From: Oscillospiraceae bacterium
Lineage (GTDB): Bacteria; Bacillota; Clostridia; Oscillospirales; Acutalibacteraceae
Direction: 5' to 3'
Assembly (NCBI GenBank): GCA_015065725.1
Contig: SVPV01000001.1
Span: forward strand, 1 to 64,000
DNA: 64,000 bases
Part shown: one piece after another, positions 1 through 64,000 of the stretch
Layout: the number at the start of each line of letters is the position of its first letter
How positions within the stretch are numbered: position 1 is the first letter of the stretch
Program-made: the position numbers and the translations under genes
The notes under the pieces: generated by a model
Seen by the model: the letters and a program-made list of their open reading frames with translations, nothing else
Databases searched by the model: none
What the model was told of the DNA's origin: nothing

Positions 1-9
1 GGACATGAC

Positions 10-549
10 ATGTCAATTCTTGGGAACGAGTATAAGAAAACAATCGCTCCTGCATTGATGACAAAGTTTGGTTACAAGAGCGTCATGCAGATTCCGAAGC
101 TCGACAAAGTTGTTATTAATGTAGGCTGTGGTGAGGCAAAAGATAACGCAAAGGCTATCGACGCTATCATCGCTGACCTTGGCAAGATTACAGGCCAAAA
201 GGCTGTTCCTTGCCGTGCTAAAAAGTCCGTTGCGAACTTTAAACTTCGTGAGGGTATGCCGATCGGTGTAAAGGTTACACTTAGAGGCGAAAGAATGTAC
301 GAATTCGTTGAAAGACTGTTCAACACAGCTCTTCCTCGCGTTCGTGACTTTAGAGGTATCAATCCCAACGCTTTCGACGGCAGAGGCAACTATGCTATGG
401 GCGTTAAGGAGCAGTTGATATTCCCCGAAATCGAATACGATAAGATTGATAAGGTTCGCGGTATGGATATTATTTTTGTTACAACCGCTAAGACAGACGA
501 AGAAGCTCGTGAGCTGCTAACACTTATGGGCGCTCCGTTTGCGAAGTAA
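10..549 (+). CDS. rplE: 50S ribosomal protein L5
   Basis: Sequence typical of L5; position in spc operon. Confidence 0.98.
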
Positions 550-560
550 GGAGAAGAGTT

Positions 561-746
561 ATGGCTAAAACATCAATGAAAATCAAGCAGGCTCGTCCCG
601 CTAAGTTTTCTTCAAGAGAGTACAACAGATGTAAAATCTGTGGCCGCCCCCACGCTTATCTTCGCAAGTACGGTATTTGTCGTATATGCTTCAGAGAGCT
701 CGCTTATAAGGGCGAGATTCCTGGAGTAAAGAAGGCAAGCTGGTAA
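561..746 (+). CDS. rpsN: 30S ribosomal protein S14 type Z (zinc-binding)
   Basis: 61 aa with CKICGRPH...CRICFREL. Confidence 0.98.
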
Positions 747-777
747 GAAGGCGCAAAAGCTAAAGGAGGTTTACGGC

Positions 778-1176
778 ATGCAAATTACCGATACAATAGC
801 TGATATGCTTACGAGAATTCGTAACGCTTCTTCGGCAAAACACGATTCGGTAGATGTACCTGCATCCAATGTAAAAAAGGCTATTGCCCAAATTTTACTT
901 GATGAAGGATACATTAGCAGCTTTCAGGTCATTGAAGACGGAAAGCAGGGCGTAATTCACATTGTGTTGAAGTATGGCCCGAATAAAGCACAGACCATTA
1001 CAGGAATTCGCAGAGTTTCTAAGCCTGGTCTACGTATTTACACAAATGTAGAGGATATGCCTAAGGTTATGAAGGGCCTTGGCATTGCAATCCTTTCCAC
1101 CTCTAAGGGAATCATGACTGATAAGCAGGCTCGCACCGCTAACGTTGGCGGCGAAGTTCTTGCTTACATCTGGTAA
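778..1176 (+). CDS. rpsH: 30S ribosomal protein S8
   Basis: S8 sequence, operon order, RBS aaggagg. Confidence 0.98.
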
Positions 1177-1190
1177 GGGGGTGCAACTAA

Positions 1191-1739
1191 ATGTCTCGTA
1201 TAGGAAAGAAGCCGATAGTAATTCCGGCTGGCGTTGATGTAAAATTCAACGGCAATGAAATCACAGTTAAGGGACCTAAGGGTGAACTTAAGTATACTTT
1301 CAATTCCGATATTGGCGTTGAAGTTGCAGGTAACGAAATTAATGTTACCCGTCCCGATGATAACAAGGAGCATCGCTCACTTCACGGTTTAACCCGTACA
1401 CTTATTGCTAATATGGTTGTAGGTGTTACCGAAGGATACAAGAAAGAGCTTGATATCAACGGTGTTGGTTACCGTGCACAGAAGCAGGGCAATAATCTTG
1501 TTATGAACCTTGGTTATTCACATCAGGTAATCATTAGTGAACAACCGGGTATCACAATAGAAGTACCGGGACCAAATAAAATTATCATTTCCGGTGCCGA
1601 TAAGCAACAGGTTGGCCAATTCGCAGCCGATGTACGCAAAAAGCGTCCGCCTGAGCCGTATAAGGGCAAGGGTATCAAGTATGTTGATGAGTATATCCGC
1701 CGCAAAGAAGGTAAAGCAGCCAAGGGTGCTAAGAAGTAA
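1191..1739 (+). CDS. rplF: 50S ribosomal protein L6
   Basis: MSRIGKKPI...; operon order. Confidence 0.98.
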
Positions 1740-1757
1740 TAAAGGAGTGTATAGAGA

Positions 1758-2117
1758 ATGGTTACAAAACCTAACAGCAAACAGGCAAGACTTAAGCGTC
1801 ACGCTCGTGTCCGTTCTAAGATTAGCGGTACAGCAGCTTGTCCTCGCCTTGATGTATTCCGCTCCAACAGCCATATATACGCCCAGCTTATCGATGATGT
1901 AAACGGCGTTACACTCGCTGCAGCAGGTTCTAACGAAAAAGATTTCGATATGAACGGCGGCAACTGCGAGGGTGCCCGTAAGGTTGGACAGTTAATCGCT
2001 GCACGTGCCGCAGAAAAGGGCATAACCGAGGTTGTTTTTGACCGCGGTGGCTATGTTTATCACGGTCGTGTTAAGGAGCTTGCCGAAGGTGCCCGTGAGG
2101 GCGGCCTCAAGTTCTAA
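1758..2117 (+). CDS. rplR: 50S ribosomal protein L18
   Basis: L18 sequence; operon order. Confidence 0.98.
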
Positions 2118-2135
2118 TAAGGAGGAGGAATACTT

Positions 2136-2639
2136 TTGGCCACTAATATTGACGCTACAACATTAGATTTAAAAGAACGCGTAGTTGCTATCAACCGCGT
2201 TTCTAAAACCGTCAAGGGCGGACGCATTATGAAATTCTCTGCTTTAGTTGTTGTCGGTGACGGCAATGGTATCGTAGGCTACGGCCTCGGTAAAGCAGGT
2301 GAAGTTCCGGATGCAATCCGCAAGGGTATTGAAGATGCCAAGAAGAATCTTATTAAGGTTTCTCTTAAAGGCACAACTATTCCGCACGAAATCATTGGTG
2401 AGTTCGGTGCAGGCCGCGTTCTTATGAAGCCGGCTGCTCTCGGTACCGGTGTTATCGCAGGCGGTGCAGTTCGTGCAGTAGTAGAGATGGTTGGTATCAA
2501 GGATATCCGTACTAAAGCTTTACGTTCCAATAACCCCTGCAACGTAGTTCGTGCTACCGTAGAAGGTCTTAAGGCTCTTCGTGATGCCGAGCAGGTTGCT
2601 GCCGTTCGCGGTAAGTCGGTTAAGGAAATCATAGGTTAA
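2136..2639 (+). CDS. rpsE: 30S ribosomal protein S5
   Basis: S5 sequence; operon order (TTG start). Confidence 0.98.
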
Positions 2640-2653
2640 GGAGGAGCAGCACT

Positions 2654-2851
2654 ATGGCAACAAAGAAAAAGGCTGCCGGCCTTAAAATTAAGCTTGTTAA
2701 GAGTGTAATCGGTTGTAAAAAAGACCAGATTGCTACTGTTGAGGCACTTGGTCTTCATAAAGTAGGCGACATCGTAGTACAGCCTGACAATGACCAGACC
2801 AAAGGCAAAATCAACAAGGTTTGTCACCTTGTTGAGGTTATTGCGGATTAA
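2654..2851 (+). CDS. rpmD: 50S ribosomal protein L30
   Basis: 65 aa L30; operon order. Confidence 0.95.
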
Positions 2852-2916
2852 TTCCGTGAACACCGTAAGATACGGCAATGCGGTATTACCGCATATCAAC
2901 AAGGAGGTGCGAACTT

Positions 2917-3357
2917 ATGAAATTGCATGAATTATCTCCGGCTTTTGGCTCTACTAAAGAGGCAAAGCGTATCGGCAGAGGTCATGGTTCCGGCAACGGT
3001 AAAACAGCCGGTAAAGGTCACAAGGGACAAAAGGCACGTGCAGGCCGCGGTATAAGAGCGGGCTTTGAGGGCGGCCAGATGCCTCTACAAAGACGTGTAC
3101 CTAAGCGTGGTTTCAACAATATTTTTGCTGAAACTTGGACTGCTATAAATGTTGCGGCTCTCGAGGTGTTCGAGGATGGTGCAACAGTAGATGCCGCTGC
3201 TCTCGCAGAAAAAGGCATTATTAAGGATGCGGGCTATCCAGTTAAGGTTCTTGGTAACGGAAAGCTTACTAAAAAGCTTACAGTTAACCTTAACGCTTTC
3301 TCCGCTTCCGCTGCAGAAAAGATTAATGCTGCAGGCGGAAAGGCTGAGGTGAAGTAA
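2917..3357 (+). CDS. rplO: 50S ribosomal protein L15
   Basis: [14 protein letters not shown]...; start chosen at 2917 behind aaggagg, not the 2878 ORF start. Confidence 0.97.
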
Positions 3358-3358
3358 A

Positions 3359-4636
3359 ATGCTGGAAATTTTAAAAAATGCTTGGAAGATTAAAGAAATC
3401 CGTAATAAGATTTTATTTACCATCCTCATAATAGCAGTTTTCCGCATTGGTTCGGTTATTCCGGTTCCGTATATTGACGTTGCCGCTTTAAAGGCAGCAA
3501 CCGAGACCGGAGCAACAAATGAATTCTTCAGCTACTTGTCAATTCTCACCGGTGGTGGACTTGAATACGGTGCAATCTTCGCTATGTCGGTTACTCCGTA
3601 CATCAACTCCTCCATTATCATTCAGTTACTTTGTGTTGCAATACCTGCTCTTGAGCGTCTTCAGAAGGAAGGCGAAGAGGGTCAGAAGAAATTGGCACAG
3701 ATAACCCGTTATGCAACGGTTATTCTAGCCCTTATTCAAGGTACAGCTTATTTCTTCTACCTAAAGAACAGCAGATATTTGAGTGTACAGGGCGGTGCAG
3801 TTGTTTTCGCTGCCTTCGTTATCATTCTTGCATTTACCGCAGGTTCTGCTTTGGTAATGTGGCTTGGTGAGCAAATTGATGCTAAGGGTATCGGCAACGG
3901 TATTTCAATGCTGTTGTTTGCAGGTATCATTTCTCGTGGTCCTGCTGCATTTAATGCCCTATTAGCTTATTGGAAGTTAGGCGAATATGTTGCTGTAATA
4001 GGCATCATACTAATCTTCCTTGTCATCATAGCATTTATTGTTTGGATGACAAACGCAGAGCGTCGCATACCCGTACAGTATGCTAAACGTGTTGTTGGTA
4101 ACAAGATGTACGGCGGTCAAAACACACATATTCCGATTAAGGTTAATATGTCAGGTGTTATGCCCATCATCTTCGCATCATCTATCTTGATGCTTCCCAC
4201 AATGGTTTTAAGCTTTATGAGGAATGCTGAGCATTGGTTCTACAAGGCTCTATCGCTCTTCAGCGTACAGGGTATCTTTTACGCAGTTATTTACTTCATT
4301 CTCATCATCGGTTTTGCATATTTCTATGCAACTATTCAGTTTAACCCTGTTGAGATGGCAAATAACCTTCGTAAAAACGGCGGTATGGTTCCGGGTATTC
4401 GCCCAGGAAAACCAACTTCCGATTTTATTGCAAAAATCTTGTCAAGAATTACATTGTTAGGTGCTGTATTCCTAAGTGTAATCGCAATTCTTCCTATAAT
4501 TATCGGCTCTGTTGGCGGAATAAACATTTCGCTCGGCGGAACATCGGTACTAATTATGGTTGGTGTTGCTCTTGACACAGTTAAGAATGTTGAATCTCAA
4601 ATGATGATGCGTCATTATAAGGGATTCCTCGATTAA
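3359..4636 (+). CDS. secY: Protein translocase subunit SecY
   Basis: Multi-TM SecY sequence; operon order. Confidence 0.98.
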   Translation: MLEILKNAWKIKEIRNKILFTILIIAVFRIGSVIPVPYIDVAALKAATETGATNEFFSYLSILTGGGLEYGAIFAMSVTPYINSSIIIQLLCVAIPALERLQKEGEEGQKKLAQITRYATVILALIQGTAYFFYLKNSRYLSVQGGAVVFAAFVIILAFTAGSALVMWLGEQIDAKGIGNGISMLLFAGIISRGPAAFNALLAYWKLGEYVAVIGIILIFLVIIAFIVWMTNAERRIPVQYAKRVVGNKMYGGQNTHIPIKVNMSGVMPIIFASSILMLPTMVLSFMRNAEHWFYKALSLFSVQGIFYAVIYFILIIGFAYFYATIQFNPVEMANNLRKNGGMVPGIRPGKPTSDFIAKILSRITLLGAVFLSVIAILPIIIGSVGGINISLGGTSVLIMVGVALDTVKNVESQMMMRHYKGFLD

Positions 4637-4646
4637 GGGGTAGGAA

Positions 4647-5282
4647 ATGAAACTAATATTATTAGGAGCACCCGGTGCCGGTAAAGGTACACAGGCAGAA
4701 ATTATTTCCGAAAAATACAACATTCCCACCATTTCTACCGGTAATATGATAAGAGCTGCTCTTAAAAACGGTACAGAAATGGGACTTAAAGCAAAATCAT
4801 ACATCGATGCAGGTGCACTTGTTCCCGATGAGGTTGTAATAGGCATCGTTAAGGAACGCCTTAACGAAGATGACTGCAAAAACGGTTTTATTCTTGACGG
4901 CTTCCCCCGCACAATTCCGCAGGCAGAAGCACTTGACAATATGGGTGTCGAAATCGACGCTGCACTCTCAATAGAGGTTGCAGATTCCGAAATTGTTAAG
5001 CGTATGTCCGGAAGACGTGTATGTCTTGCGTGTGGGGCTAGCTATCATACAGAATATAAAAAGCCACTTAAAGACGGCATTTGTAATGTCTGCTCGGCAG
5101 AGCTTTCTATCCGCAAGGATGACGAGCCAGAAACTGTTCTCAATAGACTTAATGTTTATCACGAACAGACCGAGCCTTTAAAGGACTACTACCGTGCTGC
5201 AGGCAAGCTTATCACAGTTGAGGGACAGGAAGAGGTTAAGGACACAACCGCCCTAACACTTGCTGCACTCTCGGAGATATAG
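4647..5282 (+). CDS. adk: Adenylate kinase (zinc-lid type)
   Basis: LLGAPGAGKGTQA P-loop; CLACGASYH...CNVC lid. Confidence 0.98.
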   Translation: MKLILLGAPGAGKGTQAEIISEKYNIPTISTGNMIRAALKNGTEMGLKAKSYIDAGALVPDEVVIGIVKERLNEDDCKNGFILDGFPRTIPQAEALDNMGVEIDAALSIEVADSEIVKRMSGRRVCLACGASYHTEYKKPLKDGICNVCSAELSIRKDDEPETVLNRLNVYHEQTEPLKDYYRAAGKLITVEGQEEVKDTTALTLAALSEI

Positions 5283-5285
5283 CGT

Positions 5286-6035
5286 ATGGTAGTGCTAAAA
5301 ACCGGCAGAGAGCTGCAAATAATGCGTGAAGCATGCAGAATATCGGCCGGAGCTTTAAAGCTTATTGGAAGTGCGGTAGAGCCGGGTGTTACAACAGCCG
5401 AGCTTGACAGGTTGGCCGAGCAATATATTTTAAAGCAAGGTGCAAAACCCAACTTTAAAAATTATCAAGGCTATCCTGCCACTGCCTGCATTTCAATAAA
5501 TAATGAGGTAATTCACGGCATACCCTCTGAGAAACGCAAACTTGTCAACGGAGATATCGTCAGCGTTGACTTGGGAGCGGAGTTTAACGGGTACCACGGC
5601 GACAATGCTGCTACTTTCGCAGTTGGAGATGTTTCCAGTGATGCGAAGCGGCTGATGGACACAACGCGTGAGAGCCTTTACGAAGGCATCAAGGCGGCGT
5701 GTGCGGGTAGCAGAATCGGCGATATCAGTTACGCGATTCAGAAGTATGTTGAAGCGAGGGGCTATTCGGTAGTTCGTCAATTTGTCGGACACGGAATAGG
5801 TACCAAGCTGCACGAAGCCCCCGAAGTACCCAACTTCGGCACAGCCGGAAGGGGAATTCGACTTTTGCCCGGAATGACACTTGCCATTGAGCCTATGGTT
5901 AATTTAGGCGGATATGATGTAAAGGTTATGCCGGACGGTTGGACTGTTCTCACTAGAGACGGTTCGTTATCTGCACATTTTGAGCACACAATTGCTATTA
6001 CCAGCGACGGACCGCAAATTATGACAATAGTTTGA
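5286..6035 (+). CDS. map: Type I methionine aminopeptidase
   Basis: Metallopeptidase M24 sequence; position after adk. Confidence 0.97.
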   Translation: MVVLKTGRELQIMREACRISAGALKLIGSAVEPGVTTAELDRLAEQYILKQGAKPNFKNYQGYPATACISINNEVIHGIPSEKRKLVNGDIVSVDLGAEFNGYHGDNAATFAVGDVSSDAKRLMDTTRESLYEGIKAACAGSRIGDISYAIQKYVEARGYSVVRQFVGHGIGTKLHEAPEVPNFGTAGRGIRLLPGMTLAIEPMVNLGGYDVKVMPDGWTVLTRDGSLSAHFEHTIAITSDGPQIMTIV

Positions 6036-6043
6036 GGTGTGTT

Positions 6044-6301
6044 ATGATAGGTAGAGTAGTATGTTCAACCGCAGGACGTGATAGGGGTAAATTTTTAGTA
6101 ATAGTCGGGTTTTCGGGCGAAAATCCACTCGTCGCAGACGGGAAGGAGCGTCCAATAACAAGACCAAAGCTTAAAAACCCTAAACACTTAAGAAAAACAA
6201 ACAGTATTTTAGAGGTGCAACAGTACACAACCGATAAATCTTTGAGGCGAGCCTTGAGAGAATTTAATCAAGGGTCGGCACTTGAGCAAGAGGAGGATTA
6301 A
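6044..6301 (+). CDS. KOW domain RNA-binding protein (L14e-like)
   Basis: [25 protein letters not shown]-like N-terminus; RBS gaggtgt before ATG 6044. Confidence 0.8.
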
Positions 6302-6305
6302 TATT

Positions 6306-6524
6306 ATGTCAAAAGAAGATATGATTGAATTAGAGGGCGTCGTTGTTGAAGCAATGCCTAATGCAATGTTTAAAGTAGAAATTCAGGGCGGACATCAGTT
6401 GTTAGCTCACATTTCCGGAAAGCTTCGTATGAACTTCATACGTATACTCCCCGGCGATAAGGTAACGGTTGAAATGTCACCCTACGACCTGTCCAAAGGA
6501 CGCATAACTTGGCGTTCTAAATAA
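6306..6524 (+). CDS. infA: Translation initiation factor IF-1
   Basis: [25 protein letters not shown]... Confidence 0.97.
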
Positions 6525-6553
6525 CAGTCACAATTTAGAGGAGGTAAAATCTC

Positions 6554-6667
6554 ATGAAAGTCAGACCTTCTGTTAAAAAGATTTGCGAAAAATGCAAAAT
6601 CATCAAGCGTAAGGGTAAAATCATGGTAATCTGTGAAAACCCGAAGCATAAACAGCGTCAGGGCTAA
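6554..6667 (+). CDS. rpmJ: 50S ribosomal protein L36 (C+ type)
   Basis: Manually translated: [37 protein letters not shown]; absent from the ORF track (37 aa). Confidence 0.98.
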
Positions 6668-6704
6668 TTACCCGACATACAAAAATTTGGAGGTGCTTTG
6701 ACAA

Positions 6705-7073
6705 ATGGCACGTATTGCTGGTGTTGACCTTCCGAATGAAAAGCGAGTTGAAATAGGACTCACCTATATTTTCGGAATTGGTCTTACAACATCTAAAAAA
6801 ATCCTTGCTGACACAAATATCGATCCTGATATCAGATGTAAGGATTTGACAGAAGAAGATATTTCCAAGCTACGTGAATACATCGACCATAACCTTCAGG
6901 TAGAAGGTGACCGTCGTCGTACCATAGCATTGGATATCAAACGACTTATTGAAATTGGAAGCTATAGAGGTCTTCGTCATCGTAAGGGACTACCCGTTAG
7001 AGGTCAACGTTCCAAGACTAATGCACGTACACGCAAGGGTCCGAAGAAGACAATAGCTAACAAGAAGAAATAA
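6705..7073 (+). CDS. rpsM: 30S ribosomal protein S13
   Basis: S13 sequence. Confidence 0.98.
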
Positions 7074-7089
7074 GTAGGAGGAAGATAAT

Positions 7090-7491
7090 ATGGCTACTGC
7101 TAAAGGAAAGACAACTGCTACACGCAGACGTCGCGAAAAGAAAAATATTGAACGTGGTGCCGCCCATATCCAGTCTACCTTCAACAATACAATCGTTACT
7201 ATTACCGATACACAGGGTAATGCTCTTTCTTGGGCATCTGCCGGTGAACTTGGTTTTAGAGGCTCCAGAAAATCTACTCCCTTTGCAGCACAAAGTGCAG
7301 CAGAGACCGCAGCAAAGGCTGCTATGGAGCACGGTCTTAAAACTGTTGAGGTTTACGTTAAGGGTCCCGGTGCCGGACGCGAAGCCGCTATTCGTGCTTT
7401 ACAGTCCGCAGGACTTGAGGTTAGCATGATTAAAGATGTAACCCCAATTCCTCACAATGGTTGCCGTCCTCCCAAGAGAAGACGTGTATAA
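7090..7491 (+). CDS. rpsK: 30S ribosomal protein S11
   Basis: S11 sequence. Confidence 0.98.
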
Positions 7492-7538
7492 TTTACTTTT
7501 AGGTTGCTAATGCAACAAATAATTTGGAGGTGTAACAG

Positions 7539-8165
7539 ATGGCAAGATATACCGGTGCAGTGTGCAGACTTTGCCGCCGTGAAGGACAGAAATTATTTCT
7601 TAAGGGCGAACGCTGCTATTCTGACAAATGTTCCGTAGGTATCCGTGGCTATGCCCCCGGTCAGCACGGACAGGGTAGAAAGAAATCATCTGAATACGGC
7701 TTACAGTTACGTGCAAAGCAGGCTGCAAGACGTTTCTATGGTGTTCAGGAAAATCAGTTCCATCATTACTTTGAGATTGCTGAAAGAAAACAGGGCGTTA
7801 CAGGTACAAACCTTCTTCGCATTCTTGAAAGCCGTCTTGATAATGTAGTTTACAGAGCAGGCTATGCTTCTTCAAGAGCAGAAGCTAGACAGCTTGTAGG
7901 ACACGGTCACTTTGAAGTTAACGGCCGCCGTGTTGATATTGCTTCTTACTTGCTTAAGGCAGGCGAGGTAGTATCTGTTTGTGAAAAGAGCCGTCAGAGC
8001 GAAAAGATTAAGGCTGTTGTAGAGGCTAATTCTGCAAAGCCCGTTCCGCAGTGGTTAGATGTTAACCGTGACGCATTCTCCGTTAAGGTTATAAATCTTC
8101 CTGAGCGTGAGCAGATAGAGGCTCCTGTTGACGAGCAGCTTATCGTCGAGTTGTACTCTAAGTAA
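7539..8165 (+). CDS. rpsD: 30S ribosomal protein S4 (zinc-type N-terminus)
   Basis: S4 sequence with CRLC...C...C. Confidence 0.98.
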
Positions 8166-8243
8166 TCCATTAGCCGTCTTATTATCTGCCGTGTGGGATA
8201 TTTTGACGTAATACTATACAGCACGGAGAAACGGAGCTTTTAA

Positions 8244-9194
8244 ATGATAGAAATTGAAAAGCCCAGAATCGAAACACTCGAATTGTCTGAAGACGGAACC
8301 TATGGAAAATTCGTTATGGAGCCGTTAGAGCGTGGTTACGCTACAACTCTTGGTAACAGTATGAGAAGAGTTCTTCTTTCTATACTTCCAGGTGTAGCAA
8401 TTACCACTGTTAAAATTGATGGCGTACTTCATGAGTTTTCTACTATCCCCGGTGTTAAAGAGGATGTAACAGAGATTGTTTTAAATCTTAAGGGTCTAAT
8501 AGCTAAGCTTCACGCTGACACTGCTAAGAAGATTTATATCGAGGCAGAAGGTCCTTGCGAGGTTAAAGCTTCTTCAATCAAGGCAGATTCTGAGGTAGAA
8601 ATTCTGAATCCTGATATGCATATTGCTACTCTTGATGAGGGTGCTACACTTAATATGGAGCTTACTCTTGATAAGGGTAAGGGTTATGTTTCTGCAGAAC
8701 AGAACAAGCCCGCACAGAATGTTATCGGGGTTATTCCGATTGATTCAATTTATACGCCTGTACTAAAGGCAAACTTTATGGTTGATAATACCCGTGTCGG
8801 TGATGTTACCGATAAGGGCAAGCTAACACTTGAGGTTTGGACAGACGGTTCTATGACCGCCGATGTTGCTGTTTCAATGTCTGCAAAGGTATTGATTGAG
8901 CATCTTGAGCTTTTCCTCAACCTTTCCGAAGGAATTAGCGAGACCGCAAGCATTATGGCTGAAAAGAGCGAAAACGAGAAGGAAAAGGTACTAGACCTTA
9001 CTATCGATGAGCTTGACCTTTCAGTTCGTAGCTTTAACTGTCTTAAGCGTGCAGGTATTAACACTGTTGAGGACCTTATCGGCAAATCCGAAGAGGATAT
9101 GATGAAGGTAAGAAACCTCGGACATAAGTCTCTTGAAGAGGTTATAGCAAAGTTAGCTTCCTTTGGCTTTACCCTCAAAAAAGAGGAAGAATAA
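8244..9194 (+). CDS. rpoA: RNA polymerase subunit alpha
   Basis: RpoA sequence. Confidence 0.98.
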
Positions 9195-9207
9195 GGAGTG
9201 AATATAA

Positions 9208-9549
9208 ATGCCAGGAACCCGTAAACTCGGAAGAACCAGCGACCACAGAACTGCTATGCTCAGAGCTATGGTAACCTTTTTGCTTGAAAACGGCAAAATC
9301 GAAACAACCGTAACCAGAGCTAAAGAAGTTAGGTCTATGGCTGAGAAATATATTACACTCGCTAAGGATAACAGCCTTCACAGCAAACGTCAGGCTTTGG
9401 CCTTTATCACTAAGGAGGACGTTGTAGCAAAGCTTTATAACGAGATTGCTCCTAAGTATATGGAGGTTAACGGTGGTTACTGCCGTATAACCAAGACAGG
9501 CCCTCGTCGCGGTGACGCAGCTGAAATGGCTATTATTGAGTTGGTTTAA
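9208..9549 (+). CDS. rplQ: 50S ribosomal protein L17
   Basis: L17 sequence; end of alpha operon. Confidence 0.98.
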
Positions 9550-9653
9550 TTTCTCATTTGATATTTTTAGTACTCACATTTTCAAGGCGTAAAACACAAC
9601 GCATACACGTAATATGTAGATGATGTGTGTACTAAAAGCTGTTTTACAGTTAA

Positions 9654-9685
9654 AAAAAGGACTACCCAATCGGGTAGTCCTTTTT
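9654..9685. terminator. Bidirectional intrinsic terminator
   Basis: aaaaaggactaccc-aatc-gggtagtccttttt between convergent genes. Confidence 0.9.
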
Positions 9686-10216
9686 CTATATCTTAAATAT
9701 TCTTTGTATTTTTGGATGTAATTTTATTAAATAAAAAGTTGCCATACGTGAAACGCAGATATCATAAAGCACGAATACAAAATTTGCGGCTACTAAAAGA
9801 ATAAAGTTGCCGTATTTACCTAACACACCTAAATCATCCGAGTTCATTCCTAAAACATTTGAAAAAACGGTGTAAACCAAAATAATTACCGCATTAAAGC
9901 AAATAGCTTTTATTAACCATTCTAAAACAGGGTTTTTAAGTTTTTCTATAATAGCCTTTAAAATTGGATAATATCCTAAAAAACTTATATATAAAAGCTT
10001 TGCTTCAACTTCGCCTGTAAAAAAGAGTATTAAAGCCGAGGAAGTATAGGTAAGTATTGCCCATTTCATATTAATTTCTATAAGCACTACCATAACGCAA
10101 AGTCCGGCTATCGCAGGCAGGGCATAGGTAAGATATGGGAAATACGCCATAAGGGTTATAACTACCGCTAATGCCGCCATAACGGCACAAAGGGTAAGCT
10201 TTGCATTGTTTTTCAT
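9686..10216 (-). CDS. Hydrophobic multi-TM membrane protein of unknown function
   Basis: 176 aa, strongly hydrophobic. Confidence 0.7.
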   Translation of the reverse strand: MKNNAKLTLCAVMAALAVVITLMAYFPYLTYALPAIAGLCVMVVLIEINMKWAILTYTSSALILFFTGEVEAKLLYISFLGYYPILKAIIEKLKNPVLEWLIKAICFNAVIILVYTVFSNVLGMNSDDLGVLGKYGNFILLVAANFVFVLYDICVSRMATFYLIKLHPKIQRIFKI

Positions 10217-10231
10217 GAGCCGACCTCTAAT

Positions 10232-10846
10232 TTAACAGCAAGGCACAAGGTCGCCGCCCATACACTCACAGCAACAGTCGGCACAAATAAGACTTTGACA
10301 GCAGTCACAACTGTTGCACGAGCCACCGCTACCGTAGCTACGGTAAGGATTGTACTGATTACCTGCTTGACGCTGTGCGTTTCTGTAGGCGGTCTGATAT
10401 TCCGGATTGTTCGGGTTCATTCTGCAGGCGGTAGCAAAGCTTGTAAAGGCATTGTCAAACCAACCTCTTCTATAAAGCACAGTGCCGTTTAAGAAATACC
10501 ATTCAGCATCACGCATATGTGGCGGAACGCCGTCAAGCACCTCTTGTGCCTGTTCAAGCCTGTTTTGATTTATAAGTGAACGTACTTCAGGGAAAGACGA
10601 TGCAGCAGAGCTATTATACCCACCGCTATTTCTACCGCCCGATTTAGACTGACCGCCCTTACGCTCGTTCATAATAGCGTCGTAAGCTTCGTTAATTTCT
10701 TTCATCTTTTCGCCAGCTAAATCCGAAAGAGGATTGTCGGCATAATTGTCGGGATGGTATTTTCGTGCTAATTCACGGTAAGCATTTTTGATTGCTTCGT
10801 CGTCGGCATTTTTTGAAACGCCTAATACGGAATAGGGGTCTTTCAT
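10232..10846 (-). CDS. J-domain protein with Cys-rich C-terminal tail
   Basis: [31 protein letters not shown]; tail [28 protein letters not shown]; start at 10846 behind aaggag. Confidence 0.88.
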
Positions 10847-10872
10847 TTGTTTAACTCCTTTTTTAGCCAAAA

Positions 10873-11130
10873 CATTCAAACTTAAATCAGATTTTGAAGC
10901 AAGTATTTTTTGCTTGGCATTGTTAAAATACTCGTAAATCCGTTAGGATTTACTGCGTTTTGTGCCTCGCCTAACAAAAAATACTTTACTTACAAAATTC
11001 TACGACCTTAAAGGAGAAGATTTTGAGTGATTTTTTGGTAAAGCGGAGCATATAAGGCTGTCGCCTATGTGCGACAATGAGCCGAAAAGCACCAAAAATC
11101 AGCCCTTTAAGGCTGGTTTAAGTTTGAAGG
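10873..11130. repeat. Structured intergenic element with imperfect terminal inverted repeats
   Basis: TIR cattcaaacttaaatcag (10873-10890) vs ctggtttaagtttgaagg (11113-11130), 16/18 complementary, enclosing two long hairpins. Confidence 0.6.
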
Positions 11131-11960
11131 CTTTGGCGAAAGGTCTCCTCAAGACCTAAATAAATAATATTACCTAAAATAGATTTGTGTTTTTTTATAT
11201 CCAAAAGTTCAAAGGCACGTGCAGCCTCGTTAATGCAAAAATAAAGTTGCGGTTCAATATGCTCCTTTATATGCTGCTTGTTGTCAACCTCAAACGGAAC
11301 TACAATCGGATTATAGCGTAGCTTTTTGTTGTCATCTTCAAGGTCGCAGGCGGCATCAAGAAGATAAATATACCTGCCGATACAGTAGCCAAGTCGCTCA
11401 AGAATTCGCTTTTGGGTTGTATCATCACTTAAAAGCTGTAAGAGCCTTGATAGCATTTTACCGCTGGGATCCGCCGCTTTGTCAATGTTAAAGCAACCCT
11501 CACTCTCAATTACGCTTTGCTCGGCTATATATTCTTCTATAATACTTTCAATTTCGGGGTAAAGCCTTGCGGCTTTTTTTCTTGCTCCCGAAAAAATGGG
11601 TTTTAGACATAAATATCCAAGCCGTTTAATGCCTTTTTCGTCGTCAATATTATCCTTGATTTTGTAGTAAAGCATAATCATCGCGGCGGCGGCAGGTAAA
11701 TCGCAAATATCGTCATTTTTACAATAATTGCATTTTTTCAAAGGATTAAAAGTGCAACGCTTTTGAACAAATCCGTCACAACCGTCACTTAGTGACATTT
11801 GAAGTAATGCTAAAAATGTAAAATCATAGCTTAGTGTCAAACGGGAAAGTATACCATAGTTTTTGCCAAGTCTGCGGCAAAGCGAACAGTAAACAGCCTT
11901 ATATAACTCATATTCCCGAACTTTAAGTTCAGGCTTTGCTATTTTGATATAGCCAAACAT
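11118..11960 (-). CDS. DUF5685-like protein
   Basis: MFGYIKIAKPELKVREYELYKAVYCSLCRRLGKNYG and CTFNPLKKCNYC motifs. Confidence 0.7.
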   Translation of the reverse strand: MFGYIKIAKPELKVREYELYKAVYCSLCRRLGKNYGILSRLTLSYDFTFLALLQMSLSDGCDGFVQKRCTFNPLKKCNYCKNDDICDLPAAAAMIMLYYKIKDNIDDEKGIKRLGYLCLKPIFSGARKKAARLYPEIESIIEEYIAEQSVIESEGCFNIDKAADPSGKMLSRLLQLLSDDTTQKRILERLGYCIGRYIYLLDAACDLEDDNKKLRYNPIVVPFEVDNKQHIKEHIEPQLYFCINEAARAFELLDIKKHKSILGNIIYLGLEETFRQSLQT

Positions 11961-12030
11961 AAGACCTCACCCCCACTATACTATATAATACTACCAACAA
12001 ATTTAATATTGGTGAATAATGTGTGAATTT

Positions 12031-12061
12031 TAGTGTAACAGGTTCAAGTCCTGTCACACTA
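12031..12061 (+). other. tRNA acceptor/T-arm-like minihelix (possible tRNA 3' remnant)
   Basis: tagtgta-acagg-TTCAAGT-cctgt-cacacta: 6 acceptor-like pairs, 5-bp T stem, loop fits TTCRANY; no D or anticodon arm upstream. Confidence 0.55.
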
Positions 12062-14896
12062 AAGCATCTTTTTAAGGAACTGACCTGTGTAGGATTCCTT
12101 GCATTTTGCTACTTCTTCGGGTGTGCCACACGCTACTACAGTGCCGCCCTTGTTACCGCCCTCGGGACCTAAATCTATTATATGGTCGGCGGTTTTTATA
12201 ACGTCAAGATTATGCTCAATTACAACCACCGTGTTGCCGCTATCTACAAATTGATGAAGTACCTCTATTAGTTTATGAACATCGGCGGTGTGTAGTCCCG
12301 TTGTAGGCTCGTCAAGAATATAAATGGTCTTGCCTGTGCTGCGTTTTGAAAGCTCTGTTGCAAGCTTTACACGCTGTGCCTCACCGCCCGAAAGGGTAGT
12401 AGCAGGCTGACCAATTTTAATGTAACCGAGTCCCACATCATAAAGGGTTTTAAGCTTGCGGTAGATTTTTGGTATACTCTCAAAGAATTTCATTCCCTCT
12501 TCTACCGTCATTTCAAGCACATCATAAATATTTTTGCCTTTATAGTAAACATTAAGGGTTTCCTTGTTGTAGCGTGTGCCGCCGCAAACCTCACATGGCA
12601 CATAAATGTCGGGCAAAAAGTGCATTTCTATCTTTAAAATACCGTCGCCTTGGCATGCTTCGCATCTGCCGCCCTTAACGTTAAAGGAAAATCTGCCGGC
12701 CGAGTAGCCTTTGGTTTTAGCATCCTTTGTAGAGGCAAAAAGTTCGCGGATATCCCCGAAAACACCTGTATAGGTTGCAGGGTTTGAGCGGGGTGTTCTG
12801 CCTATAGGTGACTGATTAATATCAATTACCTTGTCAAGATGCTCAATGCCCTCAATAGATTTATATTTGCCTGCTATGGTTTTAGCACGGTTAAGCTTGT
12901 TGGCTAAAACCTTGTATAAAATATCGTTTACAAGCGAGGATTTACCGCTGCCAGAAACACCTGTAATGCAAACGAATTTTCCTAGAGGCAACTCAACATT
13001 AAGATTTTTAAGGTTGTTTTCACTAGCACCCAAAATTTTAATCTGGTGTCCGTTGCCGTCACGTCTGTTTTTAGGTACAGGGATTTTCTTTCTGCCTGTT
13101 AAATAATCGGAGGTTATTGATTCCTCGCAGTTTTTAAGCTCGTCAACGGTGCCGCTAAATACCACATTACCGCCGTGAATTCCCGCACCCTTGCCTATAT
13201 CTACAATGTAATCGGCGGCACGCATAGTGTCCTCATCGTGTTCAACTACAATAAGTGTGTTTCCTAGGTCACGTAGCTTTTTAAGGGTTTCTAGTAAACG
13301 TTCATTATCACGCTGATGAAGTCCAATACTTGGCTCGTCAAGAATATAAAGCACGCCCATAAGCGAAGAGCCTATTTGTGTGGCTAGGCGTATACGCTGG
13401 CTCTCACCACCTGACAGTGTTCCCGATGAACGCGAAAGGGATAAATAGTCAAGTCCCACGCTTTGTAAAAAGGAAAGTCGTTCACGAATTTCCTTTAAAA
13501 TCGGCTTTGCAATCATACTGTCACGCTCAGAAAAGGTGAGTGTATCTAAAAATGCAAGCTCGTCGGTTACCGATAAATCGCAGAATTCAATTATATTTTT
13601 GTCGCCTATAGTCACAGCAAGATATTCGGGCTTTAGGCGGTTTCCCTTACAGTCAGGGCAGGCACTTTCGGTCATAAGAGCCTCGATTTCCTCACGCGAA
13701 TAGTTGCTTGTAGTGGTTTTATAACGACGCTCTAAATTATTTATAATTCCCTCAAATGCCGCATAATGCACACCGCCGCCAAGTGTGGAGGTGCGAACTA
13801 GTTTTAATTTTTCATCACCGCTGCCGTAGAAAATAACCTCTTTTGCCTCGTCGGGTATATCCTTAAAGGGTGTGTTTATATCAAAACCGTATTTTTCGGC
13901 AATAGCGTTATAGTACATAGTTGCAATAGCACCGGCATCGGGATTAAACCAACTGTTTACACCCCAACCCGACGCCTTAATGGCACCGTCTATAAGGGAC
14001 TTTTCTTCATCATGGATAATAAGTCTTGGGTCTACCTTCATAAAAATTCCAAGACCTGTACAGGTTGGGCAGGCACCGAACGGATTATTAAACGAAAACA
14101 TAGTAGGGGTAAGCTCGGGTATGCTTATACCATGCTCGTCACAAGCATAGCTTTGTGAAAACTGTAATTCCTCGCCGTCTTGCACTGCAATGGCTACAAG
14201 TCCGCCAGAAAGACCGACGGCGGTTTCAATACTATCGTTAAGACGGCTTCTTATACCGTCCTTTATAACAAGACGGTCTACTACAACTTCAATAAAGTGT
14301 TTTTTGTTCTTTTCTAGCTTTATTTCTTCCGAAAGGTCGTATATGTTGCCGTCAATACGTACACGTACATATCCCGATTTTCTAGCACCTTCTAGCTCTT
14401 TTACATGCTCACCCTTTCTTCCCTTTACAATGGGGGCTAATACCTGAATTTTGCTACCCTCTGGAAGTTTTATTACGGTGTCAACAATTTGGTCGGTGGT
14501 TTGTTGCTTTATAACCTTGCCGCAAATAGGGCAGTGCGGTGTGCCGACACGTGCATACAAAAGACGTAAATAGTCGTATATTTCGGTAACTGTGCCTACT
14601 GTTGAACGCGGATTTTTAGAGGTGGTTTTTTGGTCTATGGATATAGCGGGAGAAAGCCCATCTATGCTTTCAACATTGGGCTTTTCCATCTGACCTAAAA
14701 ACTGACGTGCATAGGAGGAGAGTGATTCTACATACCTGCGTTGACCTTCGGCATAGATGGTATCAAACGCCAAAGAGGATTTACCGCTGCCCGAAAGTCC
14801 CGTAAAAACAACAAGCTTATCACGTGGGATTTCAAGGTCAACATTTTTTAAATTATGCTCACAAGCACCTTTTATAATAATTTTGTCACTTGCCAA
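12059..14896 (-). CDS. uvrA: Excinuclease ABC subunit A
   Basis: Full-length UvrA with two ABC modules. Confidence 0.98.
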
Positions 14897-14898
14897 GG

Positions 14899-16863
14899 TT
14901 ATGCCTCCTTGCCGTCACGAAGACGCGTAATTTTATCTCTAATAGTAGCAGCCAACTCAAATTCAAGCATTTTAGCCGCCTGCTTCATTTCATGTGTAAG
15001 CCGCTTGATTTCAGCTTCACGCTCTGGCCTTGACATCTTTTTATAAGATTTTTCGCTAGTTGCTTTAGTACCTATTTGTATGATGTCACTAACGCCCTTA
15101 ATTATAGTTTTAGGCGTAATGCCGTTTTGCTCGTTATAAGCGTTTTGGATTTCTCGGCGGCGAAGTGTCTCGCTTATTGCCCTTTCCATAGAGGGTGTCA
15201 CACTGTCGGCGTACATAATAACCTCGCCGTTTGCATTACGTGCGGCACGGCCTATTGTTTGTATAAGTGAGGTTTCGCTTCTAAGAAAGCCCTCTTTGTC
15301 GGCATCTAGAATAGCTACTAGTGAAACCTCAGGTATGTCAAGTCCCTCGCGTAAAAGGTTTATGCCCACAAGCACATCGAACTCACCAAGGCGTAAATCT
15401 CTTATGATTTCCATACGTTCAATGGTGTCAATATCGTAGTGCATATATTTAACCTTAATGTCTAGATTTTCAAGATACTCGGTTAAATCCTCTGCCATTT
15501 TTTTAGTAAGAGTAGTTATTAGTACTCGCTCTTTCCTTTGCGTGCGTAGGTTTATTTCACTTACAAGGTCGTCAATTTGGTTTTCGGACGGTTTGACGGT
15601 CACAATAGGGTCTAAAAGTCCCGTAGGACGTATTATCTGCTCTACAATTTGTGCCGATTTTTCTTTTTCAAGCTCACCAGGGGTTGCAGAAACAAAAACC
15701 ACTTGATTTATATGACTGTAAAATTCGTCAAAATTGAGCGGTCGGTTATCAAAGGCGGAGGGCAGACGGAAACCGTATTCTACAAGATTTTCTTTTCTTG
15801 CCCTGTCACCGCCGTACATACCCCTAACCTGAGGTAGCGTTACGTGTGACTCGTCCACAAACAGTAAAAAATCGTCGGGGAAATAGTCAAGCAGGGTAGA
15901 GGGTGTACTGCCTTTTGGACGTCTTGCCATAACCCGTGAATAGTTTTCAATGCCCTTGCAGGTGCCGATTTCTCGTAGCATTTCAATATCGTATTCGGTA
16001 CGTTGGCGTATACGCTGTGCCTCAATTAGTTTGCCGTTTTCTGTGAAAAACTCCACACGCTCTTCCATTTCATCTTTAATTTCAGCAAGGGCTTCCTCTA
16101 GCTTGTCCTGTGGTACAATGTAGTGAGAGGCAGGATAGATTGCGGTGTGCGAAAGCATAGCCTTTACTTCGCCGGTTAGGGTGTTTATTTCGCAAATACG
16201 GTCAACCTCGTCACCGAAAAACTCAATTCGTAAAGCATTTTCGTAGGAATATGCAGGGTAAACCTCAACCGTATCACCGCGTACACGGAATTTGTTTCTA
16301 ACAAAGTTAATGTCGTTACGCTCGTACTGTAAATCAACAAGCTTTCTGATTAAATCGTCGCGGTTTTTCTCCATTCCAACGCGAAGTGAGATTACCATAT
16401 TTCTGTAATCAATAGGGTTACCAAGTGAATATATGCAGGAAACCGAGGCTACAATTATTACGTCACGCCTTTCGGATAATGCACAGGTCGCACTGTGGCG
16501 TAGTTTGTCTATTTCGTCATTTATAGCCGAGTCTTTTTCAATATATGTGTCAGTACCAGGTATATACGCCTCGGGTTGATAGTAGTCGTAGTAGGATACA
16601 AAATACTCCACCGCATTCTCGGGGAAAAATTCCTTGAACTCGGTACAAAGCTGTGCGGCAAGAGTTTTGTTGTGGGCAAGAACGAGTGTTGGACGGTTAA
16701 CCTTTTCAATAATGTTCGCCATTGTAAAGGTTTTACCCGAGCCTGTTACACCAAGGAGTACCTGTTCTTTATCGCCGCGTTTAAGTCCCTCAACTAACTG
16801 CTCAATAGCTTGCGGTTGGTCACCCGTAGGACTATAATTTGAATGTAATATAAACTTGTCCAC
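14899..16863 (-). CDS. uvrB: Excinuclease ABC subunit B
   Basis: Full-length UvrB helicase sequence. Confidence 0.98.
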
Positions 16864-16974
16864 TCATCTCACCTCACAAAACACGTTTTCTTAAAATTAT
16901 TATACCACAAAAAACATTTATGTAAATGTTTTTTGTATTGAATGTAGTTTGTATTATGCGTTCTTTTCATAAAA

Positions 16975-17023
16975 AAAAACGGACACAACATTTTGGGGTT
17001 TGCCTAATGTTGTATCCGTTTTT
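16975..17023. terminator. Long hairpin terminator downstream of RAYT gene
   Basis: aaaaacggacacaacatt/aatgttgtatccgttttt, one mismatch. Confidence 0.8.
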
Positions 17024-17233
17024 ATACATAATAATTATTCGACGTAAAAACAATCCTCGTTCCATTTTTGTGGGTTTGTGTCAATATAGTTCCAAATTTT
17101 CAAATAGTCATTTTCCCCGCGAATTATATGGTCGTGGAATGAGCGTTGGAAAATTTTGTTTCCAATGTTGTTATAAACCATATTGATTTGTTTTGTAATA
17201 TTATATTTCAACCACCCAACTACATTAGCGATT

Positions 17234-17257
17234 GTAGGGGAGGGGTCACCCCTCCCG
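17234..17257 (+). repeat. REP-like palindrome copy 1 (inside RAYT ORF)
   Basis: gtaggggaggggtcacccctcccg. Confidence 0.75.
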
Positions 17258-17388
17258 TTGTTATTAATGCTAAAAATTATATGTATATGATTTGGCATTA
17301 TAACAAATTTTTCCGTTTGTATATGTGGGTATTTTTTGTTGATATTTAAAATGTATTTTTCTGCAATTTTACCTTGCGGTGAGAGTTG

Positions 17389-17413
17389 CGGGAGGGGAAA
17401 CCCCTCCCCTACG
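17389..17413 (-). repeat. REP-like palindrome copy 2, inverted (inside RAYT ORF)
   Basis: cgggaggggaaacccctcccctacg = reverse complement of cgtaggggaggggtttcccctcccg. Confidence 0.75.
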
Positions 17414-17528
17414 ATATCGGATAATATATTTTTGCGGTTATGCGTACATATCGTTACAAAATAATATCCGTTTTGGCTGTAATCAAAATTTTTGAGCCTT
17501 GTTGGTTTACGGATGGGTAATTCCATTT

Positions 17529-17732
17529 TTATTCTATTGTAATTTCAAAAAGTTCGTTCGGTGTGCATTCAAGAAGCAAACAAATGGTTTCGATATTTTC
17601 ATATCTGATAGATTTCGTTTCATTATTTACCATCTTACTGAAATTTTGATAACTCATACCCAATTGTTTATACAACCAATATTTTGTATGACCTTTTTTC
17701 TCTAATAAATCTAACACTTTTAATTTAATCAT
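17529..17732 (-). CDS. XRE/Cro-type HTH regulator
   Basis: 67 aa HTH protein: LLEKKGHTKYWLYKQLGMSYQNFSKMVN. Confidence 0.85.
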   Translation of the reverse strand: MIKLKVLDLLEKKGHTKYWLYKQLGMSYQNFSKMVNNETKSIRYENIETICLLLECTPNELFEITIE

Positions 17733-17785
17733 AAGATACTTCCTCGTAACTTCTTTTTTAATTAGATAGTATCTTATTTTTTCTC

Positions 17786-17814
17786 TTTACATATAGACTA
17801 ATACATTATATAAT
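17786..17814 (+). promoter_or_regulatory. sigma-A-type promoter
   Basis: TTTACA-N17-TATAAT upstream of the SLOG gene. Confidence 0.75.
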
Positions 17815-17824
17815 GTATTAGTCT
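17795..17824. promoter_or_regulatory. Perfect 30-bp palindrome, candidate operator
   Basis: agactaatacattat|ataatgtattagtct overlapping spacer, -10 and start region. Confidence 0.65.
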
Positions 17825-17847
17825 GCTAAATATAAGAGGGTGATAAT

Positions 17848-18210
17848 ATGATTAAACGAGTTGTTATTGCAGGGTGTAGAAATTACAATAATTATGATGA
17901 GGCAAAAGAGTATATTGATTTTTGCATTTCTAATATCCGAAAGGAAAATGATATTATTATCGTTTCAGGGTGTGCTAGCGGTGCCGATAAAATAGGCGAA
18001 CGCTATGCCAAAGAAAACGGTTTTAAGGTCGAACAATATCCTGCCGATTGGGAAAAATACGGCAGAAGTGCAGGTCCTAAACGAAACAGGAAAATGGCAG
18101 AAGTTGCGGATTATGTAATCTGCTTTTGGGACGGGCAGAGCAGAGGTACAAGGTCAATGATTGAACATACGAAAATATGTAATAAGCCTATTAAAATAAA
18201 GATAATATGA
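17848..18210 (+). CDS. SLOG-family protein (DUF2493-like)
   Basis: VVIAGCRNYNNYDEA...IIIVSGCASGADKIGERYAKENGF...GPKRNRKMAEVADYVICFWDGQSRGTRSMIE. Confidence 0.85.
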   Translation: MIKRVVIAGCRNYNNYDEAKEYIDFCISNIRKENDIIIVSGCASGADKIGERYAKENGFKVEQYPADWEKYGRSAGPKRNRKMAEVADYVICFWDGQSRGTRSMIEHTKICNKPIKIKII

Positions 18211-18294
18211 GAGGGTTTTTACGTGTGGTTATTTAATAAAGATAAACAGCTTTATAGATCTACACAAATGATATTTTTTTATTGTTTTAAGATA

Positions 18295-18323
18295 TTTACT
18301 TTTTAGATTTGCTGTGGTATAAT
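18295..18323 (+). promoter_or_regulatory. sigma-A-type promoter
   Basis: TTTACT-N17-TATAAT; places the MBL gene start at 18357. Confidence 0.7.
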
Positions 18324-18356
18324 GCTTGTAAAAATATTACATTTGGAGGAATTAAA

Positions 18357-19925
18357 ATGCTACCTTTTAATCTGCCTTTATTTAACGAAACTGATGTTGC
18401 ACATTATCTGGTTAATAAGAATTCATCGGGTTATATTATTTCGGGCGTTAGTTTAGAGGATTTTTTCAAATACACTAAAGAGTTTGAAAAGCGTGGACTT
18501 ATTAAAGTAGAGGGATATGGAACTCCGCTACATTCCTTTGCAGCATATAAATTTAATGATTGCGGTATTTTTATTAATTATTACGAAAATTTAAAGGAAA
18601 TTAATATAAACGTCGAGAGCGGTTGTAATTACTTTAATTTTAAGGATGTTTCACTAGAGAAAACTGTTACACCTCAAATCACACAAGTAATGCTTGAAGA
18701 TTTTGGTATGTCATATGCTATAAGACTTTCTGACGGCAGATTTATAATTTTTGACGGCGGTTGGGATTTTGAGCCTGATGTAAACAATCTTTTAAAGACC
18801 TTAAAGGAAAATTCGCCTTATGAAAAGCCGGTTGTTGCGGCGTGGTTTTTAACACACCCCGACTGCGACCATTTCCACTGCTTTGTCGGTTTATTAGACC
18901 GCTTTGCTGGTGAAGTGGAAATCGAAAAGGTTTTATTTAACTTCCCCGAAGCTGACGACCAAAGATATACTAGCCGTTTTACTTCTGTTGACAGACGTTT
19001 AGATGATTACGGTTCTGACGGTGAGTATATAAACCGTATGAAAGCACATATTGAAAAGTATAAAATACCAACTTTTATGCCACACGCGGGACAGATTTAC
19101 CGTATAGGCGACTCGGTTTGCAAAATACTTTCGTCCATTGATGATACAATTTATGGCTATGGTGATGTAAACTCTATGTCGTTGGTAATACGAATGGAGC
19201 TTGGCGGTCAGGTAATTCTTTGGACTGGCGATTCGGAATGTCAATCATCAAAAATTTTGCAGCGTTACGGCGACCATATAAAAGCAGATATTTTACAGAT
19301 TGCACACCACGGCTTTCCTGCCGGTGATAACGACGCCCAAATTGATACAAATAAGGTTATTAATCCGAGTGTTTGCTTATTACCTGTTTCAGATTACAAT
19401 GCCTATACCGCTTTTGATAATTTTGTAAAAAGTTCAAGGTTCATATTTGAAAATCTCGGTGTTGACGAGGTGATTGCAGGTACCCCACAGCGTACTATAA
19501 CCTTACCCTACACGGCACCCGAATACGGAAAAAAAGAACTTGAAAAAAAATATTTATCTGGTCTTGATAATAACGGTAGCAGGACTTGGATTTTTAGCGG
19601 TCTTAACACTGCAAACAAAGAAGATTTCGTATATACCATATTAAACACAGGACTTGGAACCGAAGTTTTAATTGAAATGTTTTTTGAAAATAGTTCTGAT
19701 AGAATCGGTTGTATTAAAACCGAGTTGCCTGGAAAAACGATTAAAACTATTTGCATAACCGATAAAAACGATGTAATAACCGATTATAAGTTCTTTAACT
19801 GGGAAGAGCTTGACAAAAAAGGTGTACCTGAGAACAGTCCGTTTGCTGTAAGATTTATAGCAAATGAACCAATAGTAGTTTCAAATAAAAATCACAAGGC
19901 TACATATTATTCACCTAACAGATAA
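18357..19925 (+). CDS. MBL-fold metallohydrolase, ComEC/Rec2-like catalytic domain
   Basis: THPDCDHFH metal motif, LWTGDSE, IAHHGFPAG; RBS ttggagga. Confidence 0.75.
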   Translation: MLPFNLPLFNETDVAHYLVNKNSSGYIISGVSLEDFFKYTKEFEKRGLIKVEGYGTPLHSFAAYKFNDCGIFINYYENLKEININVESGCNYFNFKDVSLEKTVTPQITQVMLEDFGMSYAIRLSDGRFIIFDGGWDFEPDVNNLLKTLKENSPYEKPVVAAWFLTHPDCDHFHCFVGLLDRFAGEVEIEKVLFNFPEADDQRYTSRFTSVDRRLDDYGSDGEYINRMKAHIEKYKIPTFMPHAGQIYRIGDSVCKILSSIDDTIYGYGDVNSMSLVIRMELGGQVILWTGDSECQSSKILQRYGDHIKADILQIAHHGFPAGDNDAQIDTNKVINPSVCLLPVSDYNAYTAFDNFVKSSRFIFENLGVDEVIAGTPQRTITLPYTAPEYGKKELEKKYLSGLDNNGSRTWIFSGLNTANKEDFVYTILNTGLGTEVLIEMFFENSSDRIGCIKTELPGKTIKTICITDKNDVITDYKFFNWEELDKKGVPENSPFAVRFIANEPIVVSNKNHKATYYSPNR

Positions 19926-19928
19926 ACG

Positions 19929-19958
19929 AACAGCAGGAACAATTTGTTCCTGCTGTTT
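19929..19958. terminator. Intrinsic terminator
   Basis: aacagcaggaacaa/ttgttcctgctgtt + T-run. Confidence 0.85.
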
Positions 19959-19965
19959 TACTATA

Positions 19966-20652
19966 TTAGTTGGGTTTTTTCGTTTTTTGAAGCTCTAGCA
20001 ATTCCTTTTTGAACAGCGAAAATGCACCGCTAAAGCTTGGGAGTTCAAAACAGTCAATCGGCTTTTTTGAAATGGGGTGCAAAAAGGAAAGACGGCAAGA
20101 AAAGAGAGATATAGGGGTTTTACCGTTAGCCGTAGTGTCTTGCTTACCGTATTTTGTGTCACCTACAAGCGAAAAACCGCGTGAGGCAAACTGCACACGT
20201 ATTTGGTGTGTTCTTCCTGTATGCAGTCTGATTTTTACCAAAGACAAGCCTTTTTTCTCGCCAAGTACGGTGTATTCCAGCTTTGCATATTTTGCGTTTT
20301 TGTCGGTTTTATCCCCGACATACACCTTGCAATTTTTCTTGTCCTTGACAAGATAGTCTTCCATTACACCGCTTGCCTGTGGTTTGCCCTCGACTACCGC
20401 TAAATATTCTTTTTTGAAGCTATGCGAAGCCATCATTTTAGCAAGTAGCTCGGTAGCTTTACTGTTTTTTGAATAAATCATTAAACCGCCAACATTTCGG
20501 TCAAGGCGGTGAATAACGTCTATTTTGTAAGCCTTCGTCTGTCGCTTTAAAAGCTCTGGCATACATTTTTCTCTTGAAAAAGGCTCTGATAAGACACCTA
20601 CGGGTTTTACACAAACAATAATAAATTTATCGTCATACAAAAATTTTATCAA
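19966..20652 (-). CDS. RluA-family pseudouridine synthase
   Basis: HRLDRNVGGLMIYSK and GRTHQIRVQFA motifs. Confidence 0.92.
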   Translation of the reverse strand: MIKFLYDDKFIIVCVKPVGVLSEPFSREKCMPELLKRQTKAYKIDVIHRLDRNVGGLMIYSKNSKATELLAKMMASHSFKKEYLAVVEGKPQASGVMEDYLVKDKKNCKVYVGDKTDKNAKYAKLEYTVLGEKKGLSLVKIRLHTGRTHQIRVQFASRGFSLVGDTKYGKQDTTANGKTPISLFSCRLSFLHPISKKPIDCFELPSFSGAFSLFKKELLELQKTKKPN

Positions 20653-20686
20653 GCAAATGCACCTCGCTTTGCAGAGTATCCACTAC

Positions 20687-20722
20687 AAGAAAACCATCGG
20701 GAAATTTACCGATGGTTTTCTT
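20687..20722. terminator. Intrinsic terminator after dapB
   Basis: aagaaaaccatcgg/ccgatggttttctt. Confidence 0.85.
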
Positions 20723-20731
20723 GCGTAATTA

Positions 20732-21487
20732 TTAATCTACAGTTATAATATCTTGCATTTGATAAAGGCCTGCGGGTTTACCAACTATGAATTTTGCGGC
20801 TTTTACTGCACCCGCGGCGAAAACACCTTTTGACTGTGCCGAGTGGGAAAGGGTTATAACCTCATCATGACCTGCAAAAATAACATCATGCTCACCCACA
20901 ATTGTGCCACCGCGTATAGAGTGAATACCAATCTCATTCTTTGTACGCTTTTGACGTTTTGAATGGCGGTCATACTCATAATAAAGGCGGTCGTCAAATG
21001 CTTCATTAACAGCGTTAGCAAGCATTATAGCCGTACCCGACGGTGCATCGATTTTTTGATTGTGGTGCTTTTCTACAATTTCAATATCAAAGTTATTACC
21101 TAAAATTTGTGCTGCCTTTTTCGCAAGTGAACATAAAAGATTAACGCCTAAAGACATATTAAAGGTAAAGAAAATCGGAATTTGCTTTGCGGCATCGTTG
21201 ATTTTTTTAATCTGCTCGTCAGTATAGCCTGTAGTTGCAATTACGGCAGGAATATTGTTTTTTAGTGCGTAGCCTAAAATATCATCAAGCAAGGCAGGAT
21301 TAGAAAAGTCAATTATAACATCTGCCTTAATATTCACCTTGCTGAAATCGTGAAAAATAGGGAACTCCAAAAGCTTTTCTGCAAAGTCCACACCGCACGA
21401 TATTTTAAGGTCAGAATCTGCCTTAACACATTCGCTAACGGCGGCCCCCATCTTTCCGCAAGCACCAACAAGTAAAATTTCTGTCAT
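20732..21487 (-). CDS. dapB: 4-hydroxy-tetrahydrodipicolinate reductase
   Basis: VGACGKMG..., EKHHNQKIDAPSGTA. Confidence 0.97.
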   Translation of the reverse strand: MTEILLVGACGKMGAAVSECVKADSDLKISCGVDFAEKLLEFPIFHDFSKVNIKADVIIDFSNPALLDDILGYALKNNIPAVIATTGYTDEQIKKINDAAKQIPIFFTFNMSLGVNLLCSLAKKAAQILGNNFDIEIVEKHHNQKIDAPSGTAIMLANAVNEAFDDRLYYEYDRHSKRQKRTKNEIGIHSIRGGTIVGEHDVIFAGHDEVITLSHSAQSKGVFAAGAVKAAKFIVGKPAGLYQMQDIITVD

Positions 21488-21532
21488 TTTATCATTCCTT
21501 TTGGGTGCCAAGCACCAATCCTCGATTTTTTC

Positions 21533-22420
21533 TTAAATAAGCTCTAATTCTTTCAATTTTTCTATCAAATTAAGCCTTGCTGCCTCGTTCATAGAAACAA
21601 GCGGCAATCTGCAAGGACCTACATTCATACCCATAAGGTTCATTGCCTCTTTTACAGGTATTGGGTTAACGTCACTAAAGAGTGCATTTACAAGCCCTGT
21701 GGTTTTAACCTGTAGCTCACCTGCGGTTTTAGTATCGCCCTCTAAAAACGCCTCGCACATTTTGTGCATAGTCATAGGCATTATATTAGAAAGAACCGAT
21801 ATCACACCTATACCGCCGAGTGCCATCATAGGTATGGTTTGGTCATCGTTACCCGAATATATATCCAGGTTATCACCGCACAAATAACGTGTTTTAGCTA
21901 CCGAGGATAAATCACCGTTAGCCTCTTTAACAGCCACTATATTTTCGTGCTTTGATAACTCTAAATAGGTTTCGGGCTTTATTGCAACACCCGTACGTGA
22001 CGGAACATTGTAAAGTATAATCGGCTTTGTAACTCGGTCAGCTATATAGTTATAGTGTGCTACAAGACCCGCCTGTGAGGTTTTGTTATAGTAGGGTGCT
22101 ACCATTAAAAATGCATCGGCACCCACTAGAGCGGCGTCCTCACAAAGCTCAACCGAATAAACGGTATCGTTACTGCCGGTTCCCGCTATAATCGGAACTC
22201 TGCCTGCGGCTGCCTTTACGGCGGTTTCTATAACCTTTACATGCTCGTCATAACGAAGAGTCGATTTTTCACCCGTAGTACCGCATATAACCAATGCGTC
22301 AATATTGTTTTCTATTTGGGAATTCACTAGATTTTCAAGCACCTCGTAATTTACACGTCCGTCGTCCTTCATAGGTGTTACAAGTGCTGTAGCAGCTCCG
22401 GTAAATATGCGTTTTTTCAT
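21533..22420 (-). CDS. dapA: 4-hydroxy-tetrahydrodipicolinate synthase
   Basis: CGTTGEKSTL, YNVPSRTGV motifs. Confidence 0.97.
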   Translation of the reverse strand: MKKRIFTGAATALVTPMKDDGRVNYEVLENLVNSQIENNIDALVICGTTGEKSTLRYDEHVKVIETAVKAAAGRVPIIAGTGSNDTVYSVELCEDAALVGADAFLMVAPYYNKTSQAGLVAHYNYIADRVTKPIILYNVPSRTGVAIKPETYLELSKHENIVAVKEANGDLSSVAKTRYLCGDNLDIYSGNDDQTIPMMALGGIGVISVLSNIMPMTMHKMCEAFLEGDTKTAGELQVKTTGLVNALFSDVNPIPVKEAMNLMGMNVGPCRLPLVSMNEAARLNLIEKLKELELI

Positions 22421-22461
22421 ATAGAGAACCCCTTTCGAATATTGAGTTTTTTAAGATTTGA

Positions 22462-23541
22462 TTAGTCCATATAGCCCTTTGCACAAAGAAGCTCAGCTAG
22501 TAAAACGGCACCGCCTGCTGCACCGCGAAGGGTGTTGTGGGAAAGACATACAAACTTATAGTCGTACTGACTGTCTTCACGAAGACGGCCTGCACTAATA
22601 GCCATACCGCCCTCAAGGTCGCGGTGAAGTTTGGTTTGAGGCATATTATCTTCAACAAAGTAGTTAAGGAACTGCTTTGGTGCGTGGGGAAGCTCTAACT
22701 CCTGTGCGGCACCGCTGTAGTTCTTCCAAGCGTCAAGGATTTCTTCCTTGCTAGGCTTGTTCTTAAAGGTTACAAACACTGCTGCCATATGTCCGTCCGA
22801 AACGGGTACACGCAAGCACTGTGCGGTAAATTTAGGACTGTCGGCAGAAACGATTTTGTCGCCCTCAACCTTACCCCAAATCTTAAGCGGCTCTTGTTCG
22901 CTCTTCTGCTCTTCACCGCCAATAAAGGGGATAACATTGTCAACCATTTCGGGCCAACGCTCAAAGGTTTTACCTGCACCCGAAATTGCTTGGTAGGTAC
23001 AAACAAGAACCTTTTCAACGCCGAATTTGTCAAGTGCATAAAGGGCGGGAACATAGCTCTGTAAAGAGCAGTTGGACTTAACTGCGATAAAGCCTTTCTT
23101 TGTTCCAAGACGCTTTCTTTGTGCAGGGATAATCTCTGTATGGTCTGCATTGATTTCGGGAATAATCATCGGAACATCGTCTGTAAAGCGGTGTGCACTA
23201 TTGTTAGAAACAACGGGGCATTCAAGCTTTGCATAAGCTTCCTCTAAAGCCTTGATTTCGTCCTTTTTCATATCGACTGCACAGAATACGAAGTCAACCT
23301 TTGAGGCTACTTCTTTCATATCAGCCACAGCATCATAAATCTTCATTTCCTTTAAATTTTCGGGAATAGCACTAGTCATAGCCCAACGACCAGAAACGGC
23401 TTCCTCATAGGTCTTGCCTGCAGAGCGTCCACTAGCAGCCAAAGCAGTTACGGTAAACCAAGGGTGGTCTGCAAGTAAAAGTGCAAAACGCTGACCTACC
23501 ATACCGGTAGCACCGATAATTCCTACCTTATAATTTTTCAT
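22462..23541 (-). CDS. asd: Aspartate-semialdehyde dehydrogenase
   Basis: GIIGATGMVGQRF, SNCSLQSYVPAL; next to dapAB. Confidence 0.96.
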   Translation of the reverse strand: MKNYKVGIIGATGMVGQRFALLLADHPWFTVTALAASGRSAGKTYEEAVSGRWAMTSAIPENLKEMKIYDAVADMKEVASKVDFVFCAVDMKKDEIKALEEAYAKLECPVVSNNSAHRFTDDVPMIIPEINADHTEIIPAQRKRLGTKKGFIAVKSNCSLQSYVPALYALDKFGVEKVLVCTYQAISGAGKTFERWPEMVDNVIPFIGGEEQKSEQEPLKIWGKVEGDKIVSADSPKFTAQCLRVPVSDGHMAAVFVTFKNKPSKEEILDAWKNYSGAAQELELPHAPKQFLNYFVEDNMPQTKLHRDLEGGMAISAGRLREDSQYDYKFVCLSHNTLRGAAGGAVLLAELLCAKGYMD

Positions 23542-23648
23542 TTTAAATCACGTGCCTTTCGCAAATAAAAAATAATTGTTGATATTCGTGTTTGTTTGCA
23601 ATATAATTATATTTAATATGGCTTAAAACATAAATATTCTATCAATTT

Positions 23649-23677
23649 AATATACCATTTGTACACACTTTTGTCAA
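23649..23677 (-). promoter_or_regulatory. sigma-A-type promoter for asd-dapA-dapB
   Basis: TTGACA-N17-TATATT on minus strand. Confidence 0.75.
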
Positions 23678-23745
23678 ACTATTTTATGCATTAAGATATA
23701 TTAAAATACTATAATTGTAAATTTCAATAATTTTTGGTGATATAA

Positions 23746-24768
23746 ATGAAAAAAAGTGACTTTTATTACGATTTACCACAATCACTTATAGCACAAACAC
23801 CTACCCACCCGCGTAATCATTCAAGAATGTTGGTGCTAGATAAAAACAGCGGTGAGGTTTCGCACAAGCATTTTTATGATTTGTTTGATTATTTAAAATC
23901 GGGCGACTGCCTTGTGCTTAACGATACAAGGGTGTTGCCTGCACGTATTTTCGGCACTCGTACAGATACGGGTGCGGTTGTGGAATTTGTACTTCTCCGT
24001 CAGCGTGAAAGTCTTGTTTGGGAATGTATAGCAGGTCCCGGTAAAAAGGCTAAAATAGGTCATACCTTTACCTTTAGCGATAAGCTTTCGTGTGAAGTAA
24101 CAGACGTTTTAGAGGACGGCAACCGAATTTTAAAATTTGAGTCTAAGGGTGAGTTCTTTTCGGTGCTTGATGAAGTAGGGCAGATGCCTTTGCCACCGTA
24201 TATCACCGAAAAGCTTAATGATAAAGAGCGTTATCAAACGGTGTATTCTAAAGAGTTAGGCTCTGCAGCTGCTCCCACAGCAGGACTGCACTTTACAAAT
24301 GAGATGCTAGATGAATTAAAGGCAAAGGGCATTAGCCTTGCCTATGTTACTTTGCACGTAGGTCTTGGCACATTCCGTCCTGTTAAGGTTGAAGAAATAA
24401 CCGACCACAAGATGCACGTTGAGCATTATTCCGTAACCGCCCAAGCCGCCGAAATTATTTCTAAAACAAAGAAGAACGGCGGTAGGGTAATAGCGGTAGG
24501 AACTACAAGCTGCCGAACACTTGAAAGTGTTGTCGCACTTTACGGTGAGATAAAGGAATGTTCAGGCGATACGGGTATTTTTATTTATCCGCCTTATAAT
24601 TTTGGTTGTATAGACGGACTTATAACAAATTTCCATTTACCAGAAAGCACACTTATAATGTTAGTTTGTGCATTTGCAGGATATGAAAACACAATGTCTG
24701 CATACAAAACGGCGGTAGCCGAAAAGTACAGATTTTTCAGCTTCGGCGACGCGATGTTAATAATATAA
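23746..24768 (+). CDS. queA: S-adenosylmethionine:tRNA ribosyltransferase-isomerase
   Basis: [18 protein letters not shown]..., [10 protein letters not shown]. Confidence 0.97.
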
Positions 24769-24783
24769 AGTGAGGTAGTTTTT

Positions 24784-25878
24784 ATGTCAGTAATTTTCGG
24801 AAAAGACAAGGAAAAAAATTATAAATATTCTGAGGGTTGCGATTTTGTTTTAGAATTGGGAGAAGACCGCAAGGATGATGAAATCCGCGTTTTACAGCTT
24901 ACAGATATGCAAATTATTGACGCCACACAGCGTCGTACACCCGACAGACTTCGTCACGATGAGATAACCGCTTGGGAAAGGGATACAATAAAGGGTAACT
25001 GCTATGACCATATAAGCAGTATAGTGACACAGACAAATCCTGATTTAATATTTATTACGGGTGATATAGTATACGGCTCCTTTGACGATAGCGGTGAAAT
25101 ATTACAGCAATTTATAGATTTTATGGATTCTTTCGCTATTCCTTGGACTGCCGTTTACGGCAACCACGATAATGAGTCAAAAATAGGTATGGAAAAGCAG
25201 TGCGAGATGTACGAAAACGGCAAATACTGTATGTTTAAAAGGGGAACGGTCAGCGGTAACTCTAATTTTACACTCGGTATTTCTGTCGGTGGCGAGCTTA
25301 AGAGGGTTATGTATATGCTCGATTCCCACGGTGCTTTAAGAAAACAGGCATTGCTTCCTGACCAGATAGATTATATGAAGCAAAAAGCAACTGCTTTAAA
25401 AGAAAACTACGGTACTGTGGCAGAGGGCTTTATGGCTTGCCATATCCCTGTTGATTATTATAAAAAGGCAGCTTACTTTAAGGGTTATGCTACTGACGAA
25501 AGCCGTTATTTTAATATCGGTGTAGATGTTAAGGCAAAAGACGGAGATTTTGGATTTGATTATGAGGCAGGCGGAGCTTGCGGATATATAGAAACCGATG
25601 AGAGCTTTTCAGAGTTTTTAAAGCTTGCTAATATTAAAGGTGTTTTTGTAGGACATCACCATAGCAGTTGTGCCTCAATTGTGTATGAGGGTATAAGATG
25701 GACATACGGACTTAAAACAGGTCAGTATGACTACCATATAAGAGGGCAGATAGGCGGAACGCTTATAACCGTAAATCGCGAAAACGGTGGTTTTAAGGTA
25801 CAGCATATTCCAAGTCTTGTAAAACTCAATCCTTTCCCAGCCCTTTCCCCAACGTATAAAGACTTTTTTGTAGAATAA
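24784..25878 (+). CDS. Calcineurin-like metallophosphoesterase
   Basis: QLTDMQI, GDIVYG, YGNHDNE, VGHHHSS motifs. Confidence 0.88.
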   Translation: MSVIFGKDKEKNYKYSEGCDFVLELGEDRKDDEIRVLQLTDMQIIDATQRRTPDRLRHDEITAWERDTIKGNCYDHISSIVTQTNPDLIFITGDIVYGSFDDSGEILQQFIDFMDSFAIPWTAVYGNHDNESKIGMEKQCEMYENGKYCMFKRGTVSGNSNFTLGISVGGELKRVMYMLDSHGALRKQALLPDQIDYMKQKATALKENYGTVAEGFMACHIPVDYYKKAAYFKGYATDESRYFNIGVDVKAKDGDFGFDYEAGGACGYIETDESFSEFLKLANIKGVFVGHHHSSCASIVYEGIRWTYGLKTGQYDYHIRGQIGGTLITVNRENGGFKVQHIPSLVKLNPFPALSPTYKDFFVE

Positions 25879-25894
25879 AATTTAAGGAGTAATT

Positions 25895-27025
25895 ATGTTC
25901 AAACTTATAAGTGAACAAAACGGGGCCCGTAGAGGTGAATTCGTAACCAATAGGGGAGTAGTGCAAACTCCCGCTTTTATGAATGTCGCAACGGCGGGTG
26001 CTATTAAGGGTGCGGTTTCTGCCGACGACCTTAAAACACTTGGTTGTCAGGTTATGCTTTCTAACACCTATCATTTGCACATACGTCCGTCCGATACCAT
26101 AATAAAGCAGTGCGGCGGTCTTCATAAATTTACTAACTGGGACGGCCCTATCTTAACCGATAGCGGCGGCTTTCAGGTTTTTTCACTGGCACAGCTTAGA
26201 AATATTGAGGAACAGGGTGTAACCTTCTCGTCGCATATAGATGGCAAGCGTATATTTATGGGACCGGAAGAAAGTATGCAAATACAGTCTAATTTAGGCT
26301 CTACAATAGCTATGGCGTTTGATGAATGTGTAGAAAACCCTGCAGAATATAATTACGCAAAGGAAAGCTGTGAAAGAACAACACGTTGGCTTAAGCGTTG
26401 CAAAGTGAAAATGGCAGAGCTTAATTCTTTAGAGGATACAGTAAACCCTGAACAGATGCTTTTTGGTATAAATCAGGGCTGTACCTATAACGATTTAAGA
26501 ATAAACCATATGAAAGAAATAGCAGAGCTCGATTTAGACGGTTACGCAATAGGCGGTTTGGCTGTGGGTGAGCCTGCCGAAGTAATGTATGATGTTATTG
26601 AGCATGTAACACCCTTTATGCCACAGAATAAAATTCGTTATTTAATGGGTGTAGGCACACCGCTTAACATATTAAACGCCGTTGAACGCGGTGTGGATTT
26701 GTTTGACTGTGTAATGCCGAGCAGAAACGCTCGTCACGGACATCTGTTTACTTCAAAGGGCATAATTAATCTTAATAACAAAAAGTACGAAACCGATATG
26801 TCACCTATTGATGATGAGTGCGGCTGTCCTGTTTGCAGACAGTATAGCAAGGCATATATCCGCCATCTTTTAAAGGCTGGTGAAATGTTATCGCAACGTC
26901 TTACCGTAATGCACAATCTGTGGTTTTATAATCACCTTATGGAAGATATAAGACAGGCACTTGACGAGGGCAGATTTGCCGAGTTCAAAAAAGAAAAAGA
27001 GCAAATTCTAGGAAAACGTATATAA
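25895..27025 (+). CDS. tgt: tRNA-guanine transglycosylase
   Basis: TDSGGFQVFSL, zinc Cys motif near C-terminus. Confidence 0.98.
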   Translation: MFKLISEQNGARRGEFVTNRGVVQTPAFMNVATAGAIKGAVSADDLKTLGCQVMLSNTYHLHIRPSDTIIKQCGGLHKFTNWDGPILTDSGGFQVFSLAQLRNIEEQGVTFSSHIDGKRIFMGPEESMQIQSNLGSTIAMAFDECVENPAEYNYAKESCERTTRWLKRCKVKMAELNSLEDTVNPEQMLFGINQGCTYNDLRINHMKEIAELDLDGYAIGGLAVGEPAEVMYDVIEHVTPFMPQNKIRYLMGVGTPLNILNAVERGVDLFDCVMPSRNARHGHLFTSKGIINLNNKKYETDMSPIDDECGCPVCRQYSKAYIRHLLKAGEMLSQRLTVMHNLWFYNHLMEDIRQALDEGRFAEFKKEKEQILGKRI

Positions 27026-27041
27026 ATGCAAAAAAATGTAC

Positions 27042-27070
27042 TTGAAATAGTATTTATTATTGAGTATAAT
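27042..27070 (+). promoter_or_regulatory. sigma-A-type promoter
   Basis: TTGAAA-N17-TATAAT upstream of yajC. Confidence 0.7.
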
Positions 27071-27099
27071 GGGTTTTAGTAAAACGGAGGTATTTAAAA

Positions 27100-27429
27100 A
27101 TGAATTTTGATTTTTTAACACTTGAAAAGGCTGCTGCAGCAGGTTCCACAGGAAGTCCTTGGTTTATGATAATTTACTTTGCCGTAATTATCGGTGCTAT
27201 GTATTTTATTCTTATTCGTCCTCAGCGTAAAAAGCAAAAGGAAGAAAAGAAGATGCGTGAGAATCTTCAGGTAGGCGACGAGATTGTTACAATCGGCGGT
27301 ATACACGGCCGTATTGTGTCTTTAAAGGAAGACACCTTTGTAATTGAGTCTAAAAGCGACCATTCAAAGCTTACTTTTTCACGCTGGGCTTTACAGCAAA
27401 ACCTTACTATACACGATGATGTAAAGTAA
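27100..27429 (+). CDS. yajC: Preprotein translocase subunit YajC
   Basis: Single TM + YFILIRPQRKKQKEEKKM. Confidence 0.95.
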   Translation: MNFDFLTLEKAAAAGSTGSPWFMIIYFAVIIGAMYFILIRPQRKKQKEEKKMRENLQVGDEIVTIGGIHGRIVSLKEDTFVIESKSDHSKLTFSRWALQQNLTIHDDVK

Positions 27430-27458
27430 AATTGTAATAATAACCGTTATAAAAATTC

Positions 27459-27495
27459 TTCCTCCGTAATATGTATTTATTGCGGAGGGATTTTT
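27459..27495 (+). terminator. Intrinsic terminator
   Basis: cctccgtaata...ttattgcggaggg + T5. Confidence 0.75.
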
Positions 27496-27498
27496 GTT

Positions 27499-27903
27499 AT
27501 GAATAGTTATAAAAATGGTTCTGGGAACAAAAAGGGGATATTAGTTTTAACAAGTGTAATTTTAGGGGTTGTTGTTACCTTTTTAATTATGCTTATTTTA
27601 TCGGCATTAATGCTGTGGCTTGATTTAAACGGCTCACTTTCGGTACCTTTTGCAACAATCAGCGTAGCGGCAGGCTCGCTGGCGGCGGCTTTTTATGCTG
27701 CACGGAAATTCGGCAGTAAGGGTTATTTGATAGGACTTTTGGTGGGCGTAATAACATTTTTAGTCGTTACGGTTATATCGCTTATTGTATCGGGCGGCTC
27801 CTTGAATTCTAATACACTTTTCCGTTTTATAATAATTGTAATTTCTTCACTTATAGGTGGAATTTTGGGTATAAATCTTCAACGCGACAAAAAATATATA
27901 TAA
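27499..27903 (+). CDS. Small multi-TM protein (TIGR04086-like)
   Basis: Four predicted TM segments; location after yajC. Confidence 0.65.
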   Translation: MNSYKNGSGNKKGILVLTSVILGVVVTFLIMLILSALMLWLDLNGSLSVPFATISVAAGSLAAAFYAARKFGSKGYLIGLLVGVITFLVVTVISLIVSGGSLNSNTLFRFIIIVISSLIGGILGINLQRDKKYI

Positions 27904-27936
27904 GTATTGCCGCGTTTTGAAAGGAAGTTGAATAGT

Positions 27937-28677
27937 TTGGAATTTGATGCTTTAAAGGTAAAAAACGAAATCGTCAGTTGGATTAAAGATTGGTTTTCTA
28001 TAAACGGAAACACTTCACCCGCCGTGCTTGGAATTTCGGGCGGCAAGGATAGCTCGGTTGTAGCGGCACTTTGTGTTGAGGCACTCGGCAAGGATAGGGT
28101 TGTAGGTGTTTTAATGCCGAACGGCAAGCAACACGATATTGATGTTTCCAAGGCTTTAATAGAGCATTTAGGTATCAAAAGCTATGAAATTAATATAGAG
28201 GCGGCTTATAACGGACTTATGGGAGAACTTCAAAAACAGAGTTTTGAGGTATCTAATCAAACGGTTGTGAATTTGCCGCCAAGACTTCGTATGTCTACAG
28301 TTTATGCCGTTTCTCAAAGCCTTAACGGCAGGGTGGCTAACACCTGCAATCTGTCGGAGGATTGGGTGGGTTATTCTACACGCTATGGCGATTCTGTAGG
28401 CGACTTTAGCCCGCTTTCCCGTCTTACCGTTGCCGAGGTTAAGGCAATAGGCAGAGTATTGGGGCTTCCCTCAATGTTTGTTGATAAGGTGCCGATAGAC
28501 GGTCTTTGCGGCAAAACCGACGAGGATAATTTAGGCTTTAGCTACGAAACGTTGGATAAATATATCCGCACAGGTGTTTGCGAGGATAAAGCTATAAAAG
28601 AAAAAATTGACCGTATGCATAAAAACAGCCTTTTTAAGCTTGAGCTTATGCCTGTTTTTGAGTATAATCCAGAATAA
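27937..28677 (+). CDS. nadE: NAD(+) synthase (ammonia-dependent type)
   Basis: LGISGGKDSSVVAALC PP-loop; TTG start at 27937 preferred behind aaaggaag. Confidence 0.93.
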   Translation: MEFDALKVKNEIVSWIKDWFSINGNTSPAVLGISGGKDSSVVAALCVEALGKDRVVGVLMPNGKQHDIDVSKALIEHLGIKSYEINIEAAYNGLMGELQKQSFEVSNQTVVNLPPRLRMSTVYAVSQSLNGRVANTCNLSEDWVGYSTRYGDSVGDFSPLSRLTVAEVKAIGRVLGLPSMFVDKVPIDGLCGKTDEDNLGFSYETLDKYIRTGVCEDKAIKEKIDRMHKNSLFKLELMPVFEYNPE

Positions 28678-28682
28678 TATCT

Positions 28683-28715
28683 TCCCCAAATGTCTTGTGC
28701 GTTTGGGGATTTTTT
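28683..28715 (+). terminator. Intrinsic terminator
   Basis: tccccaaa...tttgggga + T-run. Confidence 0.85.
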
Positions 28716-28753
28716 AGTGTACTGTTTTTGGTACTTTTTATATGTTAGAATAG

Positions 28754-28782
28754 TTGATATAATAAAAAATGTTTGGTATAAT
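28754..28782 (+). promoter_or_regulatory. sigma-A-type promoter of addBA
   Basis: TTGATA-N17-TATAAT. Confidence 0.65.
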
Positions 28783-28813
28783 TAGAATACTAAAAGTCTT
28801 GGAGGATGGAAAG

Positions 28814-31800
28814 GTGTTAAGATTTATCTTTGGTGTGGCTGCAACAGGCAAAACCTCAAAGGTTCTCGAATTAATAAAAAATGATGCCGAAAAGGGTAAA
28901 AAAGCTGTTCTTATAATTCCCGAACAGTTCTCATTCCAAAGTGAACGCTCGGTTTTAAGACTACTTGGCGACAATATGGCAAGCAGGGTTGAGGTTTTAA
29001 GCTTCAGCCGTATTTGTGATGCCGTAGAACGCTTAACGGGCGGTATTTGCGGTAAAAATCTTTCCGATGCAGACAAGCTTATTTTAATGTGCAGGGCAAT
29101 AAAACAGTCAGCAGATGAGCTTGACGTCTTTGGCAGATATAAAAATTCTATAGGCTTTGCAAGGGCAATGCTTGAAACGGTTGATGAATTCAAAACAAAT
29201 TCCGTTACACCCGATGAGTTACTGGAAGTAGCCGACAAATACGCCAATAAAACCCTGTCTTTAAAGCTTCGGGATATTGCTATAATATACCAAAACTACG
29301 ATATGATTATAGGGCAAGAATTTATTGACCCTACCGACCGCCTTGCAAAGCTTTACGACCGCCTTTTAAAGTGCAAATATTTTGAAAATAAAACTGTTTA
29401 TTTGGATTCTTTTAAAGGTTTTACGGGACAGCAGTTTAAAATAATAGACCGTATACTCTCACAGGCTGATGACGTTTATATAAGTTTTTCGTGCAATTCT
29501 TCTCCTGATACGGAATTCGACCTTTTTAGCAATATTAGAAAAACAGTAAACCGCATAAAAAGTAGAGCCGAAGCTTACGGAAAAGCTTTGGGCGAGGATA
29601 TTGTACTTCAAAATGACTTTTATGCTTCTCGGTCTATAGCGGCTATAGAAAAGCTTTTGTCGGGCAGTAAAAAAGTCGCTTTTTCGGGTGATGATACCGT
29701 CACAGTTTGCAGTGCCGATACCGTTTATGACGAAGCCGAGTTTGCCGCACGCACCATAAGAAGATTAGTGCGTGAAAACAAGGATTTAAGATACAGAGAT
29801 ATAGTAATAATTGCGAGAGATACCGCTCTTTATGAGGAGGCGGTAATTTCCGCATGCCGTAAAAACGGCGTTTTCTGTTTTGTAGATAAGCGTTATCCGC
29901 TTGCCGATTTTCCTCCCGTTGCCGCAACCCTTGCCGCAATAGATGCAGTAAATAGATTTTCGGCAGAGGCAATTTTACGGTTTTATAAAACGGGTATTGC
30001 AACTATAGACGCACAAGAACTGTCAAAGCTTGAAAATTATACATATATTTGGAATGTTGACGGAAAGCTATGGACTAAAGAATGGGATATGAACCCGAAA
30101 GGCTTTATGGCGGGCGAAATAAGCGAGTCGGATGATTTAGAGCTTCAGTCAATAAATAAAACAAGGGCTTTGCTTATTACCCCCTTTAATGAATTTAAAA
30201 ATGATTTTAAAGGTAATGCTAAAAACAGAATAAAAGCAATTTTAAAACTTTTCTCACACGTTAATGCAAAAAAAGCACTTAAAAATATGTACGATATTTA
30301 TTCCGAAAATTTTGATGCTACATACAAGGATGCACTTTTGCAGTCGTGGGATATGCTAATGTCGGTTTTCGACAGTATTGCCGACTGTTTGGGAGACAGT
30401 GATATTTCCACAAAGGAATTTACAGAAATTTTGCGTGCGGCGGTTAGCTGTGAGGCTATAGGTGTAGCACCACAAATGCTTGACGAGGTAACCTTTGGTG
30501 CGGCTGACAGAATACGACCGTCAAGACCTAAAGTGGCGTTTATATTAGGTGCTAATCAAAATCTTTTCCCAAAAAGCTTTTCGCATAGCGGTTTGCTTGC
30601 AAATTCTGAAAGAGAGCAGCTAATAAATTCGGGTATAGAGATTTCCGACCACGCTTTAGAGGAAGCTATTGACGAGGAATTTTTGGTTTATACCAATGTT
30701 TGTTGTCCTACGGAAAGGCTTTTTATATGCTATCATAATATGGATAGCGAGGACAAGCCCTCTGAACCGTCTGCCTTTGTGGGTAGAATTTTGGAAAATA
30801 TCTGCCCCGTAAAAACTAATGAGCCTAAACGGCTTGATAAAACAAATCTGCCCGAAACTGCAGAGTCTGCTTTTGCCGATTTTTGTAAAGCACTCGGAAG
30901 AAGTAGAGAGGACGCCGTACGGATAGGTGCCGCCGTTTCAGAAATCCCTGAATATAAGGAGAAAATCGAGGTTGTAAAAAACGGCTACTCTAATAGGGAT
31001 ATGTCGATATCTACTGATGCCGCACAAAAGCTTTTCGGTAACAATATAAAAATATCTCCCTCTAAATTAGATGTATTTATGCGTTGCAGTTTTTCGTATT
31101 TTTGTAAATACGGGCTTAAAGCAAAAAAACTTCAGCCTGCCGAATTTGACGTAATGCAAAGAGGTACTATTGTACACTATGTTTTAGAGCGTATTGTAGA
31201 GGATTATAAGGAAACCATAGCCGAATTTTCGGAAGATAAAATTTCAGAGCTTGTAGATTTTTATATAAATGAGTATTTAAATAGTATCAGAGGCTATAAA
31301 AGTGTAGAAACCGCCCGTATGCGTTACCTTGTGTTTACCATTTCACGCTCGCTTAAAGAGGTAGTTTCAAGGCTTTCAAAAGAGTTTGCACAGTCAAAGT
31401 TTAAACCCATAAGATGCGAACTTTTAATAGGCGGCGACGAGGTACCGTCCCCCGAAATACTAATCGGTGAAAACAAAAAAATATCGGTCGAGGGCGTTGT
31501 AGACCGAATGGATATATGGAACGGTTATGTCCGTATTGTTGACTATAAAACAGGCAGTCGAAAGTTCCGCTTGCCCGACATTCTTGTCGGTCAAAATATG
31601 CAGATGCTAATTTACCTTTACGCCATTGTCAAAAAAGGTGCCTTTGCCGATAATAAGCCTGCAGGAATATTTTATATGCCATCTCGCCGCGACCTTAATA
31701 ATACGGGTATGCGTATGGACGGCTTGGCGGTTGAAAATCTAGAAACCGCAAACGCTATGGAAAGTGAAAACGCGGGTGAATTCGTACCGCCGCTTAAATA

Positions 31801-32080
31801 TAATAAAGAGGGCGAAATTCACTATCATAGTAAAAATTCTTTTATACCCGAAACGGATTTCCAGACCGTTTTCAAACATATTGAAAACACACTTTACAAA
31901 ATGGGCGATAAGCTATCACATGGTGATTTTGCTGTAAATCCCGTAGACGGATTAGACAGTCCTGCCTGCAAATACTGTGATTTTGCATCGGTTTGCGGAA
32001 TAGAGGATAAGGTAGTAGAGTGTGTTAATTCGGTATCCAACAGAGAGGTTATTGATATAATAAGAAAGGAGTGCGAATAA
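28814..32080 (+). CDS. addB: ATP-dependent helicase/nuclease subunit B
   Basis: FIFGVAATGKTSKVLE; C-terminal Cys cluster; GTG start at 28814 after ggaggatggaaag. Confidence 0.95.
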   Translation: MLRFIFGVAATGKTSKVLELIKNDAEKGKKAVLIIPEQFSFQSERSVLRLLGDNMASRVEVLSFSRICDAVERLTGGICGKNLSDADKLILMCRAIKQSADELDVFGRYKNSIGFARAMLETVDEFKTNSVTPDELLEVADKYANKTLSLKLRDIAIIYQNYDMIIGQEFIDPTDRLAKLYDRLLKCKYFENKTVYLDSFKGFTGQQFKIIDRILSQADDVYISFSCNSSPDTEFDLFSNIRKTVNRIKSRAEAYGKALGEDIVLQNDFYASRSIAAIEKLLSGSKKVAFSGDDTVTVCSADTVYDEAEFAARTIRRLVRENKDLRYRDIVIIARDTALYEEAVISACRKNGVFCFVDKRYPLADFPPVAATLAAIDAVNRFSAEAILRFYKTGIATIDAQELSKLENYTYIWNVDGKLWTKEWDMNPKGFMAGEISESDDLELQSINKTRALLITPFNEFKNDFKGNAKNRIKAILKLFSHVNAKKALKNMYDIYSENFDATYKDALLQSWDMLMSVFDSIADCLGDSDISTKEFTEILRAAVSCEAIGVAPQMLDEVTFGAADRIRPSRPKVAFILGANQNLFPKSFSHSGLLANSEREQLINSGIEISDHALEEAIDEEFLVYTNVCCPTERLFICYHNMDSEDKPSEPSAFVGRILENICPVKTNEPKRLDKTNLPETAESAFADFCKALGRSREDAVRIGAAVSEIPEYKEKIEVVKNGYSNRDMSISTDAAQKLFGNNIKISPSKLDVFMRCSFSYFCKYGLKAKKLQPAEFDVMQRGTIVHYVLERIVEDYKETIAEFSEDKISELVDFYINEYLNSIRGYKSVETARMRYLVFTISRSLKEVVSRLSKEFAQSKFKPIRCELLIGGDEVPSPEILIGENKKISVEGVVDRMDIWNGYVRIVDYKTGSRKFRLPDILVGQNMQMLIYLYAIVKKGAFADNKPAGIFYMPSRRDLNNTGMRMDGLAVENLETANAMESENAGEFVPPLKYNKEGEIHYHSKNSFIPETDFQTVFKHIENTLYKMGDKLSHGDFAVNPVDGLDSPACKYCDFASVCGIEDKVVECVNSVSNREVIDIIRKECE

Positions 32081-35000
32081 TGGCTTTTAACCCTACTTAT
32101 GAGCAGGATTTAGCAATAAACGCTAAGGGCAACGTGCTTGTTTGTGCCGCCGCAGGCTCGGGTAAAACCGCAGTTTTGGTTGAGCGTGTTATTCGTATGC
32201 TTACCGACAGTTCGCACCCTGTTTCAGCCGACCGACTGCTTATAGTGACCTTTACAAATGCCGCCGCCGCAGAAATGCGTTCAAGAATTGAAAAGCGGCT
32301 TTATGAAGAAACGCTTAAAAATCCCTTTGATTTGGCACTAAAAAAGCAAAAATATCTTATTTCCTCGGCTAAAATATGTACTATCGATTCCTTTTGTATA
32401 GATTTAGTAAGAAGTAATTTTGATAAGCTTGGCATAAATCCCGACTTTAAAATTTCCACTGCCGAAAATTTGGAAGCAATTTCAAATAGGATAGTAAACT
32501 CGGTGATTTTAGAGCAAATGGAAAATGGTGGTAGGGAATTTTACAGTCTTTTAGAGCTTACAGGGTGTGAATATGATGAATCGCGTCTGGCGACCGCTAT
32601 AAGAAGTATTTTTAATTATAGTCAGGTAACACCTTTTCCGCAAAAATTTTTAGAAATCTTGACACTAGGCTATCAAACCGAATTTTCAAAGGGAAATATT
32701 TGCTTTGATAGGGCAATTAGTATTGCACTGGAAAAAACCGAGAATATAAACGGTATGATTTTAGCAGGTCTTGATGCCTCAAAGCAATTAGGTGAAGAAG
32801 CCGAGAAGCTGCAAGCTTATTTTGATGCCTTTTGTGAGATTAGCGATAAACTTTTAATGACGGTACAAAATGGGGATTGGAACACCATAAGAAAGGCGTT
32901 TACAGATTTTATAATGCCGCCCATACCTAGAATTCAAAAGTTTAAAAGTTTGCCCGAAATTACCTTAATGCGAGAAATTCGCGAGGCGGTTTTAAGCGAA
33001 AGAGATGCTTTGCTTAATATTTTCTTGGCAGAAAGGGAAGAAATCGAGAGGAAAAACAGGGAGATTTATCCTGCGGTTAAGCTGCTTGTTGAATTGGTAT
33101 GCCGCTACAAAGACGAGCTTTTTAAGGCTCAGCTTGAAGAAAACAGCCTTACCTTTTATAACACCGAGCAGTTAGCACTAGAGCTTTTATGCCATAGCGA
33201 CAGTGACGGAAATATTGTTATAAACGACGGTGCCGAGGAGATTTTTTCACAGTTTGACGAGGTGCTTGTTGACGAATATCAAGACGTAAACGATTTGCAA
33301 AATATGCTTTTCTATGTTCTTTCAAATCGTGAGCATAAGCTGTTTGCGGTGGGCGACGTAAAGCAGAGCATTTATGGCTTTAGAGGTGCTAATCCCAATA
33401 ACTTTTTAAACAAGAAAAACCGATATAAGCCTATTAATATGGCGGATGAGAATGAATCTAAAAAGGTTATTCTTGCCAATAACTTCAGAAGCAGAGCCGA
33501 GGTCTGTGATTATATAAATTTCTTTTTCGAGAATATTATGACCGAGGAAAACGGCGATATTGTATATGATAGTGAGGAGAGGCTGGTAGCCTCTAACAAG
33601 CAATTTTCGACGGTAGACCTTCCTTTGAACCGACTTTGTGTTGTGGATAAGTTATCTAATAGCGAGGACGACCGCTTGACAGTTGAGGCAGACGTTATAG
33701 CTATGCAGATACGCAAAATTATGTCTTCAGGCGAGTGTATTCACACTAAAGACGGCGGACTTCGCAAAGCAGAGTATTCCGACTTTGCGATACTTCTTCG
33801 TGCTACCGATAAAACAGCGGCAAAGCTTTCGGCAGAGCTGGAAGCGGAGGGAATTCCCGTAAACTGTGCTAATGATAGCTTTATAGAGCTTTTAGAGGTT
33901 GATACTTTCTTGTCGCTTTTAAAAATCATTGATAACCCTGCCGATGATATTGCACTTTTAACGGTGCTTATGTCACCGATTTTTGAGTTTACTGCAGAAG
34001 AGCTTGCTAATATACGGGCAGAGCATAAAAATGGAGATTTAATAGCCGCAATTTCACTCTTTCGGGATAAAAATTCTAAAGTAGCAAAGTTTTACAAGGC
34101 ACTAGAACTCTACCGAGCCGAAGCCTCTGTTTTGCCGCTTAAAAATTTCGTGTTTAAGCTTATAAATATTACGGGTTACGGTGATATCGTGTCGGCTATG
34201 TCGGACGGTATGAGAAGAAAGGCTAATCTTTTAAGACTTGCGGAGTATGCCGCATCTTATAGCGATGCTTACGGAAATTCAATTTCGGGGTTTGTTAACT
34301 ACATAAAAAATGTGGCAGGCAGTAAGCTTTCGTCTGCAAAGGTGACCTCGGGTTCAGACTCTGTGCAGATTATGAGTATTCACGCCTCAAAGGGACTGCA
34401 GTTCCCAGTATGTATTCTCGCTAATATCGATTCTAAAATTAATATGCGGGATAGCAGTGACTCAATGCTCTTTTCGGAAAATATAGGCATAGGCTTTAGG
34501 TACTTTGATGAGCAACAAAAAAACCGCGTAGACAGTATTGAGCGTGTTTTAATATCCGAAGAAATGCGTATAAAGACCCTCGAAGAAGAACTACGCCTTT
34601 TGTATGTTGCTATGACCAGAGCAGAGGATATGCTGATTATGGTCGGTGCATATAAAAATCTTCAAAAAAAGCTAGGGGAACTCTCGGCAAAGCTTATAAG
34701 TGAGGGCGGCAGAATAGGTAAACGCTCTTATGGCTCGGTGTCCTCCATAGGTGACTGGATTTTAATGACCTCGCTTATTCACAAGGACGGTAAAAAACTT
34801 CGGGTTTATGCGGATGTTTCACCCACTCTTGCAGAGTCTGACTCAAATATCGAAATAGAGATTATCGCCGCTAATGGAATTGAAAAAAATCCGCTTTCTA
34901 AGGCAGAGGTCGAAACTTTTGAGCCTGACGATTTTATTAAAGAACAAATTTTATCTAATATGCAGTATAAATACCCTTATGAAGCTTTAAAGGATATAGA

Positions 35001-35595
35001 GGCAAAATGCTCGGCATCAATGCTTAACAATAAAGCAGAGGGTGATAAATACGCCTTTTCAAGCCGTCCGTCGTTTATGGAAGACGACGGCATTACAGGT
35101 GCCGACAGGGGAACTGCAATGCATAAAATTATGCAGTTTATAGACTTTGAGGCGACAGATGTCGGAGAGGAAATTGAAAGACTAAAAGAATGGGAATATA
35201 TATCCGAGTTGGAGGCAAATGCGGTAGATAAGGCCGCTATAGAAAGATTTTTCTCAAGCGATGTTTTCTCGCGTGCAAGAAACTCTAAATACTGCCGACG
35301 TGAAATGCGATTTTTAACCGAAGTTTCGGCAGGTAGTATTGACAGCACCTTAAAATCTCCGCTTTGTGAAGAAAAAATTATAGTACAGGGTGCGGTTGAC
35401 CTCTGCTTTTTAGAGGACGACGGTGTTGTTATACTTGATTTTAAGAGTGATAGGGTTGACAATCCCGAAGCCTTAAAAGCCGCCTACAGCGAACAGCTTA
35501 ATATATATGAAAAAGCGGTAGAAAAAATCTTTTTAAAGCCTGTTAAGGAAAAAATAATTTATTCCTTTTCACTAGGTTCTGAAATTAAAATTTAA
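32080..35595 (+). CDS. addA: ATP-dependent helicase/nuclease subunit A
   Basis: VCAAAGSGKTAVLVERV, UvrD-like motifs; start overlaps addB stop (TAATG). Confidence 0.97.
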   Translation: MAFNPTYEQDLAINAKGNVLVCAAAGSGKTAVLVERVIRMLTDSSHPVSADRLLIVTFTNAAAAEMRSRIEKRLYEETLKNPFDLALKKQKYLISSAKICTIDSFCIDLVRSNFDKLGINPDFKISTAENLEAISNRIVNSVILEQMENGGREFYSLLELTGCEYDESRLATAIRSIFNYSQVTPFPQKFLEILTLGYQTEFSKGNICFDRAISIALEKTENINGMILAGLDASKQLGEEAEKLQAYFDAFCEISDKLLMTVQNGDWNTIRKAFTDFIMPPIPRIQKFKSLPEITLMREIREAVLSERDALLNIFLAEREEIERKNREIYPAVKLLVELVCRYKDELFKAQLEENSLTFYNTEQLALELLCHSDSDGNIVINDGAEEIFSQFDEVLVDEYQDVNDLQNMLFYVLSNREHKLFAVGDVKQSIYGFRGANPNNFLNKKNRYKPINMADENESKKVILANNFRSRAEVCDYINFFFENIMTEENGDIVYDSEERLVASNKQFSTVDLPLNRLCVVDKLSNSEDDRLTVEADVIAMQIRKIMSSGECIHTKDGGLRKAEYSDFAILLRATDKTAAKLSAELEAEGIPVNCANDSFIELLEVDTFLSLLKIIDNPADDIALLTVLMSPIFEFTAEELANIRAEHKNGDLIAAISLFRDKNSKVAKFYKALELYRAEASVLPLKNFVFKLINITGYGDIVSAMSDGMRRKANLLRLAEYAASYSDAYGNSISGFVNYIKNVAGSKLSSAKVTSGSDSVQIMSIHASKGLQFPVCILANIDSKINMRDSSDSMLFSENIGIGFRYFDEQQKNRVDSIERVLISEEMRIKTLEEELRLLYVAMTRAEDMLIMVGAYKNLQKKLGELSAKLISEGGRIGKRSYGSVSSIGDWILMTSLIHKDGKKLRVYADVSPTLAESDSNIEIEIIAANGIEKNPLSKAEVETFEPDDFIKEQILSNMQYKYPYEALKDIEAKCSASMLNNKAEGDKYAFSSRPSFMEDDGITGADRGTAMHKIMQFIDFEATDVGEEIERLKEWEYISELEANAVDKAAIERFFSSDVFSRARNSKYCRREMRFLTEVSAGSIDSTLKSPLCEEKIIVQGAVDLCFLEDDGVVILDFKSDRVDNPEALKAAYSEQLNIYEKAVEKIFLKPVKEKIIYSFSLGSEIKI

Positions 35596-35607
35596 GGCTA
35601 GCCAAAA

Positions 35608-35640
35608 GGGGCAGGCGTTGGTGTTCGCCCGCCTCTTTTT
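35608..35640 (+). terminator. Probable intrinsic terminator
   Basis: ggggcaggcg...cgcccgcctc + T6. Confidence 0.65.
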
Positions 35641-35677
35641 TATGTGAAAATCATTCCTTTTTTGCCACAATTACGCA

Positions 35678-35706
35678 TTGACATAAAGCCCGACAAGTTA
35701 TATAAT
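35678..35706 (+). promoter_or_regulatory. Consensus sigma-A promoter
   Basis: TTGACA-N17-TATAAT. Confidence 0.85.
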
Positions 35707-35740
35707 GTAAATGTTATATTATGTAGTAAAGGGGAATAGT

Positions 35741-37519
35741 ATGTCCAAATTTGTAAGGGTTTTTTGTATAATCCTGTCACTTGTTTTACTATTGTCTTCA
35801 AATATATTAAAGGCCCAAGATTTACAAACTGCCTACATAAACGGTGATAATGTTAATATCCGTACCGAGCCGTCACCTTCGGCTGATAGTCTTGGTAAAA
35901 TAAACTTTGATAACGTAACTTTGCTTGGCGAAACGGCACAAGTGCAGGGTATGGAATTTTTATGGTATAAGATACAGTACGGCAGTAAAACAGGTTGGCT
36001 GTATGGGCATCCTGAGTGGTTTTCTATAAATACACCTCCGCCAACTCCAACGCCTGAAGCCAATGCCACTTTTGAAGAACAGCTTAAAGCTTTCCCCGAA
36101 AGCTATCACCAATCACTTCGCAAACTTCATGAGAGATATCCAAACTGGAAGTTCGTTGCCGACAACATCGGTTTTTCTTTTGATAATGCTGTGGATATAC
36201 AATATCTCAATTACAAAAAGCATGTTGAACTAAGTCAAGGTATTGCTTGGCGTTCGCTTAGAGGCGATGTGTATAACTGGCAGACAGGTCAGTGGAAAAT
36301 CCTTGACGGTGACAGGTGGGTTGCCGCTTCAAGAGAAGTAGTAGCTTACTATATGGACCCTAGAAATTTCCTTAACAGAAGCTCGGTTTATATGTTTTTA
36401 AACCAGTCTTACGATGCTGCTAATCATACCGAAGAGGGACTTTCAAAAATAATTGCAGGCACCTTTCTTGCTAACAATTACACCCCAAATCCCAACAGCG
36501 AATATGACAAACAGTGTGGCGGCTCATACAGTAAGGTTATAATGCTAGCGGCAGAGCAGTCGGGTGTTAGTCCATATATTATTGCATCAAAAATTATTGT
36601 AGAGCAGGGTAATGGTACATCTTCGCTTATATCGGGTAATTACCCGGGTTTTGAAGGTTATTATAACTTCTTTAACTGGGGCGCTTACGGTGTGGGTGAT
36701 GCTGCTATAATCCAAAACGGACTTAGTACCGCAAGGTCAGAGGGTTGGAACTCTCGTGCCGCGTCAATAATAGGCGGTGCTAAAAAGTTGGCTGACGGAT
36801 ATATAAATAACAGGCAACATACCTACTACTATATGGCGTTTAACCTTTTAAATCAAAATTATAACCATCAGTACGAATCGGCTATTTATGCGGCAAATAA
36901 CAAGGCAAAGAATATGTCTACTGCTTATGCTACTAATTATGAGGCTCCGCTTGTGTTTAATATACCTGTTTATACCTCTATTCCAAATGAGGTTTCAACT
37001 AAAGCAGAAGCAGGCGATAACAGATACAATAACTATTATTTAACCCAAATGAATGTCGGGGGATTATCACCTGCTTTTAGTATGTTTAACCAAAGCTATT
37101 CGCTAAATGTTTCGGGTGATACCACTATTTATGTTAGTGTGCCCGATAAGGCTTCAATTGTGTCACCGCTACAAACGGCTATAAACCCAGGTGATAACAA
37201 TGTCTATATTACCGTAAAAGCAGAGTCGGGATTTACTAACACCTATACGGTTAAGGTGACTTCCAGCGTAGCGTGTACTATTACAGTTTCTACCGATACC
37301 CCACCGGCACCAGTGGCAAAAAAAGGCGATATAAACGGCGATACATTTATTAACTCAACCGATATTGCAGCAATAAAACTGCATATGTTTGGTATTAGAA
37401 CCATTACCAAAGGTACAGAACAGTGGGATGTAGCAAATATAAACGGCGATGAAGATATCAACTCAACCGATATTGCAGCAATAAAATTGCATATGTTTGG
37501 TATTAGATATATTGAATGA
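35741..37519 (+). CDS. Secreted SH3b / glucosaminidase-like cell-wall hydrolase with Cadherin-like domain and C-terminal type I dockerin
   Basis: Signal peptide, SH3b, LytD-like core (SGVSPYIIASKIIVEQG...), then GDINGDTFINSTDIAAIKLHMFGIR ... ANINGDEDINSTDIAAIKLHMFGIR. Confidence 0.85.
   Translation: MSKFVRVFCIILSLVLLLSSNILKAQDLQTAYINGDNVNIRTEPSPSADSLGKINFDNVTLLGETAQVQGMEFLWYKIQYGSKTGWLYGHPEWFSINTPPPTPTPEANATFEEQLKAFPESYHQSLRKLHERYPNWKFVADNIGFSFDNAVDIQYLNYKKHVELSQGIAWRSLRGDVYNWQTGQWKILDGDRWVAASREVVAYYMDPRNFLNRSSVYMFLNQSYDAANHTEEGLSKIIAGTFLANNYTPNPNSEYDKQCGGSYSKVIMLAAEQSGVSPYIIASKIIVEQGNGTSSLISGNYPGFEGYYNFFNWGAYGVGDAAIIQNGLSTARSEGWNSRAASIIGGAKKLADGYINNRQHTYYYMAFNLLNQNYNHQYESAIYAANNKAKNMSTAYATNYEAPLVFNIPVYTSIPNEVSTKAEAGDNRYNNYYLTQMNVGGLSPAFSMFNQSYSLNVSGDTTIYVSVPDKASIVSPLQTAINPGDNNVYITVKAESGFTNTYTVKVTSSVACTITVSTDTPPAPVAKKGDINGDTFINSTDIAAIKLHMFGIRTITKGTEQWDVANINGDEDINSTDIAAIKLHMFGIRYIE
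37352..37507 (+). repeat. Dockerin-encoding duplicated 48-bp units
   Basis: 37352-37399 and 37460-37507 identical at 47/48 nt; the single difference is synonymous. Confidence 0.9.
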
Positions 37520-37529
37520 GGTGTTATAA

Positions 37530-39044
37530 ATGAAAAAAATAACTAAAATTTTATCTTTAATTATAATTTCAATAATTGTTTTATCACTTTTCTCTTTTAA
37601 TGTTTCAGCGGCAAGTTGCAGTTCAAGTGCATCAAAAAGCAAATTTGTCGTTGGCGATACAGTAACCATAACTTTTAATTATTCTTCTGATGTTCCAATT
37701 TATGCTGCAGAAGGTACAGTTTCTTTTGATTCATCAAAACTTCAATTTAAATCTGCAAATATTGAAAACACCCCATCAGCATCAAGTGTTTTTTTTATTG
37801 ACGATCAACTTTCAACAGCAACAAAAAAAGTTTCTAAAGGCACATACAGTTTTGTTTTCACTGCTATCGCAGACGGTACTGCGACTGTTAATATAAATAT
37901 GTTTGCCAACAACGACCAATTGCAACAACTACCTGCAACCGCTAGTCATTCTGTTATCATAGAAAAACCTGCACCAAAATCCAGTAATGCAAATCTTTCC
38001 TCACTTAAGGTAAACGGTGCTACAATTTCACCTGCATTTAATTCTAATACCACAAGCTATACTGCCGAGGTTCCTTTTGAAACCGAACAGGTTTCTATTT
38101 CGGCAAACGCTGTGGATAACGGTACATTTACAGGCGGCGGTACATTTAATCTTAAGGTGGGCGAAAACGTTCGCTATATAAAGGTTACCGCTGAGGATAG
38201 GTCTACTACAAAAACATACAAGCTTACTATTGTGAGAGCTGCAGAGGACCCCGAAACTCAAAAGCTACTTAATGTTCAAATCGACGGTGCGGATTACAGA
38301 ATAGTTACCGAAGCTCCCGTTTCTCCGCTTACAGGCTTTAATGTTACTACCGTTAAAAGAGGTAATATAGATGTTTCTGTAATGCAGACAGAAGACGGCA
38401 AGCTTAATATATATACACTAAAAAATGTCGGAGACGAAAATACCGATTACTATATTTATAATGAGGACGAGGACAAGTTCCAACTCTTACCTTATGCTAT
38501 AATCGCGGAAAGAATGTATATATTTGCAAATCAAAAGGATTTAGCCGCAAAGGGTTATACAAAAACAACTTTAAGTATCGGCAACTCGACGGTTGATGCT
38601 TTTGTGTCAGAGAATGAAAAGTTGTTTGATTTTTATATACTTTATTGTTATCTAGACGGTAAGGGCAGTTACTATAGCTACGATACGGTTGAAAACACAA
38701 TGCAGCGTGCTCCTGCATTCCAAACAGTTTCGATAGACGACATTAAGGAAAATGATAAGGCTGATGATGATAAGCAGGTAATAAGCTCTGTTAAAGATGT
38801 GTTTAAATTAGGTGCAAAAGCAAAGGCTATTATTATTGTTGTTGCAGTAATTATAATGTGTGTAATCGCACTTATTGTTTTGCTTATTGTAAGACATGTA
38901 AAACTACACAAGCTTGACGATATGGACGAATTTGGTTTTGATGATGAGGAAGCCCTTTTCGATGAAGTTAATATTTTAGATATGGCACAAAACGATAGTG
39001 TTTCTAATGAGATTGAACCCGAAGAGCAAGATGTAGAAGAATAG
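37530..39044 (+). CDS. Membrane-anchored cohesin-like protein with Cadherin-like domain, TM helix and acidic cytoplasmic tail
   Basis: Signal peptide; VGDTVTITFNYSSDVPIYAAEGTVSFDSSKLQFKSANI...GTYSFVFTAIADGTATVNI cohesin-like pattern; LSSLKVNGATISPAFNSNTTSYTAEV Cadherin-like; C-terminal TM. Confidence 0.75.
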   Translation: MKKITKILSLIIISIIVLSLFSFNVSAASCSSSASKSKFVVGDTVTITFNYSSDVPIYAAEGTVSFDSSKLQFKSANIENTPSASSVFFIDDQLSTATKKVSKGTYSFVFTAIADGTATVNINMFANNDQLQQLPATASHSVIIEKPAPKSSNANLSSLKVNGATISPAFNSNTTSYTAEVPFETEQVSISANAVDNGTFTGGGTFNLKVGENVRYIKVTAEDRSTTKTYKLTIVRAAEDPETQKLLNVQIDGADYRIVTEAPVSPLTGFNVTTVKRGNIDVSVMQTEDGKLNIYTLKNVGDENTDYYIYNEDEDKFQLLPYAIIAERMYIFANQKDLAAKGYTKTTLSIGNSTVDAFVSENEKLFDFYILYCYLDGKGSYYSYDTVENTMQRAPAFQTVSIDDIKENDKADDDKQVISSVKDVFKLGAKAKAIIIVVAVIIMCVIALIVLLIVRHVKLHKLDDMDEFGFDDEEALFDEVNILDMAQNDSVSNEIEPEEQDVEE

Positions 39045-39061
39045 TATGATATAAAAAAATT

Positions 39062-39092
39062 ACGTGTGACCATTGGTCACACGTGATTTTTT
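39062..39092. terminator. Bidirectional intrinsic terminator
   Basis: acgtgtgacc-att-ggtcacacgt + T7. Confidence 0.9.
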
Positions 39093-39105
39093 TGTTGTGT
39101 AGATT

Positions 39106-40071
39106 TTATTGTTTTTCGAGAGCTTTTATTTGACGAATGTCAGCACCGATAAATTTCTTAGCAGTATAGTTGCCTATAAATCTTGAAGAAATACGCGGGC
39201 TGTAGCGTTTTTCAATATCCGCCATAGTGAGATTTGTATTTATAATGGTAGGACGTCCCGATAGTATTCTCGAGTTTACAAGTCCGTAAAGGACAGACTG
39301 TGTAAAGGCTGTCACAAATTCTGTACCAAGGTCGTCGATTACCAATAGGTCACACTCAAGCATATTTTCGTAGCTGTCGCCCTTTATGGACGAAAAATGC
39401 TCATTTTCAATCATAGAAAACAGATTATAAGCCGAGCCGTAAATTACGTTATAGCCTTTTTTTATAATTTCGGATACTACCGCTAAGGTAAGATGTGTTT
39501 TGCCAAGTCCCGAATCACCCATAAATAAAAGGTTTTTGGAAGATTTAGGGTTAAAATTATCTGCATACTCGCGGCAAAGCTTTAATATTGCGGTCATTCT
39601 TTTTTGAGGATTAGCACCTTCGGTGTTATCAATGTTTTGATAATAGTTAAGATTAAAATTATCAAAACGACTCTCTTTAATAGGCATATCTGCCGAAAGC
39701 TCATTGATTGCAATTTCTTTTATTTTTTCCTTTATGCAACTGCAAAGTCTTCCGTCTATATATCCTGTATCTTTGCATTTTTCGCAGTCGTAAACAATTT
39801 CGGGAATCTTAAATTTTGATATAATTGACCTCTTTTTCTCGGTAAGGCAGGTCATTTCATTCTGGATTTTTTCAAACTCTGCCTTATTTCCTGAAAGTGC
39901 GGTAATAGCAATTTTAGCACCCAAAGCGGAAAGACGGAAATCTATATCACGAAGCTGTGGCTCAGCATCATATGCCGCCGCCAACGACCGCTCGTACAAG
40001 GCGGTCTTTTTTGCAAGTATAGACTTCTTTTCTTCAAGGGCGGTTTTATACAATTCCTCGGTTTTTAACAT
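39106..40071 (-). CDS. DnaC/DnaI-like helicase loader ATPase
   Basis: LLFMGDSGLGKTHL Walker A; VIDDLGTE Walker B; Cys motif CEKCKDTGYIDGRLC. Confidence 0.88.
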   Translation of the reverse strand: MLKTEELYKTALEEKKSILAKKTALYERSLAAAYDAEPQLRDIDFRLSALGAKIAITALSGNKAEFEKIQNEMTCLTEKKRSIISKFKIPEIVYDCEKCKDTGYIDGRLCSCIKEKIKEIAINELSADMPIKESRFDNFNLNYYQNIDNTEGANPQKRMTAILKLCREYADNFNPKSSKNLLFMGDSGLGKTHLTLAVVSEIIKKGYNVIYGSAYNLFSMIENEHFSSIKGDSYENMLECDLLVIDDLGTEFVTAFTQSVLYGLVNSRILSGRPTIINTNLTMADIEKRYSPRISSRFIGNYTAKKFIGADIRQIKALEKQ

Positions 40072-40083
40072 TTTTACACCACA

Positions 40084-41007
40084 CTAATCATTCGAATTAA
40101 TCATTTTTTCAAAAAGGTCGATGTCGTATGTAGCACCTGTCGGCTTGCTAGTCTTTTTAGGTTTGGTTTCGGCTTTTTCTATATCCTCAAGCGTTTTAAC
40201 ACCCTTTTTGTACCAGCTTTCAAGAATTTTGTTTACATAAGGCATTGAAAGTTTGGTTTTAGAGTCTATACAGGCGTCATAAGCAGCTTTAAGGAGAGGT
40301 CGGCTAAATTTCCATTCATTTACCCAACGGTCAGAAAACTCAAGCTCTTTACTGCTTGGAAGTCTTTTTTCAAGCCCGAAAACCGACATAACCATACTCC
40401 AAGCCGTTTTGCGACGTGCATTTTCGGCTATTTCGTTTTCGGCATCAATAAGTGTAGCTACGCCTTTATTTGACCACTCAACCGCCGTTTTCTCTATAAA
40501 GCTTATATTGGCTCTGCCCTCGGTAACGGCAAACTGTATAAGCATAAGTATTACCGAAACATCAAGACCTAAATCGTCATAAATCCATAACAGGCAAGAG
40601 GATTCGTTTGACTTTAAATTCCTACCGAATTTAACCTGTGCCTCACGAAGTAAAAACATAACCTGCTTGTCCTCACTTCCTCTGCGGATAACGTCCGAGC
40701 GGGAGGGCTTTTCGCTTAAAGCTACCGAAATCTTTGGTGTGTCGGGTGTGTTTACAGCAGGCTTTTCGGTGTCAGAGGTCAGTATACCAACACCCACCCA
40801 ATACATAAGTGCGTCTTCAACCTCACACTTATTTGCAGATAAAGCTTCAGCAATAGCATCGGCTGATATGCCCAATGCCATATTCCTGAAAATATGTAAA
40901 ATAACCTTTAACTGTAAATGCGAGCAAAGCTTTAAATGCTCGTCTGCTAGTTGGCAGGGAACAGTAAATGCCGATGATAAATTTTTAGGGTTAATATAAT
41001 AAGACAA
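40084..41007 (-). CDS. DnaD/DnaB-like primosomal protein
   Basis: DnaD-like helical repeats; adjacent to DnaI-like gene. Confidence 0.8.
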   Translation of the reverse strand: MSYYINPKNLSSAFTVPCQLADEHLKLCSHLQLKVILHIFRNMALGISADAIAEALSANKCEVEDALMYWVGVGILTSDTEKPAVNTPDTPKISVALSEKPSRSDVIRRGSEDKQVMFLLREAQVKFGRNLKSNESSCLLWIYDDLGLDVSVILMLIQFAVTEGRANISFIEKTAVEWSNKGVATLIDAENEIAENARRKTAWSMVMSVFGLEKRLPSSKELEFSDRWVNEWKFSRPLLKAAYDACIDSKTKLSMPYVNKILESWYKKGVKTLEDIEKAETKPKKTSKPTGATYDIDLFEKMINSND

Positions 41008-41039
41008 AAACCGTCCCTCCTTTACTAATCTTTTAAAAA

Positions 41040-41624
41040 TTATTTTTTAACTAGTTTTAGAATTTTTATAATAACAGGAACTAAAACAATGTTGGTAATT
41101 AGTTCAAAGATAAAATTACCGCCTGCCAAAAATAAGAACATATACTCAACTGTGCTTTCTGCACCGGCACTGACACCCCATTCGGCTATTGCTTCAAAAA
41201 AGAACAGACGGCAACCTATTAAAAACACGCCTGTGTTTACAACGGGTGCTGCTATTGCGGAAACGAGTGCCGCAAGATAAACGCTGCGATTTTCAAGAAA
41301 CTTGTAACAAAGACCTGCCGCCAATCCGCAAAGGGTGCCTTTTAAAAGCACGGTTACTACTGTACCTAACGGATTTATGCTTAAAAATGCTGCCGCATCA
41401 CCGCTTAAAAGCACAGCAAGTCCGAAAGCAAAACCAAACCAGCCACCAAGTTTCCATCCGCACAGTGCCGCACCGATTATAATTGGGGCTAACACAAGCG
41501 AAACAGAGAATGTGCCAAAGCGGATAAAAGCACCCAAAAGCTGTAATAAAATTACTAATGCAGTAAAAATGGCCCCTAGAGCCAACCTTTCGGTAGCTTC
41601 TTTTCTGTTTTTAAATGTTGACAT
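41040..41624 (-). CDS. ECF transporter S component
   Basis: Hydrophobic, LALGAIFTALVILLQLLG; start at 41624. Confidence 0.8.
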   Translation of the reverse strand: MSTFKNRKEATERLALGAIFTALVILLQLLGAFIRFGTFSVSLVLAPIIIGAALCGWKLGGWFGFAFGLAVLLSGDAAAFLSINPLGTVVTVLLKGTLCGLAAGLCYKFLENRSVYLAALVSAIAAPVVNTGVFLIGCRLFFFEAIAEWGVSAGAESTVEYMFLFLAGGNFIFELITNIVLVPVIIKILKLVKK

Positions 41625-41713
41625 AATAAATACCTCCGATACTGTCCCAAAAGGGTACAGTTCATAATATATTTGCAAACCGTAATTTACGGTTGATGCC
41701 GAAATTAAAATAT

Positions 41714-42478
41714 TTAATTGTTTTTATAATAAATTTCACGAAGACCGTCAAGCAAAAGGTTTTCGTCATAGATTACGGTGTGTTTACAGTGGGTTATAAT
41801 TTCCTTTGAAAGACCGCCTGTTGCTACCACAGCAGCGTTAGAGCCAAGCTCGGTTTCAATTCTTTCAAGCAGACCGTCAAGCATGGCGGCGGTACCGTAC
41901 ACAAGACCCGATTTCATACAGTCTACCGTATTAGTACCTATAACACTTTTAGGTGCTTCTATATTAATAGACGGCAACTGTGCTGTATTTTCGGCGAGTG
42001 CTTTTAGGGTAAGCCTTACACCTGCGGCAATAACTCCGCCTAAAAACGAGCCGTTTTTATCCACTACACTAATTGTAGATGCTGTGCCCATATCTATTAT
42101 AATACAGGGTAGGGTGTATTTTGAAATTGCACCTACCGCACCTACAACAAGATCGGCACCAAGCTGTGCAGGGTTATCGATTTTTATGTTAAGACCTGTT
42201 TTAACCCCAGGGCCGACCATTAAAGGCACTATCTGGCAAAGTGTAAAAACCGCCTTTGAAACAAATTCGCCAACCTGTGGCACTACAGAGGAAATTATAC
42301 AGTCCTCAACCTTTTCATAGGGCTGATTATAAAGTGCCAAAATTTCCTTTAATGCTACAGCGTATTGGTCACTTGTCATATTATGGTCGGTGGCAATTCT
42401 TGCGGTAAAGGTTAAAACATCGCCCGAGTAACCGCCTAGTGTGATATTTGTATTACCAATGTCGATAGCAAGTAGCAT
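41714..42478 (-). CDS. coaX: Type III pantothenate kinase
   Basis: MLLAIDIGNTNITLGGY, IDMGTASTISVV. Confidence 0.96.
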   Translation of the reverse strand: MLLAIDIGNTNITLGGYSGDVLTFTARIATDHNMTSDQYAVALKEILALYNQPYEKVEDCIISSVVPQVGEFVSKAVFTLCQIVPLMVGPGVKTGLNIKIDNPAQLGADLVVGAVGAISKYTLPCIIIDMGTASTISVVDKNGSFLGGVIAAGVRLTLKALAENTAQLPSINIEAPKSVIGTNTVDCMKSGLVYGTAAMLDGLLERIETELGSNAAVVATGGLSKEIITHCKHTVIYDENLLLDGLREIYYKNN

Positions 42479-42515
42479 AAAACCCCACCTTTAAAGTTTT
42501 GTAATCAAAAAAAAT

Positions 42516-42531
42516 AGTCCTGTCACACTAA
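42516..42531 (+). repeat. 16-nt match to the tRNA-like fragment at 12047-12062
   Basis: agtcctgtcacactaa at both loci. Confidence 0.4.
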
Positions 42532-42555
42532 TATACATATTATATATAAATTTAT

Positions 42556-42591
42556 AAAAAAAATCAACACTCTTCTTGCGAAGAATGTTGA
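42556..42591 (-). terminator. Intrinsic terminator after DUF554 gene
   Basis: minus strand tcaacattcttc-gcaa-gaagagtgttga + T8. Confidence 0.85.
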
Positions 42592-42599
42592 CTTTTCTG

Positions 42600-43328
42600 T
42601 TAAATAAACTTTATTGGTAAAAACGCACACGCAACTGCAAGAACGATTGCGGGTAGCAGATTGGCTACCTTGATTTTTTTACCGAACACGAGATTGATGC
42701 CGACGCAGAAAATCAGAATGTTACCAACTACCGAAAGGTAAAGCAACGCCGTTTCGGTCATAATGGGTTTAATAAGCACCGAAAGTGCTGTTATTCCGCC
42801 CTGTAGGAGTGCTACAGGAATTGCCGAAAATAAAGTTCCCTTGCCAAGTGAAGCAGACATAACCATTAATATAATAAAGTCAAGTATAGATTTTGTGGCA
42901 AGTATCGTGTAATCACCATAGAGCCCATCGTTGATTGAACCGACAATCGCCATAGCACCTATGCAGACAGTAAATGTAGCATTTACGAAACCTTCAATAA
43001 AATTGCCATCCTTGGTGCTGTGGGTTTTCTTTTTTAACCAAGCACCGAATTTTTCAAAGCCGCCCTCAATATCGATTATTTCACCAATCAGTGCACCAAG
43101 GGCAAGACAGCCGATAATAAGAAAATCTCCGCCGTAAACCATTTTGCCGTCAACTACAGAAAACATTCCCTTAAATGCCCCAGCAGAGCCAATGAATATA
43201 ACCGAAAGTCCGCATGCTTTACATAACATATCACGGTGCCTATCGCCGATAAACCGTCCAAAAAGCATACCGAGAAGTCCGCCAACAAAAATAGCGGCAA
43301 CATTAATAATTGTGCCAAGTCCGTGCAT
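42600..43328 (-). CDS. DUF554-family membrane protein
   Basis: MHGLGTIINVAAIFVGGLLGMLFGRFI... Confidence 0.85.
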   Translation of the reverse strand: MHGLGTIINVAAIFVGGLLGMLFGRFIGDRHRDMLCKACGLSVIFIGSAGAFKGMFSVVDGKMVYGGDFLIIGCLALGALIGEIIDIEGGFEKFGAWLKKKTHSTKDGNFIEGFVNATFTVCIGAMAIVGSINDGLYGDYTILATKSILDFIILMVMSASLGKGTLFSAIPVALLQGGITALSVLIKPIMTETALLYLSVVGNILIFCVGINLVFGKKIKVANLLPAIVLAVACAFLPIKFI

Positions 43329-43467
43329 TTTCCGTCCGTCTTTCTTTATATGATATAAATCGGCAGCACTACAAAACCGCCGATTTAAAGTATAATCTTT
43401 TTAAACTTTACTGTCAATATTCTTTTCCTCGATTGTTGGGAGTAAAGGCTTTATATCAGCCTAACTG

Positions 43468-43499
43468 AAAAACCGACTTGTTTTAACAAGTCGGTTTTT
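43468..43499. terminator. Intrinsic terminator downstream of tRNA-Ala
   Basis: aaaaaccgacttg/caagtcggttttt. Confidence 0.9.
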
Positions 43500-43500
43500 C

Positions 43501-43576
43501 TGGTGGAGATAAGGGGGTTCGAACCCCTGACCTCTTGACTGCCAGTCAAGCGCTCTCCCAGCTGAGCTATACCCCC
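43501..43576 (-). tRNA. tRNA-Ala (anticodon GGC)
   Basis: GGGGGTATAGCTCAGCTGGGAGAGCGCTTGACTGGCAGTCAAGAGGTCAGGGGTTCGAACCCCCTTATCTCCACCA folds as cloverleaf; encoded CCA. Confidence 0.97.
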
Positions 43577-43679
43577 AATTTGAAGTAATTAGTAAGAAGT
43601 AATAGTGAAGAAGTAAAATATACATTCTAAATTACCTATGTATAATAACATAGGTGATTTAAAATATCAAGAAAAATTT

Positions 43680-44882
43680 TTACTTTTGTTGGTCGGGCTT
43701 TTCGGTGTCTATGGTGGTCGCTCTTTTAATGCTTTTGTTGCCAAATTTATCACGAACAATACGTAAAGAGTTTTCTATTAACTCGGCTTTTTCATCATCC
43801 TTTTCGTCCATGAATAAATTCAGTTGCTCAGCAAAGCCGTCGTCCTTTAAATTAGTTACCCTAAATCCTACTGAGCGTAGCGGTAAACTCCAATTATAGT
43901 GTGCTTTAAAAATTTCGATAGCCCGTCTTGATAATTCAATAGAAATATTCGTAGGCTTTTGAAGTGTTTGGGCGAATTCTTTTACTTCAAGAGTGGTGGT
44001 GCGTGTATGCACCTGAATTGTAGCTGCAAAAAGATTTTTGGCGTATAGCTCGCGTGCTATTTCCTCACCGATTTTAAGAAATATTTTCCAAACATCTTCT
44101 ACGGTTTTTATATCCTCAGACGGTGTTACCGACCTACCTATACTTTTCGGCTTGTCGTTGGGTGTAGGCACAGCCACAGGTGAATTATCTTCACCCATAG
44201 CGTACCGATACAAGCTTTCACCGTTTTTGCCAAGCAATTTTTCCAAAGCTTTTTTATTGCAAAGGGTTATATCGCCAATGGTGAATATTCCCGATTTTTT
44301 AAGCCTGTCGGCTGTGCTTTTACCTACAAATAGAAGGTCGCTTACAGGCAATTTCCAAACCAAATCTTTGAAATTTTCGCGGTTTATAACGGTTACGGCG
44401 TCGGGTTTTTTCATATCTGACCCCAACTTTGCGAAAACCTTATTAAAGCTTACTCCTACAGATATTGTGATACCAAGCTTTTCCTTTATTTCACGGCGTA
44501 TTTTATGGGCGATTTCTACTTCGTTTCCAAAAATCAAGGTGCTGCCTGTTACGTCAAGCCAACATTCGTCAATACCAAACGGTTCTATTTGGTCGGTGTA
44601 TTTTGCATATATTGCCTGTGCTTTTTTTGAAAATTCGTGATATTTATCGTACATCGGCGGAATTGTTATAAGCTCAGGACATTTTGCCTTGGCTTCCCAA
44701 ATGGCCTCTGCTGTTTTAACGCCGTAAGACTTTGCAATTTCATTTTTTGCAAGCACTATTCCGTGGCGTTCCTTTTCGCTACCCGTTACGGCTACAGGCA
44801 GATTATAAAGGGTAGGATTATATAAAAGCGAAACCGATGCAAAAAAATTATTAAGGTCACAGTGTAAAATTTTTCTGTCCAA
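43680..44882 (-). CDS. dinB: DNA polymerase IV
   Basis: Y-family motifs; LHCDLNNFFASV; TTG start. Confidence 0.94.
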   Translation of the reverse strand: MDRKILHCDLNNFFASVSLLYNPTLYNLPVAVTGSEKERHGIVLAKNEIAKSYGVKTAEAIWEAKAKCPELITIPPMYDKYHEFSKKAQAIYAKYTDQIEPFGIDECWLDVTGSTLIFGNEVEIAHKIRREIKEKLGITISVGVSFNKVFAKLGSDMKKPDAVTVINRENFKDLVWKLPVSDLLFVGKSTADRLKKSGIFTIGDITLCNKKALEKLLGKNGESLYRYAMGEDNSPVAVPTPNDKPKSIGRSVTPSEDIKTVEDVWKIFLKIGEEIARELYAKNLFAATIQVHTRTTTLEVKEFAQTLQKPTNISIELSRRAIEIFKAHYNWSLPLRSVGFRVTNLKDDGFAEQLNLFMDEKDDEKAELIENSLRIVRDKFGNKSIKRATTIDTEKPDQQK

Positions 44883-44895
44883 CTCTTTTCGCCTC

Positions 44896-44909
44896 CAAAC
44901 AAATGTTCT
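44896..44909 (-). promoter_or_regulatory. LexA-like SOS box
   Basis: AGAACATTTGTTTG vs CGAAC-N4-GTTCG, 2 mismatches in the 10 defined positions. Confidence 0.5.
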
Positions 44910-44917
44910 TAATATTT

Positions 44918-44945
44918 AGTATACACAAAATTATGTATTTGTAAA
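44918..44945 (-). promoter_or_regulatory. dinB promoter
   Basis: TTTACA-N16-TATACT on minus strand. Confidence 0.6.
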
Positions 44946-45263
44946 GTCTAACGGTTCAAAAATCTTAAGGGCGTTTGTATGCAGTCTTTCAATATGGCGT
45001 GTACTGTAATTCATACAAAATGCTATTTCTTCAAGGGTTTTACCGCATTGGTATTTTTGTGCTAAAATTTCGCTGAAGATGGGGTTGCCTAAAAGACTGA
45101 TTTCATTTTCGATTTTATCACGCAGTTTTGTAGACTCTAAAAGCTGAGGTTTTAATCTTTCGGCATCCTCAGGATAATCGGCTATAAGCTCAGAAAGACG
45201 TCTTATTTTTGCTTGATACATTTTGTAATTTAGTAAATATTGCTTTTTTTCATTTAGTGTCAT
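44931..45263 (-). CDS. Phage-type sigma-70 region 4-like protein
   Basis: C-terminal KYQCGKTLEEIAFCMNYSTRHIERLHTNAL HTH. Confidence 0.7.
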   Translation of the reverse strand: MTLNEKKQYLLNYKMYQAKIRRLSELIADYPEDAERLKPQLLESTKLRDKIENEISLLGNPIFSEILAQKYQCGKTLEEIAFCMNYSTRHIERLHTNALKIFEPLDFTNT

Positions 45264-45280
45264 TTGTTTTTACCTTCTTT

Positions 45281-45655
45281 TTACGTATGGTTTTTTAAGA
45301 TTTTTCCTACAAAATTTCCGTATGTATAATGGGTTTTGTGTTGTTTGTTGTAGAGCTCAATTTGCCTTACTATCGAAATTAGTGAACTGTTTTCGTAAAG
45401 CTGACGTCGGCGGGATTGCTCACGCCACATAAACTCGCCCCTTGTTTTGCACTCTTTTGAGCAATATTCTGTATTGGCTTTATTAAGCCTTCTGCCACAA
45501 CAGCGACAGTGTGGAGTTTTTGCTTTCTCAAAATTATATGACTTACAGTTTGGGCAAACCCTTATTTTTTCAAAGGGCGGTGAGTTGAGCGAGTGCTTCT
45601 CAATTCTTGTATCGGCGTATAAAAATTCAAATCCACAGTCCTTACAATAGTACAT
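45281..45655 (-). CDS. Zinc-ribbon/zinc-finger protein of unknown function
   Basis: MYYCKDCGFEF...CPNCKSYN...CRCCGRRL...YCSKECK. Confidence 0.65.
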   Translation of the reverse strand: MYYCKDCGFEFLYADTRIEKHSLNSPPFEKIRVCPNCKSYNFEKAKTPHCRCCGRRLNKANTEYCSKECKTRGEFMWREQSRRRQLYENSSLISIVRQIELYNKQHKTHYTYGNFVGKILKNHT

Positions 45656-45680
45656 ACAATATGCTCCTTTAAAATAAATG

Positions 45681-45709
45681 TTGACTTTTACGAAAATATA
45701 TAATATAAT
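45681..45709 (+). promoter_or_regulatory. sigma-A-type promoter (plus strand)
   Basis: TTGACT-N17-TATAAT upstream of XRE gene. Confidence 0.65.
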
Positions 45710-45728
45710 TCGCTTGTAAGGCAAAAAA

Positions 45729-45808
45729 ATTACTAAATTTCGTATTTCGAGCATATTATATTACGAGAAATCGTAATTGTCAAGGACAAGATTACGAAAT
45801 TTCATAAT
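45729..45808. promoter_or_regulatory. Three ATTACGA-N4-TCGTAAT-type operators
   Basis: ATTACTA-aatt-TCGTATT (45729-45746), ATTACGA-gaaa-TCGTAAT (45760-45777), ATTACGA-aatt-TCATAAT (45791-45808). Confidence 0.75.
45755..45783 (-). promoter_or_regulatory. Consensus sigma-A promoter (minus strand)
   Basis: TTGACA-N17-TATAAT; spacer is the central operator. Confidence 0.85.
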
Positions 45809-45840
45809 TTGTACTTTCTTACAAAAAAGGGGAAAAGAAT

Positions 45841-46173
45841 ATGACAGAAATATATACGCGTATAGAAAATTTATGCAAAGAAAAGGGGATAAACATTACA
45901 TTTTTATGTTCTAGCTGCGGTATTCCAAGGGCATCGCTTTCGGATTACAAAAACGGCAGAAAGAAAAGCCTTTCGGCAGATACACTCTCCCGTATAGCAG
46001 AATATTTTAATGTTAGTGTTGACTATCTTTATGGCGGAGCAAATAATATACCTAGTGACGAGGGCCTTAAAATCGCACTTTTCGGGGGAAGCGAAAATAT
46101 AAGCGATGAAAAGCTTGAGGAGGTAAAACGCTACGCCAGATATATTATGGAGCGTGAAAATGAAAACAAATGA
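45841..46173 (+). CDS. XRE-family HTH repressor
   Basis: INITFLCSSCGIPRASLSDYKNGRKKSLSADTLSRIAEYFNVSVDYLYG. Confidence 0.92.
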   Translation: MTEIYTRIENLCKEKGINITFLCSSCGIPRASLSDYKNGRKKSLSADTLSRIAEYFNVSVDYLYGGANNIPSDEGLKIALFGGSENISDEKLEEVKRYARYIMERENENK

Positions 46174-46561
46174 CCTTTATAAGATTGCTGAACAGTCGGG
46201 CATACAGGTTGATAGGTACGATTTAAAGTTAAACAGGTCGGTATCTGCACTTTATATGGACAAGCTTTTTGTAGGACTTGACAACAATATAAGCGGTGCA
46301 GAGGAACGGGTTTGCTTGGCACACGAAATAGGGCATTGTGAAACCTGCAGTTTTTACAATATAAATTCCCCCTTAGATGTAAGGGGGAAGCATGAAAGAC
46401 GTGCAAATGTGTGGGCAATAAAGGCTATGATACCGTATACCGATTATATTGAAGCACTAAAACAAGGTAAAACCAACATTTATAGCCTTGCGGATTTTTT
46501 CGGTGTAACCGAAGATTTTATGCGTAAGGTAGTGGATTATTACAATTCTAATAGCATATAA
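46160..46561 (+). CDS. ImmA/IrrE-family metallopeptidase
   Basis: CLAHEIGHCE HExxH motif; overlaps upstream XRE gene. Confidence 0.9.
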   Translation: MKTNDLYKIAEQSGIQVDRYDLKLNRSVSALYMDKLFVGLDNNISGAEERVCLAHEIGHCETCSFYNINSPLDVRGKHERRANVWAIKAMIPYTDYIEALKQGKTNIYSLADFFGVTEDFMRKVVDYYNSNSI

Positions 46562-46568
46562 TTACTTT

Positions 46569-46805
46569 TTAATTTTTGCCTGATAAATGCTTGTTGTATC
46601 CATCATCGTCGGGGCTTGCTTCCTTTGCAGCTTTTTTTGAAAGACCTTGCGAAATGGCAGGGTATTTGTTACCCGAATCGGCGGTTGGCTGAATTTCGTA
46701 GGTGCCGTATTTGTTTATAAGTTCAAAACAGCTTTCGGGTTGTCCCATTACGGCGTCGGCGGGTAGCTGTGTGTTCATTCGTTTTTTTGAATCGTCTTTA
46801 CTCAT
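46569..46805 (-). CDS. Small hydrophilic protein of unknown function
   Basis: MSKDDSKKRMNTQLPADAVMGQPE...; own ORF with upstream aaaaggatg. Confidence 0.5.
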   Translation of the reverse strand: MSKDDSKKRMNTQLPADAVMGQPESCFELINKYGTYEIQPTADSGNKYPAISQGLSKKAAKEASPDDDGYNKHLSGKN

Positions 46806-46865
46806 AAAAATCATCCTTTTTATTTATTTGTATTATTATGTGTAAAATCTTACCGATAATTCGTT

Positions 46866-46894
46866 TGACAGGGCTTATTCTGTGTGGTATAATA
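46866..46894 (+). promoter_or_regulatory. Consensus sigma-A promoter of serS
   Basis: TTGACA-N17-TATAAT. Confidence 0.85.
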
Positions 46895-46926
46895 CTCACG
46901 TTAAATTCCGGTTTGGAGGAGAAATA

Positions 46927-48225
46927 ATGTTAGATATTCGTTTTATTTGTGATAATCCTGATTTAGTTAAGGAAAATATTAAAAAGAAATTCAAGGATTC
47001 AAAGTTGCCTTTGGTGGACGAGCTTATTGCACTTTACAAAGAAAAGTGTGATGCTAACAGCCGTGCTAACGAGCTTCGTTCTAATCGTAACAAGGTAAGT
47101 AAGCAGATAGGTGTGCTTATGGGCCAAGGCAAGCGTGACGAAGCTGAGCAGATGAAAAAACTAGTTAGCGAGCAGGCAGAAGAGCTAAAGGCACTTGAGG
47201 AAAAGGAAGCAGAGCTTGAGGTTCGCGTTCGCGACATTCAGATGAAGATACCGAACATTGTTGACGAAAGCGTGCCTGTAGGTCGTGATGATAGCGAGAA
47301 TGTTGAGGTAGAGCAGTTTGGCGAAAAAACACAGCCCGACTTTGAAATTCCTTATCACACCGATATTATGGCACATTTTAACGGCATTGATAAGGAAGCT
47401 GCAGGCAGAGTAGCAGGCGAAGGCTTTTATTACCTTATGGGTGATATTGCAAGACTTCATTCGGCTGTACTTTCGTACGCTAGGGACTTTATGATTGATA
47501 AGGGCTTTACCTACTGCATACCGCCCTTTATGATTAGAAGTAATGTTGTTACAGGTGTTATGAGCTTTGAGGAAATGGATGCTATGATGTATAAGATTGA
47601 GGGTGAAGACCTTTATCTTATCGGTACATCTGAACACTCTATGATAGGTAAGTTTATTGACACGATTACAGAGGAGGAGAAGCTTCCTTTAACACTTACA
47701 AGCTATTCACCTTGTTTCCGTAAAGAAAAGGGTGCTCACGGTATAGAGGAACGCGGTATTTACCGTATACATCAGTTTGAAAAACAGGAAATGATAGTTA
47801 TTTGTAAGCCTGAGGAGAGTATGGATTGGTTCCATAAAATGTGGAGCTACTCGGTTGAGCTTTTCCGCAGTCTTGATGTACCTGTAAGAACACTTGAGTG
47901 CTGCACAGGTGACCTTGCCGACCTTAAGGTTAAGTCTTATGATATTGAGGCTTGGAGTCCTAAACAGCAGAAGTATTTTGAGGTATGCTCCTGCTCAAAT
48001 CTCGGGGATGCACAGGCAAGAAGACTTGGTATTCGTGTTCGCGGCGAGGACGGTAAAAAATATTTGGCACATACCCTTAATAACACCGTTGTTGCACCGC
48101 CCCGTATGCTAATAGCTTTACTTGAAAACAATCTTTCGTTTGACGGCGAAAAGTATACCCTTAAAATTCCTAAGGCTTTACAGTCTTATATGGGCGGAAA
48201 AACCGAAATTGTTTCTACAAATTAA
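46927..48225 (+). CDS. serS: Seryl-tRNA synthetase
   Basis: MLDIRFICDNPDLVKENIKKK; class II motifs; start behind ggaggag. Confidence 0.98.
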   Translation: MLDIRFICDNPDLVKENIKKKFKDSKLPLVDELIALYKEKCDANSRANELRSNRNKVSKQIGVLMGQGKRDEAEQMKKLVSEQAEELKALEEKEAELEVRVRDIQMKIPNIVDESVPVGRDDSENVEVEQFGEKTQPDFEIPYHTDIMAHFNGIDKEAAGRVAGEGFYYLMGDIARLHSAVLSYARDFMIDKGFTYCIPPFMIRSNVVTGVMSFEEMDAMMYKIEGEDLYLIGTSEHSMIGKFIDTITEEEKLPLTLTSYSPCFRKEKGAHGIEERGIYRIHQFEKQEMIVICKPEESMDWFHKMWSYSVELFRSLDVPVRTLECCTGDLADLKVKSYDIEAWSPKQQKYFEVCSCSNLGDAQARRLGIRVRGEDGKKYLAHTLNNTVVAPPRMLIALLENNLSFDGEKYTLKIPKALQSYMGGKTEIVSTN

Positions 48226-48233
48226 TAACACAG

Positions 48234-48269
48234 AAAAAGCGTTGTCTTCGAGTAGAAGACAACGCTTTT
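48234..48269. terminator. Intrinsic terminator
   Basis: aaaagcgttgtcttc/gaagacaacgctttt. Confidence 0.9.
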
Positions 48270-48286
48270 AAAATACTGTTAAAGGT

Positions 48287-49126
48287 TTATTCGTCGAGGT
48301 CTAATGTTACGTCAAGCCACTTCTTTAATGCTACCAACCAATCGGCTGTAAGCTTTAAGTTTTTATCAAGCGGCGGACAGGTAACACGGTCGGCGGTAGC
48401 AAGTCCGTGCTGACCGTATGGGTAAATATGTAATTCGTAAGGGATACCGCACTTGCTCAAAGCATCTGCATATAAAAGACTGTTTTGTACAGGCACTGCT
48501 TGGTCGGTGGTGGTGTGCCAAATAAATGCAGGAGGAGTTTTTTCGTTTACAAGCTTGTTACAAGAATATTTGTCTAATTCTTCCGCGGTTTCGGGGTAAC
48601 TGCCTAAAAGATTTAAAAAGCTTCCCTTGTGTGCATGTTCTGGGTCTGCTGTTATTACGGGATAGCAAAGAATTGTAGCATTTACTGGATAACTTTCGGG
48701 GAACCTTTCACGAATTTCGGGCATATCAAAGCTTGTTGAATAATGGGCGGATAAGTGTCCTCCCGCAGAGAAGCCTATGATTGCAATTTTGTTAGTGTCA
48801 CAATCCCATTTTTCTGTGTTTTTATGGATTAAATCCATAGCTGCAGCTACTTCAATAAGTTGGGTCGGAAAACGGTTTTCAGCACAGGAATATTTTAAAA
48901 CAAAGGCGTTAAATCCAAGGGCTGCAAAACGCAGGGCAAAGGGTTCTGCCTCTCGATTAGAACAACTTGCATATCCGCCTCCCGGTATTACTAACATACA
49001 AGGTCTGCTATCTTTTTTGATTTCAGGATAATCATTGTAGGGCAGATAAACGGTTAGGGTGGGGTCACATCCGTTTTCGCTTAAAAAAGGATAAATTTCT
49101 TTAAGTTTTATTGTTTCCAATTTCAT
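48287..49126 (-). CDS. Alpha/beta hydrolase (acetyl-esterase-like)
   Basis: MLVIPGGGY oxyanion-type motif, GFSAGGHLSA nucleophile elbow. Confidence 0.85.
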   Translation of the reverse strand: MKLETIKLKEIYPFLSENGCDPTLTVYLPYNDYPEIKKDSRPCMLVIPGGGYASCSNREAEPFALRFAALGFNAFVLKYSCAENRFPTQLIEVAAAMDLIHKNTEKWDCDTNKIAIIGFSAGGHLSAHYSTSFDMPEIRERFPESYPVNATILCYPVITADPEHAHKGSFLNLLGSYPETAEELDKYSCNKLVNEKTPPAFIWHTTTDQAVPVQNSLLYADALSKCGIPYELHIYPYGQHGLATADRVTCPPLDKNLKLTADWLVALKKWLDVTLDLDE

Positions 49127-49138
49127 AATCTTAACCTC

Positions 49139-49672
49139 TTATTTGCAAAAGGTATCAACGTATGAGTTGATGCAGTTTTCTATTATTTGCTTTGCTTCTT
49201 CGGGACCTTGCTCCTCGTTTACAACGGTTTCTTTTTCTTCAAGATTTTTATAAACGGTAAAGAAATGTCTAATTTCGTTACAAACGTGACTTGGTAGGTC
49301 GGAAATACTCTTATAAGAAGAATATGTTGGGTCATTAAAGGGAATAGCTATGATTTTTTCGTCTAGCTTGCCGCTGTCAAGCATTTTAATAACGCCTATA
49401 GGGTAGCATCTTACAAGACTTAACGGAACCAGACTTTCACTTGAAAGCACAAGCACGTCCAAGGGGTCGCCATCGTCGGCAAAGGTTCTTGGAATAAAAC
49501 CATAGTTTGCAGGATAGTGTGTAGAGGTGTAAAGAATACGGTCAAGAATTATATGACCGGTTTCCTTGTCAAGCTCGTATTTGTTTTTGGAACCCTTTTC
49601 AATTTCAATAACGGCAATAAAGTCCTCTTTATGTATGCGAGATGGGGAAATATTATGCCAAATGTTATTCAT
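49139..49672 (-). CDS. ppa: Inorganic pyrophosphatase (family I)
   Basis: EIEKGSKNKYELDKETG, DGDPLDVLVL. Confidence 0.93.
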   Translation of the reverse strand: MNNIWHNISPSRIHKEDFIAVIEIEKGSKNKYELDKETGHIILDRILYTSTHYPANYGFIPRTFADDGDPLDVLVLSSESLVPLSLVRCYPIGVIKMLDSGKLDEKIIAIPFNDPTYSSYKSISDLPSHVCNEIRHFFTVYKNLEEKETVVNEEQGPEEAKQIIENCINSYVDTFCK

Positions 49673-49839
49673 AAAAGCACGCCCTTTATAGATATATATT
49701 TTAAATATTTTAGCATACAGACCGTTTTAATTCAATAGGTAAATGTGTTTTTTGGGGTCGATATAGGGTGTTTTCTAAAACATTATCGCATTAGCTAAAA
49801 AATACTTATAAAAAAATTTAAATTTGATGAAATTTTTGA

Positions 49840-49868
49840 TTTACATTTGGATATTTTTTTGGTATACT
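49840..49868 (+). promoter_or_regulatory. sigma-A-type promoter
   Basis: TTTACA-N17-TATACT. Confidence 0.7.
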
Positions 49869-49916
49869 ATATTCCGTAATGTTTATTGATTTTGATATCT
49901 GTAAGGAGAGTTTTTT

Positions 49917-51110
49917 ATGAGTCGTATGGTTGGTACCGTTTCACGCGGACTTCGTGCTCCTATCATCAAGAATGGTGATAACATTGTTGATATCGTTGTT
50001 GATACAGTGTTAGAGGCTTCGGCTGATGATGGCTTTAAGGTTCGTGACCGTGATGTTGTAGCTATGACCGAGGCAATTGTTGCTCGTGCACAGGGCAATT
50101 ATGCTACTGTTGATGATATAGCTGCTGACGTTAAAACAAAGTTTGGTGGAGATACGGTTGGTGTTATTTTCCCGATTTTAAGCCGTAACCGTTTTGCAAT
50201 ATGTCTTCGCGGTATTGCAAAGGGTGCTAAAAAGATAGTTTTAATGCTTTCTTACCCGTCGGACGAGGTTGGTAACCATCTTATAAGCATAGATGCACTT
50301 GACGATAAGGGTGTTGACCCTTATAAAGACGTTCTTGATTTAAAGAAATACCGTGAGTTGTTCGGTTACGAAAAGCATACCTTTACAGGTGTTGATTATG
50401 TTGAGTATTATGAAAAGCTTATAACAGATTGCGGTGCTGAGGTAGAAATTATTTTTGCTAACGACCCACGTGCGATTTTGAAGTATACAAAGAATGTTCT
50501 AAATTGTGATATTCATACACGCTTCCGTACAAAGCGTCTTTTAAAAGCAGCTGGTGCCCAAGTGGTTTACGGACTTGATGAGATTTTAAATGCTTCTGTA
50601 AACGGTAGCGGCTTTAATGCTGATTACGGTCTTTTAGGTTCTAATAAGGCTACCGAAGACCAAGTAAAGCTTTTCCCGAGGGATTGCCAACAAGTAGTTG
50701 ATGCTATACATCAAAAGCTTCTTGAGAAAACAGGCAAAAATGTTGAGGTTATGGTTTACGGCGACGGTGCGTTTAAAGACCCCGTTGGTAAGATTTGGGA
50801 GCTTGCAGATCCCGTAGTTTCACCCGCATACACAAAGGGTCTTGAGGGTACACCTAACGAATTAAAACTTAAATACTTGGCAGATAATGATTTTGCTGAG
50901 CTTTCAGGCGAAGAGCTTAAATCTGCTATTAAAGAAAAAATACAGGAAAAGGACGATAACCTTGTTGGTCAAATGATATCAGAGGGAACAACTCCTCGAC
51001 GTCTGACCGACCTCATAGGCTCACTTTGTGACCTTACATCAGGTTCGGGCGACAAGGGTACACCTATCGTTTATATCCAAGGTTATTTTGATAACTATAC
51101 AACAGATTAA
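49917..51110 (+). CDS. CofE-like (F420-0:glutamate ligase family) protein
   Basis: RAPIIKNGDNIVDIVVD...DVVAMTEAIVARAQGNYATVDDIA; DGAFKDPVGKIWELADPVVSPAYTKGLEG. Confidence 0.75.
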   Translation: MSRMVGTVSRGLRAPIIKNGDNIVDIVVDTVLEASADDGFKVRDRDVVAMTEAIVARAQGNYATVDDIAADVKTKFGGDTVGVIFPILSRNRFAICLRGIAKGAKKIVLMLSYPSDEVGNHLISIDALDDKGVDPYKDVLDLKKYRELFGYEKHTFTGVDYVEYYEKLITDCGAEVEIIFANDPRAILKYTKNVLNCDIHTRFRTKRLLKAAGAQVVYGLDEILNASVNGSGFNADYGLLGSNKATEDQVKLFPRDCQQVVDAIHQKLLEKTGKNVEVMVYGDGAFKDPVGKIWELADPVVSPAYTKGLEGTPNELKLKYLADNDFAELSGEELKSAIKEKIQEKDDNLVGQMISEGTTPRRLTDLIGSLCDLTSGSGDKGTPIVYIQGYFDNYTTD

Positions 51111-51116
51111 TATTTT

Positions 51117-51192
51117 AATTTTCTTTGTGACTGACGGATTAAGTAGGCAGACCTACGTGAAGCAAAGAAAAGTTTAGCCGACCGTCTGGGCA
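51117..51192 (+). ncRNA. ZTP (pfl) riboswitch aptamer
   Basis: P1 tttctttg/caaagaaa, gtgactgacgg, gtagg-cagac-cctac-like P2, ccgtctgggca; upstream of purE. Confidence 0.85.
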
Positions 51193-51224
51193 GTCTTATT
51201 TTAAAGGGATAAGGCTGCCCTTTT
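51188..51224 (+). terminator. Riboswitch expression-platform terminator
   Basis: gggcagtcttat/ataaggctgccc (one G-U) + TTTT, sharing gggca with the aptamer. Confidence 0.85.
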
Positions 51225-51266
51225 ACTTTTTTAAATCAATAATATTCAGCTAGGAGGATTTTTTTA

Positions 51267-51749
51267 ATGAAAAAAGTAGGAATTATTATGGGTAGTGATA
51301 GTGATTTACCGATAGTTTCAAAAGCGGTGGATATGCTAAAAAGCTTTGATGTTCCTTATGAGGTGCATATATTTTCGGCACATCGCACACCTGTTGAGGC
51401 AAGAGATTTTTCGGTTAATGCCCGTGCTAACGGCTTTGGTGCTATTATAGCGGCGGCAGGTATGGCGGCTCATCTTGCGGGTGCTATTGCCGCAAATACA
51501 ACACTTCCCGTTATTGGAATTCCTTGTAAATCCTCTGTGCTTGACGGTATGGACGCGTTATTGTCTACAGTACAAATGCCTACAGGCATACCGGTAGCAA
51601 CCGTTGCGATAAACGGTGCAGGCAATGCGGCACTTTTAGCAATACAGATTTTAGCGGTTGAGGATAAAGAACTGGCTGCCCGTCTTGACGAAAAGCGTAA
51701 AACTGACGCCGCTGCAGTTCTCAAAAAGGATGCAGAGCTTGAAATTTAA
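51267..51749 (+). CDS. purE: N5-carboxyaminoimidazole ribonucleotide mutase
   Basis: [17 protein letters not shown]. Confidence 0.97.
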
Positions 51750-51780
51750 TAGATACTAAAAGACGAGGAGTTGGAATTTT

Positions 51781-53202
51781 ATGGGAGGTTTTTTTGGGGC
51801 TGTCACAAAAGATGACGCTATTTCTGATGTGTTTTTCGGAACCGATTATCACTCACATTTAGGAACACGCCGTGCAGGTATGGCGGTATTTGATAAAGAT
51901 ATCGGCTTGCAGCGTGAAATACATAATATAGAAAATTCGCCGTTCCGTACAAAGTTTGAGGACGTTTTTGAGGAAATGAAGGGCTTTGCGGCAATAGGCT
52001 GTATAAGTGATAGCGACCCACAGCCGTTGCTTATTAATTCAAAGCTAGGCATCTATGCTATATGTACAGTTGGCGTAATAAATAATAAGGAAGAGCTTAT
52101 AAAGGAATATCTTTCAAACGGCAATCATTTTAATGCGATGACAGGCGGCAATATTAATTCCACCGAGTTGGTAGCTGCACTTATAAGCCAAAAGGAAGAT
52201 TTTGTTTCGGGCATACGCTTTGCGGGCGATGTAATTGACGGTACTGCTTCCATACTTATTTTAACCGAAAAAGGCAGCATAATTGCGGCAAGAGATAAGG
52301 TGGGAAGACTTCCTTTGCATATAGGTAAATCAGACCGTGGATACTGTGCAAGCTTTGAATCATTTGCTGCATATAAGCTTGATTACCAAATAGTTAAAAA
52401 TTTAGGTCCTGGTGAAATTGTTGAGCTTACTGCTGATGAAATGAAGGTTTTGGCAGAGCCGCTTGAGGAAACCCATATTTGTGCTTTTTTATGGTCATAT
52501 TACGGATACCCTACTTCTGATTATGAGGGTATTAATGTTGAGGCTATGCGTAACCGAAACGGTATGATAATGGCAGAAAACGATATGCAGAATATGGATA
52601 TTTCTAATATTGATTATATTTGCGGTGTGCCCGATTCGGGAACGCCACACGCGATAGGCTATGCTAATAAAAGCGGAATACAGTTTGCACGTCCCTTTAT
52701 AAAATATACGCCCACTTGGCCGCGTAGCTTTATGTCAGCAAAGCAGAGCGACAGAAACCGCGTTGCTAAAATGAAGCAGATTCCTGTGCATGAGCTTATC
52801 CAAGACAAAAATCTTTTGTTTGTTGACGATTCAATTGTTCGCGGCACACAAATAAAGGAAACGGTTGATTTTCTTTACGAAAACGGTGCTAAAGAGGTGC
52901 ATATGAGGTCGGCTTGTCCGCCTATAATGTACGCTTGTAAATATCTTAATTTTTCACGCTCTACAAGTGATATGGAGCTTATAGCACGCAAAATTATTGT
53001 TGAACTTGAGGGTGAAGTGGGCTTTAACTATTTAGACGAATATAGTGACGGCTCTACCGAAAGAGGAAAGAAATTCCGCAAAGCAATATCCGAAAAATTC
53101 AATTTTGCTTCGTTGGATTTCCAATCAATAGAAGGAATTATAAAGGCAATAGGCATTGACAAATGTAAGCTTTGCACATATTGTTGGAACGGAAAGGAAT
53201 AA
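51781..53202 (+). CDS. purF: PurF-like amidophosphoribosyltransferase lacking the N-terminal catalytic Cys
   Basis: [22 protein letters not shown] motif, class II GATase-like N-domain beginning MGGFFGAV. Confidence 0.9.
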
Positions 53203-53207
53203 ATGAT

Positions 53208-54251
53208 ATGAATACAAAATCTAAATCTGACAGCTACGCAGCAGCGGGCGTTGACATTACTGCAGGCTATAAGGCGGTAGAGCTTATGAAGGCTCATATA
53301 GCAAGAACTATGACAGGTGCGGAATATTCTGACATAGGCGGCTTCGGCGGCCTTTTCGAGCTAGACCTTGAGGGTATTAAAAAGCCTGTTCTTGTAAGCG
53401 GCACCGACGGTGTAGGTACAAAACTTAAAATGGCATTTCTTATGGACAAGCACGACACGGTAGGTATTGACTGTGTTGCTATGTGTGTAAACGATATTAT
53501 TTGTTGCGGTGCAAAGCCGTTATTCTTCCTTGACTATATTGCTTGCGGTAAGAATTATCCCGAAAAAATCGCTCAAATCGTTAGCGGTATTGCAGAGGGT
53601 TGTGTACAGTCTGGTGCATCGCTTATTGGCGGTGAAACTGCCGAAATGCCAGGTTTCTATCCCGTAGACGAATATGACCTTGCGGGATTTTCTGTAGGTG
53701 TTGTAGATAAGGAAAAAATTCTTGACAATAAAACCGTCGTAGAGGGCGATGTAATTATCGCTTTGCCCTCAAGCGGTGTACATTCAAACGGATTTTCGCT
53801 TGTACGTAAGGTTTTTGATGTTGAAAACAGCGATATCAAAACCCCACGTGCCGAGCTTGGCGGAAAGTCAATAGGCGAAACCCTTTTAACACCCACCAAA
53901 ATTTATGTTAAGCCAATGCTTGCTCTCTTTAATGAGGTTAAGGTAAAGGCTGTATCTCACATTACAGGCGGCGGATTTTATGAGAATATTCCGCGTAGTC
54001 TTCCTAAGGGCTACAGTGCTAAAATTAATAAGGCAGATGTTAAAATTCTTCCCATATTCAAGCTTTTAGCAGAGGTTGGCAATATCCCTGAGCGTGATAT
54101 GTTTAACACCTTTAATATGGGTGTTGGTATGAGCGTTGTAGTAGCAAAAGAAGACGCAGACCGTGCTTTAGAAATTTTAAAGGCTAACGGTGAGGACGCC
54201 TATATAATCGGTGAAACCGTAAAGAGTAATGACGGGGTAATAATGGTATGA
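53208..54251 (+). CDS. purM: Phosphoribosylformylglycinamidine cyclo-ligase
   Basis: [28 protein letters not shown]. Confidence 0.97.
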
Positions 54252-54847
54252 GAAAGGCTAGAATAGCGGTTCTGGTATCGGGCGGCGGCACTAATTTGCA
54301 AGCACTTATTGACGCTCAGAAGAGCGGCATTATCAAAAGCGGTGAAATTAGTCTTGTGGTTTCAAACAACGCCGACGCGTATGCACTCGAAAGGGCAAAA
54401 AAGGCAGATATTAAATCTCTGGTTATTTCCCGTAAAGAGTACGGCGATAGCTTTGAGGATAAAATCACCTCTACACTAGAAGAAAACGAGATAGATTTTA
54501 TTGTTCTTGCCGGCTTTATGTGCATTTTAAGTGAAAAATTCACTTCACACTTTAGGGATAAAATAATAAATGTTCATCCGTCTTTGATACCCTCCTTTTG
54601 TGGCAAGGGCTTTTACGGTCTTCGCGTTCATGAGGCGGCACTCGAGTATGGCGTAAAGGTAACGGGTGCTACGGTGCATTTTGTAAACGAAATTCCCGAC
54701 GGCGGCAAAATCATTATGCAAAAGGCGGTAGAAATTCTAGACGGTGATACGCCCGAAGTTCTGCAGCGTCGCGTAATGGAGGAGGCAGAATGGAAAATTC
54801 TCCCCTTGTCAGTCGAAAAGGTGTCAAAAGAAATTATTGAAGGTTGA
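54248..54847 (+). CDS. purN: Phosphoribosylglycinamide formyltransferase
   Basis: [26 protein letters not shown]. Confidence 0.97.
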
Positions 54848-54858
54848 GGAATGTAAAA

Positions 54859-55587
54859 ATGGCTTTGTATGATTTAAAAACACTTTTAAGTGAAAACAGT
54901 TATCCTGGCAGAGGTATTGTTGTGGGTAAATCGGCAGACGGCAAAAATGCAATGATTGCCTATTTTATAATGGGTAGAAGTGAAAATAGCCGCAACCGTA
55001 TATTTGAACGCTTTGAGGGCGGTATGCGAACAAAAGCTTTTGATGAAAGCAAGCTTTCAGACCCGAGTCTTATTATATATAACCCCTACTTGCAAATAGG
55101 CTCTACCGATATTATTACAAACGGTGACCAAACAAACACTGTTTATGATTATATTAAGGAAAACGGTGCGGACGGTTTTTCTTTTGAAAAATCACTTCAC
55201 ACCCGTGAGTTTGAACCCGATGCTCCAAACTTTACACCTCGTATTTCGGGAATTTTAAATTATGATTTTGCAAATAAAACCTTTAAATATAAGCTTTCTA
55301 TTTTAAAGAGCAACAACGGTAACCCCGATGCTTGCCAAAGATATTTTTATAGCTATAATCCGCTTGATAGTATCGGACATTTTATCCATACATATAAATG
55401 CGACGGTAATCCAATTCCCTCGTTCTACGGTGAACCTGAGGAAGTAGCACTTCCAAACACCGCCGAGGAATTGGCAGATATCGTTTGGAATAACCTTAAC
55501 GAAGACAACAAGGTTTCGCTTTTTGTACGCAGTGTACCGCTTGATGGTGGCACACCTACAGAAATAATCATTAATAAAAATAAGTAA
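54859..55587 (+). CDS. IMP cyclohydrolase (PurO-like)
   Basis: YPGRGIVVGKSADGKNAMIAYFIMGRSENSRNR; start at 54859. Confidence 0.85.
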   Translation: MALYDLKTLLSENSYPGRGIVVGKSADGKNAMIAYFIMGRSENSRNRIFERFEGGMRTKAFDESKLSDPSLIIYNPYLQIGSTDIITNGDQTNTVYDYIKENGADGFSFEKSLHTREFEPDAPNFTPRISGILNYDFANKTFKYKLSILKSNNGNPDACQRYFYSYNPLDSIGHFIHTYKCDGNPIPSFYGEPEEVALPNTAEELADIVWNNLNEDNKVSLFVRSVPLDGGTPTEIIINKNK

Positions 55588-55602
55588 TCGGAGTGTTCTA
55601 AA

Positions 55603-56787
55603 ATGAAAGAGTTTGAATTAAAATACGGTTGTAACCCCAATCAAAAGCCCTCTAAAATATATATGGCAAATGATACCGAGCTGCCTATAGAAATTCTTTG
55701 CGGCAGACCGGGATATATAAATTTTTTAGATGCCTTTAACTCTTGGCAGCTAGTAAAAGAGCTTAAAGAGGCTTTAGGTCTTCCTGCTGTTACTTCTTTT
55801 AAGCATGTAAGCCCTACCTCTGCGGCAGTTGGTATTCCTTTAAGCGATAAGCTTAAAAAGGCTTGCTTTGTTGATGATATTGAGGATTTAGATGATTCTC
55901 CTCTTGCTTGTGCATATGCCAGAGCCAGAGGCACCGACAGAATGTGTTCTTTCGGTGACTGGGTAGCTTTGTCTGATACTTGTGACGTTACTACCGCAAA
56001 GCTTATTAAGCGTGAGGTATCCGACGGTGTTATCGCTCCCGACTATACACCCGAAGCACTTGAAATTTTAAAATCTAAGCGTAACGGTAACTATAATATA
56101 GTAAAAATTGACCCCAACTATGTTCCCGAAGAAAAGGAAACAAAACAGGTTTTCGGCATTACCTTTGAACAGGGCAGAAACAACTTCAAAATTAATAAAG
56201 AACTTCTTTCAAATATAGTAACTGATAGTAAGGAATTGCCTGAAAGTGCAGTACGTGACCTTATAATTTCACTTATAACACTTAAATACACACAGTCTAA
56301 CTCGGTTTGCTTTGCGGTTGACGGACAGGCTATCGGTGTGGGTGCCGGTCAGCAGTCAAGAATTCACTGTACCCGTCTTGCAGGCAGTAAGGCTGCTACG
56401 TGGTTTTTACGTCAGCACGATAAGGTTTTAAATCTTCCCTTTAAGGACGGTATTGGCAGACCCGACCGCGACAATGTAATTGACGGCTACATTAACCGTA
56501 ATGAAGAGGATGTTTGTGCCGACGGTAATTGGCAGAAATATTTTAAAGAGCAACCATCCCCCCTTACCGATGCTGAGATAGATGCTTATCTATCTACTAT
56601 TGACGGCGTATCTTTGGGTAGTGATGCTTTCTTCCCGTTTGATGATAATATCGAACGTGCAAAGCGTAGCGGCGTTAAGTATATTGCAGAACCAGGCGGC
56701 TCTATCCGTGATGACGTTGTTATAAGTACCGCAAATAAATACGGTATGACAATGGCATTTACAGGAATGAGATTATTCCACCATTAA
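55603..56787 (+). CDS. AICAR transformylase (stand-alone PurH C-terminal domain)
   Basis: LKYGCNPNQKPSKIY, KHVSPTSAAVG, GAGQQSRIHCTRLAGSKA. Confidence 0.92.
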   Translation: MKEFELKYGCNPNQKPSKIYMANDTELPIEILCGRPGYINFLDAFNSWQLVKELKEALGLPAVTSFKHVSPTSAAVGIPLSDKLKKACFVDDIEDLDDSPLACAYARARGTDRMCSFGDWVALSDTCDVTTAKLIKREVSDGVIAPDYTPEALEILKSKRNGNYNIVKIDPNYVPEEKETKQVFGITFEQGRNNFKINKELLSNIVTDSKELPESAVRDLIISLITLKYTQSNSVCFAVDGQAIGVGAGQQSRIHCTRLAGSKAATWFLRQHDKVLNLPFKDGIGRPDRDNVIDGYINRNEEDVCADGNWQKYFKEQPSPLTDAEIDAYLSTIDGVSLGSDAFFPFDDNIERAKRSGVKYIAEPGGSIRDDVVISTANKYGMTMAFTGMRLFHH

Positions 56788-56811
56788 TAAAAAGTTTAAG
56801 GAGAGCCTTTT

Positions 56812-58077
56812 ATGAAGGTTATGGTTGTAGGTGGCGGTGGCAGAGAACACGCCATAATAAAGGGACTTAAAAAAAGTCCTAAAGTAGAAGAAATATATGC
56901 ACTACCGGGTAACGGCGGTATTGCTAAGGATGCTACCTGTGTTAATATAGGTGCTAAAGATATTGACGGAATTTGCAAATTTGCAAAGGACAATAAAATA
57001 GACTATGCGGTTGTAGCACCCGACGACCCGTTGGTGTTAGGCTGTGTTGATGCACTCGAAAGTATAGGCGTTTCTTGTTTTGGACCTAACAAGGCGGCGG
57101 CTATAATTGAGGGCAGTAAGGTTTTCTCAAAAAATCTTATGAAAAAGTACAATATTCCTACTGCCGACTATAATGTTTTTTCAAATGCAGAGGATGCACT
57201 CGAATTTGTTAAAACCGCACCCGTTCCTGTGGTTGTAAAGGCAGACGGCTTGGCACTCGGTAAAGGTGTAATTATTGCAACTACTACCGAGGAAGCGGTA
57301 GCGGCTGTTAAGGATATTATGGAGGATAAGGTTTTCGGAGATAGCGGTAATAATATCGTAATTGAAGAATTTTTGACTGGCCCCGAAGTATCGGTGCTAG
57401 CCTTTACCGACGGTAAAACTATAGTACCTATGGTGTCCTCAATGGACCATAAGCGTGCACACGATAACGATACAGGACTTAATACAGGCGGTATGGGTAC
57501 TGTAGCACCAAATCCTTATTACACTGACGATATAGCAAGCGTTTGTATGGATACAATATTTATTCCTACAATGAATGCTATGAATAGTGAGGGTAGAACC
57601 TTTAAGGGTTGTCTTTATTTCGGTCTTATGCTAACAGTTAAGGGACCGAAAGTAATTGAGTACAACTGTCGATTTGGCGACCCCGAAACACAGGTTGTAT
57701 TACCTTTACTTGAGAGTGATTTATTAACCGTTATGCAGGCAACCACTAACGGCACACTTGCTGAAACCGAAGTTAAGTTCTCTAGTAAATCGGCCTGCTG
57801 TGTAATAATGGCATCAAAGGGTTATCCCGTGTCTTATGAAAACGGCTTCCCGATAGTTTTCGGGGAGGCAGAGGAAAACATAAGCTACTTTGTAGCAGGT
57901 GCAACACTTGAAGATGGTAAGCTTTTAAGCAAGGGCGGCAGAGTTTTGGGTGTTACCGCAGTTAATGACTGTTTAAAATGTGCTGTTGAAGATGCTTATA
58001 AAGCAGTAAAACAGGTTGATTTTTCTAACGGATTTTACCGTAACGATATAGGTGCCAAAGCACTAAAAGCACTTTAA
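56812..58077 (+). CDS. purD: Phosphoribosylamine--glycine ligase
   Basis: VMVVGGGGREHAI, VVVKADGLALGKGV. Confidence 0.97.
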   Translation: MKVMVVGGGGREHAIIKGLKKSPKVEEIYALPGNGGIAKDATCVNIGAKDIDGICKFAKDNKIDYAVVAPDDPLVLGCVDALESIGVSCFGPNKAAAIIEGSKVFSKNLMKKYNIPTADYNVFSNAEDALEFVKTAPVPVVVKADGLALGKGVIIATTTEEAVAAVKDIMEDKVFGDSGNNIVIEEFLTGPEVSVLAFTDGKTIVPMVSSMDHKRAHDNDTGLNTGGMGTVAPNPYYTDDIASVCMDTIFIPTMNAMNSEGRTFKGCLYFGLMLTVKGPKVIEYNCRFGDPETQVVLPLLESDLLTVMQATTNGTLAETEVKFSSKSACCVIMASKGYPVSYENGFPIVFGEAEENISYFVAGATLEDGKLLSKGGRVLGVTAVNDCLKCAVEDAYKAVKQVDFSNGFYRNDIGAKALKAL

Positions 58078-58091
58078 TGAGGGGTATAAAT

Positions 58092-61000
58092 ATGGTATTT
58101 AGAATTTTTGTAGAAAAAAAGCCACAGCTTCGTGCAGAGATGGCAGCATTGGCGTTTGATATACGTTCCTTTTTACAGATAAAGGGACTAGAAAGTATCC
58201 GCCTTATAAATAGATATGACGTTGAAAAAATTACCGAAGATTTGTTTCTTAAAAGTGTAAATACAGTATTTTCCGAGCCGCAGCTTGACGATACTTACAG
58301 TAGTTTTGAGGACGATACTGCTGCCGCAGTATTTGCGGTTGAGTATCTGCCAGGTCAGTTTGACCAGCGTGCAGATTCTGCCGCACAGTGCATACAGATT
58401 ATCTCAAGAAGTGAGCGTCCTATAGTTCGCACAGCGAGGGTTTATGCACTTTACGGTAGCCTTAACGCCGAAGAAATTGAGAAGATAAAGAAGTATCTTA
58501 TAAATCCTGTTGAGGCTAGAGAAGCTACACTAGAAGCATACGATACTTTAGAGGCGGATTATGAAATTCCTACCACCGTTAAAACCCTTGACGGCTTTAC
58601 AAAGCTTGATGATAACGGTCTTAAGGCATTTATTGATGAAAACGGTCTTGCAATGGACTTTGACGATATTAAATTCTGCCAAAGTTATTTTGTAAAGGAG
58701 GATAGGGACCCCACTATCACCGAAATTAAGATGATAGATACCTATTGGTCGGACCACTGCCGCCATACAACCTTCCTTACAACTATAGATAATGTGAAGT
58801 TTGAAGACGAGCTTTTGCAGAGTGCCTACGACCACTATATTTCTGTACGTAAAGAACTTGGTAGAACAAAGCCTATAAATCTTATGGATATTGGCACACT
58901 TGCCGCTAAATATCTTAAAAAGCAGGGTAAGCTTGATAAATTAGACGAGTCGGAGGAAATCAATGCCTGCACCGTTAAAATCAAGGTTGATGTTGACGGT
59001 GAGGAGCAGGATTGGTTACTTTTATTTAAAAACGAAACACATAACCACCCCACAGAAATCGAGCCTTTCGGCGGTGCCGCTACTTGTATCGGCGGTGCTA
59101 TTCGTGACCCGCTTTCAGGTAGAGCTTATGTTTACGGTGCTATGCGTGTAACAGGTGCGGCTGACCCGCTTCGTCCTGTAAGTGAAACACTAAAGGGTAA
59201 ATTACCTCAAAAGAAGATAGTTACTACCGCTGCTGCAGGTTATAGCTCATACGGTAACCAAATAGGCTTGGCAACGGGTCTTGTTGATGAGCTTTACCAC
59301 GACGGTTACGCTGCAAAACGTATGGAAATCGGTGCGGTTGTAGCCGCTGCCCCCGCAGAGAATGTACGCCGCGAATGTCCCGAGGATGGCGATGTTGTAA
59401 TACTGCTAGGCGGCAGAACAGGACGTGACGGTTGCGGCGGTGCTACAGGCTCGTCAAAATCTCATAACCTACAGTCGCTTGAAAGCTGCGGTGCAGAGGT
59501 GCAAAAGGGTAACGCACCCGAAGAGCGTAAGCTTCAGCGTTTGTTTAGAAATCCCGAAGCATCACGCCTTATAAAGCGTTGTAATGACTTCGGTGCAGGC
59601 GGTGTATCGGTTGCTATCGGTGAGCTTGCTGACGGTCTAGAAATCAATCTTAACGCAGTTCCTAAAAAGTATGAGGGACTTGACGGTACCGAGCTTGCAA
59701 TTTCCGAATCGCAAGAGCGTATGGCAGTTGTTGTAGAGCCGAGTGACGTCGAAAAATTTATGGAATTAGCCGACAAGGAAAACCTAGAGGCTACCGTTGT
59801 TGCAACCGTTAAGGCAGAGCCTAGACTCGTTATGAATTGGAACGGTAAGCGTATAGTTGATATTTCCCGTGAATTCTTAAATTCTAACGGTGCTGAAAAG
59901 CATATCGATGTAGCACCTAAGGCTCCAGAAGATTTCAAAAAGCAAACGAGCGGTGACTTTGCGGCTGAATACAAAAAGCTTGCAGGCGACCTTAATATAT
60001 GCTCAAAGCGTGGTCTTTCCGAGCGTTTTGACTCTACAATCGGTGCAGGCACCGTGCTTATGCCATTCGGCGGTAAGAATCAGTTAACACCTATTCAGGC
60101 AATGGTGCATAAGGTATCACTTGAAAAGGGTAATACCGAAACCTGTTCACTTATGGCTTACGGCTACAATCCGTTTATTGCTGAAAAGAGCCCTTATCAT
60201 AGTGCATATTTAGCTGTGGTTGAATCGGTAGCAAAGCTCATTGCTACAGGTGCTAAATTCGAGGATGTATATTTAACATTCCAAGAATATTTTGAAAAGC
60301 CAAACAAGGATGCTTCCCGTTGGGGCAAGCCGTTGGCGGCACTTCTCGGTGCATTTAAGGCACAGACAGAACTAGGTATCGCCGCTATCGGCGGTAAGGA
60401 TTCTATGAGCGGCTCATTTGAGAATTTGGACGTTCCGCCTACACTTGTATCATTTGCAGTAACCTGTGAAAAGATAAAGAATATAGTATCCCCAGAATTT
60501 AAAAACGCAGGAAATAAGGTTGCTATTCTTTATCCCGAATACGATAAAGACGGTATACCTGTAACCGCATCACTTCTTAAAACCTTTGACGAGGTTCGTG
60601 CCCTTACCGAAAGCGGCAAGGCAAAGGCAGTTTATACTTTAGGTCTTGGCGGTATAGCCGAAGCTGTACTTAAAATGGCTATCGGTAACGGTATAGGTTT
60701 TAAGTATAACAGTGAAATTCCTGTTGAGGATATGTTCTCTTACGGCTACGGTGCGTTCCTTGTGGAATTGGCTGACGGTGTAGATGCAGGCACCGTTATC
60801 GGTGAAACTACTGACGATAATGCAATTTCCTATAAAGATATTTCGCTTTCCCTTAGTGAACTTTTAAAGATTTATGAGGATAAGCTAGAGCCTGTATTCT
60901 CTTGCAACATTAAGACAGAGGGCAAGGCTATCGAAAAGATTAGCTTTGACGGCAGAAACACAAAGGCACCCGCAGTTAAAACTGCAAAGCCGCGTGTTAT

Positions 61001-61784
61001 TATTCCTGCATTCCCAGGTACTAACTGTGAATATGATTCGGCACGTGCAGCCGAAGCCGCAGGAGCCGAGGCAGAAATCGTTGTTATCCGCAATCTTACA
61101 GCTTCTGCTGTAGCAGAATCGGTTGAATATTTTGCAAAGCGTGTTGCCGATTCACAAATGATATTTATTCCAGGCGGATTTTCGGGCGGTGACGAACCCG
61201 AGGGCTCGGGTAAATTCATTACCGCATTCTTCCGTAACGATGCCGTGAAACAGGCTACTATGGAGCTTTTAAAGAATCGCGACGGTTTAATGTGCGGTAT
61301 TTGTAACGGCTTCCAGGCACTTATTAAGTTAGGTCTTGTACCTTTCGGTGAAATAATCGATACCGATGCTTCTTGCCCGACACTTTCCTTTAACACAATA
61401 GGCAGACACCAGTCACGCCTTGTTCGCACAAGGGTGGCATCCAATAAGTCGCCTTGGCTTAAGGAATGTGAGGTTGGTGATATCTTTACTGTGCCGATAA
61501 GTCACGGTGAGGGTAGATTTATAGCAAGCGATGAACTTGTAGAAAAGCTAAAGGCTAACGGACAGATTATTACACAGTATGTTGATTTGTGTGGTAACCC
61601 GACCGACGATATTCGCTTTAACCCCAACAACTCGGTTTGTGCTATTGAGGGTATTACTTCACCCGATGGCAGAGTTCTCGGTAAAATGGGTCACTCCGAG
61701 CGTGTTGGCGACGGTCTTTATAAGAATGTTGACGGCAACTACAATATGGGCTTGTTTACAAGTGCAGTTAAATACTTTAAATAA
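58092..61784 (+). CDS. purL: Phosphoribosylformylglycinamidine synthase, single-chain
   Basis: Synthase core NHPTEIEPFGGAATCIGG plus C-terminal GATase domain GICNGFQAL. Confidence 0.97.
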   Translation: MVFRIFVEKKPQLRAEMAALAFDIRSFLQIKGLESIRLINRYDVEKITEDLFLKSVNTVFSEPQLDDTYSSFEDDTAAAVFAVEYLPGQFDQRADSAAQCIQIISRSERPIVRTARVYALYGSLNAEEIEKIKKYLINPVEAREATLEAYDTLEADYEIPTTVKTLDGFTKLDDNGLKAFIDENGLAMDFDDIKFCQSYFVKEDRDPTITEIKMIDTYWSDHCRHTTFLTTIDNVKFEDELLQSAYDHYISVRKELGRTKPINLMDIGTLAAKYLKKQGKLDKLDESEEINACTVKIKVDVDGEEQDWLLLFKNETHNHPTEIEPFGGAATCIGGAIRDPLSGRAYVYGAMRVTGAADPLRPVSETLKGKLPQKKIVTTAAAGYSSYGNQIGLATGLVDELYHDGYAAKRMEIGAVVAAAPAENVRRECPEDGDVVILLGGRTGRDGCGGATGSSKSHNLQSLESCGAEVQKGNAPEERKLQRLFRNPEASRLIKRCNDFGAGGVSVAIGELADGLEINLNAVPKKYEGLDGTELAISESQERMAVVVEPSDVEKFMELADKENLEATVVATVKAEPRLVMNWNGKRIVDISREFLNSNGAEKHIDVAPKAPEDFKKQTSGDFAAEYKKLAGDLNICSKRGLSERFDSTIGAGTVLMPFGGKNQLTPIQAMVHKVSLEKGNTETCSLMAYGYNPFIAEKSPYHSAYLAVVESVAKLIATGAKFEDVYLTFQEYFEKPNKDASRWGKPLAALLGAFKAQTELGIAAIGGKDSMSGSFENLDVPPTLVSFAVTCEKIKNIVSPEFKNAGNKVAILYPEYDKDGIPVTASLLKTFDEVRALTESGKAKAVYTLGLGGIAEAVLKMAIGNGIGFKYNSEIPVEDMFSYGYGAFLVELADGVDAGTVIGETTDDNAISYKDISLSLSELLKIYEDKLEPVFSCNIKTEGKAIEKISFDGRNTKAPAVKTAKPRVIIPAFPGTNCEYDSARAAEAAGAEAEIVVIRNLTASAVAESVEYFAKRVADSQMIFIPGGFSGGDEPEGSGKFITAFFRNDAVKQATMELLKNRDGLMCGICNGFQALIKLGLVPFGEIIDTDASCPTLSFNTIGRHQSRLVRTRVASNKSPWLKECEVGDIFTVPISHGEGRFIASDELVEKLKANGQIITQYVDLCGNPTDDIRFNPNNSVCAIEGITSPDGRVLGKMGHSERVGDGLYKNVDGNYNMGLFTSAVKYFK

Positions 61785-61804
61785 TCTTAAAGTGAGGAAT
61801 TGTT

Positions 61805-63475
61805 ATGTATAAAACCGACATTGAAATCGCACAGGAAGCCAAGATGCTTCCTATAACCGAAATTGCAAAAACTGCAGGTATTGACGATAAATACCTTGAA
61901 CAGTACGGCAAATATAAGGCAAAGGTTGATTTAAGTCTTTTAAAAGAAAATGATAGAAAAGACGGTAAATTGGTACTTGTAACGGCTATTACCCCCACCC
62001 CTGCGGGTGAGGGTAAAACCACCACAACAATCGGTCTTGCTGACGGACTTAAAAAAATCGGCAAAAATGTAATGGTTGCTTTGCGTGAGCCATCTTTGGG
62101 ACCTGTTTTCGGTATCAAGGGCGGTGCCGCAGGCGGCGGTTATGCACAGGTTGTACCTATGGAGGATATTAATCTTCACTTTACAGGTGACTTCCACGCA
62201 ATAGGTGCGGCAAATAATTTGCTTGCTGCTATGCTTGATAACCATATTCATCACGGTAATGCACTCGGTATTGATACAAGAAAAATCACTTGGAAGCGTT
62301 GTGTTGATATGAACGACAGACAGCTTCGTAATGTGGTTGACGGCCTTGGCGGCAGAATAAACGGTACTCCGCGTGAGGACGGCTATGATATTACGGTTGC
62401 CAGTGAAATTATGGCAGTTATGTGCTTGTCGTCGAGTATTACCGACCTTAAAGAGCGTCTTTCTAAAATTATAGTTGCTTATAACTATAATGATGAGCCT
62501 GTAACTGCAGGACAGCTCAAAGCAGAGGGTGCTATGGCGGCACTTTTAAAGGACGCATTGAAACCCAATTTAGTACAGACTCTTGAGGGTACACCCGCAT
62601 TTGTACACTGCGGACCTTTTGCTAATATAGCACACGGCTGTAACTCTGTTGTAGCTACAAAAATGGCTATGAAGCTAGGCGATTACGCTATTACCGAGGC
62701 AGGCTTCGGTGCCGACTTGGGTGCTGAAAAATTCCTTGATATTAAGTGCCGCTATGCAGGTCTTACACCTTCGGCAGTAGTGGTTGTTGCTACCGTTCGT
62801 GCCTTAAAGATGCACGGGGGTCTTGCAAAAACCGAGCTTGGCAGTGAAAATTTAGAAGCACTCGAAAAGGGTATACCTAATCTGCTTCGCCACGTTTCTA
62901 ATATTAAAAATGTTTATAAGCTACCCTTAGTTGTAGCAGTAAACCGTTTCCCGACCGATACCGACAAGGAAATTGAGTTTATTATTGAAAAGTGCCGTGA
63001 GCTTGGTGTTAACACCGTGCTTTCAACCGTTTGGGCAAACGGCGGTGATGGCGGAGTAGAGCTAGCAGAGGAAGTTGTACGACTTTGCGAGGAGCCTAAT
63101 GATTTTACCTTCTCTTACACAGATGACCAGTCTTTAGCCGATAAAATCAATGCGGTTGTAACCAAGGTTTACGGTGGCGACGGCGTAAACTTTACCCCTC
63201 AAGCCAAAAAACAGATAGAAAGACTAGAGGAGCTTGGCTTCGCTAAATGCCCTGTATGTATTGCAAAAACACAGTACAGTTTTTCTGACGACCCAACAAA
63301 GCTTGGTGCACCCGAAGGCTTTACCGTTACTGTCCGTAATGTTAAAATTTCTGCAGGTGCAGGCTTTTTAGTAGTCCTTACGGGCGATATTATGACTATG
63401 CCAGGACTTCCAAAAGTTCCTGCTGCTGAGAAAATCGACGTCAATGAAGACGGCGAAATTAGCGGTTTGTTCTAA
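61805..63475 (+). CDS. fhs: Formate--tetrahydrofolate ligase
   Basis: [40 protein letters not shown]. Confidence 0.97.
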
Positions 63476-63495
63476 AATTAAATATTATGAATTAA

Positions 63496-63546
63496 AACTC
63501 TCTGACTTTTTTAAAAAATACTCTTTAAAAAGTCAGAGAGTTATTG
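63496..63546. terminator. Intrinsic terminator after fhs
   Basis: aactctctgacttttt/aaaaagtcagagagtt. Confidence 0.8.
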
Positions 63547-63552
63547 TATAAT
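63524..63552 (+). promoter_or_regulatory. Putative hprK promoter
   Basis: TTTAAA-N17-TATAAT overlapping the terminator arm. Confidence 0.45.
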
Positions 63553-63592
63553 AAAACCATGTATAGATATTTTAATTTTTGGAGGCGTCTAT

Positions 63593-64000
63593 ATGAAAGC
63601 AAATTTTAGTGTTTCCTTAAAAAAGGTGGTTGACGAATTTTCGCTTAAAGAGCTTTATCCAGTAGAAAATCTTGAAGAAATTAAGGTTACTACTGCCGAC
63701 GTAAACCGTCCGGGTCTTCAAATGGCAGGCTATTATGAATATTTTGATGCTACACGTATTCAAATAATAGGTAAAAGTGAGCATTGCTTTTTAGAGCGTT
63801 TTACACCTGAAAAGGCGATAGATAGAATGAGGGATTTTTTTGCTCATAATCCTGTTGCGGTTGTAATCGCTAGAGGACTACCGCTTGAAGAAGCATATAT
63901 AGAGCTGGCACGGGAATATAATGTTCCTCTTTTTACTACGAATGATACTACGTCGGAGTTTTCGTCGGCACTTATAGCCTTTTTAAATCTTCACTTAGCA
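63593..64000 (+). CDS. hprK: HPr kinase/phosphorylase, N-terminal part (runs off window)
   Basis: Manually translated MKANFSVSLKKVVDEFSLKELYP...RPGLQMAGYYEYFDATRIQIIGKSE; RBS ttggaggcg; no stop in window. Confidence 0.92.
   Translation, partial: MKANFSVSLKKVVDEFSLKELYPVENLEEIKVTTADVNRPGLQMAGYYEYFDATRIQIIGKSEHCFLERFTPEKAIDRMRDFFAHNPVAVVIARGLPLEEAYIELAREYNVPLFTTNDTTSEFSSALIAFLNLHLA

Follow-up and report, generated by a model that had tools for sequence, protein, structure and literature searches.

A putative cohesin-dockerin tether for a SagB-like cell-wall glucosaminidase in Clostridia

Two adjacent genes in a 64,000-nucleotide stretch of DNA from an Oscillospiraceae bacterium (the window; GCA_015065725.1, contig SVPV01000001.1) probably make up a small operon that encodes a private cohesin-dockerin tether, in which a SagB-like glucosaminidase (P1) would be held at the membrane by the second gene product (P2) and would act on the cell's own nascent peptidoglycan. 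Several computational lines support the tether reading, namely the predicted domains and folds, the pairing of the two genes across lineages, the symmetry of the dockerin and its co-variation with the cohesin. Physical binding, its calcium dependence, the enzymatic activity, the substrate (the cell's own nascent strands) and a role of the cytoplasmic tail are what we infer. According to the proposed scheme, P1 would be secreted and its C-terminal dockerin would plug into the cohesin at the N-terminus of P2. A single transmembrane (TM) helix would hold P2 in the membrane, with the cadherin-like and third domains serving as a stalk. Kept near the membrane, P1 would most likely trim or release newly made glycan strands of the bacterium's own peptidoglycan. 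By analogy with SagB scaffolded by SpdC, control of strand length or of the release of new peptidoglycan appears to be the most likely role of the pair, and we give it about an even chance.

Table 1. Positions of the predicted features of the P1-P2 locus in the window
Feature	Position	Strand	Basis
Promoter-like site TTGACA-17-TATAAT	35678..35706	+	12/12 match (sigma-70-type), 17-nt spacer; sequence read directly
Gene 1 (P1), predicted secreted SagB/AtlE-type glucosaminidase with C-terminal dockerin, 592 aa	35741..37519	+	ORF, Pfam, profile, model
P1 signal peptide, residues 1-25, A25 inferred cleavage site	35741..35815	+	Sequence; A25 nearly invariant
P1 bacterial SH3 domain, residues 36-89	35846..36007	+	Pfam SH3_3 29.2 bits; 25/27 homologues match
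P1 glucosaminidase core, residues 105-415	36053..36985	+	SagB profile match; Foldseek; E288 invariant
P1 Glu288 codon, inferred catalytic	36602-36604	+	E288 invariant, 45 sequences
P1 Cadherin-like beta-sandwich, residues 436-508	37046..37264	+	Weak Pfam; 23/27 homologues match; strands in model
P1 type I dockerin, residues 528-590	37322..37510	+	Pfam 37.6 bits; profile matches 1ohz, 2ccl
P1 dockerin loops	37328-37363 and 37436-37471	+	Sequence
RBS-like GAGGTG, overlaps P1 stop codon	37518..37523	+	Sequence read directly
Gene 2 (P2), predicted membrane-anchored single-cohesin protein, 504 aa	37530..39044	+	ORF, Pfam, AlphaFold2, Foldseek
P2 cohesin domain, residues 29-145, nine modelled strands	37614..37964	+	Pfam sub-threshold; AlphaFold2; Foldseek
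P2 Cadherin-like domain, residues 156-236	37995..38237	+	Pfam 42.8 bits; 28/28 homologues
P2 third extracellular beta domain, residues 245-395	38262..38714	+	Confident model; alignment
P2 transmembrane helix, residues 429-463	38814..38918	+	Model helix; hydropathy
P2 acidic cytoplasmic tail, residues 464-504	38919..39041	+	Sequence
Terminator-like stem-loop (stem-loop 39062-39084), T-runs on both sides	39062..39092	.	Sequence

Domain architecture of the two proteins

An earlier, sequence-only reading of this DNA had described two open reading frames 10 nt apart, bounded by a consensus promoter and a terminator, and all of these elements were recovered (Table 1). The P1 stop codon is overlapped by the ribosome-binding-like site, as in a linked operon. 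An alternative in-frame ATG for P1 is found at 35711. The terminator-like stem-loop is common to gene 2 and a convergent gene (39106-40071), and both this gene and two large genes on the 5' side (28769-35595) lie outside the proposed unit.

P1 consists of a signal peptide, an SH3b domain, a glucosaminidase core, a cadherin-like sandwich and a dockerin, and has no anchor of its own. This is the domain order given by the sequence-only reading, and each of its elements held up. The SH3_3 score is above the Pfam cut-off of 27, whereas the Cadherin-like domain of P1 itself scores 16.7 bits against a cut-off of 24.2 and is backed by homologues and by the modelled strands. The Glucosaminidase score is likewise under the curated cut-off (18.6 against 30.2 bits), yet the best PDB match of a profile built from 45 P1 homologues is SagB (6u0o_B, from the SagB-SpdC crystal of S. 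aureus) with an E-value of 1e-32, followed by 6fxp, 6fxo and autolysin E. The AlphaFold2 model of P1 (mean pLDDT 89.7) retrieves the same AtlE-type and SagB enzymes in Foldseek (6fxo, 6u0o_B, 6fxp). Because of these profile and model matches, the assignment is secure despite the low Pfam score. Glu288 is invariant in 45/45 sequences and aligns with the glutamate of the SagB LLETG stretch; from what is known of the family, it would be the catalytic residue. Judged by its predicted fold and the invariant glutamate, the core is a SagB/AtlE-type (GH73-like) glucosaminidase.

The C-terminus of P1 scores well above the Dockerin_1 (PF00404) cut-off of 22.9, profile comparisons with solved dockerins such as those listed in Table 1 point the same way, and 27/27 homologues match the family. 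Its F-hand calcium loop is duplicated, both copies (DINGDTFINSTD and NINGDEDINSTD) carrying recognition residues, and STDIAAIKLHMFG occurs twice. By profile score and loop duplication it is predicted to be a type I dockerin, in agreement with the two-repeat dockerin originally proposed. Dockerin recognition has been assigned to positions 10, 11, 17 and 18 (PMC4081043); what we call recognition positions are these four plus neighbouring helix positions, the latter being our own extension. Among 56 non-redundant P1 dockerins, loops 1 and 2 agree at the recognition positions with a value of 0.80 compared to 0.26 for shuffled loops (the highest among 10,000 shuffles being 0.34), and framework positions 1, 4, 5, 8 and 12 of the same dockerins show no excess agreement. 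In the window, 65 of the 72 DNA bases of the two loops are identical, so that in this particular P1 part of the symmetry comes from a recent duplication or conversion event. Conversion by itself would not account well for the pattern across the relatives, which is specific to certain positions.

P2 begins with a signal peptide, as had been noted before, and continues with a cohesin-like domain, a cadherin-like domain, a third beta domain, one TM helix and an acidic tail. The N-terminal domain scores 20.8 bits against Pfam Cohesin (PF00963; E 4.7e-4), just under the cut-off of 24.1, and at E-values up to 1 just 12/28 P2 homologues match this family; by sequence alone the domain of the window protein may be called 'cohesin-like'. 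Some relatives exceed the cut-off (28.8 bits in locus L086 and 66.9 bits in L200). In the AlphaFold2 model of P2 (mean pLDDT 81), the domain is a nine-strand beta-sandwich, for which the top Foldseek structure is 2w1n, a cohesin-FN3 construct of C. perfringens (E 3.9e-7), with 2jh2 and 4ums further down. A PDB search with the single P2 sequence gave no cohesin match, whereas the profile of 28 homologues matched solved cohesins at E-values of about 1e-5. The modelled domain has the nine-strand fold of cohesins, and a cohesin-like domain is what the sequence-only reading had anticipated. Non-cohesin beta-sandwiches are also present in the Foldseek list, as expected for such folds; the first rank belongs to a cohesin.

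The Cadherin-like domain of P2 passes its Pfam cut-off. The third domain matches no Pfam family, either in P2 or in its homologues; it is confidently modelled and carries a conserved YRYDTxExTxQR-like motif. The single TM helix already recognized in the window protein is found by hydropathy in 66 of 68 P2 homologues. The acidic tail was also correctly described for the window, but its suggested coupling to intracellular machinery does not extend to the family as a general property: the tail is acidic in 47/66 homologues and basic in 11, and a general signalling role for an acidic tail was rejected.

Conservation of the pair and fit between dockerin and cohesin

When 300 genomes of the family were searched with P2, full-length homologues were found in about 28, nearly all of them immediately 3' of a P1 homologue that carries a dockerin. 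A second, independent search, which had the P1 alignment as its only seed and covered 85,462 species genomes, yielded 80 named loci, 73 of them usable. P2 lies immediately 3' of P1 in 55 of the 73, P1 has a dockerin in 52 of these 55, and a cohesin is detectable in 49 of the 52; the gaps between the genes are mostly shorter than 60 nt. The pair occurs in Oscillospiraceae, Lachnospiraceae (Roseburia, Blautia, Parasporobacterium paucivorans), Pseudoflavonifractor and some 'Bacilli' MAGs, these lineages being taken from record titles, which may err (one reads Muribaculaceae). The homologues share about 30-45% of their residues with the window's P1 and 23-32% with its P2, and the outer neighbours are homologous in 33/2016 (1.6%) and 77/1891 (4.1%) locus pairs. 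In other words, the pair has been kept while its surroundings changed, which bears out the earlier expectation that the two genes are co-conserved. A contig scan seeded with P2 alone found no match. Strict co-occurrence of the dockerin and P2 had to be dropped, as the association of dockerin presence with P2 adjacency among the named loci falls short of significance (Fisher p 0.058). The reason lies in 14 loci, mostly of Ruminococcus, where P1 has a dockerin and no P2 next to it, and in three Lachnospiraceae loci (L120, L149, L157), where P2 is kept and P1 has no dockerin.

The two partners also appear to be matched to one another. In partial Mantel tests, the dockerin recognition residues track the neighbouring P2 cohesin (partial r 0.257, p 0.0002), a modest correlation obtained with a linear control for phylogeny. 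They do not track the P2 cadherin-like (0.066) or third domain (0.070); nor is the P2 cohesin tracked by the dockerin framework residues (0.058) or by the P1 glucosaminidase core. Loop symmetry is higher in P1 dockerins with a P2 neighbour than in those without one (0.83 versus 0.49, p 1.2e-4). Three loci (L092, L093, L163) have another beta domain, common to all of them, in the place of the first P2 domain, and out of 81 pairs these and no others have a dockerin of the DYxxxKNxIM type; the core and third domain of L163 are closest to other lineages. At one further locus (L140), P1, a cohesin-LRR-dockerin adaptor and P2 are arranged in series.

Alternative readings

P1 might instead dock on a general scaffoldin or on another cohesin, with P2 receiving different cargo and adjacency reflecting co-expression. 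The genome itself offers such opportunities. It has 12 dockerin places, whose cargo includes GDSL, transglutaminase, LRR, phosphoesterase and other proteins, and 4 single-cohesin places, so that three further cohesins (C17, C21 and the C13 protein) could also receive P1. A P1 paralogue with 85% DNA identity over the enzyme bears a dockerin of the common type, which suggests that the same enzyme can go to two addresses, and the Ruminococcus dockerins without an adjacent P2 point in this direction as well. However, the recognition residues of P1 are unlike those of the 11 other dockerins, 10 of which mostly pair one ILD(Y/F)I-type with one NDLVxxKKxLL-type loop. Together with their co-variation with the adjacent cohesin, which extends to no other domain of P2, and with the joint switch of receptor domain and dockerin type in three loci, this makes docking elsewhere improbable. 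Even less credible, and in our opinion very unlikely, is the idea that the presumed cohesin of P2 is no more than a generic beta-sandwich spacer and that P1 retains its dockerin as a relic. The sub-threshold Pfam score of P2 and the minority of homologues matching PF00963 would fit such a view, but cohesins head both the structure matches and the PDB profile search, relatives exceed the cut-off, and the recognition residues are maintained in step across both dockerin halves.

A different possibility accepts the tether and places the enzyme's action elsewhere, on glycans of other bacteria, the host or the diet, or in sporulation or lysis. The relatives come mostly from animal guts, and the same family of anchors adjoins other surface cargo (subtilase, LRR/Big proteins). 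On the other hand, the fold and profile of the core are those of the wall enzymes SagB and AtlE, accompanied by an SH3b domain, a single TM helix as membrane anchor is more in keeping with a target in the cell's own wall, and short P2-like genes adjoin polysaccharide deacetylases in Ruminococcus. We consider an external or developmental target rather unlikely and prefer the reading of P1-P2 as a tether serving the bacterium's own peptidoglycan.

Relation to known systems and wider occurrence

Cohesins and dockerins are known mainly from fibre-degrading complexes, yet dockerins without an assigned function also occur in many gut bacteria that have no cellulosome. A conserved pair of wall-enzyme cargo and membrane socket would provide a concrete, testable job for such dockerins, and the dockerin-cohesin plug seems to serve also the housekeeping of the bacterium's own wall. 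The genome studied here has no combination of a multi-cohesin scaffoldin with cellulase cargo, the hallmark of a cellulosome. P1-P2 shares the cohesin-dockerin principle with the anchoring scaffoldins of cellulosomes, but lacks their multiple cohesins, their SLH or sortase signal and their cellulase cargo. The non-cellulosomal pairs of C. perfringens (NagJ cohesin, 2jh2/2ozn) likewise operate outside cellulosomes, and their cohesins are among the solved ones closest to P2; there, however, both partners are secreted glycoside hydrolases, whereas the putative P2 cohesin is part of a membrane anchor encoded beside its presumed cargo.

In S. aureus, SagB is scaffolded by SpdC and cuts nascent glycan strands (PMC10581084). 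SagB-SpdC (6u0o) resembles the proposed P1-P2 tether in that a glucosaminidase of the same fold is held near the membrane by a membrane partner. The differences are that SagB is itself membrane-associated whereas P1 is predicted to be secreted, and that SpdC is a CAAX-protease-like integral membrane protein whereas P2 is a predicted single-pass cohesin protein. P1-P2 may thus represent a second design for keeping a SagB-type enzyme at the membrane. We dropped the idea that P2 replaces SpdC: the SpdC-type family PF02517 is found in none of the proteins of the window's MAG, but in all 46 of 46 relatives searched, with or without the pair.

A TM-anchored cohesin partner, which the sequence-only reading had put forward as unusual, is not in itself new, since single-cohesin proteins with a C-terminal TM helix, the arrangement of P2, are a known type of anchoring scaffoldin (PMC11557425). 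In the passages of that cellulosome survey considered here, their partners are unclear and neither a wall enzyme nor a conserved two-gene unit is mentioned. What appears to be new is that a cohesin anchor is paired with a SagB-like wall enzyme, and how widely this pairing occurs. We found no description of the P1-P2 pair in a search of mainly open-access literature, nor is it described in PMC5814915, PMC10266427, PMC12997984 or PMC5817068. The natural series of matched lock-and-key variants could be useful for engineering orthogonal pairs.

Shorter relatives of P2, composed of cohesin, cadherin-like domains and a TM helix, adjoin other dockerin cargo in about 10 of 21 loci examined, including subtilase, polysaccharide deacetylase (divergently oriented), LRR and Big-domain proteins and P1-like cores. 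A more tentative proposal, which we consider less likely than not, is that P2-type single-cohesin anchors form a general docking system of the Clostridia envelope beyond cellulosomes, that lock and key are exchangeable as a unit (including the non-cohesin receptor of L092, L093 and L163), and that the dockerins of Ruminococcus albus, a species called 'cohesin-deficient', have their missing receptors in the short P2-like proteins. In R. bicirculans and in three strains of R. albus, P1 has a dockerin and no adjacent P2, and the same genomes encode a short P2-like protein at another site, next to a polysaccharide deacetylase. According to a survey of genomes, R. albus 8 has no cohesin and strains 7 and SY3 have one each (PMC4081043). 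The first domain of the Ruminococcus short P2-like proteins scores 52-65 bits with our own cohesin profile, compared to at most 7 for shuffled controls, which makes the R. albus protein a candidate cohesin missed by that survey and a candidate answer to where the R. albus dockerins bind.

Variation of the glucosaminidase-anchor pair

The secreted glucosaminidase (P1), which ends in a type I dockerin, has a paralogue in the same genome. In their enzyme parts the two genes are 85% identical in DNA across 1431 bp, the similarity stops ahead of the dockerin, and the dockerin of the paralogue belongs to the genome's common type. No gene for P2, the single-pass membrane protein with a cohesin-like domain, adjoins the paralogue.

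Departures from the P1-P2 pattern are also found in relatives. At a three-gene locus, dockerin-bearing P1 is followed by an adaptor, which carries a cohesin, LRR and a dockerin of a different kind, and then by P2. In three Lachnospiraceae loci (L120, L149 and L157), P1 is without a dockerin, yet the adjoining P2 has retained its cohesin.

Domains of P2

In three loci, P2 begins with a different beta domain, common to all three and not recognized as cohesin, and their P1 proteins have in common a DY-type dockerin signature. It is possible that this domain represents another dockerin receptor. The third domain of P2 is conserved, with the motif YDxxExTxQR, and matches no Pfam family.

Positions of features (G000, the window's own genome, with its contigs; L, loci examined)
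Feature	Window or G000	Locus	Strand
P1 paralogue	C4:45718-48441	L085:3719-6442	
Further adjoining pair	C17:89604-92201	L076:5605-8201	
BspA-type LRR protein and LRR-dockerin protein	C21	L079:4356-9046	
195-aa cohesin protein	C13	L078:7527-8114	minus
Three-gene locus		L140:5001-9367	
P2 with other first domain		L092:6629-8110, L093:4414-6057, L163:6982-8424	
P2 third domain	window 38262-38714		
Short P2-like proteins		L172 (R. bicirculans), L173 (R. albus 8), L174 (R. albus KH2T6), L175 (R. albus AR67)	
Short P2-like anchors		L086, L191, L192, L193, L195, L197, L198, L208, L209, L210	

Other cohesin and dockerin genes

The window's own genome holds a further adjoining pair, in which a cohesin protein of 393 aa comes first and a transglutaminase-like protein, whose dockerin is marginal, comes next. 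On C21, a 1211-aa BspA-type LRR protein bearing cohesin and dockerin together precedes the LRR-dockerin protein (352 aa). The 195-aa protein combines a clear cohesin with an N-terminal hydrophobic helix and is perhaps another membrane-anchored single cohesin, of reversed topology.

The four short P2-like proteins consist of cohesin-like, cadherin-like and TM parts, and a polysaccharide deacetylase gene adjoins each of their genes; a published report (PMC4081043) counts no cohesins in R. albus 8. The short P2-like anchors adjoin other dockerin proteins, namely subtilase, polysaccharide deacetylase, LRR/Big and P1-like cores.
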